Shown: positions 1-64,000 of the stretch, one piece after another | How the letters are laid out: the number at the start of each line of letters is the position of its first letter | How positions within the stretch are numbered: the stretch's first letter is position 1 | NCBI RefSeq assembly: GCF_001989455.1 | Contig: NZ_CP018346.1 | Span: 124,001-188,000 of the forward strand | Length of the DNA stretch: 64,000 bases | Reading direction: 5' to 3' | From: Prochlorococcus sp. RS04 | Lineage (GTDB): Bacteria; Cyanobacteriota; Cyanobacteriia; PCC-6307; Cyanobiaceae | The notes under the pieces: generated by a model | Seen by the model: the letters and a program-made list of their open reading frames with translations, nothing else | Told to the model about the DNA's origin: nothing | Database searches by the model: none | Program-made: the position numbers and the translations under genes

Positions 1-636
1 AAAACCACCCATTTCGTTGGTTTACCATTATTATCAGGAAGATTATCTGGAGAGAAGAAGAATACCATCACAAGTATTGTTAAAAAATATAATTTAGATT
101 TAAGACTCACACCTAATCAAGATATTTTACTTTGTAATATTCCCAATAAAAACAAAGGTGAAATTCAAAAATCTTTATCAAAAATTGGATACGAAAATTT
201 AGAAAACATTAATGAAATACAAAGACATGCTTTAGCTTGTCCTGCTTTACCACTTTGTGGTCTTGCAATGACTGAAGCTGAAAGAATATTACCTGATGTA
301 TTAAAAAGGATTGAAAATTTACTATTAGATCTAAAAATACAAAAGACAGTATTATTCAGAATGACAGGATGTCCGAATGGATGTACCAGGCCTTATATGG
401 CTGAATTAGCACTTGTTGGAAGTGGGCAAAACAAATACCAATTATGGTTGGGGGGAAGTAAAAATCTACAAAGGCTTGCTAAACCTTTTTTACAAAGAAT
501 GGAACTTAACGATTTAGAAAAAACTCTTCAACCATTATTTGATAATTGGAAGAGTAATTTGGATTTGGATTTCGGAGATTTTATAAATACTCAAGAAGAA
601 AATTATATATTAAATTTACTAAATGAAAATCAATAG
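1..636 (+). CDS. sir: ferredoxin-sulfite reductase, C-terminal part (cut by window edge)
   Basis: The frame is open from base 1, so this is the last 211 residues of a longer protein whose start lies outside the window. Assimilatory sulfite reductase reduces sulfite to sulfide with electrons from ferredoxin, feeding cysteine synthesis in the cytoplasm. Two cysteine pairs that hold the siroheme-4Fe4S centre are visible: ACPALPLCG (codons near base 235-265) and TGCPNGCTRPY (near base 364-396). The family assignment rests on these motifs; nitrite reductase is related, but the C-terminal context fits Sir better. It converges with the next gene, only 3 bp away. Confidence 0.9.
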   Translation, partial: KTTHFVGLPLLSGRLSGEKKNTITSIVKKYNLDLRLTPNQDILLCNIPNKNKGEIQKSLSKIGYENLENINEIQRHALACPALPLCGLAMTEAERILPDVLKRIENLLLDLKIQKTVLFRMTGCPNGCTRPYMAELALVGSGQNKYQLWLGGSKNLQRLAKPFLQRMELNDLEKTLQPLFDNWKSNLDLDFGDFINTQEENYILNLLNENQ

Positions 637-639
637 AAT

Positions 640-1323
640 TTAAATTTTTCCATAGAGGGCATTTGCTTTTTTATTTTTCCAAGCCCATAATTGATCACCA
701 TAACTAAAATGCCACCATTCATTTGGATGTTGAGCAAATCCGAATTTAGTCATAATTTTCCTTAATAAATTTCTTCTACTATTCCAAATAATTGCTTCTT
801 CTTTCTTTATATTTGCAAAAAAATAAGGATTTGATGTCTCATCCATTTGATCAACCATGCTTCCCATTTCAACAAGATTTCCGTCTTTATCTGATAAACA
901 AACATCCAATGCACCCCCAGTTGAATGAGGGGGAGGACACTTAGTGTCATGAGAAGGATATGCCCAAAATTTTTCAACTTTTTTTAAGATAGATGGATAA
1001 GACTTTATATTCTCAAAAGAAATATCAATATCGGATTTTTCGCACTCTAATAAAAATGCTCTTTTAAACATAAATTCCTGGACTTCTAAAGGTCGCCAAC
1101 TGTCATAAATTAAAAGGTTAAAACTACTCTTTGATATTAAATAATCATTAACTTTTACTAATCTATTTACGGCTTCTTCTCTTAATTTCCAAATAGAAGT
1201 TTTATCTTCGTAAGGTGCCCCTAAATCAGAGTAAGGGTGAGGATCTAAAAACTTTAGACAGCTTGGTATAGCTATTAATTTATCTCCATTATCTTTAATT
1301 GGTATTTTATTCCAAATTTTCAA
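640..1323 (-). CDS. D-alanyl-D-alanine dipeptidase (VanX/DdpX-like, peptidase M15D)
   Basis: A 227-residue zinc peptidase predicted to hydrolyse the D-Ala-D-Ala dipeptide, probably in cell-wall turnover rather than vancomycin resistance. The zinc signature HSTGGALD is seen near residue 134 and the downstream WWHF motif, which supplies the last histidine ligand, near residue 202. There is no clear signal peptide, so a cytoplasmic location is likely. It stands alone on the minus strand, converging with sir. VanX-like genes are common in picocyanobacteria; the physiological substrate is inferred. Confidence 0.8.
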   Translation of the reverse strand: MKIWNKIPIKDNGDKLIAIPSCLKFLDPHPYSDLGAPYEDKTSIWKLREEAVNRLVKVNDYLISKSSFNLLIYDSWRPLEVQEFMFKRAFLLECEKSDIDISFENIKSYPSILKKVEKFWAYPSHDTKCPPPHSTGGALDVCLSDKDGNLVEMGSMVDQMDETSNPYFFANIKKEEAIIWNSRRNLLRKIMTKFGFAQHPNEWWHFSYGDQLWAWKNKKANALYGKI

Positions 1324-1380
1324 TTGAAATTTGCAATTGATTTATAGTGGCATATATATCAAAAATAACAATGATAGTTT

Positions 1381-3837
1381 TCAATTTAAGAAATCATGAA
1401 TGAATTTATTATCAGATTTATCAATAAGTATATTCCTTAAAACAATATTTTCTTTAAAATCAGGATCATCACTAACAATCTTAATAGCCTCTTCACGAGC
1501 CTTATCAATAAGAAATTTATTGTTAGGTAAATTGTCCAGTACAAAATCAGGCAATCCGGATTGTCTATATCCTAAAATCTGGCCTGGTCCTCTAAGCTCC
1601 AAGTCTTTTTCAGCAATATAAAAGCCATCATTAGATTTTTGCAAAACACAAAGTCGTTTATTTTCCATTCCATTTTTATTGGAGGTTACCAGATAACAAA
1701 AAGATTTTGTTGAACCTCTACCAACTCTTCCCCTTAATTGATGTAGCTGGGACAATCCAAATCTATCCGAATTATAAATAATCATAATTGTGGCGTTAGG
1801 CACATCAATACCAACCTCAATTACAGTGGTTGAAACCAATATATTAATTTCATTCTTTAAAAAAGAATTAATCACTTCATTCTTTTCTTGTGAACTTAAT
1901 TTGCCATGTAATAATCCAACTTTTTTGTTAAAAAAGACCTCTTCTGATAAATGTTTGAATGTTTTCTTTGCGGAGCTTAAATTCATTTTTTCTGAATCTT
2001 CTATAAGTGGCAAAATCACATAAGCTTGCTTTCCCTTATTGATCTCATCTTCAACAATCTTGAACAAGTTAGTTAAATCATCTTCTGAAATTATTTTTGT
2101 TGTTATAGGAACTCTCCCAGGAGGGAGTTCTGTAATTTGACTCACATCTAAGTCACCATAAATCGAAAGCGCAAGAGTTCTTGGAATTGGTGTTGCTGTC
2201 ATTGATAACAAGTTAGTATTTTCTCCTTTGTTTAGTAATCTATTTCTTTGAGTAACTCCAAATCTATGCTGTTCATCAATTACGACCATCCCTAATGCAT
2301 TAAAGATGACTTTATCCTCAAATAATGCATGAGTACCTACGAGGATATCAACTAATCCATTGTTCAAATTAGAGAAAATTTCTTTTCTCTTTTTTTGAGG
2401 AGTATTCCCAGTAAGTAGCTCAACAGAGACTAAAAGGGGGTTCAAATATTTTAATAAATTTTTATAATGCTGTTCTGCCAATACCTCAGTTGGGACCATA
2501 AATGCACCTTGCAAGTTTTTTTCTATGACCAGTAGAAGAGACGCTATTGCAATTATGGTTTTACCGCTTCCTACATCTCCCTGAAGCAATCTAGACATTG
2601 GTACGGGACTAGATAAATCTTTCTTAATTTCATTTAAAACATTTTCCTGAGATTTTGTTAATTCAAAAGGAAAAGTATTAAAAAATTCTTTTAATAAAGA
2701 TTTCTTTTTAGGTAATTGTTGGGAAGTTACATTTTTATTAGTCTTTCTTTTTCTAAGTAGAAACTTTATTTGAAGTAAGAATAACTCATCAAAAACCAAA
2801 CGTTTTTTTGACTCAATAAGTGCCTGTTGAGTTTGTGGAAAATGAATATTAATCAAAGACTCTCCTTTTGACAATAAAGATAATGAATCAAGTTGCTTTT
2901 TATTTAAAATTTCTGGATATTGCTTTGCATAAATTAATACCTTTTTCATAAGTTTTATAAAACTCATATTTGATAATGCTTCACCTAATGAATACAAGGG
3001 TAATATTTTGCCTGAGAAATTAAAATTATCATTTTTATCATTAAGAATTTCAATCTGCGGATCTACAAAAGTTTTGCCATACTCTGTAAATTTAACCTTA
3101 CCGGAAATTGCTAATTTAGTTCCAGGAGTGTACAAAGATTTTTGAGATGTGAAGAAAGAGTAAGATCTAAATCTTCTTCCTAAAAAAAATTTTGTAACCT
3201 TTATTGAAGACGTCTCATCAAAAACGACAATATTCATTATTGATAAATTACTATTTTTTTTACTCTTATGAATATAAAATCTTTTAACGTTTGCAATGCA
3301 CGTGTATAAATTATCTGGTTTTAAATTTATTATCTTGACTCTATTTGTATAGTCTAGATATGTTCGTGGGAAATAATTAATTAGATCTTTTATATGAAAT
3401 ATCCCTAATTCATTAAGCTTATTTTTATAAACTTTTCCTACATTTTTTATTAATGAAATATCTGAATCAAAAGACAAACTTGCATCAGCTTTATTCAGAA
3501 AAACATTATTAGAAATATTACTAGAACTTTCTATTTGTAGAGTTTTGCCTAGTTTATAAAGATTTTTTCTCGTATCTATAATTAACCTTTTTCTTTGATT
3601 TTCATCTAATTTATTGTATTCATTATATCTTTTAGAAAATTCATAAAATATCCTTAAATATTCGTCTGAGAGATTTAGATTATCTAGTTTTTTTAAAGAT
3701 TCATGCAAATAATCATTAAAGTATTTTTCTCTTCCTAAAGTATTAATAAATTTGTTTTCAGTTTCAATAGTAAGAGATTTTTGAAGAGGTCTTATCCAAT
3801 CTTTAATTAATTTATTATTGTTCCCACTAATAGTCAC
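1381..3837 (-). CDS. recG: ATP-dependent DNA helicase RecG
   Basis: An 818-residue branch-migration helicase that remodels stalled replication forks and Holliday junctions. It carries an N-terminal wedge/OB region (about residues 120-290), Walker A GDVGSGKT near residue 420, the DEQH box (VVIDEQHRFG) near 522, the SMTATPIPRT motif, and motif VI QLRGRVGRG near 700. Cyanobacterial RecG proteins have an N-terminal extension like the roughly 100 residues seen here, which explains the length. It ends about 57 bp upstream of the dipeptidase gene and sits 22 bp after the preceding unknown gene. Confidence 0.96.
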   Translation of the reverse strand: MTISGNNNKLIKDWIRPLQKSLTIETENKFINTLGREKYFNDYLHESLKKLDNLNLSDEYLRIFYEFSKRYNEYNKLDENQRKRLIIDTRKNLYKLGKTLQIESSSNISNNVFLNKADASLSFDSDISLIKNVGKVYKNKLNELGIFHIKDLINYFPRTYLDYTNRVKIINLKPDNLYTCIANVKRFYIHKSKKNSNLSIMNIVVFDETSSIKVTKFFLGRRFRSYSFFTSQKSLYTPGTKLAISGKVKFTEYGKTFVDPQIEILNDKNDNFNFSGKILPLYSLGEALSNMSFIKLMKKVLIYAKQYPEILNKKQLDSLSLLSKGESLINIHFPQTQQALIESKKRLVFDELFLLQIKFLLRKRKTNKNVTSQQLPKKKSLLKEFFNTFPFELTKSQENVLNEIKKDLSSPVPMSRLLQGDVGSGKTIIAIASLLLVIEKNLQGAFMVPTEVLAEQHYKNLLKYLNPLLVSVELLTGNTPQKKRKEIFSNLNNGLVDILVGTHALFEDKVIFNALGMVVIDEQHRFGVTQRNRLLNKGENTNLLSMTATPIPRTLALSIYGDLDVSQITELPPGRVPITTKIISEDDLTNLFKIVEDEINKGKQAYVILPLIEDSEKMNLSSAKKTFKHLSEEVFFNKKVGLLHGKLSSQEKNEVINSFLKNEINILVSTTVIEVGIDVPNATIMIIYNSDRFGLSQLHQLRGRVGRGSTKSFCYLVTSNKNGMENKRLCVLQKSNDGFYIAEKDLELRGPGQILGYRQSGLPDFVLDNLPNNKFLIDKAREEAIKIVSDDPDFKENIVLRNILIDKSDNKFIHDFLN

Positions 3838-3859
3838 ATTTGAAAAAAGAGTTATTTTT

Positions 3860-4975
3860 TCAACGTATTTTATTCAAAGTTATTTCTTTTTGCCTCCAAT
3901 ATGTCTCTTTTTTAATCAAACGCTGAAATTGATTTTTTAGCTCATTTATTTTGTTCCTTTGAATAGAAAGATTTAAGTTTTTAAACTCTAACTCAACAGT
4001 AGATATGTTAAAGAAAATAATACTTGGAAAATTATTGCCGTTTGATGATGATCGATTTAAGTTTAATTCAAGATTAATAACAAAAGGATATGGATGTTTA
4101 ATCATAAAATTTTTGCCTACTAAGTAATTAAAGGAATCTTTAGATATCATCTTTTTTATTAGATTTGCTTTGAATAATTCTTGGTTAATACTATATGAAA
4201 GATTCAATAGTAAATTTTCCAATGACCTGTCTATTAAATCAAAATTATTAAGAATCTGATTATTTGGTAAATTATCAATTTGATTGATATTTTCTTTTTC
4301 TTGATTTATGGGTTTTTCCACCTTTTCTTCTCCTATTAATTCAAGTAAGGAGGAAATAAATTGTTTTTCAACTCCTAAATTTTCAAGAATATTATTTTTA
4401 GATAAATAATAATTATGTTGGTTATTATCTAAATCAAGTGATACAAATCTCTCATAATTATGAGCTTGGTAATATTCAGAAGTATTTGAAAAGTCTTCAT
4501 TAATCTTGAACTGAGTGGGTTCATTTAATTGAAAACCATCTTCAATTTGAAATTTTTCTTTTTGATTATCCTTTATTTTTGTGGAACTATCAATAAAGGT
4601 AAAATTAATTTCCTTATTTATATTTTTTTCAATTTCATTTATCTTTAATTGTTCTACTGTTAAAAAGGGCAAATTCGTAAATATTAATTTACTTATTTTT
4701 TTTTCAAAAAGACTATAGAATTCATTTTCATTTAAGAAATTATCATTAATTGTTGGATAACTATATATTTGATTAAGGCCTTTTTCTACAGAGATGAAAA
4801 GTAGATCCCTTACTAGATTAAGATAAAGTTCGTATTCCCTAGAGATATTTCTAGTTAATATTCTTTTTTGTATTTCTGCTCTATCTAATTGAGAATTAAT
4901 TTTATCAATATCTATGTAATTATTGAAATTATTCAAGTGACTAGTTTGTTTGCATTGATGCGACCTCTTCAGCAA
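3860..4975 (-). CDS. hypothetical protein downstream of tsf
   Basis: A 371-residue protein I do not recognise. It is rich in Asn, Lys, Ile and Glu, with no signal peptide or obvious catalytic motif; residues 20-110 look mostly helical. The longest frame starts inside tsf (35-bp overlap). A TTG at 4936, just after the tsf stop codon, is an alternative start that removes the overlap and is perhaps likelier. It is cotranscribed by position with rpsB-tsf upstream and recG downstream. The function is unknown; conservation of the rpsB-tsf-X-recG order would be the main clue. Confidence 0.7.
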
Positions 4976-5597
4976 AGTCCATTTGATTTTTTTCGATACC
5001 TTCTCCTAAGGTATATCTTGTAAAGCGTCTCACTTTGATATTTTCCCCAATTTTTGCAGCTGCTTGTTTAACAAGATCCTCAACTGTTAGAGAACTATCT
5101 TTAATGTAGGGTTGTGAAAGCAACACAAGCTCATTAAGTCTTTTTGCAATTCTCCCCTCAACTATTTTTTCTTTAATTTGTTCTGGTTTTCCAGATAAAT
5201 CATCCCTACCCATTTCAATCTGCTTTTCTTTTTCCACAACATCTTCTGGGATTTCTTCAATTGATACATACTCAACATTTGGGCATGCTGCTACTTGCAT
5301 TGAGACATCCTTCAGCAGAGATTGGAATATATCACCTCTAGCAACGAAATCTGTTTCACAATTTAACTCTAGTAAAACTCCGACTCTTGATCCAGTATGA
5401 ATATAACTTCCAATTGACCCTTCGGCCGCTACTCTTCCCGATTTCTTTTCGGCACTAGCTATGCCTTTCTTTCTTAACCATTCCAAAGCTTTATCTAGAT
5501 TCCCTTCAGTTTCGTTAAGTGCTTTTTTGCAGTCCATCATTCCTGCGCCAGTTTTGTCTCTAAGATCTTTTACAAGTTTTGCTGTAATGTTTCCCAT
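4941..5597 (-). CDS. tsf: translation elongation factor Ts
   Basis: A 218-residue EF-Ts, the guanine nucleotide exchange factor that recycles EF-Tu. The N-terminal UBA-like domain has the signatures [16 protein letters not shown] and [13 protein letters not shown], and the core has the exchange motif ETDFVAR near residue 79. Its length matches the short single-core-domain form of cyanobacteria. It follows rpsB with a 44-bp gap, the conserved rpsB-tsf order. Confidence 0.98.
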
Positions 5598-5641
5598 TTG
5601 AAATAATAAAAAATAGTGAATAGTAAGTTTTAAATTAGAAT

Positions 5642-6346
5642 TTAATTTTTTCGTTCGGCATTAGAGCCCTTTCTACCTTCATTTATGGCATCTGCAAGTC
5701 TTCCTAAAATAAGTTGTACAGATCTAACGGCATCATCGTTACAAGGAATTGGAACTTCACACAAATCTGGATCGCAATTTGTATCCAACATTGATACTAA
5801 TGAGATATCTAATTTTCTAGCTTCTAATACTGCATTAGATTCTCTTCTCTGATCAACCAATACAACTACATCTGGTAATCTTCTCATACCCTTAAGTCCA
5901 CCTAAGTATTTTTGTAATCTTTCAAGTTCTCTCCTTAATACTGCAGCTTCTTTTTTAGGCCTCATTGCTATTGAACCACTACTTTCCATTCTTTCTAGAT
6001 CCTTTAATCTTTCAATCCTAGCTTTCATTGTTGTCCAATTAGTCAACATCCCCCCAAGCCATCTTTGATTTACATATGCAGCTCCACAGCGTGTAGCTTC
6101 CTGAGCTACTACATCTGATGCTTGTTTTTTAGTACCAACAAATAGGAAACGTTTACCGCTTTTTGCAGCGTTTCTCGTCCATTTATATGCATTATTCATA
6201 CACAATGCCGTTTTAACAAGATCAATAATATGAACTCCATTTCTCGCGCAATATATATACTTAGACATCTTGGGGTTCCAACGTCTAGTTTGATGCCCAA
6301 AATGAGCACCAGCTTCCATCATTTCTGATAGTGATACAACAGCCAT
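5642..6346 (-). CDS. rpsB: 30S ribosomal protein S2
   Basis: A 234-residue S2, a late-assembling protein of the 30S subunit. Family hallmarks include [16 protein letters not shown] near the N-terminus, [19 protein letters not shown] and the C-terminal [15 protein letters not shown]. The ATG at 6346 is preceded by a strongly structured leader (separate entry), which suggests autogenous control as established for rpsB in enterobacteria. tsf lies directly downstream. Confidence 0.98.
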
Positions 6347-6358
6347 AATTTAAAAAGG

Positions 6359-6422
6359 GTTTCGGGTTAGCCTCCATCTGACGGGGAATTAATATTAATA
6401 ATTCACCCGAAACTGTCAGATG
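6359..6422 (-). promoter_or_regulatory. rpsB leader RNA with interleaved stems (possible pseudoknot)
   Basis: In the rpsB 5' leader, read on the minus strand, CATCTGAC (6422-6415) pairs perfectly with GTCAGATG (6382-6375), and GTTTCGGGT (6413-6405) pairs perfectly with ACCCGAAAC (6367-6359). The order is A-B-A'-B', so the stems either form an H-type pseudoknot or exclude each other. A GGAGG lies at 6375-6371, between A' and B'. The last stem ends 12 nt before the ATG. S2 binding to its own leader is known in E. coli; a similar role here is inference. Confidence 0.65.
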
Positions 6423-6475
6423 TGTGAAATTTAATTAAAACATCCTAGCAAGTAATGTGTATTTCTAAAAGTTTT

Positions 6476-7387
6476 TTATCTTAATTTGGTTAACTGTTTA
6501 ATGTAAATCATATTTAGAGGGATCCTAAGTATCTCAAGTGCAAGTCTATTTCTTCTTATATTTACTAGGAATCTTAATAAAGGAAAAATTCTATCAACAC
6601 TGATTAGTCCTCCCAAGCAAAGAATTTGCCAAAGTAAATTATGTAGAGGAGTTAATTGAATCATAAATCTAACCCTTAAATTTGGGTGTTTCTTATAAAA
6701 CACTAAAGCCATTTTTGCTCTCTCTTTTTCTTGAGCTATTAATGAATCTATTTGTTCGCAATTAAATGGCGGATGCCAATGAAAACCTACTGCATTTGGG
6801 CATTTAATTAATTTTGTCCCAATTTTTTTTAATCTCTCTCCAAGTTCTAAATCCTCCCAACCGTAAAGACTAAAAGAAGTATCAAATAATCCTACACTTA
6901 AAATCAATTCTTTTGCTATCGCTACATTCCCAGTAGCAAAGTATGCAAAAGAAGTATCCATTATTTTATGTTTTTCACTCTGAGGATTTAGAAAATTAGA
7001 TGTATTGACTACCGAGCCATAGGTAAAACATTTTTTATTATTTTTTCTCCAATAGGCAAGTAATTTTTCTACGTGACAATTTATAAAATTGTCTAAAACA
7101 ATTAGATCACTATCAATGAATATGATAATTTCATATTTTGATTTAATTACTCCCAGATTTCTTCCAAGTGCAGGCCCTCCATGTTCTTGCTGAAATAGAA
7201 TAACGTGTGGGAGATTAGCTTTATTTTTATTTATCCATGAAGTTGTCCCGTCAGTTGATCCATCATCAACTACTATTACTTCATAATTGCTGATTTTTGT
7301 ATTTAATTTTTGATTCTCAAGCGCAAATAGACATTTCTCTAATATAGGTAATCTATTGTAAGTCGGTATAACAATACTTACATTCAT
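6476..7387 (-). CDS. family 2 glycosyltransferase
   Basis: A 303-residue GT-A fold glycosyltransferase that probably transfers a sugar from a nucleotide-sugar donor during polysaccharide or lipid glycosylation. It begins with the GT2 strand MNVSIVIPTYNR, has VDDGSTDGT near residue 41 and the metal-binding DSD near residue 93, followed by the acceptor-side motif YGWEDLELGERL. The C-terminal 60 residues are hydrophobic or amphipathic and may touch the membrane. Donor and acceptor cannot be told from the sequence. It lies upstream of rpsB on the same strand but is separated by the rpsB leader. Confidence 0.85.
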   Translation of the reverse strand: MNVSIVIPTYNRLPILEKCLFALENQKLNTKISNYEVIVVDDGSTDGTTSWINKNKANLPHVILFQQEHGGPALGRNLGVIKSKYEIIIFIDSDLIVLDNFINCHVEKLLAYWRKNNKKCFTYGSVVNTSNFLNPQSEKHKIMDTSFAYFATGNVAIAKELILSVGLFDTSFSLYGWEDLELGERLKKIGTKLIKCPNAVGFHWHPPFNCEQIDSLIAQEKERAKMALVFYKKHPNLRVRFMIQLTPLHNLLWQILCLGGLISVDRIFPLLRFLVNIRRNRLALEILRIPLNMIYIKQLTKLR

Positions 7388-7448
7388 GATTATTTTTTAA
7401 ATATGCATAATATTTTGAATTCCAAAAGATAAAAATAAAAGATGTTCC

Positions 7449-7598
7449 CTAATCAGCTGCACCACCATTATTTGCTGTGCCTGTAACGTTTCCACCATCA
7501 GGTCTTCCATCATTTCTTAATTTCCTTTTTTTGAATTTTCTAGCATAGGCTCTATTACGTTCCTGCTTTTCTTTTTTTAGATTCCTTCTCTTAGACAT
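7449..7598 (-). CDS. small basic protein, 49 aa
   Basis: A short frame reading MSKRRNLKKEKQERN at the N-terminus, very rich in Lys/Arg, with a Gly/Asn-rich tail ending GGAAD. It fills the gap between the glycosyltransferase and devA and starts at an ATG at 7598. The charge suggests nucleic-acid or ribosome binding, but that is inference. Similar short basic proteins recur in marine picocyanobacteria as I remember them; no function is known to me. Confidence 0.6.
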   Translation of the reverse strand: MSKRRNLKKEKQERNRAYARKFKKRKLRNDGRPDGGNVTGTANNGGAAD

Positions 7599-7617
7599 AA
7601 AAACTTTTAACTTTTAA

Positions 7618-8346
7618 TTATATTAGCTCACTATGAGCACTATATATTTTACCATCTTCCATATTTAATATCCTATCAGCCATATCAGAAATTCTTGGAT
7701 CATGCGTCACCATAAGTACAGAACAATTTTGCTCTTTTGCTAGTTTCCTTAAAAGGGTTACTATTTCTCTTCCAGTAACGCTATCTAAAGCAGAAGTGGG
7801 CTCATCAGCTAATAAAAGTTTTGGGTTAGCAGATAAAGCTCGAGCAATTGCTACTCTCTGTTTCTGCCCGCCAGATAAGTCATTTGGCAACTTTTTATGA
7901 TGCTCCTCTAATCCTACTGCTGACAACCAGTTTCTCGCTATTTCACGTCTTTGCAAATATGTTAAACCTTTTATTAAATCGGCTCCCATTTGGACATTTT
8001 GTTCTGCTGTTAAACATCTCAGAAGATTATGACCTTGAAAAATCATTCCAATACTTCTTCTAAGAATCTGACGCGTTTTCCTTGATGCTCCATTTAACTG
8101 ATTATTTAATACCACTAATTCTCCACTTTGACAGGTTCTCAAGGCACCAATTAATGTTAAAAGAGTCGTTTTACCACATCCAGAAGGTCCTTTTAAAAGG
8201 ACTAACTCTCCTTTATCAATACTTAAATTAACGTCATTAAGAACTTGTTTTTTATTCTCATTTTTACCATAAAAGTGACTCAAATTATTTATTGAGACTG
8301 TTTTTAGGTTTTCAACATTATTTTTTGATTTATTAGCTTTAACCAT
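7618..8346 (-). CDS. devA: ABC exporter ATP-binding protein, DevA-like
   Basis: A 242-residue ABC ATPase of the MacB/DevA group. Walker A GPSGCGKTT is at residues 53-61, the signature LSGGQKQR near 158, and Walker B LLLADEP near 180. With DevC (permease) and DevB (membrane fusion protein) encoded just upstream on the same strand it forms a DevBCA exporter, the family that exports glycolipids in heterocyst-forming cyanobacteria. In a unicellular cyanobacterium the substrate is unknown. The gap to devC is 13 bp. Confidence 0.92.
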   Translation of the reverse strand: MVKANKSKNNVENLKTVSINNLSHFYGKNENKKQVLNDVNLSIDKGELVLLKGPSGCGKTTLLTLIGALRTCQSGELVVLNNQLNGASRKTRQILRRSIGMIFQGHNLLRCLTAEQNVQMGADLIKGLTYLQRREIARNWLSAVGLEEHHKKLPNDLSGGQKQRVAIARALSANPKLLLADEPTSALDSVTGREIVTLLRKLAKEQNCSVLMVTHDPRISDMADRILNMEDGKIYSAHSELI

Positions 8347-8359
8347 TTATCTTCAATTG

Positions 8360-9532
8360 TTAAAAAATTTCGGCAGGATCAGCATCAACTAATTTACGCA
8401 TCGCAATAGCGGCGGACCCCATACACATAACTAAAACTAATACGAAAATTAAAATAGTTTTGTCTGCGTCCATTATTATTGGGAGTTTAGTAGAACTTCT
8501 TATAACTGAGTAAAGTATTTGACCAGAGAAATAAGCAGGTAAATAACCAAACAATGCCAACAAAAACCCCTCTCTAGCTACAACAAAGAAAAGGGACTTA
8601 AGTCTATACCCCATTGCCAATAAGGTGGCATACTCTGGGAGGTGATCTGTAACGTCACTATAAAGAATTTGATAAACAACCACACACCCTACAACGAAAC
8701 CCATCAATGCTCCCAAACTAAATATAAAACCAATCGCAGTACTATTTTTCCAATAATTCTTCTCAAATTCTACAAATTGATTTTTTGTAAGAACCCTAAC
8801 ATCACTTGGGAGTGAGTTATTTAATATCCTTGCAATCAATTCAGGATCAGATCCTTTTTTTAGCTTTACTAAACCAATTTCTATACTGCCAGGAGGATTA
8901 GCCGGAAAAAGTCTTAAGAAGGTTTCTCGACTAGTTATCAAATTACCATCTGCGCCAAAAGATGGTCCCAACTCCACAAGGCCTTCAACAATTACTCTTT
9001 TTCCAGCAACCTCAGTCTCAACTTTTTTTGCAGATAAGAACCATTCTTCAATCGGTCCAAATTCAGGTCTAGATAGTTTGTCAAAAAGAACTCTTGATGG
9101 ATTTCTTAATTTATAAGCTTTCTTTGAGAATCCTTCATCTAAAAGAAGTGAATCGGAGGGATTAAAACCTAATGCAAGTATTGATCTAGTTTTAAGATTT
9201 TCGGGATTTCTCCAAAGTAAATAATTTAAATTAACGGGAGCAGTTTTTTCAACATCCTCTACTGCGAGAGTTTGAATTAATCTTCTTTTTGGGAATCCAC
9301 TCATGCTTATAGAACTTTTTGATCTCGGACTTATTAAAACAAGATCGGCATCTAGAAGTTTATGAATAGTTACGCTCGTGTCAAATAAACCATCTCTAAA
9401 ACCTAATTGCATAAACATCAAAATCCCTGCAAAACTGATTCCAGCTATGGCAACTGCTAACCTTAATGGTTGCCTAGTTAATAACAACCAAGCTAATGGT
9501 ATTTTTCTAAATTTTAAAAAAGAAAAACTCAT
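8360..9532 (-). CDS. devC: ABC exporter permease, DevC-like
   Basis: A 390-residue FtsX/MacB-type permease with one N-terminal membrane segment (about residues 20-45), a large periplasmic domain, and three C-terminal membrane segments (about 265-295, 315-340, 355-378). This is the usual DevC topology. Its start overlaps the devB stop by one base, indicating translational coupling. Partners are DevB and DevA; the exported substrate is not evident. Confidence 0.9.
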   Translation of the reverse strand: MSFSFLKFRKIPLAWLLLTRQPLRLAVAIAGISFAGILMFMQLGFRDGLFDTSVTIHKLLDADLVLISPRSKSSISMSGFPKRRLIQTLAVEDVEKTAPVNLNYLLWRNPENLKTRSILALGFNPSDSLLLDEGFSKKAYKLRNPSRVLFDKLSRPEFGPIEEWFLSAKKVETEVAGKRVIVEGLVELGPSFGADGNLITSRETFLRLFPANPPGSIEIGLVKLKKGSDPELIARILNNSLPSDVRVLTKNQFVEFEKNYWKNSTAIGFIFSLGALMGFVVGCVVVYQILYSDVTDHLPEYATLLAMGYRLKSLFFVVAREGFLLALFGYLPAYFSGQILYSVIRSSTKLPIIMDADKTILIFVLVLVMCMGSAAIAMRKLVDADPAEIF

Positions 9533-10445
9533 TAGGGAATAAATTTTGCAATCACTTTCATTCCTGCATAGTTTTGAACGATATCTATAGAATCTTGATC
9601 TAGTTTTACTAGTACTTCTATAATTCGTGAATCAGCATCCCCTGTTGGATCAGTCGATAGAACTTTTCTTTGTTTTACCTGAGGACTAATCCTAATCACC
9701 TTTCCCTTAAGATTATTTTGGAAGCCTCCATTTTCACTGCTCAATTCAACATTTTGAGAGATAAAGACTCTATCGATGTCAGATTCATAAACCTCTATCA
9801 AAGCTTCCATTTTTTGACTAGAACCAATATCCAAAATCCCTTCATTTTGTGGCCTTTCACCAACTCTGGCGTTTATTCCAAGGATAAAACCATCAATTGG
9901 ACTCCTCAGTTTTGAATTAAAAAGATCTATCTTGATATTTTTTTGATCCCCGATAAGGTTTATTTTCTGTTTTTGCAATTTTAATAATTCATCTTTTCTC
10001 TGTGAAAACTCTACAAAAGAATATACATCTTTGTTCAAAGCCAACTCATACCTTTGAATTTGATCATTCTTTAGGGTAATTTCTTGGTTAATAGTATTAA
10101 TTAGATTTTCGTTTCTTTCAAGATCAGCGATTAATTTTTCTCCATTTTCAAAGATTGCGAGAATATCACCTTTTTTCACGAAATCACCTTCATTTACTAA
10201 AATTTCGACAATTCGGGGGGAAGAGCCAAACTGACTTATTGGAGCTGCCAATTGTCTAATCTCTCCCGAAGGAGAAAGTTGACCAAGTGCAGCAACAGCT
10301 GTAATAGGAGGTATGAAATCTGAAGTTATTTCCTCTTTAAATTTTGAACTAGATTTATTATTTCCAGAACAGGAAATAACACCAAGAGATAATGGAGTAA
10401 ATAATAAAAAATAAATAAATAAATTTTTTAATATTTTTAATTTCA

Positions 10446-10446
<1 letters not shown>
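9532..10446 (-). CDS. devB: membrane fusion protein, DevB/HlyD-like
   Basis: A 304-residue periplasmic adaptor of the DevBCA exporter. It starts with a lipoprotein-like leader ending VISC (Cys near residue 26), followed by a split biotinyl-lipoyl-like domain (VEILVNEGDFVKKGDILA near residue 80 and LRSPIDGFILG near 180) flanking a short coiled-coil hairpin, then a beta-barrel region. It overlaps pcyA by one base upstream and devC by one base downstream. Cargo is unknown. Confidence 0.9.
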
Positions 10447-11195
<749 letters not shown>

Positions 11196-11212
11196 TTAAA
11201 GAGAGAACCTAA

Positions 11213-12463
11213 ATGAACGTAGGAGATGTAAACTACTACACCCATTCAAGCAAAACTAGATGTGTGTTTGTGGATAATAAAGAATTGCCGCTTATAAGCA
11301 TTGATATTTGGTGCAAAGCAGGTTCTTCATTTGAGGATGTTGATAAAAATGGCACTGCTCATTTTCTAGAACATATGATTTTTAAAGGGTCTAACAAAAT
11401 AATGCCAGGTGAGTTTGACCATAAAATTGAATCTCTAGGCGGATTAAGTAACGCTTCAACTGGTTATGATGATGTACATTACCATGTCTTAGTTCCACCC
11501 TGTAACTTTAGAGAATCACTTGCTCTTTTGACAAATATTGTCGTTGCTCCAGATTTTAATCCTGATGAATTTATAAAAGAAAAAGGGGTAGTTATTGATG
11601 AAATAAAACAACAAAATGATCAGCCTGAAGAAAGATTATTTAATTATTTTTTAAAAAGGGTTTGGTTAAGTCCGAATTATTCCAATTCGATTCTAGGAAC
11701 TGAACATAGTATTAAAAACTTAGAGATAAATGACCTTGTAAAATTTCATAGCAAACATTACACTACCGAAAAAATTTGTATTGCAATTGCTGGGAATCTC
11801 TCTGAAGAAATTTATAAATTTTTTGAAAAAAGTGATCTATCTGGTATAAAAGAAAGTCCAAATTTAATAAATCTACAAAATAAACCTTCTCTAAAAATAA
11901 GGCATGGTAGAGAGTCAGTTAAGTTTGATAATTTAGAGTTCTCAAGAATATTTATGGCTTGGTTTATCCCAAACCTAAATGATCAAAAAAATATTATTGG
12001 ACTTGAGATATTAGCATCAATACTCTCTGTGGGAAGAAACAGCAGATTAGTAAAAATTTTAAAAGAAGATAGTAATCTTGTTGAATCGGTATATGTAGAT
12101 GTAAATGCTGGAGAATTAGGAGGATTATTTGTAATGGAAGCAAGTTGCGAGACCAAAGATATTGAATTAGTAGAAAAGCAAATTAATAAAACAATAGATG
12201 AAATCTCAAATTGTAAAGTCTTGGCTTTGGATGAAATAAAAAAAGCAATAAATATTGTTAAAAGTAATTATATCTTTAATTTAGAGACATCTACACAACT
12301 CTCTTCATTCTTTGGAAATGAACTTCTTTGGGGGAGAAAATCTTCAATAAATAATTTAGAGAGTCATTTAAAATATTGGAATGACTTGGATAACTTCAAA
12401 GAGATCACAGAATATATCCGTGGAGAGAAATTTACATTAGTTGCATCCCCTAGTAAATGTTAA
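11213..12463 (+). CDS. M16 zinc peptidase, catalytic member
   Basis: A 416-residue insulinase/processing-peptidase relative. The inverted zinc motif HFLEH is at residues 50-54, followed about 75 residues later by the third ligand region (VVIDEIKQQNDQPEER). The C-terminal half is the usual second M16 repeat. Two-subunit M16 peptidases pair a catalytic and a non-catalytic chain, which fits the downstream gene. It overlaps that gene by 7 bp. The substrate is unknown; degradation of small peptides is typical. Confidence 0.92.
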   Translation: MNVGDVNYYTHSSKTRCVFVDNKELPLISIDIWCKAGSSFEDVDKNGTAHFLEHMIFKGSNKIMPGEFDHKIESLGGLSNASTGYDDVHYHVLVPPCNFRESLALLTNIVVAPDFNPDEFIKEKGVVIDEIKQQNDQPEERLFNYFLKRVWLSPNYSNSILGTEHSIKNLEINDLVKFHSKHYTTEKICIAIAGNLSEEIYKFFEKSDLSGIKESPNLINLQNKPSLKIRHGRESVKFDNLEFSRIFMAWFIPNLNDQKNIIGLEILASILSVGRNSRLVKILKEDSNLVESVYVDVNAGELGGLFVMEASCETKDIELVEKQINKTIDEISNCKVLALDEIKKAINIVKSNYIFNLETSTQLSSFFGNELLWGRKSSINNLESHLKYWNDLDNFKEITEYIRGEKFTLVASPSKC

Positions 12464-13674
12464 AAAGATATTTTTTAAATAATAAAAAAAGAAATTTTTC
12501 AACTGCTTTAATTTGGATTAAAGGGGGGAGTGATATGGATAGTATTGGCAAAAAAGGGATAAACAAGATCCTTTGTTCATTACTTACCAGAGGATGTGAA
12601 GGTTTTAACAATTTCACTCTCTCTGAATATATTGAGTCCTATGGAGCAGAATTAAATCAAGAAATATTTGAAGATGGTATTTCAATAAGTATTAAATCCC
12701 TAAATGAACATTTCAGCAAATTATTCCCTTTATTAGATTTATTTATTAATAAGCCAATCCTGTCAGAAACTGAATTTAAAAAAGTAAAAAAATCTTCTAT
12801 TGATCACATTAAAAAAGATAAAGAGAATCCATTCAATATCTGTTTTGAAAACTGGAGAAGAATTGTTTACTTAAATCATCCTTATGCATTTAACACAATA
12901 GGAAATGCTAATGATGTCTCAAAAATTACCTATGAAGATGTTTTACTTGAGTTTAAAAATTTAAAAAATAGAGAAAAGTATTTAATTTCAAATAATCCCG
13001 AAATAAATGGAGAAAATTTTGGAACACTTGAAAAAAAAATCTTAAATGAAAAATCAGACCCTTTAAATCATTATTTAAATACTACGAGAAGATTTGATTA
13101 TATTGATAATGATTCAAATCAAACAATAATAATGATGGGGGACCAAACTTGCTCGCGAAGAAGTAGTGAATATTTTCATCTTAAGGTTTTGGAGTCCTAT
13201 TTATCTTATGGAATGAGCGCTGCTTTATTTAAACTTTTTAGAGAAAAACATGGTATCACTTACGATTTAGGTGTTTATTATCCTATCAGGAGTGGAAATG
13301 CCCCATTTTTAATTTATTTATCCGTATCTAATGATCAAGCACTTTTTGCTTTTGAACTCTTATTAAAACTATGGAAAAATTTACTTTTAAATCCGTTGAC
13401 TAATGCTGAAATATTCTTAGCAAAAGAAAAACTAAAAGGTTCTTTTTTATTAGGAAATCAATCACTAGATGAAATTTTACATAGAAAGATACAGTTAGTT
13501 AGTTATGGTATTTCACCAATTTCTGAGAAGGATTTAAATTCAAAAATAGAAGAAATTTCTTCGTTAGATATTTTGAAATTAACTAATAAGTATTTTTCAA
13601 AACCTTTTCTGAGTATTTCAGGAAATAAAAAAATATGTTTAGAGATTTCTAATAGGTGGAAGAAAAACTTTTAG
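12457..13674 (+). CDS. M16 peptidase-like protein, non-catalytic partner
   Basis: A 405-residue M16-family chain lacking the HxxEH zinc motif; the aligned segment reads GINKILCSLLTRG. It keeps the substrate-gripping R/Y motif FREKHGITYDLG near residue 265-275. This matches the inactive subunit of heterodimeric M16 peptidases. It starts inside the end of the catalytic gene, so the two are probably translated together, and it converges with sipA 1 bp away. Confidence 0.88.
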   Translation: MLKRYFLNNKKRNFSTALIWIKGGSDMDSIGKKGINKILCSLLTRGCEGFNNFTLSEYIESYGAELNQEIFEDGISISIKSLNEHFSKLFPLLDLFINKPILSETEFKKVKKSSIDHIKKDKENPFNICFENWRRIVYLNHPYAFNTIGNANDVSKITYEDVLLEFKNLKNREKYLISNNPEINGENFGTLEKKILNEKSDPLNHYLNTTRRFDYIDNDSNQTIIMMGDQTCSRRSSEYFHLKVLESYLSYGMSAALFKLFREKHGITYDLGVYYPIRSGNAPFLIYLSVSNDQALFAFELLLKLWKNLLLNPLTNAEIFLAKEKLKGSFLLGNQSLDEILHRKIQLVSYGISPISEKDLNSKIEEISSLDILKLTNKYFSKPFLSISGNKKICLEISNRWKKNF

Positions 13675-13675
13675 A

Positions 13676-13885
13676 TTAGTTTTTCTCAATCTTATCAATA
13701 TCTATTAAAAACGAACCTCTCCTAAACTTTACTTCAACAGTATTTGGAGATTTAATTGAAAGGATTTCCCCAATTTCATCAATTGCCACTAGATCAGGTG
13801 GTCTTAACATCGGCATATTATCTGAAGTCTTCAAGTAAGAGACTGGTGCAATCAACTTAACCTTATCGTTGATCTCAAATTTCAT
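13676..13885 (-). CDS. sipA: SipA-like regulatory protein (DUF3148)
   Basis: A 69-residue SH3-like protein with the family core MPMLRPPDLV followed by GEI and VKFRRGSFLID. SipA binds the NblS sensor kinase in freshwater cyanobacteria and modulates its autophosphorylation, so here it may act in high-light or nutrient signalling. The gene lies divergent from ftsH and ends tail-to-tail with the M16 pair. The assignment is by remembered family motifs. Confidence 0.75.
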   Translation of the reverse strand: MKFEINDKVKLIAPVSYLKTSDNMPMLRPPDLVAIDEIGEILSIKSPNTVEVKFRRGSFLIDIDKIEKN

Positions 13886-13992
13886 TTATAAATTAGATAC
13901 ATTATGGAGTAGTATAAGCATAAAGTTAATGAAAATATCAACGAAATGCACTGATTCATTCTAGAATCACAGAATTGACTTTCTGCAAATTA

Positions 13993-15906
13993 ATGAATCA
14001 AAAATTTAAAACATTAATTTTATGGGCTTTACCTATACTTTTAGTAATAGCACTTTCCTACCAATTTTTATCTTCAAGCAACGTTGACTCGCTTAAATCT
14101 AATGGCACTACTGTTGCACCAAGAAATTCAGCGGTTGCAAGAGTAAGTTACGGCAGATTTTTAGATTACATTAATTCGGGAAGGGTTACATCTGTTGATA
14201 TTTTTGAGGGAGGCAGAAATGCAGTTATAGAGACAATAGACTCGGATTTAGATAATAAAGTTCAAAGGTTGCGTGTAGATCTTCCTGGCTTAACACCAGA
14301 ACTAATAAATATTTTGAAAAATGAGGGAATTAGTTTTGATGTTCATCCAATAAAAACAGCTCCTCCTGCATTAGGAATTTTAGGTAATTTACTCTTCCCA
14401 GCAATCTTAATTGGAGGTTTAATTTTGTTAGCGAGGAGGTCAAATGGTATGCCTGGAGGTCCAGGCCAAGCAATGCAGTTTGGGAAAACTAAAGCAAGAT
14501 TTGCAATGGAGGCCGAAACAGGAGTTGTATTCAATGATGTTGCAGGGGTTAATGAAGCTAAACAAGATTTGCAAGAAGTTGTCACTTTTCTAAAAAAACC
14601 AGAAAAATTTACTTCTGTAGGTGCAAGAATTCCCAAAGGGGTTCTATTAGTAGGACCTCCTGGTACTGGTAAAACCCTTTTAGCTAAAGCAATTGCAGGT
14701 GAAGCTGGTGTACCATTCTTCTCATTATCAGGTTCTGAATTTGTCGAAATGTTTGTTGGTGTTGGCGCTAGTAGGGTTAGAGACCTTTTCAAAAGAGCTA
14801 AAGAGAATAGTCCTTGTTTAATTTTTATTGATGAAATAGATGCAGTCGGAAGGCAAAGAGGTGCAGGTATTGGTGGAGGTAATGATGAGAGAGAACAAAC
14901 TCTCAATCAATTACTTACTGAAATGGATGGTTTCGAAGGTAATAGCGGCATAATAATTATTGCAGCCACAAACAGGCCCGATGTTCTAGATTCAGCGCTA
15001 ATGAGACCAGGAAGATTCGATAGACAGGTAACTGTGGATGCGCCTGATATCAAGGGTAGACTATCAATATTGGAAGTTCATGCAAGGAATAAGAAACTTC
15101 AAGAGGATTTAACGCTTGAAAGCATTGCGAGAAGAACCCCAGGTTTTACTGGAGCAGATTTAGCAAATTTATTAAATGAGGCTGCTATTTTAACTGCTAG
15201 GAGGAGAAAAGACTCTATAAGTATCTCAGAAATTGATGACTCTGTAGATAGAATTGTCGCAGGAATGGAAGGTTCTCCATTAACAGATGGTAGAAGCAAG
15301 AGATTAATTGCTTACCATGAAGTTGGCCATGCTCTAATAGGTTCACTTGTCAAAGCCCATGATCCTGTTCAAAAAGTGACAGTCATTCCAAGAGGTCAAG
15401 CTAAAGGATTAACTTGGTTTACCCCGGATGACGAACAAACCCTTGTTAGCAGGGCGCAATTAAAAGCAAGAATAATGGGTGCTTTAGGAGGAAGAGCTGC
15501 TGAAGATGTAGTTTTTGGAGAAGGTGAGATTACAACAGGAGCTGGAGGTGATTTCCAACAAGTTGCTTCAATGGCCCGCCAAATGGTCACTAGATTTGGA
15601 ATGAGTAATTTAGGTCCGATAGCTTTAGAAAGTGGTAACCAAGAAGTATTTGTTGGTAGAGATTTAATGACTAGAAGTGAAGTTTCTGATTCAATCTCTA
15701 AACAAATAGATGAAAGTGTAAGAATAATGGTCAAAGAATGTTATAAAGAAACCTACGATATAGTTAACAAAAATAGAGAAGCTATGGATAAGATAGTAGA
15801 CCTATTAATTGAAAAAGAAACACTAGATGGTGATGAATTTGTAAGTATTCTCTCCAAATTCACCAAAATTCCAGAGAAAGAGAGAACACCTCAATTATTA
15901 AGCTAA
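13993..15906 (+). CDS. ftsH: ATP-dependent zinc metalloprotease FtsH
   Basis: A membrane AAA+ protease that degrades damaged membrane proteins, notably photodamaged D1 of photosystem II. I place the start at the ATG at 13993 ([10 protein letters not shown]), giving 637 residues; an in-frame TTG at 13975 would add six poorly fitting residues. Two membrane segments (near residues 8-26 and 120-145) flank a periplasmic/lumenal loop. The AAA domain has Walker A GPPGTGKT, Walker B FIDEID and the pore and SRH motifs. The zinc motif HEVGH follows near residue 442. It overlaps clpP tail-to-tail by 4 bp. Confidence 0.97.
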
Positions 15907-16490
15907 ACCTTTATTGGTTTCTTATCTAACACCAAATCAATTAAACCGTACTCAACAGCTTCGTTTGGGGACATATAAAAATCTCTATCGGTATCTTCTT
16001 TGACAGTGTCATAATCCTTTCCAGTTCTTTCTGATAATTCACTATTTAATCTTTCTTTTAAGAACAAAATTTCATCTGCCTGAATTCTTATATCACTGGC
16101 TTGCCCTCTAGCACCTCCAAGTGGTTGATGAATCATTATTCTTGAATGTCTAAGGCTGCTTCTTTTACCTTTAGTACCTGCCGCAAGCAAAAATGCACCC
16201 ATACTAGCTGCTAAGCCAACACAAACTGTATGAATGTCAGGCTTTACATGTTGCATTGTGTCAAAGATACCCAATCCGTCATATACTGATCCGCCTGGTG
16301 AATTTATATACATATAAATGTCCTTATCTGGATCCTCTGCCTCGAGGAACAATAATTGAGCAACAATTCTATTAGCAGTTTCACTAGTAACTTGTTCTCC
16401 CAAAAAGATTATTCTCTCTCTTAATAGTCTCGAATAAATATCAAAGACTCTTTCACTACCGCCCGATTCTTCTAAAACTAAAGGGATCAT
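15903..16490 (-). CDS. clpP: ATP-dependent Clp protease proteolytic subunit
   Basis: A 195-residue serine protease subunit forming the tetradecameric Clp chamber. The catalytic Ser is in GLAASMGAF near residue 98 and the His in [11 protein letters not shown] near 122; the expected Asp region follows near 171. The N-terminus [10 protein letters not shown] and [13 protein letters not shown] are typical. Cyanobacteria have several clpP paralogues, so the exact subtype number cannot be given from this alone. Confidence 0.96.
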
Positions 16491-16525
16491 AATAATATTT
16501 ATCTGTTTATTAGATATTAACGATA

Positions 16526-17182
16526 TTGAGTCAACATACGCTAACCTTATTAAGGTTTACATATAAAAAATTGAAAGAAAAATTGACTGTTTCAGATAGC
16601 AAAAAGTTATTTCATGAAAAATTTCCTTACGTCATTCCAGGTTTATATAAAAGAATAGTTGATGAAATGCTTGTCGAACTTAATCTTTTGAACCATCAAA
16701 ATGAATTTACGCAAGATTATCTTTTTTGTGTCGGCCTCACCGAAACATTCAAAGAATTAATGAAAGGGTATCAACCTGAAAAACACTTGGATCTACTTTT
16801 TGAATCTTTATGCTTTTCTACAAATTTTGAGGCGAAGGAAATTAATGAAATCTCTAAAAAGTCCCAAAAAGAATTCAAGGATAAAACTTCTAAAGATATT
16901 TTAAAATTATTAGTAGAAAAAAGTAATTCTAAACTTTATCCTTCAAGGATTTTGAACTTAGGGATATATATATTAATTTCAAACTCCCAAGATTTCAAAG
17001 AGAAAAATGAATCAGATAAAAATAAGATGACTTCTGATATTTTTGAGAAGTTAAGCTTATCTGCTAATAAAGCAGAAAAAGATATTGGAATCTACAAAAG
17101 CAGCATATCAAAAATGGAACAAGCAAAAGAATTAATTGAAGAGCTCAGAATTAAGGACAAGAAAAAAACCAAAAAAAATTAA
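16526..17182 (+). CDS. thf1: Thf1/Psb29 photosystem II biogenesis protein
   Basis: A 218-residue protein matching the Thf1 (Psb29) family, required for normal photosystem II assembly/repair and FtsH complex stability in cyanobacteria and plants. The family core [21 protein letters not shown], then [11 protein letters not shown] and FCVGLTETF, is clear. The longest frame starts at a TTG (16526), but family members usually start just before the SDSK motif, so a TTG at 16583 is the likelier start. The last 30 residues are a charged helix. It lies near ftsH, its known functional partner. Confidence 0.85.
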
Positions 17183-17185
17183 TAA

Positions 17186-17326
17186 CTATTTTTTTAATCT
17201 TTTTTTATCTTTCCAAGAGACATAGGATATATAAATTACAGCAAATGTTATGAATATGAGTAAAACAAACGATGTTAAAATAAGAAATTTACTTAAAAAG
17301 ACTTCATAAGTTAAAAATGAAATCAT
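17186..17326 (-). CDS. 46-aa single-span membrane protein coupled to petN
   Basis: A short frame whose ATG overlaps the petN stop codon in an ATGA arrangement (17326-17323), the classic sign of translational coupling. It reads [17 protein letters not shown] at the start, has one strongly hydrophobic span (about residues 14-37) and a positively charged tail ending KKRLKK. I do not recognise the family. The overlap suggests a role in cytochrome b6f assembly or function, but this is inference only. Confidence 0.5.
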
Positions 17327-17424
17327 ATGTCAATGGATCCGTCCCCATTTCTTCCCCAAACAACCATGGCAATTGAAAAAGTAAAAATAGCAGCCAATGC
17401 TGCCCAGCCTATTTGAAAGATCAT
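17323..17424 (-). CDS. petN: cytochrome b6f complex subunit PetN (subunit VIII)
   Basis: A 33-residue single-span subunit of the cytochrome b6f complex, which carries electrons between plastoquinol and plastocyanin in the thylakoid. The sequence [19 protein letters not shown] followed by RNGDGS is diagnostic of PetN. It is easily missed by ORF callers. It lies convergent to thf1 and is followed, with a 4-bp overlap, by an unannotated membrane protein gene. Confidence 0.93.
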
Positions 17425-17539
17425 TAGAATTTAATCGTTTTTATAAATATAACAGAACTTCAAAATTTTTAATCATTTTAAAGATAAAGTTAATTTCTCA
17501 GAAACAAAATTTTCCCAATAGAATTATAATAAAGTTAAA

Positions 17540-17818
17540 TTGGGAAGGTTAGTTTTAAATCATAGTACAAATATAGAAGGTCTAATTCCAATACTTCAAA
17601 AATTAGCACTGGAAAATAATATCAAGACAATAACTCCAGCTGTTATTTCAAGAGCCAGGGGGAGATCTTCTAAATTGATAATTAGATTGTCAGTGAAAAC
17701 TATAAACGGATATAAAGCAATCGCAAGAAAAGGCAATACAGCTCAAGAAGTTTTTATTTCAACAGAGTTAAGTAAAGATGAATTAAAAGAAATCATAGAT
17801 CTTTATAATAAAAAGTAA
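17540..17818 (+). CDS. DUF2103-like protein
   Basis: A 92-residue protein starting at a TTG (GRLVLNHSTNIEGLIPIL). The segments LVLNHST, TITPAVISRARGRS and GYKAIARKG match my memory of the DUF2103 family, called predicted metal-binding in some annotations, common in cyanobacteria. No cysteine cluster is present, so metal binding is doubtful. It stands alone between petN and a secreted small protein; the function is unknown. Confidence 0.7.
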   Translation: MGRLVLNHSTNIEGLIPILQKLALENNIKTITPAVISRARGRSSKLIIRLSVKTINGYKAIARKGNTAQEVFISTELSKDELKEIIDLYNKK

Positions 17819-17858
17819 TTAAATTAAAGGGTATTAGAAAATAGATAGGAGAGAACAA

Positions 17859-18065
17859 ATGAAATTGGTATTAAATTTTTCTATTTTTTTATTGGCCTTT
17901 TTTTCATTTAGTAATAAATCATTATCACTTACTGATTTCCAAATAAAAAGATTTTGCGCAAAGGAGAAAAGAGTATCTTTATGTATCAAAAATTTACAAG
18001 AGAAAAGATCTGATCTCCAAAAAGGAAAGCTAATTGAAATACCTGTAACCCCTTACAAACGGTAA
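17859..18065 (+). CDS. small secreted protein, 68 aa
   Basis: The ATG is preceded by a good ribosome binding site (TAGGAG about 8 bp upstream). An N-terminal signal peptide (MKLVLNFSIFLLAFFSFSNKSLS) is followed by a short basic domain with two cysteines near residues 33 and 42 that could form a disulfide. I do not recognise the family. It converges with the next gene. Confidence 0.6.
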   Translation: MKLVLNFSIFLLAFFSFSNKSLSLTDFQIKRFCAKEKRVSLCIKNLQEKRSDLQKGKLIEIPVTPYKR

Positions 18066-18078
18066 TAAGAAATTGCAT

Positions 18079-18348
18079 TTAAATTTCAAATTCTGATTCG
18101 AAAAGATTAAATGCATTTTTATAGTTTGTGAGAAGTTCTTCAGAATTATCAGAAAATCCCTGTCGTTCGTAATCTTCTTTTAATTCATCATATAAGTAAA
18201 CCACTTTGTTAAAGGCGCTCATATATTCTTTTTGTATGTCTTCATCATCGATATCATAGATTTTTGCCAGTACTAATTCAACATTTTTTTTTGATGAATA
18301 TATTTTTTTCTCAAAATCTTTATTTAACTTCCTTCTTTTTTTTGCCAT
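18079..18348 (-). CDS. hypothetical protein, 89 aa
   Basis: A charged, helical protein with a basic N-terminus (MAKKRRKLNKDFEKK) and an acidic remainder. No signal peptide, membrane span or known motif is visible. The family is unknown to me. It lies within a run of small genes of similar character. Confidence 0.55.
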   Translation of the reverse strand: MAKKRRKLNKDFEKKIYSSKKNVELVLAKIYDIDDEDIQKEYMSAFNKVVYLYDELKEDYERQGFSDNSEELLTNYKNAFNLFESEFEI

Positions 18349-18467
18349 TTAAAATTTCTAAATACAAATTAACAATACTCAAATTCATAGATAAATTAAA
18401 TTAAAACTTATAAAATAAAGATATAGTTTCCAAATCAAAATAAAACCTCTACATTCCAAATAAATCA

Positions 18468-18914
18468 TTGGATGATATGAATAAAAAAGAAACAACTAAT
18501 CCTAAAGAACTGAAAAACCAAAACTATGAAGCCAAGAAAATGAATACTTCCTCAAACTTAAAGAAAAAGAAAGATAAGGACCTTCCATGGTGGGTGGAGT
18601 TATTATTTGTTCAAATAGGATTACCAGATAAATTACTAATAAAAATTTTAAAAGCCAAAAAAACATCTAAAGAATTTATCATTAATGAAAAAAAAATAAT
18701 AATTATATTTTTGTTTGTAATTACTACATTGGCATATTTTTATCCAGTTATTAAACATGCCAAAAATAAATTAGATTGTGAAGAGATTGCTAAAAATTAT
18801 ATTATTAAAAATAAAAATACAATAGGAATTAAAAATAGAGAAATAAAAATGTTATCTACAAATTTTTGTTATGGTGGCGAAGAAATCTATGAAATAGAAA
18901 ATTTAAAAAATTAA
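18468..18914 (+). CDS. hypothetical membrane protein, 148 aa
   Basis: The start is a TTG (DDMNKKE follows); an ATG three codons in (18477) is an equally good start. A hydrophilic Lys/Asn-rich N-terminal half is followed by one membrane span near residues 76-94 (IIIIFLFVITTLAYFYPVI) and a short C-terminal domain with two cysteines. A PWWVELLF segment near residue 43 may be a peripheral membrane contact. No family is recognised. Confidence 0.5.
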   Translation: MDDMNKKETTNPKELKNQNYEAKKMNTSSNLKKKKDKDLPWWVELLFVQIGLPDKLLIKILKAKKTSKEFIINEKKIIIIFLFVITTLAYFYPVIKHAKNKLDCEEIAKNYIIKNKNTIGIKNREIKMLSTNFCYGGEEIYEIENLKN

Positions 18915-18993
18915 ATTTTGAATTATTATCTATAAATAAGCATATCAATATTATGATAGTAACTTTAAGTTTAATAAAGTTAAAATTTTTTCT

Positions 18994-19170
18994 ATGACTG
19001 ATATAAATCAAAAGAAAGAAAACGTAAAAATGCGTTTAAAAGATTTGAGGCAAAACTTAAAGAAAATGCATTTACAAGTTACGGAAGAATTAATATTACC
19101 TAAGCCAGGTGATGTAAAAGACTTGATGGATAAAATGGATAAACTATTAAAATTAATAGAATCAAAATAA
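18994..19170 (+). CDS. small coiled-coil protein, 58 aa
   Basis: A short frame MTDINQKKENVKMRL... with regular Leu/Met spacing suggesting two helices joined by a LPKPGDV turn. It lies in the gap between two neighbours on the same strand. Function is unknown. Confidence 0.45.
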   Translation: MTDINQKKENVKMRLKDLRQNLKKMHLQVTEELILPKPGDVKDLMDKMDKLLKLIESK

Positions 19171-19211
19171 ACTATAATTTAAATAATTTAGAATCATCAA
19201 AAGTTAAAAAA

Positions 19212-19562
19212 ATGAAAATTATAAAACAAATTCCTATGTTAATTCTAATCGCAATTTTCTTAATTTCTTGTAGGACATCCACTAATAAAGAGTATCCCAA
19301 AAAGAATTTAGAAAAAAATATTGAGGATAATCCTAATTCAGAAAAGAAACGAATGGAAATAAAGTTTTCTTGTGGAGAGGATGGTATTTCAGAATACTTA
19401 GATGATGGTTGGAATATTTTAAAAGAAGAATCTCAAGAAAAAATTTGTACCTGGAAGTCTGTTCCTGCCACAAAAAATTGCAATATGGAAAAAGATAAAG
19501 GATGTAAAATAACAAAGCCAGATAAAATAGGTGAAGAGAAAATTTATTTATTGGAAAAATAA
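19212..19562 (+). CDS. small lipoprotein, 116 aa
   Basis: A lipoprotein signal ends in LISC (Cys 20), so the mature protein is probably anchored in a membrane. The mature part has six further Lys/Glu-rich stretches and four cysteines (FSCGEDG, KICTW, KNCNM, GCKIT), consistent with two disulfides in the periplasm. The family is unknown. Confidence 0.6.
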   Translation: MKIIKQIPMLILIAIFLISCRTSTNKEYPKKNLEKNIEDNPNSEKKRMEIKFSCGEDGISEYLDDGWNILKEESQEKICTWKSVPATKNCNMEKDKGCKITKPDKIGEEKIYLLEK

Positions 19563-19571
19563 ATTTAATAT

Positions 19572-19700
19572 ATGACTCCAAAATCAGAACATTTAGTTGA
19601 TTTAATTTTGAAGAAATTAAAGACTTATAAAAAGAAAAAAATATTTTTAGAAAAAGAAAGTTTGAATAAATTTATTCTTTCACTTTTCAAAGAGAGCTAA
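19572..19700 (+). CDS. small basic protein, 42 aa
   Basis: A short frame 9 bp after the lipoprotein gene, reading MTPKSEHLVDLILKKL with a Lys-rich middle. It is likely cotranscribed with the gene before it. No family is recognised. Confidence 0.35.
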   Translation: MTPKSEHLVDLILKKLKTYKKKKIFLEKESLNKFILSLFKES

Positions 19701-19758
19701 ATCCAAGACTTATTTAACTTAACTGCTATAGTTAGATTAATTTGTAATTAATATAGAT

Positions 19759-19854
19759 ATGGATAATTTTTCATCATTAACTTTTATTCTGTCAGTAATT
19801 TTTATCGTAAGTCTTTATTTTTTATTTAGGGTTACTTCTAGTACAAAGAATTAA
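19759..19854 (+). CDS. 31-aa single-span membrane peptide
   Basis: A tiny frame, MDNFSSLTFILSVIFIV and on, almost wholly hydrophobic with a short basic tail (SSTKN). The size and layout resemble small photosynthetic subunits, but it matches none that I know. Its reality depends on conservation. Confidence 0.35.
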   Translation: MDNFSSLTFILSVIFIVSLYFLFRVTSSTKN

Positions 19855-19876
19855 AAAAAATATTTTCACATCTTTG

Positions 19877-20059
19877 CTAGATGATTGGATCATCTCTTAG
19901 TAGTAAAACCGTATGCTTATTTAAACCATCATTAATCCATTCTTTATATTCTTCTAGAACACACTTTTTGTCAGAATTATCTAATAAATTAATTCTTTTT
20001 TTTGCATTATCTAGTGCCAGGTTAATACAGAATTTATAGTCTTTGGATTTTTCTTGCAT
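19877..20059 (-). CDS. hypothetical protein, 60 aa
   Basis: A small charged protein with two cysteines (KFCINLAL, KKCVLEEY) and two predicted helices. No motif is recognised. It converges with the tiny membrane-peptide gene. Confidence 0.45.
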   Translation of the reverse strand: MQEKSKDYKFCINLALDNAKKRINLLDNSDKKCVLEEYKEWINDGLNKHTVLLLRDDPII

Positions 20060-20202
20060 TTGTTTTTATTGAATCTTAGTAAAAATAAGTTCTTATTCTG
20101 TATTGAAAATTACAATAATAAGCCTTGATTTGATAAGAGTATCAAGCAATACGGAAGAATTTTTAATATATTTAGGATAATAACAATCCCTATAATAATC
20201 TT

Positions 20203-20397
20203 ATGTCCTACGAAGCAGGCAGTAAAGAATGTAGACATTTAATTGAAGCCAAAGAAAGCCTTCTATCAACATTAGATGCGTTAAGTAATATACATTCAAC
20301 CGATCTCATACAAATCCAAATTAAGGAAATTTACAATAAATTGGAACAGATGCATGACAATAGAAAAAAAATAGAATCAGCTACAAATTATCTTTAA
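20203..20397 (+). CDS. hypothetical helical protein, 64 aa
   Basis: The sequence MSYEAGSKECRHLIEAKES... is fully helical with heptad-like hydrophobic spacing, so a small coiled coil is likely. It converges with the 68-aa gene at 20412. Unknown family. Confidence 0.55.
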   Translation: MSYEAGSKECRHLIEAKESLLSTLDALSNIHSTDLIQIQIKEIYNKLEQMHDNRKKIESATNYL

Positions 20398-20411
20398 TAC
20401 AATCAATTTAA

Positions 20412-20618
20412 CTAAAAGCTCTCAAAATTTGCTTTTATCTTGGTTACTTTTTTTTCTGATAATAAATCCAATAAAGCATCAAGCTGAGCGAGTACTTCCT
20501 TTGCTTCATTAAGATCTGGCAACAAATCTTCTTTGATGAGCATTTGATGCATCTCTCTAAGCTCTAACCTTATATATCTAAGGTGAGAACAAACTTCCTC
20601 TCTCTTAGTTGCACTCAT
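20412..20618 (-). CDS. hypothetical helical protein, 68 aa
   Basis: A two-helix, Leu-rich acidic protein (VCSHLRYIRLELREMH, then VLAQLDALLDLL). Its character resembles the convergent 64-aa gene next to it, so the two could be partners; this is speculation. Unknown family. Confidence 0.55.
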   Translation of the reverse strand: MSATKREEVCSHLRYIRLELREMHQMLIKEDLLPDLNEAKEVLAQLDALLDLLSEKKVTKIKANFESF

Positions 20619-20754
20619 ATTTCCTTTATATTCTTAACATTATACAATACGATCTTTTTTGACTCCCATATAAGTTTTGTCAATTTGAAAAATTTTTTCA
20701 AACCCAATAACATATCAAAATCTTTTAAAGTCGATTTGTAGTAATATATCCTTC

Positions 20755-20928
20755 ATGAAAAAGAAAAAATCTAAAAAAAAACAAACTAATTCAAATTTAA
20801 AAGATCAAAAATTAGGTCAAACAAAAAATTCTGCGAAATTAGTACTTTTTGTTTTTGGGATAGGTCCAATTATTGGCATAATAATATTTTTATACAGTAA
20901 GGGATTTTTTAATTCACCAACTATTTAA
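20755..20928 (+). CDS. small membrane protein, 57 aa
   Basis: An extremely Lys-rich N-terminal 27 residues (MKKKKSKKKQTNSN) followed by one membrane span (LVLFVFGIGPIIGIIIFLY). The positive-inside rule puts the basic part in the cytoplasm. Layout resembles small photosystem accessory proteins, but no family is recognised. Confidence 0.5.
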   Translation: MKKKKSKKKQTNSNLKDQKLGQTKNSAKLVLFVFGIGPIIGIIIFLYSKGFFNSPTI

Positions 20929-20954
20929 ATCTTAAGAAATTAATTTTAAAAAAA

Positions 20955-21158
20955 TTATTGAAATTTTTTTAATGAAAATATCCTAAATTCTGCCATTTTT
21001 CGAGCATTTTCAGTATTAGATATCAAAAAAGGATGATCTGATAAAAGTTCTAATACCTTATCTATCTTTAATCGGATATCATCACAATCAACATTTTCCC
21101 ATTCTTCATCAAATGACATTGCAAAGCTATCAGCATTATCGTATAGTTTATTTTTCAT
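20955..21158 (-). CDS. hypothetical protein, 67 aa
   Basis: A small acidic protein (SFDEEWENVDCDDIRLKID) with a C-terminal basic helix. No known motif. The 230 bp between its start and the next gene hold only AT-rich sequence in which I see nothing convincing. Confidence 0.5.
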   Translation of the reverse strand: MKNKLYDNADSFAMSFDEEWENVDCDDIRLKIDKVLELLSDHPFLISNTENARKMAEFRIFSLKKFQ

Positions 21159-21387
21159 AATATTTGGAATTTAAATTTAGAAAATTTCAAAAATCAAAAC
21201 CGAACTGAAAAAGTAATTAGAAGAAGCATTTAAAACTATCCCCATAAGTATTTGAGAAATAACTTTGAATGAGTGTTCTTTGATATTATACTTTAATCCT
21301 AAATTTTAAATTTATACATAAGTGCTATTAATCAAAATCTGAGTTGATTTGACAGAAGTGTTACAATATTGACATATGTAAAGACTT

Positions 21388-21756
21388 ATGGAAAATAAAG
21401 TTAAAAGGATAGGGTATCTTCCTAGAAAAAGAGTACTTGAAATTATTGATGAAATATCCAAGAGTGAATCTATAAGTAGATCTAAAGTAGTTGGAATATT
21501 AGTTGAGGAAGCATTAGATGCGAGAGGAATTGCGAATTTTGGATATAGTAATATCAGCAAGTCAAATATATTCAAGTCGGATAATTTTAAAGATCTCCAA
21601 AATGAAAATGCCCACTTAAAAGATGGGGAAGACGAATTTGTTGATGACAGTGGTTACACAGTTTCATCTCACAAAACTTTAGACCGCTCAATATCTTCTG
21701 CAGATATAGAATTAGCAAATAAAATAAACATTCTTAAGGAATCAGGATTAATATAA
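21388..21756 (+). CDS. ribbon-helix-helix (CopG-like) protein
   Basis: A 122-residue protein whose first 50 residues fit a ribbon-helix-helix DNA-binding fold: a basic beta strand (KVKRIGYLPRKR), helix A, and SISRSKVVGILVEEAL as helix B. The rest is polar, with a short acidic stretch (GEDEFVDDSG). No toxin partner is adjacent, so a free-standing transcription regulator is likelier than an antitoxin. Targets are unknown. Confidence 0.6.
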   Translation: MENKVKRIGYLPRKRVLEIIDEISKSESISRSKVVGILVEEALDARGIANFGYSNISKSNIFKSDNFKDLQNENAHLKDGEDEFVDDSGYTVSSHKTLDRSISSADIELANKINILKESGLI

Positions 21757-21887
21757 CTTTTATTAATTAATCACTTAATTTTTTAATGCATAATATTGGT
21801 TCATTGTTTATTCTTAGTCAAGAATAATATTCTTTTTACATAATTCGAATATTAAATCCTTTCTAATATTAATTTTGAAATTAAAAA

Positions 21888-23207
21888 ATGAAAGATATTA
21901 AATGTCCTTCATGCGGCAAAACTTTCCGAATTGATCCCAGCAGCTTTGAAGAAATACTTCTTCAGATAAAAGACGAAGAATTTAATAAACAAATAAAAGA
22001 AAGACTTATCTTGGCTGAAGAAGGTAATAAAAAAGCTTTGGAAATTTTAAAACGTGAGTTAAAAATACAGTTAATAGAGCAGAATCGGATTAAAGAGTCT
22101 GAGATCCAAAATCTTGAATCTAAATTAAAAATAGCTGAAGAAAAGAAAACAAATGCCCTTAATGATTTAAAAAATCAAGCAACAAATAAAATTAATTCAT
22201 TGAATAATGAATTAATCAAGTTGAAAGACGAAATTAAAAACCAGTCTTTAATTTCAGAATTATCTTTAAAAAACAAAGTTAGTGAAGCTGTTACTAATTT
22301 AGAAAAAGAAAACTCATCTTTAACAAATTCCATTGAAAAGATGAAGCTTGAACATTCAATTAATGAAAAATTAATTGAAGAAAAGTTTAAAAGCAAAATT
22401 AGTGAAAGGGACCTTACTATTCAGGAGTTAAGAGAAATGAAATCTAGATTATCTACAAAGATGATAGGAGAAACATTAGAAATTCATTGCGAAACTCAAT
22501 TTAATCTGAATCGTGCCTCTGCATTTAAAAACTCATATTTCGAAAAGGATAATGATGCCACTTCAGGAAGTAAAGGTGACTATATATTTAGAGAGTTTGA
22601 TGAAAATAAAACCGAAGTCGTATCTATAATGTTTGAAATGAAGAATGAAAGTTTAAATGGAACTAATAAAAGAAAAAACGAAGATTTTTTAAAAGAATTA
22701 GATAAAGATAGAAAACAAAAATCTTGTGAATATGCAGTTCTCGTATCTCTTCTAGAACCAGATAGTGAACTATATAATGCTGGCATAGTAGATGTTTCTC
22801 ATAGATTCCCAAAAATGTATGTCATAAGACCTCAATTTTTCTTGCCCATTATTTCTCTGCTAAGAAATGCATCTATGGAAACATTAAAATACAAATCACA
22901 AATTGATTTAATGAAACGTGAGAATTTTGACATAACTAATTTTGAAAGTACTTTAGAGCAATTCAAAAATGCAGTTGGTAAAAATGTTTCACTTGCCCGG
23001 GATAGATTTAATGATGCAATTTCGGAAATTGATAAATCAATAATCCATTTACAAAAAACTAAAGAGGCTTTAGTTCTCTCAAAAAAACATCTTTTATCTG
23101 CTGACAGCAAATCTCAAGATCTGACAGTAAAGAAATTAACTAGAAATAATCCAACCATGAAGAAGAAGTTTAATGATTTAAATAATTTTGAAGATGAAGT
23201 AGCCTAA
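21888..23207 (+). CDS. DUF2130 protein with zinc-ribbon start
   Basis: A 439-residue protein starting with a half zinc ribbon (IKCPSCGKTF, residues 4-13), then a long coiled coil (about residues 30-185), then the DUF2130 domain beginning RLSTKMIGETLEIHCE and including SGSKGDYIFRE and FEMKNESL. DUF2130 shows a restriction-endonuclease-like arrangement (E...D..., KMK), so nuclease or nucleic-acid processing has been proposed; here that is inference. The C-terminus is again helical. It is not in an operon. Confidence 0.8.
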   Translation: MKDIKCPSCGKTFRIDPSSFEEILLQIKDEEFNKQIKERLILAEEGNKKALEILKRELKIQLIEQNRIKESEIQNLESKLKIAEEKKTNALNDLKNQATNKINSLNNELIKLKDEIKNQSLISELSLKNKVSEAVTNLEKENSSLTNSIEKMKLEHSINEKLIEEKFKSKISERDLTIQELREMKSRLSTKMIGETLEIHCETQFNLNRASAFKNSYFEKDNDATSGSKGDYIFREFDENKTEVVSIMFEMKNESLNGTNKRKNEDFLKELDKDRKQKSCEYAVLVSLLEPDSELYNAGIVDVSHRFPKMYVIRPQFFLPIISLLRNASMETLKYKSQIDLMKRENFDITNFESTLEQFKNAVGKNVSLARDRFNDAISEIDKSIIHLQKTKEALVLSKKHLLSADSKSQDLTVKKLTRNNPTMKKKFNDLNNFEDEVA

Positions 23208-23303
23208 TTAAAAAAGTTTTTAAAATTAATAATAATTAAAAATATATTTAATTTTTAACTTATAAATATACTATAAATAATAAATTTCATAGTAAAGAAA
23301 ATA

Positions 23304-23585
23304 ATGTCTATCAACACTCCCATTTTCAGTATTGCCAAAGATCTTAATGTCGAAAGTAATAGAATATTATTAGCCTGCAAGAAACTTGGAATCAATGCAA
23401 AAGGTGCAACAAAAAGATTAAATAAAGAAGAATTAGAAAAAATTAAAAGTTATTTTGAAACGGGAAAAAATGTGTCAGATGAAGTGATCAATTTAAATAA
23501 GGTTAAAAGTAAAAGTAGTTCTAAAAAAATTGTAGAAAAGGTAAAGATAAAATATTTTGCTAACAGACTTATTCGTAAATCTTAA
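23304..23585 (+). CDS. standalone IF-2 N-terminal domain protein
   Basis: A 93-residue protein whose first 52 residues (FSIAKDLNVESNRILLACKKLGI, then the basic helix ATKRLNKEELEKI) match the IF2_N domain repeated at the N-terminus of initiation factor 2. The GTPase and other parts are absent, and a basic tail follows. It may bind RNA or the ribosome. Standalone copies are seen in picocyanobacteria, to my recollection; the function is unknown. Confidence 0.65.
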   Translation: MSINTPIFSIAKDLNVESNRILLACKKLGINAKGATKRLNKEELEKIKSYFETGKNVSDEVINLNKVKSKSSSKKIVEKVKIKYFANRLIRKS

Positions 23586-23669
23586 ATAAAAATAATTTTT
23601 TTTAATTACTTAAAGGAATAAGCCACAGAAGAAAATAATAATAATTTATCATAAGTAAAAATACTTAAA

Positions 23670-24083
23670 ATGAGCATAAGTAAAATTTTAAATTCTCTAG
23701 AAAAATCATGGGAGAGAGATGATATTCTTTTAAATATCAAGAAGGGGTTAGGGACAGATGAGATAGTTAATGAATTTCTTATGAAAAACGAAAGTCAAAT
23801 TAAAGAATTAAATTTTTTATTAAGACCAGAAGATATTGAATTATTAAATCAAGTAGAAAAACTCTCAACTTGCGAATCTAAATTAATAAATGAGATTAAA
23901 AATTTAAATTACTTAGAAAATAATGAAAATCATCACATTATGAATAAAAACAAGATTGTGTCATCTAATAGAATTTCTTTTAACAAAATTAGTTCATTCA
24001 TGATTAATTGGAGTAATAAATTTGTAGTTATTGCTTTACTAACAATTTCAGCCATAGCTTTATCAAAACAAGCATGGGCATAA
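23670..24083 (+). CDS. hypothetical tail-anchored protein, 137 aa
   Basis: A hydrophilic, helical N-terminal 110 residues followed by one C-terminal membrane span (VVIALLTISAIALSKQAWA) that ends the protein, suggesting a tail anchor. Early residues (LEKSWERDDILLNIKKGLG) look like a conserved helix pair, but I do not recognise the family. It lies 35 bp before the repair operon and might share its promoter. Confidence 0.6.
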   Translation: MSISKILNSLEKSWERDDILLNIKKGLGTDEIVNEFLMKNESQIKELNFLLRPEDIELLNQVEKLSTCESKLINEIKNLNYLENNENHHIMNKNKIVSSNRISFNKISSFMINWSNKFVVIALLTISAIALSKQAWA

Positions 24084-24118
24084 TTAGCTAAATTAACTTC
24101 ATTGTAAGAGATGTAGTT

Positions 24119-25105
24119 TTGAGAACTAAACAAGAATATTTAATTAGATATGAAGATGGAAATCTTTATTGTGAACTTGCTGATATTTGGATTGATCCAA
24201 GCAAGCCAGTAAAAAAGGCATTAATAACTCATGCTCATTTTGATCACTTTACATTTGGCTGTGAAGAATACATTTCTACTAAGGAAACTGCGTTTCTTCT
24301 TAAAGAAAGAGTTGGAGATAATATCAAAATTAAGACTTTTGAATATGGAGAAGAATTTAAGATAAATGGCATTAATATTTCTTTTCATCCATCCGGGCAC
24401 ATCCTTGGATCTAGTCAAATAAGGTTTATTTTTGCTGAAGAAAAATGGCTGATTTCAGGAGACTTTAAGCTTCAAAAAGATCAGACTTGCAAACCATATG
24501 AAATAGTAAAAACTGATTATTTAATAAGCGAATGTACTTTTGGTTTGCCAATATTTAAGTGGGATGAATCAAATAAAATAGCAAACGATATTTCAAAATG
24601 GATAACTAATTCACCAGAAAAAACCTCTTTACTTTTCTGCTATTCACTTGGAAAAGCTCAGAGATTGTTAAACGAAATTAGTCAAACAAATTTTAAAGGC
24701 AATATTTATTCCCATGGCAGTATTCACAAAATGAACAATAGTTATAGGGAACTTGGAATTGATATTAAAGATACTATAAAAATTGAAAATAAAAAAAAGA
24801 TAGATGAACTTAAAGGAAGTCTAATATTATTACCGCCATCTTTAAGTAAGGGTTCTTATTTAAAAAATTTCAAAAACATTCAAACAGCTTTCGCAAGTGG
24901 ATGGATGTCAATAAGAGCTCTAAGAAAAAGATCAGGTTATGATAAAGGATTCGCAATCTCTGATCATGCGGATTGGGATGGAATTCTGGAAGTAGTAAAA
25001 AAATCTGAAGCAAAAAATGTATTTTTTCATCATGGAGATAGTGAAGCCTTAAGTAAATATTTAGTTGAAAAGGAATCAATAAATGTCCTTTTATTCGGTA
25101 AATAA
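24119..25105 (+). CDS. ligase-associated DNA exonuclease (metallo-beta-lactamase/beta-CASP)
   Basis: A 328-residue nuclease of the SNM1/CPSF-like group. The metal motif HAHFDH is at residues 38-43, followed by HPSGHILGSSQ, the SGDF metal Asp near residue 116, and C-terminal ISDHADWDG. In the ligase-associated cassette this protein is the predicted exonuclease that trims damaged ends. The start is a TTG. It is separated from the ligase gene by 2 bp. Confidence 0.88.
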   Translation: MRTKQEYLIRYEDGNLYCELADIWIDPSKPVKKALITHAHFDHFTFGCEEYISTKETAFLLKERVGDNIKIKTFEYGEEFKINGINISFHPSGHILGSSQIRFIFAEEKWLISGDFKLQKDQTCKPYEIVKTDYLISECTFGLPIFKWDESNKIANDISKWITNSPEKTSLLFCYSLGKAQRLLNEISQTNFKGNIYSHGSIHKMNNSYRELGIDIKDTIKIENKKKIDELKGSLILLPPSLSKGSYLKNFKNIQTAFASGWMSIRALRKRSGYDKGFAISDHADWDGILEVVKKSEAKNVFFHHGDSEALSKYLVEKESINVLLFGK

Positions 25106-25107
25106 AT

Positions 25108-26748
25108 ATGAGCTTAAAAAAGTTTTCAGAACTATTTGGAGATCTAGATTCAATTAATAGTAAAAATAATAAAATTGAAGTTTTAAAAAATTATTTTTTA
25201 TCTAATGATCCAATAGATAATTCATGGGCAATATATTTACTAACTGGAAAAAGTAATAAGAGATTTATTAGTGGAAGATATTTAAAAAACCTTTTTTCTC
25301 AAATATATGAATATCCTCAATGGCTAATTGATACATGTTATTTAAAAGTTGGTGATTCTGCAGAGGTAATAACGTTATTACTTAAAAATAAAACAATTTC
25401 TAGAAAAAAGAAATTATCAAATATAAGTCTCAATCAATTACTAAGCGAAACAATACCTGCATTATCAAAACTTAATGAGGAGGAGAAAAATTTAGAAATT
25501 AAAAATCTTTGGGAAACATTACCTGAAGATAACCATCTAATTTTTAATAAAATTCTTACAGGAACTTTTAGAGTAGGAGTCTCTATCGGATTAATAACAA
25601 AATCAATATCAAAACTAATTAATATTGATGAAGAGATTATTTCTCATAGGTTGATGGGTGATTTTAAACCTTCAATTGATTCATATGAATTCTTAATTAA
25701 CAAGAATATCAATCTTCAAGAGTTAAATTCCAAACCATTTCCATTTCTTCTAGCAAATACTATTGAAGATAAAATCTTCAAAAATTCAATAAATGATTTT
25801 CAATTTGAATGGAAATACGACGGTATAAGGATGCAATTAATTAAAAGATCAGGCAATGTTTCGTTATGGACAAGAGGGCAAGAATTAGTAAATGAATCTT
25901 TCCCAGAATTAGTAGAGAAAATGTCACATATAAAAGATGATTTTGTTCTTGATGGTGAATTATTAGTTTGGAATTTTAAAGAACAAATTGCCTTTGATTT
26001 TTCGTTACTTCAAAAAAGAATAAATAGAAAGTCTCCTACTAGATCAATCCAAATAAAATATCCAATTATTTTTATTGCTTATGATCTTCTAGAGATTAAT
26101 GGGCGAGATATAAGAGAAATTAAATTAGAAAATAGAAGAATTGAGTTAGAAAAATATTTTTCAAAATGGCAAATTAAAACTGAGAATAATATCTCTGATA
26201 TTTTCAAAATATGTGATTTAATCTTTCCTAAAGATTGGCCTGATGCTTTAACTTATAAAGAAAAATCTCGAGAAAATAATACTGAAGGATTAATAATTAA
26301 AAAAAAGACTTCTATATACGCATCTGGTAGAAAGAAAGGTATTTGGTGGAAATATAAAGTTGATCCTATGCAACTGGATGCTGTTCTAATTTACGCTAAG
26401 GGCGGTAGCGGTAAAAGAGCTGGTCTGTATACAGATTACAGTTTTGCATTATGGAAAGACCAAGAATTAATTAAATTTGCAAGTGCATATTCTGGTTTAA
26501 CGAATATTGAGATTAAAGAGCTAGATAAATGGATAAGAAAAAATACAATAGAAAAATTTGGTCCTGTGCGATCGTTAAAACCTGAAATGGTATTCGAAAT
26601 ATCTTTTGAGAAAATACAATTTTCTAAACGTCATAAGTCAGGAATAGCAGTACGATTTCCAAGAATAACAAAATGGAGAAAAGATAAAAAAGTTAATGAT
26701 GCAGATAGTCTAGAGAATGCTTATGAACTGATGAAAAAAATATCATGA
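25108..26748 (+). CDS. ATP-dependent DNA ligase (ligase-associated repair cassette)
   Basis: A 546-residue ATP-dependent ligase with an N-terminal DNA-binding domain (residues 1-200), the adenylated lysine motif EWKYDGIRMQL near residue 236, motif III/IIIa DGELLVW and the C-terminal EGLIIKK and WWKYK motifs. This is the bacterial LigB/LigC-like group found next to Lhr and the MBL exonuclease, distinct from the essential NAD-dependent LigA. It overlaps the helicase start by 4 bp. Confidence 0.92.
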   Translation: MSLKKFSELFGDLDSINSKNNKIEVLKNYFLSNDPIDNSWAIYLLTGKSNKRFISGRYLKNLFSQIYEYPQWLIDTCYLKVGDSAEVITLLLKNKTISRKKKLSNISLNQLLSETIPALSKLNEEEKNLEIKNLWETLPEDNHLIFNKILTGTFRVGVSIGLITKSISKLINIDEEIISHRLMGDFKPSIDSYEFLINKNINLQELNSKPFPFLLANTIEDKIFKNSINDFQFEWKYDGIRMQLIKRSGNVSLWTRGQELVNESFPELVEKMSHIKDDFVLDGELLVWNFKEQIAFDFSLLQKRINRKSPTRSIQIKYPIIFIAYDLLEINGRDIREIKLENRRIELEKYFSKWQIKTENNISDIFKICDLIFPKDWPDALTYKEKSRENNTEGLIIKKKTSIYASGRKKGIWWKYKVDPMQLDAVLIYAKGGSGKRAGLYTDYSFALWKDQELIKFASAYSGLTNIEIKELDKWIRKNTIEKFGPVRSLKPEMVFEISFEKIQFSKRHKSGIAVRFPRITKWRKDKKVNDADSLENAYELMKKIS

Positions 26749-29231
26749 AAAATATTACGAAAAATAATAAGCAAAATAATTTAATTTCTAAAATTAAACA
26801 GTTTTTCTCCACAAATGGATGGGAGCCAATACCCTATCAGATCGAATCTTGGGAAGCATTTTTAAATGGAGAGAGTGGAATAATACAAGTTCCTACTGGA
26901 TGCGGCAAAACTTATGCTGCATTAATGGGCCCTCTATCAAAGATAGAAGATCCCAAAAATAATAAAAGTGTGAATATATTATTAATAACCCCTTTAAAAG
27001 CACTAAGTAGAGATCTAAAAAATTCCATACAATTAGCAGCTTTGCATTTTAATAAAGAAATCACTGTTGAAATTAGGAACGGCGATACAACACCATATGA
27101 AAAGAAAAAGCAACTAGCTAAACCACCTAATATTCTTATTACCACTCCAGAGTCTTTATCTCTTTTACTTTCTAATAAAGAATCTAATAATCTGTTCAAG
27201 GAGTTGTCATCAATAATTATTGACGAATGGCATGAATTGATGGGTAGTAAAAGAGGAAACCAGTGCGAGTTATCTTTAAGTTGGCTAAGAGGTAATATAA
27301 AAAATTTACAAATTTGGGCAATGTCTGCAACTATTGGAAATATTGAAGAAGCAGCAAGAGCAATAGTTGGGATGAGCGCTATTAAACCCAAAATTATAAG
27401 TACAAATATTCAAAAAGAGATCGAAATTATAAGTGTTTTACCAGAGGAGGAAACTACCTTTCCATGGAGTGGGCATCTTGGGATTAGAAGTCATTCTTCA
27501 CTATTAAAAATCCTAGATAAAAAAAAAAGCACCTTATTATTCACCAATACGAGAAATCAATCTGAAAGATGGTATCAATGTTTAAAATTTTTTCTCCCAG
27601 AGATGGAAGACAAAATTGCACTTCATCACGGTTCCCTGGATAAAGAAGATAGAAAAAGAGTTGAAGAAGGGGTTAAAGACGGATTAATAAAATGGGTAGT
27701 CTGCACCAGCTCATTAGATTTGGGAGTTGACTTCCAACCTGTAGATCAAATAGTTCAAATTGGTAGTGCAAAGAATTTAGCTAGACTGATCCAAAGAGCG
27801 GGAAGAAGTGCTCATAGACCTGGTGGAAAATCAAAAATAATTTTTATGCCTACTAATTCTTTAGAGTTATTTGAGATCAGTGCAATGAGAAGAATAATAA
27901 AAAGTGGCATATCTGAGGAAATTAGACTTCCTGAATTATCTTATGATGTGCTTCTTCAACATCTAATGAGTTTGGCATGCGGAAATGGCTTTGATCCAAG
28001 AATTGAGAAAGAAAGAATTAAAAGTTGTTGGAGTTTTAGAAACTTAAATGATCATGATTGGAATTGGTGTCTTGACTTTTTAGAGTATGGAGGAAAATGT
28101 CTTAAAGCATACCCAAAATATAAAAAGATAGTTAAAGAAGAATCACAAAATAATAATGAAAACTTTAAATATTTTGTAAAAGACAAATCTTTAATAAGAA
28201 TGCATAAGTTCAATATTGGGACAATTACTAGTGACAAATTTGTGAATGTTAAATATATGAAAGGGAAATCCTTGGGAAATTTAGAAGAGAATTTTGCCTC
28301 AAAATTAAATCCTGGAGATACCTTTTACTTTGCTGGTAAAATGCTTCAATTTATAAGAATCAGAGATATGATTTTATACGTTAAAAAATCAACAAAAAAA
28401 AGTTCTCTTATTCCTGCATGGGTTGGAGGTCAAATGGCAATTTCTGATCTACTTTGTGAGAGTTTGAGAAAAGAAATAGATATATGCAATGAACTAGAAA
28501 ATTTTGATTACTTAAATCCTGAACTCAATTCATTACGCCCAATATTGAAGAAACAAAAAGTTCTTTCAAATATTCCAAAGAAAGATGAATTCCTTATAGA
28601 AATATATAAAACCAAGGATTTATCAAATCTTTTTGTTTTTACACTTGATGGCAAATTTGTAAATGAAGGAATTGCATTTTTATGGGCTTTGAGATTGGCA
28701 AAATTAAAACAATCTACATTTAGTATTACTGCTAATGATTTTGGATTTAGCTTAACTACTGCAGAAGATTATGATTTTTCTATAATAAAAAAAGAAGCTG
28801 ATTACTTTTTGAATAACAAAAAATTAGAAGAAGATCTAGAAAATGCAATTAATTTTTCAGAATTAACAAAACGTAGATTTAAAAATATTGCCCAAATAAG
28901 TGGATTAGTAAATCAAAATAATCCAACCAAAACAAAAACCTCTTCCCAACTTCAAATAAGTTCAAGTCTTTTCTACGATGTCTTTACTAAATATGAAGAA
29001 GACCATCTTTTGATAAAACAATCGCATCAAGAAGTTAAAGAATATCAATTAGAAAATAAAAGAATATCTAGATCATTAGAAAGATTAAAAAATTTAAAAA
29101 TGCTACTAAACGAGATAAAAACTCCAACTCCTTTTGCATTCCCTTTATTAGTTGAAAGACTTAAAAATACTTTAAGCAATGAACCAATAGAAAAAAGAGT
29201 AGAAAAACTTATAAAAAAATATAGTGATTAA
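26745..29231 (+). CDS. Lhr-like ligase-associated DEXH helicase
   Basis: An 828-residue superfamily 2 helicase. It has Walker A VPTGCGKT near residue 50, the DEWH box near 163, SATIGN near 194, HHGSL, and motif VI QRAGRSAHRPGG. The C-terminal half is the Lhr winged-helix/core extension. In other bacteria this helicase is encoded with the ligase, exonuclease and phosphoesterase found here and acts in repair of DNA crosslink-type damage. It overlaps the ligase gene by 4 bp and abuts the phosphoesterase gene exactly. Confidence 0.93.
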   Translation: MKNITKNNKQNNLISKIKQFFSTNGWEPIPYQIESWEAFLNGESGIIQVPTGCGKTYAALMGPLSKIEDPKNNKSVNILLITPLKALSRDLKNSIQLAALHFNKEITVEIRNGDTTPYEKKKQLAKPPNILITTPESLSLLLSNKESNNLFKELSSIIIDEWHELMGSKRGNQCELSLSWLRGNIKNLQIWAMSATIGNIEEAARAIVGMSAIKPKIISTNIQKEIEIISVLPEEETTFPWSGHLGIRSHSSLLKILDKKKSTLLFTNTRNQSERWYQCLKFFLPEMEDKIALHHGSLDKEDRKRVEEGVKDGLIKWVVCTSSLDLGVDFQPVDQIVQIGSAKNLARLIQRAGRSAHRPGGKSKIIFMPTNSLELFEISAMRRIIKSGISEEIRLPELSYDVLLQHLMSLACGNGFDPRIEKERIKSCWSFRNLNDHDWNWCLDFLEYGGKCLKAYPKYKKIVKEESQNNNENFKYFVKDKSLIRMHKFNIGTITSDKFVNVKYMKGKSLGNLEENFASKLNPGDTFYFAGKMLQFIRIRDMILYVKKSTKKSSLIPAWVGGQMAISDLLCESLRKEIDICNELENFDYLNPELNSLRPILKKQKVLSNIPKKDEFLIEIYKTKDLSNLFVFTLDGKFVNEGIAFLWALRLAKLKQSTFSITANDFGFSLTTAEDYDFSIIKKEADYFLNNKKLEEDLENAINFSELTKRRFKNIAQISGLVNQNNPTKTKTSSQLQISSSLFYDVFTKYEEDHLLIKQSHQEVKEYQLENKRISRSLERLKNLKMLLNEIKTPTPFAFPLLVERLKNTLSNEPIEKRVEKLIKKYSD

Positions 29232-29882
29232 ATGAATAAAAGTTCTTTTAAATTTAGTTGGGAAGATACATTGTTAGAGATGCTTCCTTCAAGAGCATTA
29301 TTTCTACCGGAAACAAAAGAATTGTTAATATGCGATATTCATCTTGGGAAAGCTGAGTATTTTCAGCAGAATGGTATACCTCTTACTAATAATTCAGATA
29401 AAAACAATTTCTTAAGAATAAAAAAAATAGTAAAAAAATATAGTCCTGAAAAGTTAATAATATTGGGAGATTTATTCCACAGCAAATATTCAATAGATAA
29501 AACTCTTCAAAAAAATGTTGAGGATCTTCCAGAACTACTAAAAACTAACGTTGAACTCGTCCTCGGAAATCATGATGTAGGTTGTGATATTAAAAATATA
29601 AAAATTGTTGATATTAGAAAAACTAAAAATATTACTTTTAGCCATGAACCAGTTAATTTAGAAAATAATAAAACATTGAATATTTGTGGACATTATCATC
29701 CAAAAATCTATTTAAAAAACAATGGAGATAAATTATCTTTTAGGTGCTTTGCAATGGATAAGACTAAAAATACTTTATTTTTACCTGCATTTGGAGACTT
29801 AACTGGAGGATATCCCTGCAAAAAGTCATTTAAAAAATGGGCAATAGTTTCTGAGGAAGAAATTATCGAAATAAAATCTTAA
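29232..29882 (+). CDS. pdeM: ligase-associated metallophosphoesterase (PdeM-like endonuclease)
   Basis: A 216-residue calcineurin-like phosphoesterase with all metal motifs in order: DIHLGKAEYF, LGDLFHS, LGNHD, and CGHYHP. It is the fourth gene of the ligase-associated cassette and starts immediately after the helicase stop codon. The known member of this group is a Mn-dependent phosphodiesterase/endonuclease; transfer of the function is by similarity. Confidence 0.88.
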   Translation: MNKSSFKFSWEDTLLEMLPSRALFLPETKELLICDIHLGKAEYFQQNGIPLTNNSDKNNFLRIKKIVKKYSPEKLIILGDLFHSKYSIDKTLQKNVEDLPELLKTNVELVLGNHDVGCDIKNIKIVDIRKTKNITFSHEPVNLENNKTLNICGHYHPKIYLKNNGDKLSFRCFAMDKTKNTLFLPAFGDLTGGYPCKKSFKKWAIVSEEEIIEIKS

Positions 29883-30085
29883 GAAAAATCCTATTGAAGT
29901 GACTTAAATTTTTCATTTAGATATGCCAATTTATACTTAAAAGTCTCGATTATTTTTTTAATCAATTATTTTATTGCTATAAATCATTCTCTACTAGTAG
30001 AAATAGAAAAAAAATTTTTACAGCTAATGACCCTTTCCTTAGCAGACAATCCACGTTATAAAAAAAATAAACACATTTTATAGAA

Positions 30086-30388
30086 ATGAAAAAATTAATA
30101 GCCTTGATTTTATTTCCATTTCTTCTAATTTCATTTGGAGCAAAAGCAAATGATAATTTTTCGGTTGAGATAGAGGCACTTACATTAGTAATGGAACAAT
30201 ATAAGGAAGATACTGAATCAAGTGTTGAATTAGATATTGAAGATATAAAGCCAAGTTATATGGCTCTTAGACAAGACGAATGTAATGCAACTGTTGAAGT
30301 TACAGAAAAAACAGGATTAGAGGTTGTAAATACTGAATCTTTTGATGTAAATGTCTGCCTGAAAGAAATTTATAAAGTAATCAACTAA
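30086..30388 (+). CDS. small secreted protein, 100 aa
   Basis: A signal peptide (MKKLIALILFPFLLISFGAKA) is followed by a 78-residue acidic mature part with two cysteines (DECNATV and NVCLKEI), probably one disulfide. No family is recognised. The 200 bp before it, after pdeM, carry no gene I can support. Confidence 0.6.
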   Translation: MKKLIALILFPFLLISFGAKANDNFSVEIEALTLVMEQYKEDTESSVELDIEDIKPSYMALRQDECNATVEVTEKTGLEVVNTESFDVNVCLKEIYKVIN

Positions 30389-30430
30389 ATAAGCAGGTTA
30401 TAAAAATATAATAAAAACAAACAAATTAAA

Positions 30431-30530
30431 GAGGTCTTTTACTTAAAGAAGGTAAGACCTCGAGACCTAACAGAAAACTTTGGAACGGGTTCTGCTACCC
30501 AATTAATAACTACAATGAAATTGTATAGGT
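30431..30530. ncRNA. possible structured RNA in a convergent intergenic region
   Basis: Between two convergent genes, 30431-30461 forms a perfect 8-bp hairpin (GAGGTCTT with AAGACCTC, 15-nt loop). Next to it, three short pairings make a possible three-way junction: ACCTA/TAGGT (30465-30469 with 30526-30530), CAGAA/TTCTG (30471-30475 with 30490-30494) and ACAAT/ATTGT (30512-30516 with 30520-30524). The local base composition is less AT-rich than its flanks. It could be a 3'UTR structure, terminator, or small RNA; the strand is not determined. Confidence 0.25.
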
Positions 30531-30570
30531 GTAATTAAAAGTACAAAACCTTAAATTATTTTTTAAATAA

Positions 30571-30717
30571 TTATTTCTTCTTTGATAATGTTTGTGATTC
30601 TTCTCTAGACATTAAAGCTTCAATTTGAGCAAGAACTTTTTGAAGTTCATCCGTTTTTGTAAGAGATGCTTCTGCTACTTCTCTTAATTTTTCTAACTGT
30701 TCTTTAGTTTTATCCAT
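30571..30717 (-). CDS. small coiled-coil protein, 48 aa
   Basis: A short frame MDKTKEQLEKLREVAEASLTK... with clear heptads, ending TLSKKK. It is wholly helical and hydrophilic, likely a homo-oligomeric coiled coil. Function unknown. Confidence 0.5.
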   Translation of the reverse strand: MDKTKEQLEKLREVAEASLTKTDELQKVLAQIEALMSREESQTLSKKK

Positions 30718-31110
30718 GATAAATAAATTAGAAATTAACCACTTTTAAAAATGGTTTTAATACAGATTTTTCACTCCCACACAGATTCATATTCTCTCTT
30801 TTTTTTATAAAGTCAAATAAATTTCCCTTTATTAAGGTTTTATGAGGACTTCCAATTAATTCTTTATTTATTATTGAAACCATAAGATTACCTGAAATAG
30901 AAATACTCTTAAATTATGAAGTAAATACAGGTAATCCTATTGTTGCAGTTGTTATGAGAGCCCCTGCAAAAATCAAAAAAGGTAGAAAAGGGTAGTTTTT
31001 CAACGATAAACTTACTAATTCGAAATAACTATATAGGTATTTATACTGTTTGTCTACCCCTTGCCTTTCTTAAAGGTAAAAATTTTTCTTTTAAAAGTAA
31101 AAATTTAACA
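30718..31110. other. 393-bp interval between small coiled-coil gene and pstB
   Basis: AT-rich sequence without a clear gene. It holds a small hairpin (AACCA/TGGTT near 30738-30757), a CACTCCCACACAG stretch near 30772, and a possible 29-residue hydrophobic reading frame (separate entry). No promoter or terminator is convincing. Confidence 0.4.
30914..31003 (-). CDS. possible 29-aa hydrophobic peptide downstream of pstB
   Basis: A minus-strand frame from a TTG at 31003 reads MKNYPFLPFLIFAGALITTA then ends GLPVFTS. The amino-acid composition (Pro/Gly/Ala-bearing single membrane span) looks selected rather than random, but the start codon is weak and the frame is very short. It might be a small thylakoid peptide; it matches none I know. 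Confidence 0.25.
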   Translation of the reverse strand: MKNYPFLPFLIFAGALITTATIGLPVFTS

Positions 31111-31920
31111 TCAACCAAATTTACCTGATATGTATTCCTGAGTGGTTTTTTCTTTTGGAGAATTAAAAATTTTCTTTGTGGAATTAAATTCTGCAAGATA
31201 ACCAACCTTTCCTCCATCACCATCTTCATATTCAATAGCATTAAAAAATGCAGTCATATCGCTAACTCTTAATGCCTGTTGCATATTATGAGTAACGATT
31301 ATTATTGTGTAATTCTTCTTAAGTTCATGCATCGTCTCCTCAATTTTTAAAGTAGAGATTGGATCTAATGCTGAACATGGCTCATCCATTAGAATTATTT
31401 CAGGCTCAATTGCGATGGTTCGAGCAATACATAATCTTTGTTGTTGTCCACCAGAGAGAGAGTAACCACTATCATTTAATTTATCCTTACATTCATCCCA
31501 TAAAGCAGCCTTTTTTAGTGAACTTTCTACTAATTTATCCATATCTCCCGTAAAGCCATTAATTCTTGCTCCAAATGCGATATTTTCGTAGATAGATTTA
31601 GGAAAAGGATTAGGCTGTTGAAAAACCATTCCGATTCTTCTTCTTACTTCTACTGGATCTACTCTTTTATCGTAAATATTAGTTCCATCAAAAAGGACAG
31701 TACCCTTCAGTGAGCAATTAGGAATTAAATCGTTCATCCTATTTAATGATCTAAGAACAGTTGATTTGCCACAACCCGAGGGGCCAATAAGGGAAGTTAT
31801 ATTTCCTTTTTTAAAGTTACAAAAAACATTTCTTACTGCTTCGAAAGATCCATAGCTAATAGAAACATTCTCAAGAGACAAAATGATATTTTTTGGTATT
31901 TTTTTATTAGTTCTAATCAT
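31111..31920 (-). CDS. pstB: phosphate ABC transporter ATP-binding protein
   Basis: A 269-residue ATPase powering high-affinity phosphate import. It has Walker [10 protein letters not shown] near residue 43, the PstB-typical segment [11 protein letters not shown], the Q-loop [10 protein letters not shown], signature LSGGQQQR, and Walker B ILMDEP. It follows pstA with no gap, in the order pstC-pstA-pstB on the minus strand. The binding protein gene pstS lies separately about 4.4 kb away. Confidence 0.97.
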
Positions 31921-32814
31921 TTATACTCTCTTAGTTTTCTCTGTAAAAGCGGCCAATATCCTTGAAAATATATTTACTGATAGTATCGACAAAACAAGAA
32001 TAAAGGAAGCTGCCCAGGCTAATTTATTTTGAGCATCATAAGGTTCAAGGGCAAAGTTATATATCAATACAGCCAAGGAACCCATCTCATAAAACAAGTC
32101 CCCAAAGCCTGTTATGTAGTAGTAAGAAAATAAAGCCGTAAATATCAAAGGTGCTGTTTCACCTGCAGCTCTTGCGATACCAAGTACAACGCCAGTAGCA
32201 ATAGACCTAAAGGCAGAGGGCAAAGTAACTTTCAATATGGTTGTATACATACTTGCTCCAACACCAAGAGACGCATATCTTAATTCGTTAGGAACTAACT
32301 TTAAACCTTCATCAGTGGTCTTAATCACAGTAGGCAACATCAATATTGAAAGCGCCATCCCTCCAGCTAAACCGCTGTACATACTCCCAAACAAGATCTT
32401 TGTAGAAACAATTAAGGCATAAATAAATACACCGGCAATTATTGAGGGGACTCCCGCCAGAACATTAACTCCAAATCTAATAAATCTTGAAAAAGCTCCA
32501 CCTTTAGAGTATTCAGCTAGATATATTCCACCACCAACACCTACTGGTATCGCAATAATTGAAGCAATAGTAGTTATTATTAATGTTCCGATCAATGCAG
32601 GATTAATACCACCTGCATCTAAATCATCTCCAGGGGGATTTGGTTCTAAAGTAAATAGTTCGGGTGTGATTTGAGATCCACCTTTGATGAGAATATAAGT
32701 CACTAGAAAAATCAAAGGAAGTATTGCGATCAATGCACAAATTACTGATAAAGAAGTAAAGAATTTATTTCCTATATTTCTTGATAATCTTTTCTGGTAA
32801 TAGAGTGAATTCAT
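31921..32814 (-). CDS. pstA: phosphate ABC transporter permease PstA
   Basis: A 297-residue inner-membrane permease with about six spans and the binding-protein-dependent transport loop (LRYASLGVGASMYTT...ITGVVLG region, with ARAAGETAPLIFTA). PstA and PstC form the membrane channel for phosphate. It is 6 bp downstream of pstC and directly abuts pstB. Confidence 0.95.
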   Translation of the reverse strand: MNSLYYQKRLSRNIGNKFFTSLSVICALIAILPLIFLVTYILIKGGSQITPELFTLEPNPPGDDLDAGGINPALIGTLIITTIASIIAIPVGVGGGIYLAEYSKGGAFSRFIRFGVNVLAGVPSIIAGVFIYALIVSTKILFGSMYSGLAGGMALSILMLPTVIKTTDEGLKLVPNELRYASLGVGASMYTTILKVTLPSAFRSIATGVVLGIARAAGETAPLIFTALFSYYYITGFGDLFYEMGSLAVLIYNFALEPYDAQNKLAWAASFILVLSILSVNIFSRILAAFTEKTKRV

Positions 32815-32820
32815 AATTAT

Positions 32821-33768
32821 CTAATATTTGAGACTAAATTTCTTAACTAGCCACTGCGCAAAGATATTTACTACCAAAGAAAGGATCATAAGTACAAAAG
32901 CCGCATAAAACAGTGATGAAACCTGACTTCCATCAGCTTCACCGAACTGGTTTGCGAGCATGGAGGAAATGGTATATCCCGGAGATAATAGAGACCAACT
33001 AAATGCATTGGAATTACCAATAATCATTGTTACAGCCATGGTTTCACCCATTGCCCTACCTAAAGCCAATAGAACACCTGCCATAATTCCTGATAATGCT
33101 GCCGGCAAAATCACTGAAAATATTGTTTTCCATCTGCTTGCTCCAATTCCATATGCTGCATTTCTTAACTTTTTAGGAACCTGATTAAGTGAATCTCTTG
33201 CAATGGATGTCACTATAGGCAAAAGCATAACTACTAAAATCAATATTGCTAACAAGGAATTCCTGCCTGTAGGTTCTGTACTGAATAAAGGTATCCAACC
33301 AAAGAAATTATGTAAAAAGACAAAAAAGGCTCTAAAAAAAGGTTCCATTACAAATATTGCCCAAAGTCCCAATACAACTGATGGAATAGCTGCTAATAAT
33401 TCAACAAATGAACCTATTATTTCTCTGACAACTTTCGGTACAAAATCCTCGGTAATAAATATTGCAGTTCCAACGCCCAAAGGGATAGTTATTAATAACG
33501 AAAGAAATGAAGTTACCAATGTGCCATATATTGCAGTAAAAGCTCCGTATTCATCTTTTACTGGATTCCATTCAGAGGTTACGAGAAACTTCAAGCCATA
33601 CCTTGAAAAGGATTCAAATGACTGAAAAAAGACTACTAAAATAATTCCTAAAAGTATTATTGCTACGAAACTAGACAAGACTAGGGCAGTATTCTTGAAG
33701 ATAATATCTATATTTTTTTCGATACCGAATCTTTTACGATTCTTGAAAAGAGTTAATTTCTCTTCCAT
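32821..33768 (-). CDS. pstC: phosphate ABC transporter permease PstC
   Basis: A 315-residue permease with a cytoplasmic N-terminus and six spans. The EAA-type loop LRNAAYGIGASRWKT and LGRAMGETMAVTMIIGN are characteristic. It is the first gene of pstCAB; a possible PHO box lies 47-65 bp upstream (33815-33833). Confidence 0.95.
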   Translation of the reverse strand: MEEKLTLFKNRKRFGIEKNIDIIFKNTALVLSSFVAIILLGIILVVFFQSFESFSRYGLKFLVTSEWNPVKDEYGAFTAIYGTLVTSFLSLLITIPLGVGTAIFITEDFVPKVVREIIGSFVELLAAIPSVVLGLWAIFVMEPFFRAFFVFLHNFFGWIPLFSTEPTGRNSLLAILILVVMLLPIVTSIARDSLNQVPKKLRNAAYGIGASRWKTIFSVILPAALSGIMAGVLLALGRAMGETMAVTMIIGNSNAFSWSLLSPGYTISSMLANQFGEADGSQVSSLFYAAFVLMILSLVVNIFAQWLVKKFSLKY

Positions 33769-33814
33769 TAAAAAAAGAATATCTCTATAAATCTACTACT
33801 AAATGTTGTAAAAG

Positions 33815-33833
33815 ACTTTAAGAGGGGTTAAAG
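33815..33833 (-). promoter_or_regulatory. possible PHO box upstream of pstC
   Basis: On the minus strand the sequence reads CTTTAACCCCTCTTAAAG, with two TTAA cores 10 bp apart. The expected spacing for a cyanobacterial PHO box is 11 bp, so this is a weaker match than those near pstS. Its position fits control of pstCAB by PhoB. Confidence 0.35.
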
Positions 33834-33945
33834 GTATAAGAAAGTCATGAAAAGTAAACATCCTCAGCTTAATTTCTTCAAAAATTTTTTCTTTAACTTT
33901 ACTTAACCATAGGTGAATATTATTTACTAAATAAAAAATAAGGAG

Positions 33946-34152
33946 ATGTTTAAATACAAGGAATTCATAGCTCAAATCAAACATAAAGAAGTAGTATCTT
34001 CCCCTGTATATTTTATTCCTGTTTTACTTATATCCATAATGATTATTATTGAAGGTTTTCACATCTTTAACCACAAACAAAACTGCAAAACTAAAGCTGA
34101 GTGGATGGAACAATCAGGAATGACTTATGACAGGGAATCAGAAGTTAATTAA
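33946..34152 (+). CDS. small membrane protein, 68 aa
   Basis: The ATG follows a good ribosome binding site (AAGGAG 4 bp upstream). One membrane span (PVYFIPVLLISIMIIIEGF) divides a short basic N-terminus from a 30-residue C-terminal domain with one Cys (KQNCKTKAEW). It lies between pstC and arsR. Family unknown; a link to phosphate transport is only positional. Confidence 0.6.
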   Translation: MFKYKEFIAQIKHKEVVSSPVYFIPVLLISIMIIIEGFHIFNHKQNCKTKAEWMEQSGMTYDRESEVN

Positions 34153-34170
34153 TAAAATCTAAAATATAAT

Positions 34171-34491
34171 TTATTCGCAACAACGTTTTCTATTTGAGGA
34201 ATAATCTGTCAAAGAAGTTATCCATTCCTTGATCAAAAAGAGAGATTCTTTATTTAGGCTGTAATACACCCATCTACCTTCTTGTCTGTCTGAGATAAGA
34301 CCAGCCTCCTTTAAAATTTTTATGTGGTATGAAATTCTTGATTGAGATAACTTAGTTAATTTCATAATATCGCATACACAAACTTCTCCATCCATCATTA
34401 GGTCAATTATTTCTAGCCTAAAAGGATCAGAAAATGAAACCATCAACTTAGATATATTTTCTTTTTTTACTTTGCTAATCTCTTTTAACAC
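34171..34491 (-). CDS. arsR: ArsR-family arsenic-responsive repressor
   Basis: A 106-residue winged-helix repressor. The metalloid site CVCD is in the DNA-recognition-helix region (EVCVCDIMKLTKLSQSRISYHIKIL), the arrangement of the E. coli-type ArsR, and an additional CC pair sits at the C-terminus. It should release DNA on binding arsenite. It is divergent from gap/arsJ, with a perfect 24-bp palindrome between them. Confidence 0.9.
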   Translation of the reverse strand: MLKEISKVKKENISKLMVSFSDPFRLEIIDLMMDGEVCVCDIMKLTKLSQSRISYHIKILKEAGLISDRQEGRWVYYSLNKESLFLIKEWITSLTDYSSNRKRCCE

Positions 34492-34559
34492 TTATGAGGA
34501 AATAAAATTTTCTTTAATATAGCTTAAATAAAAAAGATTTTATTAATCAAAACAAATTG

Positions 34560-34583
34560 ATACATCAAAATATTTTGATGTAT
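34560..34583. promoter_or_regulatory. ArsR operator palindrome
   Basis: A perfect 24-bp inverted repeat with half-site ATACATCAAAAT lies between the divergent arsR and gap genes, 25 bp before the gap start codon. ArsR-type repressors bind such TTGAT/ATCAA dyads; the position would let one dimer block both promoters. Confidence 0.7.
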
Positions 34584-34608
34584 AATAAATATAGAAAATT
34601 TCAAAATT

Positions 34609-35631
34609 ATGAAAATTGGAATTAATGGTTTTGGAAGAATTGGCAGATTAGTTTTCAGAGCATTATGGGATAGAGCTGATATAGAAATAACTCACATTAA
34701 TGAGATAGCAGGAGATTCGAATGCCGCTGCGCATTTACTCGAATTCGATTCGGTCCATGGTAGATGGGGGAAAAATATAGAGGTCAAAGAAGAAGAAATA
34801 ATAATTGGGGAAAAGAAATTAGCCTACACATCTTTTAAAAATTATCTTGATGTTCCTTGGGAAAAATCTTCTGTAGATATTATTTTGGAATGTACAGGAA
34901 AGAATAAAAAGCCAGACAAACTTAATCCATATTTTGATTCTCTTGGGATGAAAAGAGTAATAGTAGCTTGTCCAGTAAAGGGTATTGTAGCTGGAGAGGA
35001 ATCACTTAATATTGTTTACGGTATAAATCAAAGTCTTTATGACCCTTCTAAACATAAATTAGTAACTGCAGCATCTTGCACTACAAATTGTTTAGCTCCG
35101 ATAGTAAAGGTAATCAATGAAAATTTTTCAATTAAGCACGGCGCTATTACAACTATTCACGATGTTACCAACACTCAAGTTCCTGTAGATTTTTATAAAA
35201 GTGATTTGAGGAGAGCAAGAGGATGTATGCAAAGTTTAATACCTACTACTACTGGATCTGCTAAAGCTATCGCTGAGATCTTCCCAGAATTAAAAGGAAA
35301 ATTAAATGGGCATGCAGTAAGAGTTCCTCTACTTAATGGTTCTTTAACTGATGCAGTTTTTGAATTAAATAATGAAGTGTCAACTGAACAAGTAAATTTG
35401 GCACTTAAGTTAGCTTCAGAAACTTATTTAAAAGGAATTCTTGGCTACGAAGAAAGACCTTTAGTTTCTGCAGATTATGTAAATGACTCTAGAAGTTCAA
35501 TAGTTGATAGTTTATCAACTATGGTTGTTAATTCAAATTTATTAAAGATATACGCTTGGTATGACAACGAGTGGGGTTACAGCTGCAGACTTGCAGATCT
35601 TACTGAATATGTAATCAAAAAAGAGATTTAA
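34609..35631 (+). CDS. gap1: arsenic-resistance glyceraldehyde-3-phosphate dehydrogenase
   Basis: A 340-residue GAPDH with the NAD fold start [11 protein letters not shown] and the active-site motif SCTTNC (Cys near residue 157) with HDVTNTQ downstream. Placed between an ArsR operator and arsJ, it is the GAPDH that makes 1-arseno-3-phosphoglycerate from arsenate, which ArsJ then exports. This is distinct from the housekeeping glycolytic and Calvin-cycle enzymes. It is 11 bp before arsJ. Confidence 0.92.
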
Positions 35632-35642
35632 TTTATGTCTTT

Positions 35643-36902
35643 ATGAAGTTATCTAATATTCAACAATATAGTGTTGTAACAGCAAACTATTGGGCATTCA
35701 CGCTTACTGACGGCGCATTAAGATTATTAGTTGTTGGTCACTTTCATGAGCTAGGTTACACAACTCTACAAATTGCTTTACTTTTCCTTTTTTATGAGTT
35801 TTTTGGAATAATTACTAATTTATATGGTGGTTGGATAGGAGCAAGATATGGTTTAAGGCTTACTTTATGGATTGGGACGATCCTGCAAATCATTGCTCTT
35901 TTCATGCTTATTCCAGTTAAGGAGGATTGGCCAGTAATATTTAGTGTCGTATACGTTATGGTTGCTCAAGCAGTCAGTGGGATAGCAAAAGATTTAAACA
36001 AAATGAGTGCTAAAAGCGCTGTTAAGACAGTTGTTCCAGAGACAAATAATGGCAATGATACTGGCCAAAAACAACTTTTTAAATGGGTTGCTATTTTAAC
36101 TGGATCTAAAAATGCTCTTAAGGGAGTTGGTTTTTTCTTAGGTGGACTTTTATATAAGTTATTTGGATTCAATAATGCTGTAGGAATTATGGGTTTTGGA
36201 CTCTGCTTAGCCTTTTTATTGACATTAATTTTACCTGGAGAAATTGGCAAGATGAAAACCAAACCAGCTTTTAATGATCTTTTTTCAAAATCAAATGCAA
36301 TAAATATTCTTTCTGCAGCAAGATTCTTTCTTTTTGGAGCAAGAGATGTTTGGTTTGTTGTAGCTCTTCCAGTATTCCTAGATATGGCCTTTGGTTGGGA
36401 CTACATGGAAATAGGCTTATTTCTTGGGGCCTGGGTAATAGGTTATGGAATTGTTCAGGCTTCTGCTCCAGCAATTAGAAAGATATGGGGCCAGAAAGAA
36501 AGTCCAGATCGTAAAGCTATCCAATTTTGGAGTGCCGTATTAATGGTCATACCATCTTTGATAGGAGTCGCATTATGGAGAGAAAGTTCCCCATCAATAG
36601 CAATAATTTTAGGCCTTACTATTTTTGGATTTGTTTTTGCAATGAATTCCTCTACACATTCTTATATGATTTTGGCCTACTCTGATAATGAAAAAGTCAG
36701 TTTAAATGTTGGCTTCTATTACATGGCAAATGCTGCTGGAAGACTAGTTGGAACATTACTATCTGGCTTACTATTTATGATTGGGAGAAATCCGAGTATT
36801 GGTCTTCAATATTGTCTTTATTTTTCATCACTTCTAATATTCTTATCTTGGATTTCGAGTCTTAAATTACCAACAATCAAACAAAGCTTATCAGCTCCAT
36901 AA
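35643..36902 (+). CDS. arsJ: organoarsenical efflux MFS transporter ArsJ
   Basis: A 419-residue major-facilitator protein with 10-12 spans. Its N-terminus (YWAFTLTDGALRLLVVGHFHELGY) and the GARYGLR loop match ArsJ as I know it. It exports 1-arseno-3-phosphoglycerate, which decomposes outside to arsenate, so the pair removes arsenate that entered through Pst. It is cotranscribed with gap1. Confidence 0.88.
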   Translation: MKLSNIQQYSVVTANYWAFTLTDGALRLLVVGHFHELGYTTLQIALLFLFYEFFGIITNLYGGWIGARYGLRLTLWIGTILQIIALFMLIPVKEDWPVIFSVVYVMVAQAVSGIAKDLNKMSAKSAVKTVVPETNNGNDTGQKQLFKWVAILTGSKNALKGVGFFLGGLLYKLFGFNNAVGIMGFGLCLAFLLTLILPGEIGKMKTKPAFNDLFSKSNAINILSAARFFLFGARDVWFVVALPVFLDMAFGWDYMEIGLFLGAWVIGYGIVQASAPAIRKIWGQKESPDRKAIQFWSAVLMVIPSLIGVALWRESSPSIAIILGLTIFGFVFAMNSSTHSYMILAYSDNEKVSLNVGFYYMANAAGRLVGTLLSGLLFMIGRNPSIGLQYCLYFSSLLIFLSWISSLKLPTIKQSLSAP

Positions 36903-36932
36903 AGACTAATTTTTAGGAATTAGAATATTTTA

Positions 36933-38159
36933 ATGGCAAAAATATCCTTAATTCAACTTGCAAAAACTTTCCTAAAAATTGGTATTTTAAGTTTTGGAGG
37001 ACCCTATGCTCATATTTCCTTATTCGAAGATGAACTTATAAATAATAAAAAATTGATATCAACTCAATCTTTTGAAAAAGGTATTGGATTATGCCAAATA
37101 CTTCCGGGACCAATATCTACTCAATTGGCAATATATATAGGTCTTAAAATAAATGGTTATCTTGGTGGATTGATATCAGGTATAAGTTTCATTATCCCAG
37201 GATTCATTTCGGTATTAGCTCTTAGTTTTTTTTGGCAAATTGGTTCTGGATCAAAATTCTTAACAGATTTAATTTATTTTAATCCGCCTATTATTGCAGG
37301 AATAATTTTCTCATTCTCATTAGTTCTACTAAAAAAAAGATTAAAGTTTGATAGAATATTATTCTCCAGCTCAATATTATTTCTACTTATATTTGCTAAA
37401 TATAATAGTATTCAATTTCCACTAATAACAATTCTCAGTATTGCAGGATTGATAAATATATTTTTAAAGAAATTCAAAAATATTTTTTATAGCTTAGTCC
37501 CTTTATCTATATTTTCAACAACCTCATTTTTGATTAGCTCGGTCTTTTTAGATGTATCAAAGTTTTATAATTTTTTAAGAGAGTCTATAAACTCAAAGTT
37601 TTTAGTAGATTACCTTAATCTGTTTTTTTTCTTCTTTAAATCGGGACTTTTTATTTTTGGAGGTGGATTAGTAATCATTCCTCTTATGAGTGATTATGTT
37701 GTCTCGCAAGGATGGTTAACAAATAATGAATTTATAGATGGAATAATGATTGGCCAGATAACACCTGGGCCTGTCTTATTAACTACAAGTTTTATTGGTT
37801 ATAAAGCAGGTTTTTCAATTGGAGGTATTAATGAGGCTTTAAAATATTCATTTATATCAACTTTTGCAATTTTTTTACCAAGTTTTATATTGATTTTTGT
37901 TTTTGGAAAAGGCTTTATAAAAAACAGAATTAAATCAATTAATTACTTTATCGAAGGAGTTATCAATACAATTCCTGGAGCAGTTATTTTCTCTGGATTT
38001 AATTTAATTGAAGATAGTTTTTCATCAAAATTCTTTTTAATTAGCTCTATTTTTATAGTTTTAATCTCCACACTATTATCTTTTTTAAAAATAGTTCCAA
38101 CATACATACTCATTCTTTTTTCTTTAATATTAGGCTTGTCAAAATATATGTTTGCATAA
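36933..38159 (+). CDS. chrA: chromate transporter ChrA
   Basis: A 408-residue protein made of two homologous halves, each starting with a chromate-transport signature: [15 protein letters not shown] near residue 13 and [17 protein letters not shown] near 240, with GLCQILPGP and GQITPGPV further on. It is a chromate efflux protein (CHR family). Cotranscription with arsJ (30-bp gap) puts oxyanion exporters together. Confidence 0.9.
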
Positions 38160-38161
38160 AA

Positions 38162-38188
38162 AAAAGGAGGAAATAAATTCCTCCTTTT
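38162..38188. terminator. bidirectional terminator between chrA and pstS
   Basis: An 11-bp perfect stem (AAAAGGAGGAA with TTCCTCCTTTT, 5-nt loop) flanked by A and T runs, located between convergent chrA and pstS and working in both directions. Confidence 0.85.
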
Positions 38189-38205
38189 AAATATTATCTT
38201 ACGGT

Positions 38206-39201
38206 TTATTTACCGATTCTTTTTACAGCAGCTCTTGACTTCTCAAGAATATCTCCTTTTAAGGGGACAAATCCAAGTGATGGAGCTTTATCTTGATACT
38301 CATCACTTAATAATGTATTAAAGGCTTGTTTGATAGCTTTAGTGTTTCTACCATTACCCTCTTCATAAGCAAGTATCCATGTTAATGAAGCTATAGGGTA
38401 TGCTCCTTTTGCAGTTGGATTAGGATTTTTACCAGCAAGATTCTCATCTAGAGTAATCCCATTAAGAGCCTTAGCTCCTGCTTCTACAGATGGTTTTAGA
38501 AACTCACCTGAAAGATTCTGAAGTGCAGCAGCTTTGACATTACCTTTTATGTAAGACTGGTTAACATAACCAATTGCGCCTGGAGTGTTTTGAATAACAC
38601 CTGCAACACCAGAATTACCTTTTGCTCCAACACCTGCTGGCCACTTAACTGATTTACCAGTTCCTAAAGTCCATGTTGGTGAAAATGCTGCCATAGAGTT
38701 TGTAAATGCTTTAGTTGTACCTGATCCATCAGAACGATGTGCCCAAGTTAACTTACCTGATTTACAGCCTAATTCTTTCCAATTTTTAACCATACCCATA
38801 GCAACCCTTACTGCTTGCTCTTGAGTAAGTTTCAAATCACAATCATAGTTATAACCGAAAGCAATAGTTCCACCAACCATTGGGATTTGAACTAAACCTC
38901 TGGTAACCTTTGCTATATCTTTATCTTTCATTGGATCATCTGATGCACCGAAGTTAACAGTTTGATCAATAAATGCTTTTCTTCCAGAGCCAGAACCAAC
39001 AGCTTGATAATTAACTCTTGGTCCACCTGAAGTGGCTAAATCTTTGAACCAACGAGTATAAATTTTGGCAGGAAATGATGCTCCAGCACCACTTAATCTT
39101 GTTCTAGCAGAAACACTTGTGCCAGCTACACTTGTACCAGCAGCAATGGCTACTACAGAAGTGAAAACCAAAGCTTTCTTAGCTATGTTCATGGTTGTCA
39201 T
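38206..39201 (-). CDS. pstS: phosphate-binding protein PstS
   Basis: The periplasmic binding protein for Pst phosphate import. A signal peptide (MNIAKKALVFTSVVAIAAG) precedes RLSGAGASFPAKIY, the conserved mature start, and the phosphate-binding SGSGRKAF and RSDGSGTTKAF motifs. I place the start at 39201 (ATG before the signal peptide); an in-frame ATG at 39246 would add 15 residues. The gene is separated from pstCAB and lies next to a porin in a shared, PHO-box-rich upstream region. Confidence 0.95.
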   Translation of the reverse strand: MTTMNIAKKALVFTSVVAIAAGTSVAGTSVSARTRLSGAGASFPAKIYTRWFKDLATSGGPRVNYQAVGSGSGRKAFIDQTVNFGASDDPMKDKDIAKVTRGLVQIPMVGGTIAFGYNYDCDLKLTQEQAVRVAMGMVKNWKELGCKSGKLTWAHRSDGSGTTKAFTNSMAAFSPTWTLGTGKSVKWPAGVGAKGNSGVAGVIQNTPGAIGYVNQSYIKGNVKAAALQNLSGEFLKPSVEAGAKALNGITLDENLAGKNPNPTAKGAYPIASLTWILAYEEGNGRNTKAIKQAFNTLLSDEYQDKAPSLGFVPLKGDILEKSRAAVKRIGK

Positions 39202-39288
39202 GATTAAATGTAAAGACTTCATATTTATAGCATTGGATACATGCACAAATACTCTTTAATTAAAAGTTTATCTTTTAATTAATTATTC

Positions 39289-39307
39289 CTTAAACTCTTC
39301 TTAAACT
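39289..39307 (+). promoter_or_regulatory. PHO box, pstS upstream region
   Basis: Two perfect copies of CTTAAACT (39289-39296 and 39300-39307) separated by CTT, an 11-bp period matching the cyanobacterial PhoB-type box (8-bp repeats with a 3-bp spacer). It lies between pstS and the porin gene, closer to pstS. Confidence 0.6.
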
Positions 39308-39421
39308 AACTATCAAATGGACCTTTTTTCGTTTGGTTTTAAAAATATTTTTAGATTAAATAAAGTATAGTTTTTAACTTTTCTTTATAAAATTTCAAAA
39401 TTTGTGGACAATTCTTTTTTT

Positions 39422-39440
39422 AGTTTAAGAGAAGTTTAAA
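39422..39440 (-). promoter_or_regulatory. PHO box oriented toward pstS
   Basis: On the minus strand TTTAAACT-TCT-CTTAAACT, an 11-bp period. The orientation matches pstS transcription. It is one of three tandem pairs in the same intergenic region. Confidence 0.6.
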
Positions 39441-39472
39441 GTCTATTTAAATCTTTCTTTTTGACTTTATTT

Positions 39473-39491
39473 CTTACCCATTTCTTAACCT
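39473..39491 (+). promoter_or_regulatory. PHO box oriented toward the porin gene
   Basis: CTTACCCA-TTT-CTTAACCT; the second half-site matches the published consensus CTTAACCT exactly. It sits about 50 bp before the porin start codon. Confidence 0.65.
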
Positions 39492-39543
39492 AAATTCGTT
39501 TTTATTTATTTGGATTAATATCCATTTTTACGTGTTGAGGTTC

Positions 39544-40854
39544 ATGAAACTTTTTCAAAAATTAATTGCTGCTCCTGCCATCATTTCTTTGGCATCAGGT
39601 TTTGCAGTAAATGCAGCTGAGATCAATTCAACAGATCTTAGTGATTATACAAACTCTAACAATTTAGTATCTTTAGGTGATTTCAAATCAGATACCTTAT
39701 ACCCAGGAGATTGGGCTTACGATTCATTAAAGGATCTGACAAATAGCTCAAAATTCAATGGAAACTCAGTCTCTCGTTTAGAAGCTGCTGCTGAATTAAG
39801 TAATCTAATTGCAGGCGGTGAAGGCTTAATGAATGGAGCTGCAATAGATAGACTAAGCGATGAGCTTGGTTCTGAGTTGGCAATTATGAAAGGAAGAGTG
39901 GACGGCCTAGAGTCTCGTGTAAATACAATGGAGGCTGGCAGTTTCTCAGAAACTACTAGTATGAGTGGTTCAGCAGGGTTCCTAATAGGTGCAACTGATT
40001 CAGCAACTGCTACCAAGGATAAAGTTCAGTTTGAATACATCGTTGAAGTTGACTTAAATACTAGTTTCACAGGTGAAGATAAATTAAACATTGAGATTGA
40101 GACTGGAAATGGTTTAACAAATGTTGGTGCTGACAAGACTGGTTTAGACTGGGGTTCATCTAATGCTGATGAATTAAAGATTGACGACATTAACTACACT
40201 TTCCCATTAGGTTCTTGGACGGTGGCTGTTGGTGATTCTATGGATGCATCCAAGACTTGGCCTAATGCATGTGCCATGAATAACATGGTTGATAATTTAG
40301 GAGATTGTGGTGCTGCAAACTCTGTTGACTTAAGTGGTGATGTCTCATTCAGTGCCGCAACTGGATTTGGCGATGGTTGGGAATTTGGAATTGGTGCATC
40401 TAGCGATAGTGGCACAAATGGTCTTTTCACTAAGCAAAGTTCTGACGAATATGGACTAGCTATTGGTTATGAGACAGATGTATATGGTTTCACAGCAGCT
40501 TACTCTGATAAAGATACTGCAAGCTACTACGGTTTAACTGCCTTTTATAGCCCTGATTCAATGCCAACTACTTTAAGTGGTGGTTTTGAAACTGGTAATC
40601 CAACTACTGGGGAAGACACCACTCAGTGGGCTGTCGGTATAAGTACTGATTTAGGCGAAGGCTCATTAAGTCTAAACGTTGGAACTAATGGACAAGTGAA
40701 AGACAGTACCGAGGACATTTATGCCTATGATATTTCTTACGAATATCCAATCAACGACAGCATGAGTATTACACCTTTCGTTTACGTTTCTGAAACAAGA
40801 GGTACAACTGCTGATACTACTGGAGCTGGTGCGTTCGTATCATTCTCTTTCTAA
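39544..40854 (+). CDS. outer-membrane porin (SOM/PhoE-like) in the phosphate cluster
   Basis: A roughly 436-residue outer-membrane protein. The start at 39544 follows a GAGG ribosome site; a GTG four codons upstream is less likely. After a signal peptide ending FAVNA comes an SLH-like segment (DWAYDSLKDLTNSSKFNG...SRLEAAAELSNLI), a short coiled coil near residue 120, then a beta barrel ending with aromatic FVSFSF. This is the cyanobacterial SOM/OprB layout. Next to pstS and a PHO box it is likely the phosphate-stress porin called PhoE in Prochlorococcus. Confidence 0.88.
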   Translation: MKLFQKLIAAPAIISLASGFAVNAAEINSTDLSDYTNSNNLVSLGDFKSDTLYPGDWAYDSLKDLTNSSKFNGNSVSRLEAAAELSNLIAGGEGLMNGAAIDRLSDELGSELAIMKGRVDGLESRVNTMEAGSFSETTSMSGSAGFLIGATDSATATKDKVQFEYIVEVDLNTSFTGEDKLNIEIETGNGLTNVGADKTGLDWGSSNADELKIDDINYTFPLGSWTVAVGDSMDASKTWPNACAMNNMVDNLGDCGAANSVDLSGDVSFSAATGFGDGWEFGIGASSDSGTNGLFTKQSSDEYGLAIGYETDVYGFTAAYSDKDTASYYGLTAFYSPDSMPTTLSGGFETGNPTTGEDTTQWAVGISTDLGEGSLSLNVGTNGQVKDSTEDIYAYDISYEYPINDSMSITPFVYVSETRGTTADTTGAGAFVSFSF

Positions 40855-40886
40855 TTAAATAAATTAGAAAATCTTACACACACATG

Positions 40887-40913
40887 AAGACCTGCCTTTG
40901 GTAGGTCTTTTTT
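40887..40913 (+). terminator. terminator after porin gene
   Basis: A 10-bp stem (AAGACCTGCC with GGTAGGTCTT, one G-T pair, TTT loop) followed by a T-run, 30 bp after the porin stop codon. Confidence 0.85.
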
Positions 40914-40932
40914 ATTTATATATCTTTTAAAG

Positions 40933-40951
40933 CTTAAATTGTTCTTAATAA
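40933..40951 (+). promoter_or_regulatory. possible PHO box upstream of the PhoA-like gene
   Basis: CTTAAATT-GTT-CTTAATAA, an 11-bp tandem repeat 63 bp before the start codon of the esterase-like phosphatase gene. Confidence 0.5.
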
Positions 40952-41014
40952 ATCTATTTTTTTGTCTTAACTTTTTAAAGGGAACATGAAGAAGTATTTT
41001 TTCTTATGCACTAA

Positions 41015-43297
41015 ATGAAAAAAGCCCTAGCTGCTGCAAGTTTTTCAGCATTACTTGCAATCCTCGCCTCCTCTACAAGTAGCGGATTTGCAAATTGGAA
41101 TACCAAATATTGGGCAAATGAAAAAAACTTCAACAGAATTTCTTCTTTCAATGTAAGCGATAATTTACCAAAGGGCTCAAAATCTACAACCAAAACATCC
41201 TCTGAAGTTGTTACAGCTTCAGAAGATGGTAAGACTTTGATGTATACAGATAGTGATTTAGGAGTAGTAGGTTTAGTTGATATCTCAGATCCTGCGAGGC
41301 CAAAAGCATTGGGAATTATTGAACTGGAAGCAGAACCAACTGGAATTGCAGCACTTGGAAACAATGCCTATATAGGTTCAAATACATCTGAAAGTTATAC
41401 AAATCCTTCCGGAGCATTAGTTCAATACAATTTAGAAAAAAGAAAAGCAGTAAAAGAATGTGATTTAGGTGGGCAGCCTGATAGCGTCTTTGTTTCACCA
41501 GACGGAACATTTCTAGCTGTCGCTATAGAAAATGAGAGGGATGAAGAATATAAAAATGGATTTATCCCTCAATTAGATGACAATGGCATTCAAATTAATC
41601 CTGCAGGTTATGTTTCTCTTGTGAAGTTAAACAAAAGAGGAAAAATACAATGCAATTCAATAAAAAAAGTTGATTTAACAGGCTTATCCGAAATAGCTCC
41701 TTTCGATCCCGAACCAGAATTCGTTGCTATTAATGATCTTGGTGAAACAGTTGTCTCTCTTCAAGAAAACAACCATCTTGCAGTAATTGATAAAGATGGA
41801 AATGTAATATCACATTTCTCGGCAGGAGTTGTAAAACAAATGGCAGGAATGGATACAAAGAAAGATGGAGCACATAAATTTAAAAGCAAACTAAAGAATG
41901 TAAGAAGAGAACCCGATGGTCTTACTTGGATTGATAATGACCATTTTGCAACAGCAAATGAAGGCGATTACAAGCATATTGATCCAAATCAGGCAAAAAG
42001 AGGTGGTTCAAGATCCTGGACTATTTTTAAAAAAGATGGAACAGTAGTTTATGAAGATGCAAATAGACTAGAAAGAGCAATTGCACAAATAGGTCATTTC
42101 CAAGATGGGAGAGCAGGTAAAAAGGGAGTAGAACCTGAGTCAGTTACATATTCAAAAATTAATGGGACGCCCTATTTATTTGTTGGTGCTGAACGAGCTG
42201 GGATAGTAGCTGTTTACGATATCACAGAACTAAATCAACCTTTGCTTACTCAATTACTTCCATCAGGCATTGGACCAGAGGGATTTGTCGCAATTCCAGA
42301 GAGGGGATTAATTGCCTCAGCAAATGAAAAAGACTACAACAAAAAAGAACCTGGTTTATCTTCTCATGTGACTATTTATCAACTACAAGACGCACCTGCT
42401 TCATACCCACATTTAACAAATGAAAATGGCCTTGAATTTGTGTCTTGGGGTGCGATAAGCGGAATGGTTGCAGGTGATGATGGTAAAATTTATGCTGTAA
42501 ATGATGGGACTTTTAAAACCCAACCAAGAATTTATGTTATTGACCCTTCATCTTCACCAGCACTACTAGAAAGAGCTATAGATATAAAGCTAGATGGTAA
42601 GACTGCATTATTTATGGATCAAGAAGGTATTACTACTGATGGTAATGGTGGATTTTACATTTCTACTGAAGGAATCAAGAAAAAGCTAAATGAACATCCT
42701 CCTGCTATCTACCATGTAAGCTCAGATGGTGAAATTTTAGAGAAGATAACTCCACCACCTTCATATCTTAATTATGCTAAAAATCCTGGTTTTGAAGGCA
42801 TAACAAGAAACGGCGACATTCTTTATGTTGCTCAACAGAAACCTTGGGGTGATGATACTTTCAATACTACTAAGATCCTTTCCTATAATTTAAAAACTAA
42901 ACAGTGGGGGGCCGTAAATTATCAATTAGATAGGATCAAAAAAGGCGGTGTTGGAATTTCAGAATTAACTTACCATGAAGGGGCACTTTATGTAATCGAA
43001 AGAGATAGTTTCTATGGTAAGAAAGCAAAATTAAAAGCTATATATAAAGTAGATTTAAATGATGTCATTTTCGAAGGTCTTCAGACTAATATTCCTCCAA
43101 GACTTTATCCCTTAGTTGAAAAAGAGTTAGTTACTGATCTAAAACCAGTAATGAAATCTACTGGTGGTTTTATCCTTGAAAAGGTTGAAGGTTTAGCAAT
43201 CACAAACGACGGACAAGCATGGATTTCAACTGACAACGACGGTACTGGAAAGAAATCAACTGGTGAAACTCTTTTCCTAAATATTGGAAAAATCTAG
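41015..43297 (+). CDS. phoA: secreted esterase-like phosphatase (PhoA-like)
   Basis: A 760-residue exported protein: signal peptide in the first 27 residues, then a seven-bladed beta-propeller-like region (EPTGIAALGNNAYIG, PDSVFVSPDG, PEGFVAIPERG) and a C-terminal half of the esterase-like phytase family (EGITTDGNGGFYISTEG, EGLAITNDGQAWISTDND). This arrangement is annotated as PhoA in Prochlorococcus phosphate clusters, where it is a candidate phosphomonoesterase or diesterase. The enzymatic specificity is inferred. Confidence 0.75.
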   Translation: MKKALAAASFSALLAILASSTSSGFANWNTKYWANEKNFNRISSFNVSDNLPKGSKSTTKTSSEVVTASEDGKTLMYTDSDLGVVGLVDISDPARPKALGIIELEAEPTGIAALGNNAYIGSNTSESYTNPSGALVQYNLEKRKAVKECDLGGQPDSVFVSPDGTFLAVAIENERDEEYKNGFIPQLDDNGIQINPAGYVSLVKLNKRGKIQCNSIKKVDLTGLSEIAPFDPEPEFVAINDLGETVVSLQENNHLAVIDKDGNVISHFSAGVVKQMAGMDTKKDGAHKFKSKLKNVRREPDGLTWIDNDHFATANEGDYKHIDPNQAKRGGSRSWTIFKKDGTVVYEDANRLERAIAQIGHFQDGRAGKKGVEPESVTYSKINGTPYLFVGAERAGIVAVYDITELNQPLLTQLLPSGIGPEGFVAIPERGLIASANEKDYNKKEPGLSSHVTIYQLQDAPASYPHLTNENGLEFVSWGAISGMVAGDDGKIYAVNDGTFKTQPRIYVIDPSSSPALLERAIDIKLDGKTALFMDQEGITTDGNGGFYISTEGIKKKLNEHPPAIYHVSSDGEILEKITPPPSYLNYAKNPGFEGITRNGDILYVAQQKPWGDDTFNTTKILSYNLKTKQWGAVNYQLDRIKKGGVGISELTYHEGALYVIERDSFYGKKAKLKAIYKVDLNDVIFEGLQTNIPPRLYPLVEKELVTDLKPVMKSTGGFILEKVEGLAITNDGQAWISTDNDGTGKKSTGETLFLNIGKI

Positions 43298-43314
43298 TTA
43301 AAACTACTAATTCA

Positions 43315-43346
43315 AGTCACCTTTTATATAAGGTGGCTTTTTTTTT
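43315..43346 (+). terminator. terminator after the PhoA-like gene
   Basis: A stem (AGTCACCTT with AAGGTGGCT) followed by nine Ts, within 20 bp of the stop codon. Confidence 0.85.
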
Positions 43347-43376
43347 GCAATTCTTATAATTAAATAAAATCAAGTC

Positions 43377-43703
43377 ATGAAATACCTACTATTTATTGTT
43401 TTATTCATCGCTCCAGTAAAAGCTGAAACAAAATATTATTGGCAGGGTGTCAGGCATTATTTAAATCGACCCAAACTAATGATAGAGGCATGCAAAGATA
43501 TGAGAGAAGAAAATGACATTGGAACATCTGCTTTCGAGAGTATGTACATGCCAACATTACCTGATAGGCTTTGGTTAGCTATTGGCAAAAGAGATTCTTA
43601 TTGGGCAGATGACTCCAAAGAAGGAAGCATTCTTTTTACAAGAGAAGGGGTTTTGAATTTAAAAAAATTTATTGCAGAAAAATCATGTCCTAATATTTTT
43701 TAA
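43377..43703 (+). CDS. small secreted protein, 108 aa
   Basis: A short signal peptide (MKYLLFIVLFIAPVKA) precedes a mature domain of about 92 residues with two cysteines (EACKDMRE and KSCPNIF). A TATAAT hexamer lies at 43355-43360, 16 bp before the start codon. I do not recognise the family; the position between the phosphatase and PhoR suggests a phosphate-stress role. Confidence 0.6.
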   Translation: MKYLLFIVLFIAPVKAETKYYWQGVRHYLNRPKLMIEACKDMREENDIGTSAFESMYMPTLPDRLWLAIGKRDSYWADDSKEGSILFTREGVLNLKKFIAEKSCPNIF

Positions 43704-43710
43704 ATTTTCC

Positions 43711-44871
43711 CTATAAATCTGTATTAAGACACGGAAAGATAGTTTCAATAATCGCTCCACCATCTTTATGATTAAATGCCTTTATAAAACCTTTATTGTT
43801 ATTAATTATTTTTTTTGTAATTGAAAGACCTAAACCACTTCCACTTTTCTTAAATTTAGTCCTTGATGGATCCCCACGATAAAAACGAGAAAAAATGTCA
43901 TTTGATTCATTTTCTTCTAATCCAATACCTTTATCTCTAACTCTTATAACAACAGAGCTATCTCTCTTAAAAATTTCAATTTGTATGCTCTCTTTTGTTG
44001 GGGAATAACGAATAGCGTTATCTAAAATATTTATAAATGCTCTTTTTAAATTTTCAATATCCCCAGATATATAATATTTTGTTGGAGAAAATAAATTTAT
44101 TTTTATATCCTTTTTTTCTGCGAGCGGTTTTATTGTTTGCCAAGATTCCATAATCAAATCTGAAATAGATATTTTTTTGTTTTTATTAAAATCTTCACTA
44201 CTTTCTAGCTTAGAAAGCTCTAAAGTCTCTTCGGCCATTTTTCTTAATCTTTTTGACTCTTTCTTAAGTCTCTTAACAAGATACCTATCCTTTTTTGATA
44301 CTACTGATTCAAGTCTTTCCCCAATTAAGATAAGTGATGTAAGAGGGGTTTTCAGTTCATGAGACACATCATTAATTAATTGATTTTGTCGTTTTTTTAT
44401 CGATTCAATTGATAATTTACTTTCCAATAATATTAAATAATTCTTTTTTCTTCCTCTAACAATATTTACCGAAATGGGTACTCCCGCAATTGTGAAATCA
44501 AGGTTGAATGGGAAATCTTTTTTTCTTAAATATAAAATTTTATTACTAAGTACTTCAAGCTCATTAATATCATTAATTGCTTTTCCAATAACATCTTTAT
44601 ATTTGATAATCCTAATAAGAGATAATGCTTTCTGATTGATAAATTTTATTGTCAGATCAGATGATAAGATAATCCACCCTTGCGATGAATAATCTAACCA
44701 AGACAACACTTCTTGAGGTCTAATTTTATCAAATGGGAAATCAATAGTTTTTTTATACTTATTTTTATCAACTTCAAATTTTTTTTCTTTTGATTGAGAA
44801 AAATGCTTGACTTTTATTTTCCATTTCTGATGTAAAAAAAATAATACTTCTTGTAGTGTTTTCATTTTCAT
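43711..44871 (-). CDS. phoR: phosphate sensor histidine kinase PhoR
   Basis: A 386-residue histidine kinase with a PAS-like sensing segment (about residues 50-150), the phosphoacceptor DVSHELKTPLTS near 170, and the ATPase motifs DNAIRYSP, RDKGIGL and SGSGLGLSI. It has no clear transmembrane helices, as in other Prochlorococcus PhoR copies. It overlaps phoB by 4 bp and should phosphorylate it at low phosphate. Confidence 0.93.
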   Translation of the reverse strand: MKMKTLQEVLFFLHQKWKIKVKHFSQSKEKKFEVDKNKYKKTIDFPFDKIRPQEVLSWLDYSSQGWIILSSDLTIKFINQKALSLIRIIKYKDVIGKAINDINELEVLSNKILYLRKKDFPFNLDFTIAGVPISVNIVRGRKKNYLILLESKLSIESIKKRQNQLINDVSHELKTPLTSLILIGERLESVVSKKDRYLVKRLKKESKRLRKMAEETLELSKLESSEDFNKNKKISISDLIMESWQTIKPLAEKKDIKINLFSPTKYYISGDIENLKRAFINILDNAIRYSPTKESIQIEIFKRDSSVVIRVRDKGIGLEENESNDIFSRFYRGDPSRTKFKKSGSGLGLSITKKIINNNKGFIKAFNHKDGGAIIETIFPCLNTDL

Positions 44872-45596
44872 CCAAACTTATAGCCAAAACCTCTAACAGT
44901 TTTAAGAAACTTTGGAGCTGAGGGATCTTCCTCTAATTTCTCTCTGAGCCACCTAACATGAACATCTACAGTTTTAGTATCACCAATAAAGTCAATTTCC
45001 CATATTTTTTCAAGTATTAAATCCCTTGACCATACTCTTTTTGGATTTTTCATAAATAACTCTAATAATTTAAATTCTTTTGGAGATAATGTTATTTCTC
45101 TATCAAAAGAAGTTACCCTACATTCTTCCAAGAACATTTTTATATGATCAAACTCGAGAACAGTTTTTGAGTTTTCTATATATTTTTTATTACGTTTAGA
45201 TCTTCTTATTAATGCTCTAGATCTAGCAATTAATTCATTTAAACCAAAAGGTTTTGTTAAATAATCATCTGCACCAACCTCTAATCCAAGAACCCTGTCT
45301 GATTCATTATCTTTAGCACTCAAAATTAGTATGGGTGTATAGTCTTCATCATTTCTTATTTTTCTACATAACTCTAATCCATTTAGTCCTGGCAACATTA
45401 AATCTAGAATTATTAGGTCAACATCTTTTTTAATATCATTATTAATAAAATCTAAGGCACTTAAACCGTCTTTGAAACTTGATACTTTGAAACCTTCGCT
45501 GATCAAGGTTTCACTGACAGTAAGCCTAATACTCTTATCATCCTCTACAAGAAGAATTCTTGAGTCTTGCAAACTTTTATGATCTTTAATAGCCAT
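44868..45596 (-). CDS. phoB: phosphate response regulator PhoB
   Basis: A 242-residue OmpR-type regulator. The receiver has the acidic pair ED near residue 18, the phosphorylated Asp in DLMLPGLNG near 64, and Lys in LTKPFGLNEL. The winged-helix output domain ends with KTVDVHVRWLREKL and TVRGFGYKF. It binds PHO boxes to switch on the surrounding pst, porin and probably phn/ptx genes. It is the first gene of phoBR. Confidence 0.95.
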   Translation of the reverse strand: MAIKDHKSLQDSRILLVEDDKSIRLTVSETLISEGFKVSSFKDGLSALDFINNDIKKDVDLIILDLMLPGLNGLELCRKIRNDEDYTPILILSAKDNESDRVLGLEVGADDYLTKPFGLNELIARSRALIRRSKRNKKYIENSKTVLEFDHIKMFLEECRVTSFDREITLSPKEFKLLELFMKNPKRVWSRDLILEKIWEIDFIGDTKTVDVHVRWLREKLEEDPSAPKFLKTVRGFGYKFG

Positions 45597-45703
45597 TTAA
45601 AGTTCCAACAATTTTATTTTATATAATCAAAATTATTTGATCTAATTATTTCATAATTAATTTACATTGAATTATTATCTTTTTCATTTAATCTTATTTC
45701 CTT

Positions 45704-45722
45704 GTTAATTTTCCCTTAAACC
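45704..45722 (+). promoter_or_regulatory. PHO-like box in front of a candidate small RNA
   Basis: GTTAATTT-TCC-CTTAAACC, 11-bp tandem half-sites on the plus strand in the phoB upstream region. A TATATT hexamer follows at 45731-45736, about where a minus-10 box is expected behind a PHO box, and a perfect hairpin begins at 45741. Confidence 0.45.
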
Positions 45723-45740
45723 CTTTTATCTATATTTAGA

Positions 45741-45782
45741 TTGTCTCTTTAATCTTCCTCACACAAAATATTAAAGAGACAA
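45741..45782 (+). ncRNA. candidate small RNA hairpin with CU-rich loop
   Basis: A perfect 13-bp inverted repeat (TTGTCTCTTTAAT with ATTAAAGAGACAA) closes a 16-nt loop, CTTCCTCACACAAAAT. The loop resembles the ACUCCUCACAC core of the Prochlorococcus small RNA Yfr1, which blocks porin mRNA ribosome sites. A near-identical loop occurs at 62576-62590. A PHO-like box and minus-10 hexamer lie just upstream. No terminator is obvious directly after it. Confidence 0.45.
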
Positions 45783-45812
45783 ATTTATTGAATTTAATAA
45801 TAGATATTAAAA

Positions 45813-45980
45813 CTAATATCCCATCGAAGTGTAATAATAATCGTCATCTTCATCTATATTTGTTACTACCCATTCTGGCGGAAAATCACCAATTTTTACA
45901 TATTGATAAAGCTTATCAACATCTGGATCGTAATAAGTATCATTGATTTTTGGATCTTTGACTACTTTGCTCGGATGCAT
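45813..45980 (-). CDS. small acidic protein, 55 aa
   Basis: A short frame MHPSKVVKDPKINDTYYDPD... rich in Tyr and Asp, ending DDDYYYTSMGY. It is soluble with no motif I know. The ATG at 45980 is the best start. Confidence 0.5.
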   Translation of the reverse strand: MHPSKVVKDPKINDTYYDPDVDKLYQYVKIGDFPPEWVVTNIDEDDDYYYTSMGY

Positions 45981-46076
45981 AAAAAAAATTATTTCTACTC
46001 TTTTTTCTAGATTATTTAGTTTAAAGCAGCTTTAAATCTCATTTAAATATTTTCATTTGATCTAGTTAACATAGCA

Positions 46077-46478
46077 CTAATTTAACTTGTAATTAATCTT
46101 GATTGTTTTAATTACCGATTTTTTCGGATCTTTATTTGGATAACAATTAACAATTCTATATTTACCACCTTTTCTATCTGTCTCAACGAGAGTAAATTGA
46201 ACAAATTTTTCTTTTTCAACATTTGAAAAATCTTTGACTTCTATTTTGATGATTTCTTCATTTTCACTTTCAATTATTCTGGATTTACCTCCACAAAGAC
46301 GAACAGCAGTTTCTTTAGTTACATAAAATAATTTTTTTTCATCAGTAATGGATGATTCACCTTTCGTGATCGAAATTTCATCTTTTGTAATAGATAAATC
46401 ATCTTGGGTAATGGATAATTCATCTTTTGTACTGCAAGAAGTAATAATAAGGATAAATAAAACCAGTAGCTTTTTCAT
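46077..46478 (-). CDS. repeat-bearing lipoprotein, 133 aa
   Basis: A lipoprotein signal ends at Cys 15 (LIITSC). Residues 17-45 are four tandem 7-residue units of the type DELSIT(Q/K), matching four 21-bp DNA units at 46345-46428. A small C-terminal domain follows (about residues 50-133) with two cysteines. The repeat probably forms a spacer between the anchor and the domain. I do not recognise the family. Confidence 0.65.
   Translation of the reverse strand: MKKLLVLFILIITSCSTKDELSITQDDLSITKDEISITKGESSITDEKKLFYVTKETAVRLCGGKSRIIESENEEIIKIEVKDFSNVEKEKFVQFTLVETDRKGGKYRIVNCYPNKDPKKSVIKTIKINYKLN
46345..46428. repeat. four 21-bp tandem units inside a lipoprotein gene
   Basis: Four consecutive, diverged 21-bp units starting GTAATGGATGATTC (46345, 46366, 46387, 46408) encode the DELSIT-type heptapeptide repeat. 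Copy number could vary between strains by slippage. Confidence 0.75.
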
Positions 46479-46484
46479 GATTTT

Positions 46485-46637
46485 TTAGATGATAAATTCA
46501 CTTGTAATTGCTTTTAATTGTTTTTTATTTAGTTGGGTAAGATAGCTATAAATTTCTTTTCTACATAATCTGTCTTCAACTCTTTTACTTTCAAGAATTG
46601 AAAAAGTAATGAAATTAACAAGTTGAATCTTATTCAT
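46485..46637 (-). CDS. small protein, 50 aa
   Basis: A short frame MNKIQLVNFITFSILESKR... just upstream of the repeat lipoprotein on the same strand. It is helical, with one Cys. No family is recognised. Confidence 0.35.
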   Translation of the reverse strand: MNKIQLVNFITFSILESKRVEDRLCRKEIYSYLTQLNKKQLKAITSEFII

Positions 46638-46846
46638 ATTTATTTTTTAAGTGTCTATTGTTAACTTTGAATTAAATTCTTATTAAATAAACTTTTGACT
46701 ATTAGAAAAAATATTTAATTTAGAAATTTTTTAAACAAATTTATTTTTTACTTAATAACTTCTTAATCCAATAATCTTAATTTATATAAGTCTTTTATAT
46801 TTTTACGCCTTAAATATTGAAGACAATCATATAAAAAAAATAATAA

Positions 46847-47101
46847 ATGATTATAAAAAATTCACCTTCTCCCAAAAACTCAAATCAAGCCCAAGAAATA
46901 GGGCATATCAAATATTCTTATAAAGAAAGTTTTAAAAGAGAAAATAAATCTATTTTGGATGATTCGGAATTTATTGAAAATTACAATAACGCCCTTAAAT
47001 CACCACAATCAAGAAGATTGTATAAAGATGCAGAGAATGAAATTCATTTGGACTCAATTGAGGCCCATAATATTTTACCTCTAGATAAAATTTCTATTTA
47101 A
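46847..47101 (+). CDS. hypothetical protein, 84 aa
   Basis: A hydrophilic protein with no signal peptide or membrane span; contains KSPQSRRLYKDAENEIHLDS, which looks helical. No family is recognised. The 200 bp before it are AT-rich with no visible gene. Confidence 0.45.
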   Translation: MIIKNSPSPKNSNQAQEIGHIKYSYKESFKRENKSILDDSEFIENYNNALKSPQSRRLYKDAENEIHLDSIEAHNILPLDKISI

Positions 47102-47253
47102 AATTTTATTAAAAACTACTTTTAAAGATTTTTTAAATATATCTTAAATCCGAACTTCTTTTTTTAATGTTAGTTTACTTCTACGTTCATCCAATTTATT
47201 TGGACGCATGATATGAGAATAGGGAACGGGATTCTCATTAACTGCATAAGATC

Positions 47254-47424
47254 ATGAATGAGCTCTCTCAAATAAGAGAAAAAATTACAAAAGCCAAGAG
47301 GCTTTATGAAGCCCAAATCTTGGCAACTAAAAATGGAGAAGTTACTCCATATAGAAGATCAGTCTTTGAAGAAAGAATTAGGGAAGCACAAAAAGAAATG
47401 AGATCGCAAGACACCAAAAAATAA
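47254..47424 (+). CDS. small helical protein, 56 aa
   Basis: A short frame MNELSQIREKITKAKRLYEAQ... consisting of two amphipathic helices with a GEVTPYRRS link. It is hydrophilic and probably cytoplasmic. Unknown family. Confidence 0.55.
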   Translation: MNELSQIREKITKAKRLYEAQILATKNGEVTPYRRSVFEERIREAQKEMRSQDTKK

Positions 47425-47440
47425 ATTCTTTTGTAAAAAT

Positions 47441-47689
47441 CTATTTTGTATCAGCTACATTCTTGAAGAAATCACAGTAAGCCATTAATTCTGATTCGGT
47501 TTTAATTTTTAGATTTAAATCATTAATTGCTTTCTTGGTATCAATTCTGTAGCCATACCAATCTAGACAAACTTCTCTCTGCTTTTGGGTTTCAGAAACC
47601 TTTTGAGTACCTATTTTGTTTGAGTTACTAGTACAACTCGCAAGGAAAATAGTTGAGAGAGCTAGTAGTGGGAATAGTAGTCTTTTCAT
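47441..47689 (-). CDS. small lipoprotein, 82 aa
   Basis: The leader MKRLLFPLLALSTIFLASC ends in a lipobox with Cys 19. The mature part has two more cysteines (REVCLDWYGYRID and LMAYCDFFKN), so one disulfide is possible. The leader closely resembles that of the PDZ protein at 60368, a point discussed in the findings. Function is unknown. Confidence 0.65.
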   Translation of the reverse strand: MKRLLFPLLALSTIFLASCTSNSNKIGTQKVSETQKQREVCLDWYGYRIDTKKAINDLNLKIKTESELMAYCDFFKNVADTK

Positions 47690-47692
47690 TTT

Positions 47693-48022
47693 TTAATCAC
47701 AACAACTTTCCGTTGTTGCTGAAGAAGTCCAAGATGATTCTTCCATTGTTGAAAGGTCAACTCTATGAGTTGCCATCAAGTCACCATTAGCTTCCACAAA
47801 CTTTTGAACATTACCTTCTGGAGCTTGATGAATAACAATAACTTTTTGAGGATCTTCCTTACTTACTCCTCTAAAAAGTGGCTGAATAAGAAATTCAGAA
47901 TGTCTTTTATCAGCTTCCGCACTATCAAATATTGCTACCCATTCATCGAAAGTGCTTTCAATTTTAAAAGTAAAAACTGAGGTTATGGAACAAGACATAA
48001 TAAAAATATTATTTGTAGCCAT
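47693..48022 (-). CDS. DUF3764-family protein
   Basis: A 109-residue protein with a ferredoxin-like alpha-beta fold typical of DUF3764 (FDEWVAIFDSAEADKRHSEF, FRGVSKEDPQKVIVIHQAP, VDLSTMEESSWTS). Its start could be the ATG at 47998 (MSCSITSV), which removes an odd N-terminal extension. The family is found mostly in marine picocyanobacteria. It is 4 bp upstream of the small lipoprotein gene, probably cotranscribed. Confidence 0.7.
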   Translation of the reverse strand: MATNNIFIMSCSITSVFTFKIESTFDEWVAIFDSAEADKRHSEFLIQPLFRGVSKEDPQKVIVIHQAPEGNVQKFVEANGDLMATHRVDLSTMEESSWTSSATTESCCD

Positions 48023-48035
48023 AAAATAAGTCTGT

Positions 48036-48587
48036 TTAATTAAGGTTTGGTAAATTATCTTTAAACGGAATTAAAATACCTTTTTTTTTAAATTTGAGCC
48101 AACCTTTTTTTTCTAGTATTTTTAAATTTCTCGTTACGGTTACTCTTGTTGAAGAAATAGAATTACCGATAATTTTATGGGTAAAATTAAATTCTTTTAA
48201 ATTTAGATAAATATGTTTATCTTTTTTTAAGCCAATTATTGAGGATAAGTATAAAAGAAATTCTTTTAGTTTTTCTTCTGATTTTTTTATATCCCTTATT
48301 AATAAAAGTTTTTCCAATTGATCAATTCTTTTTAGACTTTTTGTTAATAAGTCTGTAGATGAAAAAAATAGCCCTCTTTTAATTGTTTTAATTTCGCAAT
48401 TTGTCAACGCAATTAATTTAATATTTTCGTAGTTACATAATGTCAAATTTATTACATCATTTTCATTTATTATCCCAACAATATTTTTCTTATTCTTAAT
48501 TTTTGATTCCATTATTAATATTCCTGATTTGACTTCTAGGATTGTATTGTTGTTAAAGTCTATATTTTGCTTTTCAGGAATTATCAT
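48036..48587 (-). CDS. Crp/Fnr-type transcription regulator
   Basis: A 183-residue protein: an N-terminal cupin-like remnant of about 80 residues that lacks a recognisable cyclic-nucleotide pocket, a central coiled helix, and a C-terminal winged helix with the recognition segment ISSTRVTVTRNLKILEKKGW. It is shorter than usual Crp proteins. Its position next to the phosphorus genes recalls PtrA, the Crp-type regulator of Prochlorococcus phosphate clusters, but identity with PtrA is not established here. Confidence 0.7.
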   Translation of the reverse strand: MIIPEKQNIDFNNNTILEVKSGILIMESKIKNKKNIVGIINENDVINLTLCNYENIKLIALTNCEIKTIKRGLFFSSTDLLTKSLKRIDQLEKLLLIRDIKKSEEKLKEFLLYLSSIIGLKKDKHIYLNLKEFNFTHKIIGNSISSTRVTVTRNLKILEKKGWLKFKKKGILIPFKDNLPNLN

Positions 48588-48625
48588 GTTTATTTCTTAA
48601 AGTGCTTTCACCCTAAATTTATAAA

Positions 48626-48655
48626 GTTAAAAATAAATTAAAAATTATTTAATTC
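48626..48655 (+). promoter_or_regulatory. possible triple PHO-like array upstream of phnD
   Basis: Three NTTAA half-sites exactly 11 bp apart: GTTAAAAA (48626), ATTAAAAA (48637) and TTTAATTC (48648). They lie between the Crp-type regulator and phnD. In a sequence this AT-rich a single TTAA means little; the repeated phase is the signal. Confidence 0.4.
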
Positions 48656-48780
48656 CCTGGTCAAATCTGATTAAAAATTGACTAACTCAAAATAAAAAAA
48701 TTAATCAGAATTTAAACTCTTTTTGGGAAAAAGTTAATCTCTTTAGAGCAAGTTAAACATGGAGAATAAATTCAACACTA

Positions 48781-49779
48781 ATGAGAAATTTTTTAAAGAT
48801 AGTCTTAGGGCTATCAATAATCAGTGCAAGTATTTCAAGTTGTGGGAACAAATCAAATGATTTAATTGGAGATTTAGATTTATCTGATTGCAATCCAAAT
48901 AATACTGTTGACAGCAAATATTGTGATCGAGATGGAGATTTTCTCGCAGACCTACCCCTTTCCGAAGATGAATGGATAGATCCTGAAACCATTGTGTTCT
49001 CATATACACCTGTTGAAGACCCCTCCGTTTATGCAAAAGTTTGGGAAGATTTTGTAATACATATGTCTAAGGTGACTGGTAAAAAAGTCACTTTCTTACC
49101 AGTTCAATCTTATGCTGCTCAAGTTGAGGCAATGAGATCTGGACGTCTTCATGTAGCAGGAATTAATACTGGAAGCAATACAGTGGCAGCAGCATGTGCA
49201 GGAGCAGTTCCATTTGGAATGATGGCTAAAAAAGATTTATCTTACGGTTATGAAATGGAAATTATTGTTCCTTCTGATAGTCCAATTAATTCTCCTGCAG
49301 ATTTAAAAGGTAAAAAAGTTACATTTACATCTAAGACATCTAATTCAGGATTTAAAGCACCATCGGCCATCCTTAAAGGAGAATTTGGTCTTGAGGCAAA
49401 TAAAGATTTCACCCCAGTCTTTTCTGGCAAGCATCAAAATTCAATAATGGGTGTTGCAAACAAAGATTATGAAGTAGCACCAATTGCTAACTCAGTTCTT
49501 ACAAGAATGGATGCAAGAGGTGTTGTTGATTCTTCTAAAATAAGAACTATTTATAAATCCCAAACCTTCCCAACGACAGGTTATGCTCATGCTCATAATC
49601 TACATCCAGCTGTAGTTGCAAAAGTAAAGCAAGCTTTTTACACCTATAACTGGGATAATTCAACATTAGATAAAGAATTTAAAAAGGCTGATAGATTCAT
49701 TTCAATAAGTCACAAGCACGATTGGGACGTTATTAGAAAAATAGATAAGGCTAATGGTGTTGTTTATGATTGCAAATAA
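48781..49779 (+). CDS. phnD: phosphonate/phosphite ABC transporter substrate-binding lipoprotein PhnD
   Basis: A 332-residue binding protein with a lipoprotein signal ending SISSC (Cys 21). The PhnD-like core begins FSYTPVEDPSVYAKVWEDF, and includes PVQSYAAQVEAMRSGRL and the ligand loop FTSKTSNSGFKAP. It is the first gene of phnD-phnC-phnE-phnE, one of two related importers in this window. The exact ligand (phosphonates or phosphite) is not set by sequence alone. Confidence 0.9.
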   Translation: MRNFLKIVLGLSIISASISSCGNKSNDLIGDLDLSDCNPNNTVDSKYCDRDGDFLADLPLSEDEWIDPETIVFSYTPVEDPSVYAKVWEDFVIHMSKVTGKKVTFLPVQSYAAQVEAMRSGRLHVAGINTGSNTVAAACAGAVPFGMMAKKDLSYGYEMEIIVPSDSPINSPADLKGKKVTFTSKTSNSGFKAPSAILKGEFGLEANKDFTPVFSGKHQNSIMGVANKDYEVAPIANSVLTRMDARGVVDSSKIRTIYKSQTFPTTGYAHAHNLHPAVVAKVKQAFYTYNWDNSTLDKEFKKADRFISISHKHDWDVIRKIDKANGVVYDCK

Positions 49780-49810
49780 AAATTTTTAATCATAAATAAA
49801 ATCAGACTTA

Positions 49811-50578
49811 ATGCTTAAAACAATAAACCTCAAAAAGGTTTATCCAAATGGAGAAGAGGCTCTTAAAGGAATAAACCTAGAAATTCCTAATGGGCAAGTA
49901 GTTGCTCTTATCGGTCCTTCAGGTGCTGGTAAAAGTACTTTTATTAGAACAATAAATAGATTAGTTGAGCCCACTTCAGGGAAAGTTTATTTCGCTAATG
50001 AAAAAAATGACATTACTTCTTTAAATAAATCTAAATTAAGAAAAATAAGAAGACAAATTGGAATGATTTTCCAGGAATTTGCTTTGGTAGAAAGATTAAG
50101 TGTAATGGAAAATGTCCTTTCCGGCAGATTAGGTTACGTAGGATTTTGGAATAGTTTTTTCAGGAAATTTCCTCAAAAAGATATTGAAGAAGCATTCCGT
50201 CTGCTTCAAAGAATTGGACTAGAGCATATGCTTGATAAAAGAGCCGATGAATTGTCAGGAGGGCAGAGGCAAAGAGTAGGAATTGCTAGAGCTTTGATAC
50301 AAAATCCAATGTTACTTTTAGTAGATGAACCTACAGCTAGTTTAGATCCCAAAAATTCCAGGCAAATTATGCGATTAATATGCGAGTTATGTAAGGAAAG
50401 AAATCTTGCTGCGATTATAAATATTCATGATGTTTTTCTTGCTAAGAATTTTGCAGAAAGAATAATAGGTTTAAAAGCTGGAGAAATTGTTTACGATGGC
50501 AAGCCAAGTGGCTTATCAGAGACAATACTTACAAAAATATATGGAGAAGAAGACTGGTCTAAAACTGTAGCAAATTAG
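49811..50578 (+). CDS. phnC: phosphonate ABC transporter ATP-binding protein PhnC
   Basis: A 255-residue ATPase: Walker [10 protein letters not shown] near residue 37, the Q-loop [11 protein letters not shown], the PhnC-specific [12 protein letters not shown], signature LSGGQRQR and Walker B LLLVDEP. It is encoded between PhnD and two permeases and should energise import of reduced phosphorus compounds. Confidence 0.95.
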
Positions 50579-50589
50579 GAATATATTAA

Positions 50590-51387
50590 ATGAATGATAA
50601 GAAAGTAATTTGGAAAAGAAAACCGTTAATAAAAAATAGGTTATTAAGAATTGGATTAATTTTGCTAATTAGTACTTACTTATTATCTGTTTTCCTAACT
50701 ACCGAAATTGATTGGCAAAGAATTCTTGAAGGGATCCCAAGGGGTAAAAATTTTATATTTGCTTTTTTCCCTCCAGATTTTATAACTAGATCTGATGAGA
50801 TTTTGGCAGGTATTTTTGAAAGTCTATGGATGACTATTGTTGCAACTATTGTGGGGATACTTATTTCTATACCTGTATCCTTAGGGGCGGCTAAAAACAT
50901 AGCTCCTAAATTTGTTTATTTCTTATCAAGAGGAGTTATCACATTGTCGAGGAGTTTTCAGGAAGTTATCCTAGCAATATTTTTTGTTAAGTTAATGGGT
51001 TTTGGACCTTTTGCTGGGATGGTAACTTTGAGTTTATCGACAATAGGGTTTTTCGCTAAATTATTATCTGAAGATATTGAAGACATAAATAAATCCCAAG
51101 CTGAAGCAATCAAATCTACCGGCAGCAGTTGGTTTCAATGGGTTAATTATGGTGTCCAGCCTCAAGTTATGCCAAGATTTATTGGATTATCTTTATACAG
51201 ATTGGATATTAATTTTAGAGAGTCTGCGGTAATTGGAATTGTTGGGGGAGGAGGTATTGGTTCTACCTTAAATACAGCTTTTGATAGATATGAATTTGAG
51301 ACTGCAGCGGCTGTTCTTATCGTAATTATTTCTATCGTGATGATTGTTGAATATACATCTAGTCATCTCAGGAAATTAATAAAGTAA
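50590..51387 (+). CDS. phnE: phosphonate ABC transporter permease PhnE (first copy)
   Basis: A 265-residue permease with one N-terminal span, then five more, and the EAA loop EAIKSTGSSWFQWVNYGVQPQ. The C-terminal FRESAVIGIVGGGGIG is typical of PhnE. It overlaps the second permease by one base; the two probably form a heterodimer. Confidence 0.93.
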   Translation: MNDKKVIWKRKPLIKNRLLRIGLILLISTYLLSVFLTTEIDWQRILEGIPRGKNFIFAFFPPDFITRSDEILAGIFESLWMTIVATIVGILISIPVSLGAAKNIAPKFVYFLSRGVITLSRSFQEVILAIFFVKLMGFGPFAGMVTLSLSTIGFFAKLLSEDIEDINKSQAEAIKSTGSSWFQWVNYGVQPQVMPRFIGLSLYRLDINFRESAVIGIVGGGGIGSTLNTAFDRYEFETAAAVLIVIISIVMIVEYTSSHLRKLIK

Positions 51388-52202
51388 TGCCAATAATAAA
51401 ACAAAAGGATTACAAAACCTGGAAAAAATTTGATCGAAAAAGAGATTTACAAAACTGGCTTTGTTGGTTCTTAGGTACTTTAATTTTTAGCTTTTGTTTC
51501 GGTCTGATTAGTAGTAAAACAATCTGGTTTTATGTATTTGATTCACATAATGAGGCTTTAGATCTTTTAGGTAGGATGTTTCCTCCAGAAACTAATTATT
51601 TCTTAAATTTAATAAAACCTATTTGGGATACTTTAAATATCGCGACTATTGGTACAACGATTGGAACTTTAATTGCAATACCATTAGCTTTTTTATCTGC
51701 AAACAATACTACCCCAAGTAAAAAGTTTTTAAGACCTTTAGCCTTATTTTGCATAGTTTCAAGCAGATCAATTAATTCAGTAATCTGGGCATTACTTCTT
51801 GTTGCAGTTGTCGGTCCCGGAGTCTTGGCTGGCATAATTGCTATCGGATTAAGATCGATTGGATTTTGTGGAAAATTACTTTATGAAGCTATAGAGGAAA
51901 TTGATGAAAACCAAATTGAAGCTATTGAGGCAACAGGGGCAAATAAAGCACAAATTATGACCTTTGGCATAGTGCCTCAAATTCTCCCAGCATTTACGAG
52001 TATTTCTATTTATAGGTGGGATATAAATATTAGAGAAGCAACTGTTGTTGGCTTAGTTGGAGCAGGAGGTATAGGGATAGAATTAGATGCTCAAATAGGA
52101 GACTTAGCTTGGGCTAAGGTATCAGTTATTTTATTAGCAATAGTAGTAGCGGTTGTTTTTAGTGAATGGATTACAGCAAAAATAAGGAGATTTATTCTAT
52201 AG
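51387..52202 (+). CDS. phnE: phosphonate ABC transporter permease PhnE (second copy)
   Basis: A 271-residue PhnE paralogue with the loop EAIEATGANKAQIMTFGIVPQ and IREATVVGLVGAGGIG. It starts at the last base of the first phnE, a coupled pair, and ends the first importer operon. Confidence 0.93.
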   Translation: MPIIKQKDYKTWKKFDRKRDLQNWLCWFLGTLIFSFCFGLISSKTIWFYVFDSHNEALDLLGRMFPPETNYFLNLIKPIWDTLNIATIGTTIGTLIAIPLAFLSANNTTPSKKFLRPLALFCIVSSRSINSVIWALLLVAVVGPGVLAGIIAIGLRSIGFCGKLLYEAIEEIDENQIEAIEATGANKAQIMTFGIVPQILPAFTSISIYRWDINIREATVVGLVGAGGIGIELDAQIGDLAWAKVSVILLAIVVAVVFSEWITAKIRRFIL

Positions 52203-52227
52203 AATAGATTCAATACTATTTTGTTTA

Positions 52228-52365
52228 ATGGAGCTAAATACTTTCTTACTTATCTTATTAGTCATAGCAAATTTTACAAATTTATATCTGACTCATTTCA
52301 AAAAAAGAAAAAGTAATAGTTTTTACAATTTAAATCAACCTTTATTTCGCTTAACCTTTTATTAA
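52228..52365 (+). CDS. possible small membrane protein, 45 aa
   Basis: A short frame MELNTFLLILLVIANFTNL... with one membrane span followed by a basic segment (HFKKRKS). It lies between the two transporter operons, and its 3' end overlaps a PHO box, so the C-terminus may be under regulatory rather than coding constraint. Confidence 0.35.
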   Translation: MELNTFLLILLVIANFTNLYLTHFKKRKSNSFYNLNQPLFRLTFY

Positions 52366-52379
52366 TTTAAAGTTAAAAA
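52350..52379 (+). promoter_or_regulatory. PHO box upstream of ptxA
   Basis: CTTAACCT-TTT-ATTAATTT-AAA-GTTAAAAA: the first unit equals the PHO-box consensus and all three share an 11-bp period. A GATAAT hexamer follows at 52383-52388, and the ptxA GTG start is at 52427. Confidence 0.6.
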
Positions 52380-52426
52380 AAAGATAATCAAATCAGTATT
52401 AAATAGATTTAATTGATTAAATCTTA

Positions 52427-53212
52427 GTGAATAATAAGCTCTCCTTAAAAAATATTAATGTCAAATATGGAGAGAGCCTAGCTTTAAAATCCATAAACTT
52501 AGATATTTATAAAGGTGAATTTGTAGTCCTTCTTGGGTCTTCTGGGGCAGGTAAATCAACTTTGCTAAGAACAATCAATCAATTGAATCCATTAACTTCA
52601 GGAGAGTTAGATTTTTTTGATTTAGGAAAAATAAGAAATAAAAAAGATCTTCAGAATTTAAGAAAAAAAACTGGGATGATATTTCAACAACATCAGTTGA
52701 TTGAGAGAAATACTGTTTTCCAAAATGTTTTAACTGGTCGACTTGGATTTCATTCACTATTTAGAAGCATTTTACCTCTTCCAAAATTTGATCAAGAACT
52801 TGCTCTCGATTGCATAGATAGAGTTAGCCTCTTAGACAAAGCGCTTGTAAAAGTAAAAGAATTAAGCGGAGGACAACAACAAAGAGTAGGAATTGCTAGA
52901 GCTTTAGCTCAAAATCCTTCGTTGATTTTGGCAGATGAACCAATAGCTAGTCTTGACCCAAAAACTTCCCATCAAGTTTTATCGATGCTGAAAGATATTT
53001 GTAAGAAAGATAATATATCCGCATTAACTAGTCTTCACCAAGTTGATTTTGCTAAAGAATATGGAGATAGAATTATTGGCTTAAGTCATGGGAAAATAGT
53101 TTTTAATGGTAAATCAGATCAACTTTCAGACGAGATTTTAAAAAATATTTATTCATCTTCACCAATAACAGAAGAAGCAAATTTTACCTCAAATGAAGTG
53201 GTAATGGTTTAA
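52427..53212 (+). CDS. ptxA: phosphite ABC transporter ATP-binding protein PtxA
   Basis: A 261-residue PhnC-like ATPase starting at GTG. Walker A GSSGAGKST is near residue 36, then NVLTGRLGFHS, signature LSGGQQQR and Walker B LILADEP. Its place before a binding protein, a single permease and a phosphite dehydrogenase identifies the ptxABCD operon. Without that context it would be called a second phnC. Confidence 0.92.
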   Translation: MNNKLSLKNINVKYGESLALKSINLDIYKGEFVVLLGSSGAGKSTLLRTINQLNPLTSGELDFFDLGKIRNKKDLQNLRKKTGMIFQQHQLIERNTVFQNVLTGRLGFHSLFRSILPLPKFDQELALDCIDRVSLLDKALVKVKELSGGQQQRVGIARALAQNPSLILADEPIASLDPKTSHQVLSMLKDICKKDNISALTSLHQVDFAKEYGDRIIGLSHGKIVFNGKSDQLSDEILKNIYSSSPITEEANFTSNEVVMV

Positions 53213-53226
53213 AACCACTTCATTAA

Positions 53227-54123
<897 letters not shown>

Positions 54124-54160
54124 AAAATCACTTTAAAAATGCAAATAAAAAAATTATTAA

Positions 54161-54958
54161 ATGGATAAATTTAAGAGAATTTTAGAGGTCGAAAGGAGGA
54201 CTTGGAAAAAACAATTTTTCAGGGTTCTCATAATTTTGATATTTGTATTTTCTTCTTTAGCAGTTGTAGGTCTTTTCGATTTTGAAAGGATAAGTACAGG
54301 TATTCCGGCAGTTTTAAAATTACTGCCGGAAATGTTTCCTCCTGATTTCTCAAGAGCTGGAACTTGGTTTAAACCTTTAATAGACTCTTTGGCAATGAGT
54401 ATCGCAGGAACTTCGATTTCTGTTTTTTTATCTTTACTTCTTTGTTTTTTTGCTGCAAGAAATACAACTATAAATCCAATTGTTTACAACTTAGCGACAC
54501 TAATTTTAAACGTCACAAGAGCTGTTCCTGAATTAATTTTAGGTATTATTCTAGTTGCAATGATTGGCTTTGGTGCTCTACCGGGGACATTGGCATTAGG
54601 TCTTCATTCTGTTGGAATGTTAGGTAAATTTTATTCTGAAGCTATTGAGCTTTGTGACAAGGAACCTATAGAAGCAGCTAGAGCTTCTGGCGCAAGTGAT
54701 CTACAAGTTATTGTGCATAGCATTCTTCCTCAAGTTTTTCCTGCTATGGCTGATGTAACTTTTTATAGATGGGAATACAACTTTAGAGCTTCAATGGTTG
54801 TGGGCGCTGTAGGGGCTGGTGGTATAGGTTTAGAGATCATAAGTGCTTTGAGGATAATGGATTATGCTCAAGTATCAGCTTTATTAATAGTAGTTTTAGT
54901 CGTAGTAACTGTATTAGATAGCATGAGTAACTATCTCAGGAAATCAGTATCTGAATAA
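54161..54958 (+). CDS. ptxC: phosphite ABC transporter permease PtxC
   Basis: A 265-residue PhnE-type permease with the loop EAARASGASDLQVIVHSILPQ and FRASMVVGAVGAGGIG. Unlike the first operon, only one permease is encoded, so a homodimer is expected. It lies 37 bp after ptxB and 10 bp before ptxD. Confidence 0.92.
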   Translation: MDKFKRILEVERRTWKKQFFRVLIILIFVFSSLAVVGLFDFERISTGIPAVLKLLPEMFPPDFSRAGTWFKPLIDSLAMSIAGTSISVFLSLLLCFFAARNTTINPIVYNLATLILNVTRAVPELILGIILVAMIGFGALPGTLALGLHSVGMLGKFYSEAIELCDKEPIEAARASGASDLQVIVHSILPQVFPAMADVTFYRWEYNFRASMVVGAVGAGGIGLEIISALRIMDYAQVSALLIVVLVVVTVLDSMSNYLRKSVSE

Positions 54959-54968
54959 TTCTCATTAA

Positions 54969-55925
54969 ATGAAGAAGGTTGTTATTTCCAATAAAGTTCA
55001 TACTGAAGTTATTGAGTTATTAGAAAAAAATTTTGAAGTAATTAGTAACCAAAATGATAAACCTCTAACTTATAAAAAATTAAAGTTCTTATGTAAAGAT
55101 GCACATGGTGTGATGGTATTCATGCCCGATAGGATTGATAAAAACTTTTTAGATAATTCAAAAAATTTAGAGATCATCTCTGGAGCACTAAGAGGATTTG
55201 ACAATATTGATTTGGAAGAGTGCATAAAAAGAAATATTAAATTTACAATGATCCCAGATTTACTTGCTTCGCCAACAGCAGAGTTAACGTTGGGACTTCT
55301 TATTGGTTTATCAAGAAATCTACTAATAGGTGATGAATATGTTAGATCTGAAAAGTTTAAAGGTTGGGAACCAAAATTCTTCTCAAATGGGATTGAAGGG
55401 AAAAATGTTTGTCTTCTGGGTATGGGTAAATTAGGGGTTGAAGTAGCTAGGAAGATTAAAGGTTTTAATGTAAAACTTTTTTATCATGATTTACAAAAAT
55501 TAGATTCAATAGATGAACAACAACTAAACACCAAATATCTGGAATTAAATGATCTTTTTGAGAAGGCTGATTATTTGGTTATTCTTTTACCTTTGAAAAA
55601 CGATACTTACCATTTTATTAACTTTGAAAATATTTTAAAAATAAAAAAAAATTGTTTAATTATTAATACTTCAAGAGGTTCTGTAGTAGATGAGAGTGCA
55701 ATTGCACAAGCAATTAATTCTGGGCACATAGGAGGATATGCTTCAGATGTCTTTGAATTTGAAGATTTATCGATAAAAGATCGACCAAAAAAAATTAATC
55801 AGGAATTATTAAATTTAAGAGATAAGACTTTTTTTACTCCTCATCTTGGCTCCGCAGTTGATGAAGTTAGACTTTTTATTGAATTAGAAGCTGCTCAAAA
55901 TATTATCAACTTTTTATATCATTAA
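54969..55925 (+). CDS. ptxD: phosphite dehydrogenase
   Basis: A 318-residue D-2-hydroxyacid dehydrogenase-type enzyme that oxidises phosphite to phosphate with NAD. The Rossmann motif LLGMGKLG is near residue 150; the catalytic Arg (TSRGSVVDE, near 236), Glu (DVFEFED, near 261) and His (TPHLGSAVDE, near 291) are all present. PtxD members share these with other family members, so the call leans on the ptxABC context. It overlaps the convergent acetyltransferase gene by 20 bp. Confidence 0.93.
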   Translation: MKKVVISNKVHTEVIELLEKNFEVISNQNDKPLTYKKLKFLCKDAHGVMVFMPDRIDKNFLDNSKNLEIISGALRGFDNIDLEECIKRNIKFTMIPDLLASPTAELTLGLLIGLSRNLLIGDEYVRSEKFKGWEPKFFSNGIEGKNVCLLGMGKLGVEVARKIKGFNVKLFYHDLQKLDSIDEQQLNTKYLELNDLFEKADYLVILLPLKNDTYHFINFENILKIKKNCLIINTSRGSVVDESAIAQAINSGHIGGYASDVFEFEDLSIKDRPKKINQELLNLRDKTFFTPHLGSAVDEVRLFIELEAAQNIINFLYH

Positions 55926-56331
55926 TAGTTTTATACATTTTTATATAAGAGATATTTTCTTTTTTGAAATAATCACCTTCAGATAAAAAACCGAATTTTT
56001 CATAAAACATTTGGGCTTTTTTTCTAGAAAATAAATAAATATAATTTATGTTTTTTAATTCTAAGAAAGAAATTGAATGACAAATTAATTTAGACCCAAA
56101 TCCTTTTTTTTGATAAGCAGGTTTTGTGGCCATTTTTCTTATTCTTGCTTTATTTTCTCTCATGAAAAGTGAAATTATTGATATTAATTCCTCTTGTTTA
56201 TATAAACCAAAATGTGTCCCATTTTTATCATCTTCAAGAAGACAAAATTCTCTTTTTTTATCTGGCCAAATAGCTTCATGCCTTATATCAATAGTTTGAT
56301 TAGAATATATTTTTCTAATTGAAATTGGCAT
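55906..56331 (-). CDS. GNAT-family acetyltransferase
   Basis: A 141-residue N-acetyltransferase with the acetyl-CoA motif RKMATKPAYQKKGFGSKLI near residue 70 and the C-terminal AQMFYEKFGFLSEG. It is on the opposite strand between ptxD and phnY. The substrate is unknown; in other phosphorus clusters GNATs acetylate aminophosphonates, a tempting but unproven role here. Confidence 0.8.
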   Translation of the reverse strand: MPISIRKIYSNQTIDIRHEAIWPDKKREFCLLEDDKNGTHFGLYKQEELISIISLFMRENKARIRKMATKPAYQKKGFGSKLICHSISFLELKNINYIYLFSRKKAQMFYEKFGFLSEGDYFKKENISYIKMYKTINDIKS

Positions 56332-56349
56332 TCTTAATTATCTTTTCTT

Positions 56350-56368
56350 CTTAAATTTACCTTAATCA
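56350..56368 (+). promoter_or_regulatory. possible PHO box upstream of phnY
   Basis: CTTAAATT-TAC-CTTAATCA, an 11-bp tandem pair 35 bp before the phnY GTG start. A TTTAAT hexamer follows at 56375-56380. Confidence 0.5.
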
Positions 56369-56403
56369 TAAATGTTTAATATCTTGTTAAGACTTGTATT
56401 GAG

Positions 56404-57141
56404 GTGGAATCAGTTTTGAACAATATAAAATTAAAATTCGATAATGACGGATTTATAGTTAATGAGAACCTAATAAATCAAAGTGATTTAGAGGCAATTG
56501 AAAAATGGATTAGTGAACTTAACGACTCTAAAGAGGTTAACCATCATTATGAAAAAACAGTTAATGGTAAAGTGCTTTCAAGAACAGAAAACTTTGTAAG
56601 CTCGCATACATCTTTTAGGGAATTTCTTTTAAGTTCATCAATAAAAGATTATTTAACTATGCTATTTGATGATGAACCAATATTATTCAAGGAAAAAATA
56701 AATTATAAATACCCAGGGGGAGCTGGATATGCACCTCATCAAGATGCTCCTGCTTATCCTTTTGGGAAAAAACACATAACAATGCTATTAGCTATAGATG
56801 ACTCTGATATAAATAATGGATGTTTGGAATTTGCAAGAGGTAGAAATAATGAGGGCATAATAAATATTGATGAAAAGGGGTGTATAGATTCACTAACCGC
56901 AGAAAAATTTGTTTGGGAGAAGATACCTCTTAAAAAAGGAGGCGCAGTATTTTTTGATTCTTTTGTTCCTCACAGAAGTTCAACAAATAAATCTAGTCGT
57001 CCAAGAAGAGCGCTATATGTTACTTATAATGCTAAAACTGAAGGCGATTTAAGAAAAGATTATTATGACTTTAAAAAGAACTCTCTTAAAGATGGATATG
57101 TAAGTTTAATAGGTCACTTTGAAGGAGAAGCAATTAAATGA
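56404..57141 (+). CDS. phnY: phosphonate dioxygenase PhnY
   Basis: A 245-residue Fe(II)/2-oxoglutarate dioxygenase of the PhyH type. The metal triad is HQD (PHQDAPAY near residue 110) and the distal His in VPHRSS near 189, with Arg in RPRRALYVTY for 2-oxoglutarate. In Prochlorococcus MIT9301 the PhnY/PhnZ pair is known to oxidise methylphosphonate; PhnY makes hydroxymethylphosphonate. It starts at GTG and overlaps phnZ by 4 bp. Confidence 0.92.
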   Translation: MESVLNNIKLKFDNDGFIVNENLINQSDLEAIEKWISELNDSKEVNHHYEKTVNGKVLSRTENFVSSHTSFREFLLSSSIKDYLTMLFDDEPILFKEKINYKYPGGAGYAPHQDAPAYPFGKKHITMLLAIDDSDINNGCLEFARGRNNEGIINIDEKGCIDSLTAEKFVWEKIPLKKGGAVFFDSFVPHRSSTNKSSRPRRALYVTYNAKTEGDLRKDYYDFKKNSLKDGYVSLIGHFEGEAIK

Positions 57142-57743
57142 AATACAAAACTATTAAAAACTTCAAAAACAAATTACAAAATTCTGATAACAATGAATTT
57201 GTAGATTTATTATTTGACTTTATTAAGGAGGAAGGAAAAACTAATTATGATGAATCAGTCACTCAATTACAACATAGTCTCCAAACAGCTTCACTCGCTC
57301 GCATTGAAGATGGCAGAAGGCATATAGTAATTGCTTCTTTGTTACACGATATAGGTCATCTTCTAATCGATGAAAATGACTCAAAAAATGATTTCTTAAA
57401 AAAAGATCTTAACCATGAAAATATTGCTTCAAATTTTTTAAAAGATTTTTTCTCTGAAGAAATTACAGAAAGTATTCGCTTACACGTTGTAGCAAAAAGA
57501 TATTTATGCTCAATCGATAATTCTTATTATGAAAGTTTATCTAAAGCATCTAAAAATAGTTTTCAGGTGCAAGGTGGTGCTTTAAATAAAGAAGAGATTA
57601 ATGAACTAGAAAATAATAAATACTTCAAAGATGCAGTTCGATTAAGAAAATGGGATGATAGAGGAAAAGTTTCTCTAAAAGAAGTTGAAGAATTAGATAC
57701 TTATAAAGAAATGATTGTTGCCGAAAGATTAGCTATCTATTAA
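57138..57743 (+). CDS. phnZ: HD-domain phosphonate oxygenase PhnZ
   Basis: A 201-residue mixed-valence di-iron oxygenase of the HD fold. Metal ligands are visible in LQHSLQTA, the HD of LLHDIGHLL near residue 70, NHENIAS and LHVVAKRYL. It cleaves the C-P bond of hydroxyphosphonates to give phosphate and, from hydroxymethylphosphonate, formate. Its start lies inside the phnY stop, so the two enzymes are made together. Confidence 0.92.
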   Translation: MKYKTIKNFKNKLQNSDNNEFVDLLFDFIKEEGKTNYDESVTQLQHSLQTASLARIEDGRRHIVIASLLHDIGHLLIDENDSKNDFLKKDLNHENIASNFLKDFFSEEITESIRLHVVAKRYLCSIDNSYYESLSKASKNSFQVQGGALNKEEINELENNKYFKDAVRLRKWDDRGKVSLKEVEELDTYKEMIVAERLAIY

Positions 57744-58134
57744 AAATATATTCATAGCTTATATTTATAGATTCTTTAAGAGAATTGCTTATGAATGATG
57801 ATTCAATTTTTTCTTTTATAAAGTTCTTTATTTTTAATTTCTTAATAAGTGGAAGGCATATTTTACAATGCAAGGTTGAAATTTTATTATTTTGAACATC
57901 ACTTTTAGAGATAATATCAACATAAAAACTTTTTGATTCAATATTATTCTTTTCTAGAATTATTCCAAGAGTTGTTGAAATACAAGAAGCTAAAGATGCA
58001 GACAATAGATTTGAGGGTTTAGTCTGTTCGCAAGAATCATGTAAATTTCTATTCGAATTTGTTTTTATTTTTAAATGATTTTCAAGGATAATTTCACTCT
58101 CAAATTCACCTACATATTTCGCCTTAATTGACAT
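57733..58134 (-). CDS. OsmC-family protein
   Basis: A 133-residue OsmC/Ohr-type protein. The peroxidatic-type cysteines are in SCEQTKPSNLL (near residue 34) and LASCISTTLG (near 50). Members reduce organic hydroperoxides or are of unknown function. It overlaps the phnZ 3' end by 11 bp and is divergent from acr3. Confidence 0.8.
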   Translation of the reverse strand: MSIKAKYVGEFESEIILENHLKIKTNSNRNLHDSCEQTKPSNLLSASLASCISTTLGIILEKNNIESKSFYVDIISKSDVQNNKISTLHCKICLPLIKKLKIKNFIKEKIESSFISNSLKESINISYEYIFNR

Positions 58135-58233
58135 ATAAAAATAGTTATTATTAAGAGCTTATTATGGATAAATTAACTTAAGATTAAGGCCAAAAAATTT
58201 TGCTAAATTTAATAATTGATTAAAAAATTTTAA

Positions 58234-59244
58234 ATGCAATTTTCTGATAGATATCTAAGTATTTGGGTTTTCATAGCAATGTGTATTGGATCTTTATCCG
58301 GTTATTTATTTCCTAATTTATCTCAATTTATAGGGGGATTAGAACTCTCAAGAATAAATCTTCCAATAGCAATTCTTATCTGGGGAATGATTTTCCCAAT
58401 GATGTTATCAATAGATTTCAAGTCAATAATAAATTTGAAATATAAGATTAAAGGATTTTCTATTATCCTTTTTATTAATTGGTTAATAAAACCAGTTTCA
58501 ATGGCAATCATCGCAGCTTGTTTTTTATATTTTTTATATGGTAAGTTGATAGATCCTGTACTTGCTAAAGAATATATTTCTGGAATGATTCTATTAGGAA
58601 TAGCACCATGTACAGCAATGGTTTTTGTCTGGAGTAATCTAGCTAAAGGCGATCCTTTATTTACTTTAATACAAGTAGCTATTAATGATCTAATATTAAT
58701 TTTAGCCTTTCCATTATTGTCAAAAATTCTTTTAGGATTTAATAGTATAGATATCCCGTTAGATACTGTTTTCGGTTCTGTAATAATCTTTATTTTGGTA
58801 CCACTTTTTCTAGCGATATTTTTAAAAAATAGAATCCATAACGAAAAAAGAATAAAAAGTATTTTGAATAAAAGTAAAAGTTATTCGTTGTTTTTTTTAA
58901 TTCTTACAGTCTTTTTATTATTTTTTGTTCAATCAAAATCTATATTACAAAATCCTATTCATATAATCTTAATTTCAATTCCATTAATAATACAGACTCT
59001 TTTTATTTTTTATTTAACTGCTTTTTCAATGAAGTTTTTTAGGCAAAAGTATTCTATTTCCTGTCCAGGATCGATCATAGCAGCTTCAAACTTTTTTGAA
59101 CTTGCAGTAGCTGTATCGATAACTCTTTTTGGGATTAATTCAGGAGCTGCTTTAGCCACTATAGTTGGGGTACTAGTAGAAGTTCCTTTGATGCTTTATT
59201 TAGTAAATATTTCTAAGTCTTCCAAAATATTATTTATAAAGTAA
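58234..59244 (+). CDS. acr3: arsenite efflux transporter Acr3
   Basis: A 336-residue transporter of about ten spans. The family core WGMIFPMMLSIDF near residue 50, LLGIAPCTAMVFVWS with the essential Cys near 129, and the C-terminal GSIIAASNFFELAVA are clear. It exports arsenite, the product of arsenate reduction. It lies far from arsR-gap1-arsJ, so the two arsenic routes are separately placed within one phosphorus region. No arsenate reductase gene is visible here. Confidence 0.9.
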   Translation: MQFSDRYLSIWVFIAMCIGSLSGYLFPNLSQFIGGLELSRINLPIAILIWGMIFPMMLSIDFKSIINLKYKIKGFSIILFINWLIKPVSMAIIAACFLYFLYGKLIDPVLAKEYISGMILLGIAPCTAMVFVWSNLAKGDPLFTLIQVAINDLILILAFPLLSKILLGFNSIDIPLDTVFGSVIIFILVPLFLAIFLKNRIHNEKRIKSILNKSKSYSLFFLILTVFLLFFVQSKSILQNPIHIILISIPLIIQTLFIFYLTAFSMKFFRQKYSISCPGSIIAASNFFELAVAVSITLFGINSGAALATIVGVLVEVPLMLYLVNISKSSKILFIK

Positions 59245-59401
59245 TATTCTCTTCTTCAAGTTTTTTCTTTAGTTCTAGTGGCATATAAGCAATATCTTTT
59301 TTAATTGCATCTAAAGCATCTTTATACTTTTCAGGATCAGATAAAAGCGTTTTTATTAAGTTATATTGACTTTCAATTTCCTGAGAGGAAAATTTACTCA
59401 T
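59234..59401 (-). CDS. small helical protein, 55 aa
   Basis: A frame MSKFSSQEIESQYNLIKTLL... with a DPEKYKDALDAI helix and an acidic/basic tail. It overlaps the end of acr3 by 11 bp. Unknown family. Confidence 0.55.
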   Translation of the reverse strand: MSKFSSQEIESQYNLIKTLLSDPEKYKDALDAIKKDIAYMPLELKKKLEEENITL

Positions 59402-59431
59402 TTTTAAAAACTTATCACTTTTTTTATTTTA

Positions 59432-59446
59432 GATTGACTGTCAATT
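59432..59446. repeat. 15-bp near-palindrome, copy 1
   Basis: GATTGACTGTCAATT. Read on the minus strand it continues into CTAAAATAA, as in copies 3 and 4. This copy has the most perfect dyad (GATTGAC-T-GTCAAT). No gene ends here on the minus strand, so it may mark a deleted cassette. Confidence 0.6.
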
Positions 59447-59498
59447 TAATCTGTCTTTAAATATCAACTCCTAAAATAAATTTAATTTTTAAATTATT

Positions 59499-59756
59499 TT
59501 GGGTTACTTAAAAAAAGAATTTATTAAATCACTTAAAGTTAAAGGGTCCATATTTTTAATTGTGTTAATTATTGGATTTATTTACTCAAGTCCAAAATCA
59601 AAAGTAATTATTGCAAATTCTTTGACTTCTTCCGCTAAATTTTTAAACGAAACTGTAGAAATAACAGATAAAGATAGTTGGTTTTCTGAACCTGATTTCA
59701 TTTTTAGTCTTAGGTTAAAATTACGAGAATTATTGAGAGGAACTCAAAGAGGTTGA
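59499..59756 (+). CDS. small membrane protein, 85 aa
   Basis: The start is a TTG. One membrane span (SIFLIVLIIGFIYSS) lies near residues 17-31 and the rest is a soluble, charged domain. It resembles in layout the 70-aa protein at 60147 on the other strand (membrane span, then a helix with FLNETV or FLFKTV and a W-containing KDSWF/NKWYEKR segment), so the two may be distant relatives. Confidence 0.5.
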   Translation: MGYLKKEFIKSLKVKGSIFLIVLIIGFIYSSPKSKVIIANSLTSSAKFLNETVEITDKDSWFSEPDFIFSLRLKLRELLRGTQRG

Positions 59757-59782
59757 GAAGGAGCTAAATGCTAATTATGGTA

Positions 59783-59797
59783 GATCGACTGTCAATC
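59783..59797. repeat. 15-bp near-palindrome, copy 2
   Basis: GATCGACTGTCAATC on the plus strand; it overlaps the stop codon of the minus-strand dimeric-barrel gene at 59792. Confidence 0.75.
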
Positions 59798-60100
59798 GTG
59801 ATATCCAACTTTAGAAACAATATTTCCTGAAACAGGGTCAGTAACACCAAGTTCTGGAGACAACTCTTCCATAAATCCTCTAACCTCATCAAGGTGAGCA
59901 ATCATAGCTGGTCTTTGAGCTGAAATAGCTTCTGCACTTTTCCAGATCCCAACAAAACAGTAATCATAATTTCCAGTTTTAGCGATATATCTTTGAGTCA
60001 TCCCCTCAAAACTTGTTTTATCTATTACTTCGAAATACTTATCTACACAATCAGACTTTAATTTAAATCGAACAACATTCATGAAATTTTGAGCAGTCAT
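59792..60100 (-). CDS. antibiotic-biosynthesis-monooxygenase-like dimeric barrel protein
   Basis: A 102-residue protein of the dimeric alpha-beta barrel type (VRFKLKSDCVDKYFEVID, then YCFVGIWKSAEAISAQRPAMIAHLDEVRGF), which includes quinol monooxygenases and EthD proteins. No cofactor motif is required in such folds. Its stop codon lies within a repeat copy. Function unknown. Confidence 0.65.
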   Translation of the reverse strand: MTAQNFMNVVRFKLKSDCVDKYFEVIDKTSFEGMTQRYIAKTGNYDYCFVGIWKSAEAISAQRPAMIAHLDEVRGFMEELSPELGVTDPVSGNIVSKVGYHD

Positions 60101-60125
60101 AAAAAAAGAGGGTTTTTATACCCTC
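60101..60125 (-). terminator. terminator behind repeat copy 3
   Basis: On the minus strand GAGGGT-ATAAAA-ACCCTC followed by seven Ts that run directly into the ATG of the next gene at 60100. It ends transcription of the 70-aa gene. Confidence 0.75.
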
Positions 60126-60133
60126 CAATTTTA

Positions 60134-60148
60134 GATCGACTGTCAATC
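60134..60148. repeat. 15-bp near-palindrome, copy 3
   Basis: GATCGACTGTCAATC, identical to copies 2 and 4. It overlaps the stop codon of the minus-strand gene at 60147 and is followed by a terminator hairpin. Confidence 0.8.
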
Positions 60149-60359
60149 AATAAGCAGTTCCTCCTAATTTCTCAAGTAATTCATACTTATCTCTTTTCTC
60201 ATACCACTTATTTAAATCTTCTTCACTTACTGTTTTAAATAAAAATAAGGATATCTTTTCTAAATAATCAGCAATATAAATTCTTGAAATTGGGTTTAGA
60301 GAAACATAAATTATGGTAATTAAAACTAATAAAAGTTCAACTAGGAGTATGCGTTTCAT
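60147..60359 (-). CDS. small membrane or secreted protein, 70 aa
   Basis: The N-terminus MKRILLVELLLVLITIIYV is a signal anchor; a charged helical domain with WYEKRDKYELLEKLGG follows. Layout resembles the 85-aa protein at 59499. The stop codon lies in a repeat copy. Family unknown. Confidence 0.55.
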   Translation of the reverse strand: MKRILLVELLLVLITIIYVSLNPISRIYIADYLEKISLFLFKTVSEEDLNKWYEKRDKYELLEKLGGTAY

Positions 60360-60367
60360 TCAGAAAT

Positions 60368-60937
60368 TTAAATTGAAGTTCCTTTTTTGAGCTTTGACGA
60401 GGAATCATTTTCTGGAAAAATCTGTTTTATATTTTCTGGAAAGAAAAACTCTAATTGCCTCCTTAAATCACCTTCATATAAATAGTCTTTTGTTGAGACT
60501 TTAAAAGTATCTCTTACTAATCGAACATTTATTTTTTCCTTTTTACCTGCCTCATTAATTCTTGATAAAACTAATTTAATTGGCTTATCTTTTGGTCCTT
60601 TTATGAGAGAAACAGCTTCATTTATACCCATTCCTTTAGTTGATTTGCCATCTATTTTTATGATTACATCATTTGGTTTAATGTCAGCTGAAGCAGCAGG
60701 TGAATCATTTATTACAGATTGAATAGTTAATTCAGCAGTGTCACTATTGAGAAAAAGCCTTATTCCAATCCCTGATATTTCCTTATCTTTTTTATGAGAT
60801 AGTTTTTTATTAGTTTTCACACATCCTGCATAATCTCGTGCTTCTAAACATTTTTTATGTAATTCATCAGATATTTCAGCATTAACAGCAGTTGGTAAAG
60901 CGAGGGCAGCTAGTAATGGGAGTAGTAAGCGTTTCAT
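60368..60937 (-). CDS. secreted PDZ-domain protein
   Basis: A 189-residue exported protein: signal peptide MKRLLLPLLAALALPTAVNA, a short Cys-containing segment (KKCLEARDYAGCVK), then one PDZ domain (ISGIGIRLFLNS...SVINDSPAASADIKPNDVIIKIDG...GMGINEAVSLIKGPKDKPIKLVL) typical of C-terminal processing peptidases, but without the protease domain. It may bind peptides or act as an adaptor in the periplasm. It sits 4 bp after the cupredoxin gene and is probably cotranscribed. Confidence 0.8.
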   Translation of the reverse strand: MKRLLLPLLAALALPTAVNAEISDELHKKCLEARDYAGCVKTNKKLSHKKDKEISGIGIRLFLNSDTAELTIQSVINDSPAASADIKPNDVIIKIDGKSTKGMGINEAVSLIKGPKDKPIKLVLSRINEAGKKEKINVRLVRDTFKVSTKDYLYEGDLRRQLEFFFPENIKQIFPENDSSSKLKKGTSI

Positions 60938-60941
60938 TTAT

Positions 60942-61346
60942 TTATTCAACAATAATTGAGCCTCCCATCCCAAAAGGAGCATGAGGAGAACAAACATAAT
61001 AGTATTTCCCAGCTGATACACCCGTTGTGTTCCATGATAGTTTTCCATCTTGAGTTCCAGGGTTACCTGATAATGTCCCTTTGGTTACTTGATCACCGCC
61101 TCCACGAGAAAATTCAGTCTTTATATAAAACGGATGACTAAACGCATCAACATTAAAAACAATAGTATCTCCTTTATTAACAGTAACTGTAGGATCATTC
61201 CCACTTACAGATCCATTTTTATCTTTACCACTAAGAATATAGTTTTCTATACTTTCTGCTGAAACATCAATAAAGTAAGTCTCTGACTTTGCATTCGCTG
61301 GAAATGAAAAACCTAAAAGCAAAGGCAATAATAAAAGTGAACGCAT
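60942..61346 (-). CDS. secreted cupredoxin-like copper protein
   Basis: A 134-residue blue-copper-type protein with signal peptide ending ANA. Type 1 copper ligands are all visible: His 71 (SHPFYIK), Cys 119 (YYVCSPHAPFGM), His 122 and Met 127. It differs from plastocyanin in sequence and likely serves another electron-transfer or copper-binding role in the periplasm or lumen. Confidence 0.8.
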   Translation of the reverse strand: MRSLLLLPLLLGFSFPANAKSETYFIDVSAESIENYILSGKDKNGSVSGNDPTVTVNKGDTIVFNVDAFSHPFYIKTEFSRGGGDQVTKGTLSGNPGTQDGKLSWNTTGVSAGKYYYVCSPHAPFGMGGSIIVE

Positions 61347-61373
61347 AAACTTAAGGAATTTATATAAACATAT

Positions 61374-61400
61374 TAAAAAAAAAGGAGCTAATTGCCCCTT
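61374..61400 (-). terminator. terminator behind repeat copy 4
   Basis: On the minus strand AAGGGGC-AATTA-GCTCCTT followed by a long T-run, just after a repeat copy and the stop codon of the DUF3303 gene. Confidence 0.75.
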
Positions 61401-61406
61401 ATTTTA

Positions 61407-61421
61407 GATCGACTGTCAATC
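61407..61421. repeat. 15-bp near-palindrome, copy 4
   Basis: GATCGACTGTCAATC, 8 bp after the stop codon of the minus-strand gene at 61429 and just before its terminator. Confidence 0.8.
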
Positions 61422-61428
61422 AATTAAA

Positions 61429-61749
61429 TTATCCCATCGCTGCTACTTCTTCAGCAAGTTGTTTATTTCTTAGAATAACTTCTTCATCATTAAAAACAGG
61501 AAGTACATTCCATTCAACTCCAAATTTTGCTCTCCAAATACCAAAATGTTCAGCCATTTTAAGATGACTTTCAGCTTTGCATGTTACGAAAACTTCTCCG
61601 GTTTGAGGAGCATGGACTCTACTTATCAATTCAAAGCCGTCAAAATTATCCTTAGGTGCGCCGGAAGCAATATATTGTTCAAAGAGTTTGTACCCTTCAG
61701 ATTGCGAAAGAGTATCTGGGATAACTCCATGAACGTGATAGTAAGCCAT
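61429..61749 (-). CDS. DUF3303-like protein
   Basis: A 106-residue dimeric-barrel-type protein (YYHVHGVIPDTLSQSEG, GFELISRVHAPQTGEVFVTCKAES, KFGVEWNVLPVFNDEEV). The last segment resembles DUF3303 proteins. No signal peptide. It ends next to a repeat copy and terminator. Confidence 0.65.
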   Translation of the reverse strand: MAYYHVHGVIPDTLSQSEGYKLFEQYIASGAPKDNFDGFELISRVHAPQTGEVFVTCKAESHLKMAEHFGIWRAKFGVEWNVLPVFNDEEVILRNKQLAEEVAAMG

Positions 61750-61830
61750 AATTAGAATTCAATAGTGTAGTTTCAATCTAAAAACGATAATTTAAAAAGT
61801 ATTTAATTTATCTTTAAATTTAGATTTTTA

Positions 61831-61845
61831 GATCGACTTTCAATC
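61831..61845. repeat. 15-bp near-palindrome, copy 5 (diverged)
   Basis: GATCGACTTTCAATC, one base different from copies 2-4, directly behind the stop codon of the broken gene at 61847. Confidence 0.7.
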
Positions 61846-61846
61846 T

Positions 61847-62101
61847 TTAATTAAAATCTGCTTTACCCAGTTTAGTTTTGAAGACTTTAAAAGTAAGACC
61901 ACTTTCGTTAATTGTTTCAATTACTTAATCTCCAACAGTTCCATAAAATTCAATAGACGAATCTCCGTCACACAGTCCAGCGTGAACTTCAAGATAAGCA
62001 CCGACAGGAGGGTTAACTAAATGAGCAAGAAATGCATCATCATTTTTAAAAACCTCTGACCATACAAAACGAAGTGTGCAAGATAAATTTAAATGGCCCA
62101 T
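61847..62101 (-). pseudogene. dimeric-barrel protein gene with an in-frame stop
   Basis: From the ATG at 62101 the minus-strand frame reads MGHLNLSCTLRFVWSEVF, continues VNPPVGAYLEVHAG and FYGTVGD, then meets TAA at 61927-61925. The same frame resumes VIETINESGLTFKVF and ends at 61847. A single base change (GAA to TAA) would explain it. The content looks like an antibiotic-biosynthesis-monooxygenase-type domain, and the N-terminus seems short. A repeat copy follows it, as for its neighbours. Confidence 0.6.
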
Positions 62102-62560
62102 CTGTTGCTGTCAAATTATTTCTAGGGAGTGTTTTAATTATTCTTTAATCCACTTTTTAGTCTTTAGAAATTCCAATTTATCTGTAATTGATAGGAATCT
62201 GAATTTTTTGAATCTCCCTGTTCATTTTTGTAAGAAAGCACAGCTCCGAATCTATTTTTCCTAATCATCTGCAATCCAATGGATAATTACTTTTTATTAA
62301 AAATATAACTTGCAAAAATGCCTTTCTTTTTGTTTCTTTTTTTTTCTTTTAAACAATTCATAACTTGCTTATAACTTTAAAATGTGACTCTAATAATGCA
62401 TTCAATTCTTCTAAATCAAAGCAGTGGTCTTGGATGCAGTTTTTTATAGTATTCAGCAAGTAAACTAATAATTTTTAAAAATTAAAATAATATTTTATTT
62501 TTTCTTATTCGTATCTTATTTAATTCTTAAAGAAGAGTTCATTAAATCTTTTAAGCTGTT
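62102..62560. other. decayed-looking interval
   Basis: About 460 bp with no good gene. On the minus strand 62268-62164 encodes 34 residues (MIRKNRFGAVLSYKN... ending QINWNF) that look like the last strands of an outer-membrane barrel. At 62459-62358 a TTG-started frame gives 33 residues (NTIKNCIQDHCFDLEELNAL). Both could be gene remains. Confidence 0.35.
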
Positions 62561-62563
62561 GGT

Positions 62564-62609
62564 AGCTTCTACATTCTCCTCACACGAAATAGAGAAGCTT
62601 TTTCTTTTT
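62564..62609 (+). ncRNA. second candidate RNA hairpin with CU-rich loop
   Basis: A 7-bp stem (AGCTTCT with AGAAGCT, 62564-62570 and 62593-62599) encloses a 22-nt loop with TTCTCCTCACACGAAAT and is followed by a T-rich tail, like the end of a small RNA. The core CCTCACAC(A/G)AAAT is shared with the hairpin at 45741 and recalls the Yfr1 core. Confidence 0.4.
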
Positions 62610-62623
62610 GAAATAAATTTGGT

Positions 62624-62824
62624 ATGACTTATTTTGCAGAGCCAAATTACATAGAATATGAGCTATGGTTTGATTCAAATATTAATGCAGTTGATTTAAT
62701 TAACTATTCAGATGAAAATGAATTTTGTAATTTTACGCATAAAAAATTCCATAAGATATCAAGTTTAAATTTAGTTATTGGTTCCTCAAAATATAAACAA
62801 ATGATGATTTTTTCTTTTTTCTAA
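62624..62824 (+). CDS. possible small protein, 66 aa
   Basis: A frame MTYFAEPNYIEYELWFDSN... starting 15 bp after the T-rich tail of the hairpin. It is acidic and aromatic-rich; no family is recognised. It could be real or part of the decayed stretch. The following 170 bp hold only a short minus-strand gene-like fragment (FPNQRDKTIKECIN). Confidence 0.35.
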   Translation: MTYFAEPNYIEYELWFDSNINAVDLINYSDENEFCNFTHKKFHKISSLNLVIGSSKYKQMMIFSFF

Positions 62825-62994
62825 TTTCCTTGCAGAGTTAATGCATTCCTTTATTGTTTTATCTCTCTGATTTGGAAATAGCAGAAGTAATGGATTATTC
62901 TAGTCAAAAACTAAAAAGCTTTCCTGAAAAAGTTTTTTCTGTTTTTCTCTTATTTATATTAAATATATTCCATTAACTTAATTATCTTTGATAG

Positions 62995-63396
62995 TTAAGC
63001 AGCTTCTAGATTTGATTCTTCTTGTTCAAAATTTGCTTTATTTTCCTTAATTTCTTGATTAGCCCATTGTAATAATCTTATAGATAATATTAAGTCTCCA
63101 TCTAACCATGCTCTAATAGCCATAGCTCTTCTAGGATCATAAAATTTTTTCTTTCTATACCAATCAAAAACATTCTCATCTGATTTGTCTCCATTGCATG
63201 AAAGACAAGCTGGAACACAATTTCCTGTCAAGTTTAAACCTCCTTTACTTCGTGGCAATATATGATCAATAGATTCTGAAGGTTTTCCGCAATATATGCA
63301 TCTTTTGCTCGTAAATGTATGAATAGACTTTCGCCAAAATCTTAATTTGAGCTTAGGGCATAAATCCTCTAAAAACACTGCATCATCAATATGCAT
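62995..63396 (-). CDS. HNH endonuclease
   Basis: A 133-residue HNH nuclease with a zinc-binding cysteine set, CIYC at residues 33-36 and CLSC at 64-67, around the catalytic SIDHILPRSKGG (Asp 44-His 45) and ENVFDWYRKKKFYDPR. This is the standalone type found widely in cyanobacteria, not in a restriction or CRISPR operon here. Cellular role unknown. Confidence 0.85.
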   Translation of the reverse strand: MHIDDAVFLEDLCPKLKLRFWRKSIHTFTSKRCIYCGKPSESIDHILPRSKGGLNLTGNCVPACLSCNGDKSDENVFDWYRKKKFYDPRRAMAIRAWLDGDLILSIRLLQWANQEIKENKANFEQEESNLEAA

Positions 63397-63692
63397 TAAG
63401 ATTATTCAATTAACTATATTTATGTCATATGAAATTTAAAAATAATTTAAGAAAACGTTATCTTTAAGAAATTAAATTATTTTCAAAAACCAATCATAAA
63501 ATAATTAATTTCAAATAAATTTTTAATTAATTTTCTCATCACTTTTTCTTATTTTTAGTTTGAGCTTTTACTCTTCAGAATTTGGTTATGGGAATAACAA
63601 TATACATTTAACATTTAACTTTATAACTTACCTTTTCTATATGTGGAGTCTAGTTATTTAGTTGAATATAATGAGCTAAGAATTTAAAAAAA
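63397..63692. other. 296-bp interval without a visible gene
   Basis: AT-rich sequence between the divergent HNH and 77-aa genes. I see no reading frame, hairpin or promoter element I would defend. Confidence 0.4.
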
Positions 63693-63926
63693 ATGTCTGA
63701 TAAAAAGAAAGATACAAAAAAAGATTTTAAAAAGAATAAAGCTATGCTTGCTTACGGAGTGATACAACTAGGATCAGCAGTTGTATCAGCTTTTGCCTTA
63801 GTAGCTATTGCACTAAGCTTTTGCTCATTAAAAAAAGAATCAAAGTTCTTTAATGAATGTGTTGAAGAAATGAAAGCGACTGGTTCGCAAACAGCTGATG
63901 CGGTTCGTTTCTGTACTGGTGGTTAG
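63693..63926 (+). CDS. small membrane protein, 77 aa
   Basis: A Lys/Asp-rich cytoplasmic start (MSDKKKDTKKDFKKNK), one membrane span (residues 19-43, VIQLGSAVVSAFALVAIALSF) and a C-terminal 33-residue domain with three cysteines including the span end (SFCSLKK, NECVEEM, RFCTGG). Family unknown; similar short proteins are frequent in Prochlorococcus. Confidence 0.6.
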   Translation: MSDKKKDTKKDFKKNKAMLAYGVIQLGSAVVSAFALVAIALSFCSLKKESKFFNECVEEMKATGSQTADAVRFCTGG

Positions 63927-64000
63927 CATTAGGTAAATTAAGTGTTTCCGATATTTTTATAAATAATATTTAATTTGTCTTAGTTCATATTAACCATAAA

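Follow-up and report, generated by a model that had tools for sequence, protein, structure and literature searches.

The window analysed here is a 64-kb stretch, spanning bases 124001-188000, of a Prochlorococcus genome that is complete at 1.656 Mb. A hairpin element sits within a phosphorus cluster of this window, together with the genes for PstS, a PhoE-type porin, a phytase-like esterase, a sensor kinase and the response regulator PhoB (Table 1). The phoB product is the likely activator of the candidate RNA gene described below. The 55-aa ORF upstream of phoB gave no match in a Pfam search, and different genes take its place in other strains. We considered whether the hairpin might lie in the leader of a plus-strand coding gene and rejected this, because the sole plus-strand ORF behind it is a TTG-start frame antisense to the 55-aa ORF. 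Elsewhere in the window, an aptamer of the glutamine-II riboswitch class (Rfam RF01704, 52.5 bits) is found at 47181-47238 on the plus strand, just 5′ of a 56-aa ORF (47254-47424).

Table 1. Features of the phosphorus cluster and of the hairpin element, in window coordinates.
Feature	Position	Strand	Remarks
pstS	38206-39246	-	
PhoE-type porin	39532	+	Beside pstS
Ribosome site of PhoE-type porin	39532-39546	+	GTGTTGAGGTTCATG; poor loop match, possibly spared
Phytase-like esterase	41015	+	
phoR-type sensor kinase	43711-44871	-	ORF, read from sequence
phoB response regulator	44868-45596	-	Response_reg and Trans_reg_C domains; divergent from candidate RNA gene
PHO box	45704-45722	+	Two 8-bp units, GTTAATTT (45704-45711) and CTTAAACC (45715-45722), with 3-bp linker TCC; points to hairpin
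-10 hexamer TATATT	45731-45736	+	8 bp behind box, 4 bp before stem
Stem, 5′ arm	45741-45753	+	
Predicted transcription start	45742-45744	+	Foot of stem; placed by the hexamer, 6-8 nt past it
Loop	45754-45769	+	16 nt, CTTCCTCACACAAAAT / CUUCCUCACACAAAAU; complementary to porin ribosome sites
Stem, 3′ arm	45770-45782	+	13 perfect pairs with 5′ arm
55-aa ORF	45813-45980	-	Upstream of phoB; convergent with candidate RNA gene

The original prediction described a PHO-like box, a TATATT hexamer and a perfect 13-bp hairpin in this region, and all three are present as it had placed and spaced them. The hairpin is the sole perfect inverted repeat of at least 13 bp with a 3-20-nt loop in the window, and 12 dinucleotide shuffles of the window yielded either no or one such repeat each, none of them with at least four G/C per arm. 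The fold z-score is about -4.3 and is alike for both strands, and the coding strand therefore cannot be told by folding alone. The remark that no terminator lies right behind the hairpin was also borne out, as a search for a U-run behind the stem in the window revealed none on either strand. This absence counts against an RNA gene, yet a survey of 337 MED4 3′UTRs yielded just 11 significant terminators (PMC3898218), and the small RNAs Yfr10 and Yfr2 arise from a common 270-nt precursor.

PHO boxes in their published form consist of 8-bp units with 3-bp linkers, and the E. coli box lies 10 bp before a TAnnnT hexamer, while cyanobacterial units are CTTAACCT-like (PMC1906773). The layout of a PhoB regulon promoter (at least two 8-bp units joined by 3-bp linkers and standing some 10 bp ahead of TAnnnT) is found upstream of the hairpin, where the spacing is 8 bp. 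The same CTTAAACT units, phased at 11 bp, recur in near-identical boxes in the interval from pstS to phoE, at 39278-39307 (plus) and 39451-39422 (minus), so that the box beside the hairpin is of a genuine cyanobacterial type. With a third array at 39473-39491 (plus), the region between pstS and the porin gene carries three PHO-box arrays in both orientations, all made of 11-bp phased units that are CTTAAACT or CTTAACCT-like. The box beside the hairpin is oriented and spaced as would fit the activation of plus-strand transcription from the foot of the stem, and we infer that PhoB binds this box.

The phoB loci collected from 80 contigs and 25 whole-genome hits provided 69 distinct hairpin-bearing upstream versions, all from Prochlorococcus, and one element-bearing genome is taken here to be MED4, with the hairpin at 669218-669257 on the minus strand of its record. 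Box, hexamer, stem and loop (UUCCUCACAC) are kept across these versions. The TTAATTT..CCTTAAAC portion of the box is almost invariant, a TAnnnT hexamer lies exactly 8 bp past the box in 69 of 69, the distance from stem to hexamer is nearly fixed, and the loop core TTCCTCACAC hardly varies. A lack of stem and loop conservation in strains that keep phoBR had been named as a refuting result, and the outcome favours a small RNA: the hairpin is present in 92 of 109 phoB-bearing genomes, and several of the 17 others are interrupted by contig ends. The corresponding count otherwise is 3 of 157 (Fisher p = 2e-49), a genuine co-occurrence, though one that in part follows trivially from the genes being neighbours. 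A model search recovered the element in one of the 59 genera of the family.

Changes in the stem are compensated. Two stem pairs alternate between U-A/C-G and C-G/U-A, a switch seen in 11-12 versions, and 27 double-changed cells were counted versus 9.9 +/- 2.2 in shuffled data (a value reached in 0 of 500 shuffles), although this contrast is not a probability because the versions are related. Slid controls gave 0-3 double-changed cells. The ten one-sided changes in the core stem create G-U pairs on the plus strand and C-A mismatches on the minus strand, and by our own count they represent about seven independent events, all in the same direction (sign test, p = 0.016). Since these changes yield G-U pairs on the plus strand only, this is the strand of the RNA.

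The element is also an independent gene, because the box-promoter-hairpin unit is located away from phoB, at an unrelated locus, in three genomes: G178 (L198), G187 (L196) and G160 (L197). In G178, phoB is present on a different contig from the unit. No phoB hit was obtained in G187 and G160, one of which might lack it through genome incompleteness, and the loops of these two are altered (UUCCCCACAC and UUCCUCAAAC), which is what decay of the RNA without its activator would give. Conversely, five loci (L021, L024, L038, L073 and L105) are missing the cassette and retain the proximal phoB upstream DNA, of which 80 bp is kept at L021, L024, L038 and L105; phoB thus needs no cassette.

Several variants of the region were observed. 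At L017, L055, L056, L060, L100, L211 and L212 the PHO box and promoter are retained and the hairpin is swapped for an inverted repeat, TGTCTCCAA/TTGGAGACA, followed by an apparent partial tRNA copy, which suggests that a tRNA-targeting mobile element has inserted. The phoB upstream region of L059 carries the PHO box region in tandem duplicate, with two TTTAATTTGTCCTTAAACCTG-type copies. A third type of hairpin, with the related loop UUUCCUC[A/G]CACGUAG and no PHO box, is found at L195 (G111), L200 (G106) and L202 (G108), in genomes that gave no phoB hit.

A comparison with known small RNAs shows where the likeness proposed for the loop holds. The loop has TCCTCACAC in common with the Yfr1 core and agrees with it at 9 of 11 nucleotides, but it is not identical to that core. 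Yfr1 (RF01116) targets the same porin ribosome sites to which the loop is complementary; however, its motif is single-stranded and flanked by two stem-loops, a terminator closes the RNA and its expression is constitutive, whereas the candidate RNA displays its motif in the loop of a single hairpin and is expected to be induced by P stress. Neither the Yfr10 covariance model nor any other relevant Rfam family matched the hairpin at the gathering score or at E values up to 10. The Yfr10/Yfr12/Yfr18 RNAs (RF02362) of high-light Prochlorococcus resemble the candidate in presenting a CUCCUCACAC-like, Yfr1-type motif in an apical stem loop, for which both GUGUGAGG in target messages and Yfr2 can serve as pairing partners. 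In contrast, the 11-nt motif ACUCCUCACAC of Yfr10 is matched at 9 of 11 positions here (CUUCCUCACAC), its first two bases AC being CU; the Prochlorococcus extension CACACAC is missing; the promoter here has a PHO box; and no match to Cyano-1, the Yfr2 homologue beside true Yfr10, exists in the window. Separate Yfr10 and Yfr1 genes of this genome lie at G000:1537591 and G000:1509710, respectively. Because the defining sequence, context and Rfam tests failed, the candidate is a variant and not a member of Yfr1 or Yfr10, and 'Yfr1-type' applies to its pairing mode rather than to family membership.

Further parallels are provided by the enterobacterial RNAs MicF and MicC, which are stress-regulated and pair with major porin mRNAs where ribosomes bind. 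These share no homology with the candidate and belong to another regulator and organism, and no dependence on Hfq is assumed here. PsiR1 of Synechocystis 6803 is a cyanobacterial transcript induced by phosphate stress (PMC5386190), as would be expected of the candidate RNA, but PsiR1 is absent even from Synechocystis 6714, whereas the candidate is widespread in one Prochlorococcus genus.

Copies of the loop with one mismatch pointed to two genes of this genome, G000:1441315 and 1444427, whose ribosome sites are the complement of the loop. Both are porin-like, with weak Pfam evidence: OprB fell just under threshold for one, and a Pfam search of the second gave no match. Their MED4 homologues, at 1065061 and 1068277, are presumably PMM1119 and PMM1121, as judged from position and start sequence. 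PMM1119 and PMM1121 are known targets of Yfr1, whose CUCCUCACAC motif pairs with their 5′ region (PMC6778093).

A pairing search of the loop against ribosome sites, as the original prediction had advised, returned porin sites as the best partners found. Both general porins have a ribosome site (GUGUGAGGAA...AUG) with which the loop pairs over 10-11 bp; their messages in this genome read GUGUGAGGAAAUUUAUG and UGUGUGAGGAAUUUUUAUG. The UU that sets the loop apart from Yfr1 contributes a further pair, to the AA that follows the Shine-Dalgarno sequence. As for Yfr1-type porin regulators, the complementarity is to GUGUGAGG at porin start sites; in the porin-bearing genomes examined the general porins retain this sequence ahead of the start codon, with pairing energies that run from about -14 to about -24 kcal/mol and fall mostly between -16 and -18.5, figures that leave out the opening of the stem. 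The sites of PhoE-type porins pair at -10.7 kcal/mol in most strains (GUGUUGAGGUU), at -13.5 kcal/mol with the standard loop in two strains (GUGUUGAGGAA) and at -9.5 kcal/mol in MED4, where the site is unrelated. When stem opening is included the gain shrinks: cofolding gives -9.8 kcal/mol for one general porin and -3.8 for the other, and -2.8 for PhoE. The TGTGAGGA..ATG sites of this genome that have a long ORF behind them are those of the two general porins only; four further sites were rejected as targets since their frames span just 7-21 codons. Conservation of the porin sites is no proof of their use by this RNA because Yfr1 targets the same sites. The porins are probably its main targets.

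Co-change of loop and target is mixed across strains and is suggestive only. In G010, where the porin carries GGCAA and the loop UUGCC, the loop UUUGCCUCACA pairs with its own UGUGAGGCAA at -20.4 kcal/mol, compared with -16.1 for the standard loop. In G026 the loop CAGAAU lengthens the pairing to 14 bp, and CACAGAAU pairs with AUUCUGUG at -23.7 kcal/mol versus -18.5 for the standard loop. Elsewhere there is no gain or a loss, and in G024, G058 and G160 the standard loop would be a better partner than the one the strain carries.

The plus strand of the window holds a second hairpin whose loop is Yfr1-like (CUCCUCACACGAAA), at 62564-62599, with a terminator-type U-run from 62600. It is complementary over 13-14 bp, at -23.4 kcal/mol, to the start site of one general porin, is kept in 12 of 81 genomes of the genus, and is absent from Rfam and from the 2008 ncRNA list. 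MED4 is among the 12 genomes (1348987-1349113), and the loop of its counterpart, GCCUCACAC, fits GUGUGAGGC of MED4 PMM1121.

Other explanations for the conserved hairpin were weighed against these data. Its position between the 55-aa ORF and phoB, and the minus-strand U-run behind the stem in some strains (GCATTTTTA), would be compatible with a minus-strand hairpin that terminates the gene lying upstream of phoB or stabilises its 3′ end. This reading was rejected as quite improbable on the grounds of strand-specific pairing, as one-sided stem changes pair on the plus strand only, and of variable neighbours, as the upstream gene differs between strains and the loop is constant. There is also no U-run behind the stem in the window, copies of the hairpin occur in other contexts, and sequence conservation is not expected of terminator loops. 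The strand-specific G-U pairs speak equally against a hairpin in a minus-strand phoB leader, targeted by Yfr1 through GUGUGAGGA in the loop. The minus-strand loop is perfectly complementary to nine Yfr1-core bases and phoB lies 145 bp downstream, but the box orientation and spacing fit plus-strand transcription, some phoB genes retain the proximal region alone, and off-locus copies stand away from phoB; we regard such a leader as very improbable. Least credible is that the inverted repeat serves as a DNA operator for some regulator of phoB. Although the palindrome adjoins a regulator gene, G-U pairs are meaningless for a DNA operator, and the spacer between the arms is conserved as well as the arms themselves.

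A further explanation accepts a PHO-controlled small RNA on the plus strand and assigns it a different main target, the 5′ motif of Yfr2, such that under P stress the RNA would titrate Yfr2 and free Yfr1 and Yfr10. The loop pairs with this genome's Yfr2 (Cyano-1, adjoining Yfr10 in L117) at -18.0 kcal/mol, which matches its pairing with the porins and is slightly better than the -16.9 of Yfr1 and Yfr10. Moreover, Yfr2 is known to pair with Yfr1 and Yfr10 and to relieve repression by Yfr1 (PMC6778093). However, the loop changes in G010 and G026 track the porin sites, and we judge Yfr2 to be an unlikely main target.

A small RNA gene with a PHO box on the plus strand is therefore a reading that we hold with considerable confidence. 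It gives the best fit to the computed anatomy, conservation, coding strand, independence from phoB and complementarity, particularly the strand-specific G-U pairs, the fixed spacing and the copies away from phoB; the transcript, its 3′ end, its control by phosphate and its effect on porins are what we infer from this fit. In the mechanism that we propose, the plus strand from 45741 onward would be a gene for a small RNA in high-light Prochlorococcus. Once bound to the box, phosphorylated PhoB would act as a class II activator and bring RNA polymerase to TATATT, and transcription would begin at the foot of the hairpin. The resulting RNA would display UUCCUCACACA in its 16-nt loop atop a 12-13-bp stem, and the loop would pair with GUGUGAGGAA of the two general porin mRNAs, a site whose AGGA, the Shine-Dalgarno sequence, stands a few bases ahead of the AUG, thereby barring ribosome entry as Yfr1 does. 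PhoE, itself encoded in the Pho cluster, may escape via its bulged site GUGUuGAGGuu, and the outer membrane would shift towards PhoE under P stress. That a PhoB-induced RNA of Yfr1/Yfr10 type silences the general porins and spares PhoE seems to us reasonably likely, and this is offered as a testable proposal.

Published expression data complicate this proposal. A microarray study of MED4 found no P-responsive ncRNA, which its authors called 'very surprising', and retained only probes more than 100 nt from genes (PMC2518516); in MED4 the hairpin is separated from one gene by 105 nt and from phoB by about 143 nt. In addition, one paper calls PMM1119 and its paralogue inducible by P limitation (PMC3898218). 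Simple porin repression clashes with P-inducible porins, and the RNA might instead fine-tune or activate their expression.

More tentatively, the locus could form part of a PhoB-driven porin switch in which PhoE rises, the constitutive porins are shut through the RNA, PhoE escapes by a one-base bulge, and loop and porin sites co-evolve. The hairpin at 62564-62599 might act likewise under another signal, in a set of Yfr1-like RNAs with their own promoters and one porin target site. We consider this extended scheme possible but on balance doubtful.

Prochlorococcus inhabits P-poor oceans and has few protein regulators. If our interpretation is correct, an RNA that is conserved beside phoB, carries a PHO box and pairs with porins by a defined rule would fill a gap in P-responsive RNAs and would provide a testable model for the remodelling of the outer membrane under P stress, in which one target motif is put under different signals through different promoters.
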